From positions 1-5,028 of the forward strand of contig JANLFM010000034.1 in assembly GCA_024655865.1 (NCBI GenBank): a DNA stretch of 5,028 bases, read 5' to 3'. The notes under the pieces were generated by a model. That model saw only the letters and a list, made by a program, of their open reading frames with translations, ran no database searches and was not told where the DNA came from. The position numbers and the translations under genes are program-made. This document shows, piece by piece, positions 1 to 5,028 of the stretch; the stretch's first letter is position 1; the number at the start of each line of letters is the position of its first letter. The DNA is from Caldisericota bacterium. Its GTDB lineage: Bacteria > Caldisericota > JANLFM01.

Positions 1-5
1 AATTA

Positions 6-2348
6 TTAACCCGCTGAACCAGATTCCCCTGAATGGCGGTCAAGAAAAGCCAGTGCCCTCTCTCGTTCCCCGTCCATCAAGACAGTGACCGTGTGGCCCT
101 CCTTAACCTTTTCCAGGGGAATTACCCTGACAACCTTTCCAAGAGAGCCAACGCCTGGTACTAACCTTCTTACAATATTTGGGGAATTCTTGAAAAAGTC
201 CTCGTTGAAAAACACCTGCGGGTCATCCGGGTAAAGTGGAAGGTAGTGAATTTCAGCTTCCACCAGGTCCTGGAAAAAGTGAGTGCCGAAAGAGATCTCC
301 GGAAGATAGTCCTTCTTCCTCTTGGCAATTTCGATGATCATGGCGGTGTTGTTGATCTGACTGTAGCCCACTCGAACTCCTAACTTGATGTCTCCTCTGC
401 TTCCCCACCTTCCCGGTCCCATCAGGATAAACTTTTTTCGAGGAAGCTTGGAGTTCAAGGCGCCAATTATCCTTCCCACTTCGAGCAGTTCTTCAAAAGA
501 GGAAAGGGCATAATATTCATCGGGGTCAACGTATACCACGAACTCAATACCTTTAACTGCCCCGGTGGTTATGAATTTATTAGCAGTAAAAAGCCGATTT
601 TCAGGTGGCACATTTTCAGGAATGACAACGTGGGTAATGCTTCCAGAAAGGCTCTGCGGCCTGCATTGCAGAAGATATATCCTGTGCAAATCGCCATCGC
701 AGGCAAATTCCACATCCACCGGCCAGCCAAGGGCTTCCTGAAGAATTGTCAGGATGCTTCTAATCTGTGGCACAAAGGGACTCTGAGAAATCAGCCTGCT
801 AAAGGTGATCACCGGTCTGCCCTCTTTCAGCTGAAAAAAGTTGCCCACAGGCTGAAAAAGTTGATCATCCTGATAAATGGAAATTATATAAGAAAGATAT
901 GGTAGTTCCTCCCCTACTTCCTGGATCAGCCTCTCCACTGGAACAGTTTCAAACCTCCGTGTTTCCAGGTTAATTAAATCCACATTTTTCTGAGAGTACC
1001 AGTAAACTTCATCAGGGCTGACATTAATTCGTAAACTGGGTTGCCCCGGACTGAACATGAAGGGGTAATCATTCGTCATGCGATCGACAGCCCTTGTTCC
1101 TAATCCCATAACCATGCGCACAACGCCGTCTTCCCGTTTTATCCGGGGAGACCACCGGAACTCGTTATGGCTAAAAGCTACACCGGCAAAAGCAGGGAAG
1201 AAGTACTTTCCCGCCCTTCTTCCCACAACCTCCTGTATCAAAATGCCCATCTCTTCATTGAAATCAAGCAGCCCTCTTTCTCTGCGATACTCAATGGGAT
1301 CAGGGCCAAAAACGCTGGCGTAAATTTCCTCAATAGCATCAACTAATGCCTCCAGCCTTTCCTGTTTGGTGCCTTTATTCGCCAGAAAGAGGCTCTTGTA
1401 TTTACCTGCGAAAGCTGATCCCAATGTATCCTCAAGCAGACTGGAGGAGCGAACTACTATGGGTCGATCCCCAAAATCTTCAAGAACCAGGTTGAGACCA
1501 GCTACGATTTCCGGGGGCATAGCGGAATTTTTAAAGATCTGTTCCAAGTAAGGGTATTCCTGCCTGATCTCCATGGGGTTCCTGTATTTGATTGTGGGAA
1601 GCTCCTCAAGAGCGTTGAAATGAAGGAAGTCTATGATGCCATCTGACGTCAAAAACCAGGTCTTAGGAACGGAAAGATTACGCAGAGCGATATTGTCCTT
1701 TTTGGCAGCCATTAATATCTGTTGGGCCCGGAATAGCCCCGCAGCTTTTCCACCCAGCTTCCCATTTCCCTTTCCCGGACCGATAGTGTGGGTCAGGATT
1801 TCGTAAAAATCGGGAATCGAGCAATATTTCTTGGTAACGTTAATGTAGTCTAAATCCTCACTGAAAAACCTTCTGATTAGGGCTACCTTGATTCCCACAT
1901 TCTCTTCGGGGGTTAAAGAATTCATGGCATCAGGCATTCTGGAAAACCTGATTAAAGCATTTTTGATTTCTTCCAGGGGGATGTCTCTTTTTTCTGCAGC
2001 CATAGTCAGAAAGCGAGTTTGCTCATTCTTCAACCACCTCTCCACGAGCTTGGTAATGGTCTCCGGCGGCAGCCTTTCCGCGGCTACTTTGAAGACCTCG
2101 TCAATAAATTTCTCAAGGAGCTCCGGACTTAGCCTGGGGAGGGGCTCATTTTCGCTACGTACAAGATCCTTTTCCGGGCGGGAAGAGGTTAAGCTCAATT
2201 GCTGCATCAAATCCTTAATTTCCAGGATGTTGCATTTAAAAAGATAATTCATCATCCTGCGCCCTATCCTTTCCAGGAGAGTGGGATTAGAGGTGCGCAA
2301 GAGATCGATGAAAACCTGCCACTCCGGCTTAGGCGAAGTTGTGCTCAT
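6..2348 (-). CDS. PPDK_N-like ATP-grasp protein with helical N-terminus, paralogue of upstream gene
   Basis: Probable cytoplasmic ATP-dependent phosphotransferase or partner subunit of the upstream protein; substrate unknown. At 780 aa it has no signal peptide or membrane segment. Residues 1-190 are charged and mostly helical, including the block ALIRRFF...YIN (156-170). Residues 192-565 are the PPDK_N-like ATP-grasp: GKLGGKAAGL with K201, VVRSSSLLED with R300 and E306/D307, FAG 313-315, LIQEVVG 370-376, GLG 415-417, and DVEFA (D545, E547) followed by QCRP (Q561, R563). The C-terminal module has GPGRWGS 644-650 and GTHFF (H690), aligning with the upstream protein. A phosphohistidine domain and PEP/pyruvate TIM barrel are absent, so canonical PEP synthase or PPDK is unlikely. 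The ATG at 2348 is chosen over an in-frame GTG at 2384 because a GAGGGA sits 5 nt before it and it overlaps the upstream stop as ATGA. Two consecutive TAA codons end the frame. The family is recognised; the function is not. Confidence 0.9.
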   Translation of the reverse strand: MSTTSPKPEWQVFIDLLRTSNPTLLERIGRRMMNYLFKCNILEIKDLMQQLSLTSSRPEKDLVRSENEPLPRLSPELLEKFIDEVFKVAAERLPPETITKLVERWLKNEQTRFLTMAAEKRDIPLEEIKNALIRFSRMPDAMNSLTPEENVGIKVALIRRFFSEDLDYINVTKKYCSIPDFYEILTHTIGPGKGNGKLGGKAAGLFRAQQILMAAKKDNIALRNLSVPKTWFLTSDGIIDFLHFNALEELPTIKYRNPMEIRQEYPYLEQIFKNSAMPPEIVAGLNLVLEDFGDRPIVVRSSSLLEDTLGSAFAGKYKSLFLANKGTKQERLEALVDAIEEIYASVFGPDPIEYRRERGLLDFNEEMGILIQEVVGRRAGKYFFPAFAGVAFSHNEFRWSPRIKREDGVVRMVMGLGTRAVDRMTNDYPFMFSPGQPSLRINVSPDEVYWYSQKNVDLINLETRRFETVPVERLIQEVGEELPYLSYIISIYQDDQLFQPVGNFFQLKEGRPVITFSRLISQSPFVPQIRSILTILQEALGWPVDVEFACDGDLHRIYLLQCRPQSLSGSITHVVIPENVPPENRLFTANKFITTGAVKGIEFVVYVDPDEYYALSSFEELLEVGRIIGALNSKLPRKKFILMGPGRWGSRGDIKLGVRVGYSQINNTAMIIEIAKRKKDYLPEISFGTHFFQDLVEAEIHYLPLYPDDPQVFFNEDFFKNSPNIVRRLVPGVGSLGKVVRVIPLEKVKEGHTVTVLMDGERERALAFLDRHSGESGSAG

Positions 2349-5028
2349 TTCATTCCCTCGGGCTTTAATATTACTCCCTTGCACTTCCTACCGTCTATCT
2401 TTACCGTGAATGGGTGCTCGAAACGCAAAAGTTTCAGGTGCTCAGTTTCTATGAAAGTCGGGTAATTATCCAGAGACTCGTAATCCAGGAATGATTCCTC
2501 GCTCTTCTTTGAAACCGTAAAATACCCGATCCTTAAGGCGGAGAGATTGTGGAAAAAGTGGGATCCCTGGGAAGGCTCCACATCCAGGTTCTTCAAAGGA
2601 GTCTCCACGATTGCCTTCACCCCACTAATTTGTTCCCACCTGACCGGGATTCCCAGCCAGTGATCTGCTGATCCCCATCTCCCTGGTCCAATCAGGATAT
2701 AGGGTCTTCCTTCTCGGCGCAAATGTTCGTTCAAGGTTCCTACTTCCTGAGCGATGCGCCCGCTCTTTGCCTGATCATAATTTTCCTGCTTCACAACTAT
2801 CACATCTTTTACATTATCTATGATCCCATTCCCTAAAACTTTCTGGCTAAAACAGAAAACCTTCTCAGGAGGTATGCTTTGAAGATCGATTTCTACAAAT
2901 TCTCCTCGCCCCACCATGGGTCGCAGCTGCAAAAAGCCAAAATAGGCAGGGAGAACCCCGTCCGGGTTTAGACTGCAGGCAAACTCAATCTCTACAGCGG
3001 TACCCATAGCTTCTTTGGCCAGATCAAGCAGAAAGACGAGAATTTCGGATAGAGGAAAAAGGTTGTTCTTCAAAATATGAGCGAAAGTCAGCACCCTGGC
3101 TCCCGTTTTTAAAAGGCCGTCATAAAGGCGGTCCTCGTCCCGGGAATAGGTGGAAACGAGATATTTCAGCACGCCATCCTTTTCAGCCTCTTCCAGCCAT
3201 AACTTCAGGAGATATTGATCTTCTTCTGTATATGCTTTTGTGGCTAAAGGCTGCATGTTGATACAATAAAAATGCCTTTGAGATTGAGCTATCAGTTCTT
3301 CTATATTGTTAAAACTTACGGGAATTCTGGGATATTTGGGGATAAAGGTGAATGAGGCCTCGCCCTCGACCACGGTTTTGCCCAGGCCTAAGGCGATATT
3401 TGCCACCCCGTCTTCCGGCTTTGCCCCTCCGAAGGGGTAATAATTATAGGATTTGGCCACCCCGGAAATGTCTGGATAGAACCGCTTATCCCGCCTTTGC
3501 CCCACGACTTCCTGGATGATCACCGCCATCTTTTCCTCCTGAATTTTATTGTTCGTGGCTTCCAGATAAGACTTAGCGTTTCGGAAAAAGGTGGAGGCAT
3601 AAACTAATTTGATGGCATTGACCAGGCTAAGAAACCGGGTATCGAGGTCCAAAAAGCTATTGGGAATCATTTTCGTCAAATAGATCCCTGCAAAAGGGTG
3701 ATACAGGGCATCCTCAAGAAGGCTAGAAGAGCGAATCGCTAGGGGAGTTCTCACTTCTCGAATGAAGTTTCTTAGATCACCGAGAACTGTGGGAGGAAGG
3801 GAGGCATTAATAAAAGCGTTAGCAATGCGGATATCGGATTTTTCCTCGTAAGCCATGAGCGTGAGTTTATTAGCCTCTAAGAATTCGTCAAATATGTCTG
3901 TGCCCAAAACCAGGGTTCTGGGAATCTCAATTTTTACTCCCGGAAATTTAGCAAGTTCCAGGTTTAAAGAAAGCACCTTATCAAAAAAAACTAAACCCCG
4001 CGCTTTTCCCCCCAAGGATCCCCCGCCCATGCGACAGAAATGCCACTGGTCAACGCTGAACCTCCTTGAATAAGGGACTACCTTACCTACCTGCTTTTTT
4101 ACCCTATCTTTATTTAGCAGGCTCGATAACTTTTGGCGGAAATCCTCTGGATTCTTCAAACCTTGAAATTCGGAGCCTTCTAAAGCCGAGGCTAATTGAA
4201 ATTCTGTTCGCGCCAAAAGCCACCTTCTCAGGCAACCCCTTTTATAGCAGGAATAAATTGATTCTGGCGGTAAGCTGTCAATCACGTAAATCAGGCTCTC
4301 CAAGGAGGGTATTCTGGCGACCTCTTTCTCGCTATTGTCTCTGAGAATTAAATCTCCGAATCCAAACTTCTCGAAAAGTAGTTTGCGCAGGTTAAAGACT
4401 AAGAATGGCGAGTTTTTCAGGATCAGATCAGCATCAAATTCTTTAGCCCAATCTGTTACCGAATTCTCCGATGACTGCAGGATAATGGGTAAATGAGGTT
4501 CTTGGGAGCGAATATACTTGATCAACTCGTATCCCGCCGTTGGGCTCTCCTGGCCGTCCTGGGGAAAACTGGCATCACTAATAACTCCCAGAAAGTGACC
4601 TTTTAATTTCTTGTAAATCTTGAGCGCTTCCTCGAATGTAGTAGCTAGATGAAGCCGCGGCCTTCCTCTCTGCCGAATGACCTTTTCCTCAAAAGAGAGT
4701 TTTCCTTCCAGGAGGCTGGCGGTGAGTTCCCAGAGCATTTCGTAGAGCAAATTTAAATAGGAGGAATAAAAATCGGGGGAATCCTCAACCAGAAGCAAAT
4801 TAGGGATCCCGGTAAGGCTTACATCGTGTTCCGCATTGAACTTATCCTCTATTAACTGGACAATCCCCACAATCAGACGGCCATTGCCTTGCCAGAGGAA
4901 AATCTCATCAAAAGCGCCCTTTCCCTGGGCTTTAATCAAGGAGAAGACTTCTGGGCCATTAAAAGCCAGAGCGACAACAGGCATTCCCTGGTGGAGCCGC
5001 TTCATATGCTCCGCAAATGCCAGAGCCT
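2345..5028 (-). CDS. Receiver-domain/PPDK_N-like ATP-grasp fusion protein, 5'-partial
   Basis: Probable receiver-controlled ATP-dependent phosphotransferase; substrate unknown. Residues are numbered from the first in-window ATG (5005, 886 aa). Residues 1-57 look like the second half of a receiver fold: strand PVVALAF, strand FDEIFLW, last helix, with W-Q where the conserved Lys-Pro should be. Residues 68-215 form a fuller receiver: acidic E74/D75, phosphoacceptor D144 in VISD, S178/S179, K197. Residues 322-697 are PPDK_N-like ATP-grasp: GGGSLGGKARG with K334, RSSSLLED with R425, FAG 438-440, IIQEVVG 496-502, GLG 540-542, and EIEFA (E672, E674) with QLRP (Q693, R695). The C-terminal module has GPGRWGS 773-779 and GSHFF (H816). 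No phosphohistidine-domain motif or TIM barrel is present. The frame stays open from 5005 to the edge (eight more sense codons) and the ATG lacks a well-spaced Shine-Dalgarno, so the start lies outside. It ends in an ATGA overlap with the next gene. The domain calls are firm; the activity is inferred. Confidence 0.88.
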   Translation of the reverse strand, partial: ALAFAEHMKRLHQGMPVVALAFNGPEVFSLIKAQGKGAFDEIFLWQGNGRLIVGIVQLIEDKFNAEHDVSLTGIPNLLLVEDSPDFYSSYLNLLYEMLWELTASLLEGKLSFEEKVIRQRGRPRLHLATTFEEALKIYKKLKGHFLGVISDASFPQDGQESPTAGYELIKYIRSQEPHLPIILQSSENSVTDWAKEFDADLILKNSPFLVFNLRKLLFEKFGFGDLILRDNSEKEVARIPSLESLIYVIDSLPPESIYSCYKRGCLRRWLLARTEFQLASALEGSEFQGLKNPEDFRQKLSSLLNKDRVKKQVGKVVPYSRRFSVDQWHFCRMGGGSLGGKARGLVFFDKVLSLNLELAKFPGVKIEIPRTLVLGTDIFDEFLEANKLTLMAYEEKSDIRIANAFINASLPPTVLGDLRNFIREVRTPLAIRSSSLLEDALYHPFAGIYLTKMIPNSFLDLDTRFLSLVNAIKLVYASTFFRNAKSYLEATNNKIQEEKMAVIIQEVVGQRRDKRFYPDISGVAKSYNYYPFGGAKPEDGVANIALGLGKTVVEGEASFTFIPKYPRIPVSFNNIEELIAQSQRHFYCINMQPLATKAYTEEDQYLLKLWLEEAEKDGVLKYLVSTYSRDEDRLYDGLLKTGARVLTFAHILKNNLFPLSEILVFLLDLAKEAMGTAVEIEFACSLNPDGVLPAYFGFLQLRPMVGRGEFVEIDLQSIPPEKVFCFSQKVLGNGIIDNVKDVIVVKQENYDQAKSGRIAQEVGTLNEHLRREGRPYILIGPGRWGSADHWLGIPVRWEQISGVKAIVETPLKNLDVEPSQGSHFFHNLSALRIGYFTVSKKSEESFLDYESLDNYPTFIETEHLKLLRFEHPFTVKIDGRKCKGVILKPEGMK
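2354..2359 (-). promoter_or_regulatory. Shine-Dalgarno GAGGGA for the downstream gene, inside the end of the upstream gene
   Basis: On the minus strand GAGGGA ends 5 nt before the ATG at 2348. It is made by the Glu-Gly codons just before the last two residues of the upstream protein, whose stop TGA (2347-2345) shares bases with that ATG. This decides the start of the downstream gene and implies that ribosomes finishing the first frame can restart on the second (translational coupling). No room is left for a separate promoter between the genes, although one inside the upstream coding region cannot be excluded. Confidence 0.75.

Follow-up and report, generated by a model that had tools for sequence, protein, structure and literature searches.

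What do two adjacent genes encode when each carries the PPDK_N ATP-grasp domain of PEP synthase and PPDK, and neither carries the barrel on which those enzymes depend? The question is raised by the window, that is, the whole stretch of DNA analysed here (5,028 bases, positions 1-5028 of contig C27, which measures 10,769 bases and belongs to a genome of 1.8 Mb). It is filled by two minus-strand genes, which we call A and B and which are laid out as follows.

6..2348, minus strand: gene B, 780 aa, with a helical N-terminal region, a PPDK_N ATP-grasp domain and a C-terminal swivel-like domain
9..629, minus strand: C-terminal domain of B, a homologue of the C-terminal domain of A, with which it shares every invariant residue
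273-293, minus strand: SFGTHFF motif of B, with its His at 279-281
630..1760, minus strand: PPDK_N (ATP-grasp) domain of B, PF01326 at 180.7 bits, above cut-off
2345..2348, minus strand: ATGA junction, 4 bases, where the B start codon overlaps the A stop codon
2345..5028, minus strand: window part of gene A; the whole gene is C27 2345-5356, 1003 codons including 10 N at 5029-5038, with the domain order REC1-REC2-linker-PPDK_N-swivel-like domain
2348..2914, minus strand: C-terminal domain of A, a predicted swivelling beta/beta/alpha domain
2552..2572, minus strand: SQGSHFF motif of A, with the invariant His at 2558-2560, a candidate phosphohistidine
2669..2689 in A and 399-419 in B, minus strand: GPGRWGS motif, invariant core of the C-terminal domain
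2912..4018, minus strand: PPDK_N (ATP-grasp) domain of A, PF01326 at 111.3 bits, above cut-off
4349..4807, minus strand: REC2 of A, residues 67-219 of the window slice, with E74/D75, D144 (4574-4576), S178 and K197 conserved

The ends of the two genes needed some revision. An earlier note had described an overlapping pair of paralogues, and two minus-strand genes with PF01326 in both are indeed present, but the overlap is the four-base ATGA and not 40 bases. The longer figure arises from a GTG at 2384, an alternative upstream start of B; the ATG at 2348 is preceded by the Shine-Dalgarno sequence GAGGGA, and relatives of B start at the matching place. Translational coupling of A and B at this junction is likely, and the two paralogues are probably carried on one message. 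Gene A had previously been taken to lie within the window with a start at 5005, which we rejected, as A reads on beyond the window to 5356. Its N-terminal receiver domains had also been overlooked. The run of ten N (C27 5029-5038) falls inside gene A at the window edge, and its spacing is a few residues off when compared with a same-genus relative, so that the gap size is probably arbitrary. About 65-66 bp upstream of A on the same strand lies a gene for a glutamate dehydrogenase (GDH) of 428 aa (PF00208/PF02812), and no terminator-like site was found between GDH and A. In a same-genus genome B appears as two overlapping open frames of 391 and 401 aa, one per half (L047:6870-9247), where a true split and an assembly frameshift are both possible.

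Both ATP-grasp domains keep their nucleotide site. The nucleotide-site residues are K334, R425, E672/E674 and Q693/R695 in A and lie in the motifs GGK, RSSSLLED, VDVEFA and QCRP in B; across the family the Lys, the Arg, the acidic pair and QxRP are invariant or nearly so, which upholds the nucleotide-site signature previously read in both proteins. Beyond this domain the likeness to PEP synthase fades. Searches with Pfam PEP-utilizers and PEP-utilizers_C gave no match in A or B at E <= 1 and none in seven relatives with the limit set at E <= 0.1, no Pfam match to a PEP/pyruvate-binding TIM barrel was obtained, and A and B simply stop after their C-terminal domains. NCBIfam PEP_synth matches were weak and partial, with 49.7 and 25.5 bits where the cut-off is 739.75; RIF_Ptrans_rph scored 31.7 bits against 999, and no rifampin-binding domain lies between the ATP-grasp and C-terminal domains, which adjoin with zero intervening sequence. 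We also considered whether adjacent genes supply the missing domains, but neither the visible contig nor the relatives showed any that do so; the genome's PF00391 proteins are on other contigs. Its own PPDK is complete (898 aa), on another contig and not near GDH. That A and B might be an ordinary PEP synthase or PPDK has in its favour the PPDK_N similarity and those partial NCBIfam matches, weak and far under cut-off as they are, yet it is already refuted by the missing barrel, and with a complete PPDK elsewhere in the genome we give it practically no credence. Because neither a PEP-utilizers domain nor a barrel was detected the name "PEP synthase" would be wrong, and the earlier warning that annotation as "phosphoenolpyruvate synthase" would mislead was justified.

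The C-terminal region requires a different reading. In both proteins the roughly 190 residues after QxRP form one conserved domain, and the C-termini of 17 A and B sequences have in common GPGRWGS, an acidic residue, SxG[ST]HFF and a Tyr; the His of SxG[ST]HFF is kept wherever the region is complete (about 110 sequences). At the level of sequence this domain is silent. PF00391 found no match in A, B or relatives, the T/SxxGGxxxH (TSHAA) motif is absent from the domain, SxG[ST]HFF being there instead, hhalign returned nothing when the C-terminal alignment was compared with 22 PPDK central domains, a profile of A against PPDK aligned in the GGK region alone and not in the C-terminal domain, and the C-terminal profile gave chance matches only against the sequences of solved structures. 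Structure prediction was more informative. The C-terminal domain of A, modelled in isolation from a 46-sequence alignment, reached pLDDT 91.5 and pTM 0.89. Foldseek with this isolated domain gave no match at E <= 0.001, and a finer structural comparison of its candidates placed highest the phosphohistidine domains of PPDK (372-510, Z 7.2 over 124 residues) and of rifampin phosphotransferase (RPH, 755-867, Z 6.8), both below 8 and so within the tool's grey zone. Further top rows were enzyme I and pyruvate kinase, and the RPH structure paper lists the same set of matches for the RPH swivel domain (PMC4844700). In the whole-A model, the stretch 311-883 matched PEP synthase 4-467 (Z 26.4), 321-883 matched PPDK 7-511 and 311-882 matched RPH 5-867, so that the ATP-grasp domain and C-terminus of A are jointly covered by the corresponding two domains in all three enzymes. 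Most of the lower rows for the isolated domain (chaperonin apical domain, transferrin receptor apical domain, LdcA/MccF, aconitase, RraA, carbamoyl phosphate synthetase) share, under SCOP, this swivelling beta/beta/alpha fold.

The invariant His sits at the start of helix 119-126, after strand 99-105 of the domain model. From the known topology of PPDK we would expect its TSHAA His at the same place, at the helix start after that strand, a correspondence judged from the order of elements and not from coordinates. We consider the C-terminal domain to be a very divergent swivelling phosphohistidine-type domain, an assignment that is likely rather than proven given Z scores below 8, blank sequence profiles and the absence of T/SxxGGxxxH. 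The view that A and B lack both catalytic partner domains is thus probably wrong as it was put; the TSHAA motif and the barrel are absent as claimed and a classical PEP synthase or PPDK is rightly set aside, but the C-terminus is most likely a swivel domain to judge by its predicted fold, and phosphotransfer by the usual histidine chemistry of the family may accordingly still be open to it.

Two known systems offer a useful comparison. RPH and the two-component phenol dikinases (HpeHI) combine a PPDK_N-family ATP-grasp domain with a His swivel domain and have no PEP/pyruvate barrel, and proteins like RPH are frequently annotated as PEP synthase by mistake (PMC4844700, PMC12167813). A and B resemble them in having an ATP-grasp domain and a swivel domain, the latter predicted, without a barrel. 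RPH and HpeH differ in carrying a substrate-binding domain and a recognisable copy of the known swivel motif, T/SxxGGxxxH (PMC12167813), and A and B differ from RPH and HpeHI in the receiver domains of A and in the link of their genes to GDH. With PEP synthase and PPDK, A shares the order of ATP-grasp followed by a (predicted) swivel domain, whereas A and B have neither barrel nor TSHAA and bear extra N-terminal receivers (A) or a helical domain (B). An ATP-grasp domain with a probable partner domain is a known kind of enzyme; what is new is the divergent His domain, the missing acceptor domain, the receiver input and the GDH link.

The N-terminus of A consists of two receiver-type domains, the second complete within the window. 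PF00072 is over cut-off in relatives of A (37.7 and 36.9 bits) and the window copy falls below it (17.9 bits), but in REC2 the acidic pair, the phospho-Asp, the Ser and the Lys are all retained, and the model of A matches receiver structures at Z 14-16; A carries an intact receiver domain. Other members of the family are built differently. In the B-type relatives at L126:1332-4523, L083:12618-16118 and L100:924-4106 the N-terminus has a GAF-like region and the C-terminus a nucleotidyltransferase domain (NTP_transf_2/Polbeta), which suggests that they receive additional regulatory signals or carry out a second kind of modification. The family also includes a short form, about 580-600 aa long and made up of the ATP-grasp and C-terminal domains alone (G201:C237, G349:C26, G121:C8, G224:C108 and others), often directly beside GDH and B.

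The strongest clue to function came from gene neighbourhoods. In a same-genus genome a second GDH follows B, the order GDH-A-B-GDH recurs in related genomes, and genomes with B only also have GDH nearby. Two types of GDH flank the A-B pair in the phylum, one of 428 aa upstream and one of roughly 446 aa downstream (L006:5422-6708, L047:5383-6723). We gathered 80 loci by protein similarity from more than eight phyla, including Bacteroidota, Ignavibacteria, Gemmatimonadota, Acidobacteriota, Planctomycetota, Desulfobacterales, Actinomycetota, Calditrichaceae. In these and the own-phylum loci taken together, 58 A copies out of 106 had a GDH gene less than 1.5 kb away, which could lie on either flank and in either orientation. 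When neighbours of the 80 loci were clustered, GDH was by far the commonest (38 loci), the next unrelated family reaching 3. Alternating GDH-A-GDH-A-GDH arrays were seen in L055, L058 and L063, and a single contig carries B, GDH, A, GDH, A and GDH in series (L126:1332-15490). In Parabacteroides distasonis, gdhA and an A-type gene annotated as a "PEP/pyruvate-binding domain-containing protein" lie side by side in divergent orientation.

Among 386 genomes sampled broadly and not picked for GDH, 73 contained the A/B family, 60 of them outside the phylum. GDH was present in all 60, and lay within 3 kb of 34 of the 77 family genes there, compared with about 0.5% per gene by chance. Among 101 relatives, the presence of A/B and that of the partner GDH subfamily (at least 71% identity) coincided almost completely, with 15 shared out of 16 and 17 (p = 7e-15); counted by families the co-occurrence gave p = 1e-5. 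Genomes of common ancestry do not provide independent events for any of these counts, but the partner GDHs are spread over several clades, and one genome has the order A-GDH-B (G077), which together with the varied arrangements argues against one inherited block. For about half of the family, no GDH gene is adjacent. A residue conserved only in partner GDHs, as a shared modification site, was looked for and none was found. In the literature searched we found nothing linking PPDK_N or PEP/pyruvate-binding proteins with GDH, and no biochemical work on the A/B family. A possible precedent is Baggio and Morrison (1996), whose title, in the reference list of PMC4539542, refers to trans-acting gene(s) downstream of gdhA in Bacteroides thetaiotaomicron. 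As described by that title, the factor is a genetic one near gdhA that affects GDH activity in trans, as A may do, and Bacteroidota are rich in A-type proteins adjoining gdhA; however, the title places the gene(s) downstream of gdhA, whereas A in the Bacteroides loci examined is divergent and upstream of GDH. We regard an A-type identity for the factor named in that title as a lead and not a match.

Our best explanation is that A and B belong to an uncharacterised ATP-dependent dikinase-type family dedicated to GDH, receiver-gated and without a built-in acceptor domain, and we would put its chances of being right at about even. It draws on the computed domain content, the conserved ATP-site and receiver residues, the resemblance of predicted folds, the invariant His and the multi-phylum GDH link. 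Each protein would run from a PPDK_N ATP-grasp domain directly into a divergent swivelling domain with its invariant His. ATP would be bound by the ATP-grasp domain, and the His of the swivelling domain would take up a (pyro)phosphoryl group, with AMP released and later Pi. The group may then be passed to the neighbour-encoded GDH, or the loaded swivel domain may itself act on GDH, whose activity would be set by nitrogen or energy signals reaching A via its receiver. What we infer from this evidence is the role of the His as phosphate carrier, that of GDH as direct target or phosphate acceptor, and any direction of effect. Where an unknown acceptor had been proposed before, the gene neighbourhoods now supply a strong candidate context in GDH.

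Other readings of the same data deserve consideration. A and B could be non-catalytic nucleotide sensors, holding ATP or AMP on the ATP-grasp domain and controlling GDH allosterically by protein contact, with the C-terminus serving for docking and its His being structural or ligand-binding. The GDH link serves this reading as it does the main one, the divergent C-terminus without T/SxxGGxxxH speaks for it, and swivelling folds do also serve non-catalytic docking, for example in chaperonin apical domains. Against this, neither the His nor any of the nucleotide residues has changed across deep divergence, a degree of conservation suggestive of turnover and not mere binding, and we think a sensor rather unlikely. 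Alternatively the family might phosphorylate a small molecule of glutamate/2-oxoglutarate metabolism, in which case adjacency to GDH would reflect a common pathway and not modification of the enzyme. The closest solved ATP-grasp relatives, RPH, HpeI and PEP synthase, are all small-molecule dikinases, and HpeHI provides a precedent for a split one (PMC12167813). Such a metabolic role sits uneasily with the want of an acceptor-binding domain of the RPH or PPDK kind, with the receiver, GAF-like and nucleotidyltransferase domains in the family, which indicate regulation, and with tandem arrays having one family copy per GDH copy; we judge it unlikely. Finally, the proteins may be PPDK_N paralogues truly devoid of a phosphohistidine domain, working together in phosphotransfer, either as a heteromer or in sequence, on some unknown acceptor. 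The partner domains have no Pfam match and the A-B pair is conserved in its own phylum, but the fold evidence for a swivel domain speaks against it, and the many genomes with only A-type or only B-type proteins tell against a fixed heteromer and lend no support to obligate heteromerism of A and B. This we hold to be improbable.

To return to a dikinase-type family dedicated to GDH, the reading can be taken further. More tentatively, and at rather less than even chances, A and B may be response-regulator-gated ATP-grasp/phosphohistidine protein dikinases that covalently control GDH in roughly one fifth of the sampled bacterial genomes outside the phylum and in gut Bacteroidota. If true, this would be a form of GDH regulation unlike that by Ser/Thr kinases, PII or GarA. 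GDH is a central gateway through which nitrogen enters and leaves, and we know of no dedicated post-translational regulator of it in most bacteria. The presence of this family beside GDH genes in many phyla, including the abundant gut Bacteroidota, provides a named and testable candidate, and a predictable misannotation as PEP synthase is corrected in the process. Dikinase chemistry has, to our knowledge, so far been described on small molecules and glucans, and A and B suggest that it may be used on a protein. In this capacity they would probably regulate the flow of bacterial nitrogen into and out of glutamate.
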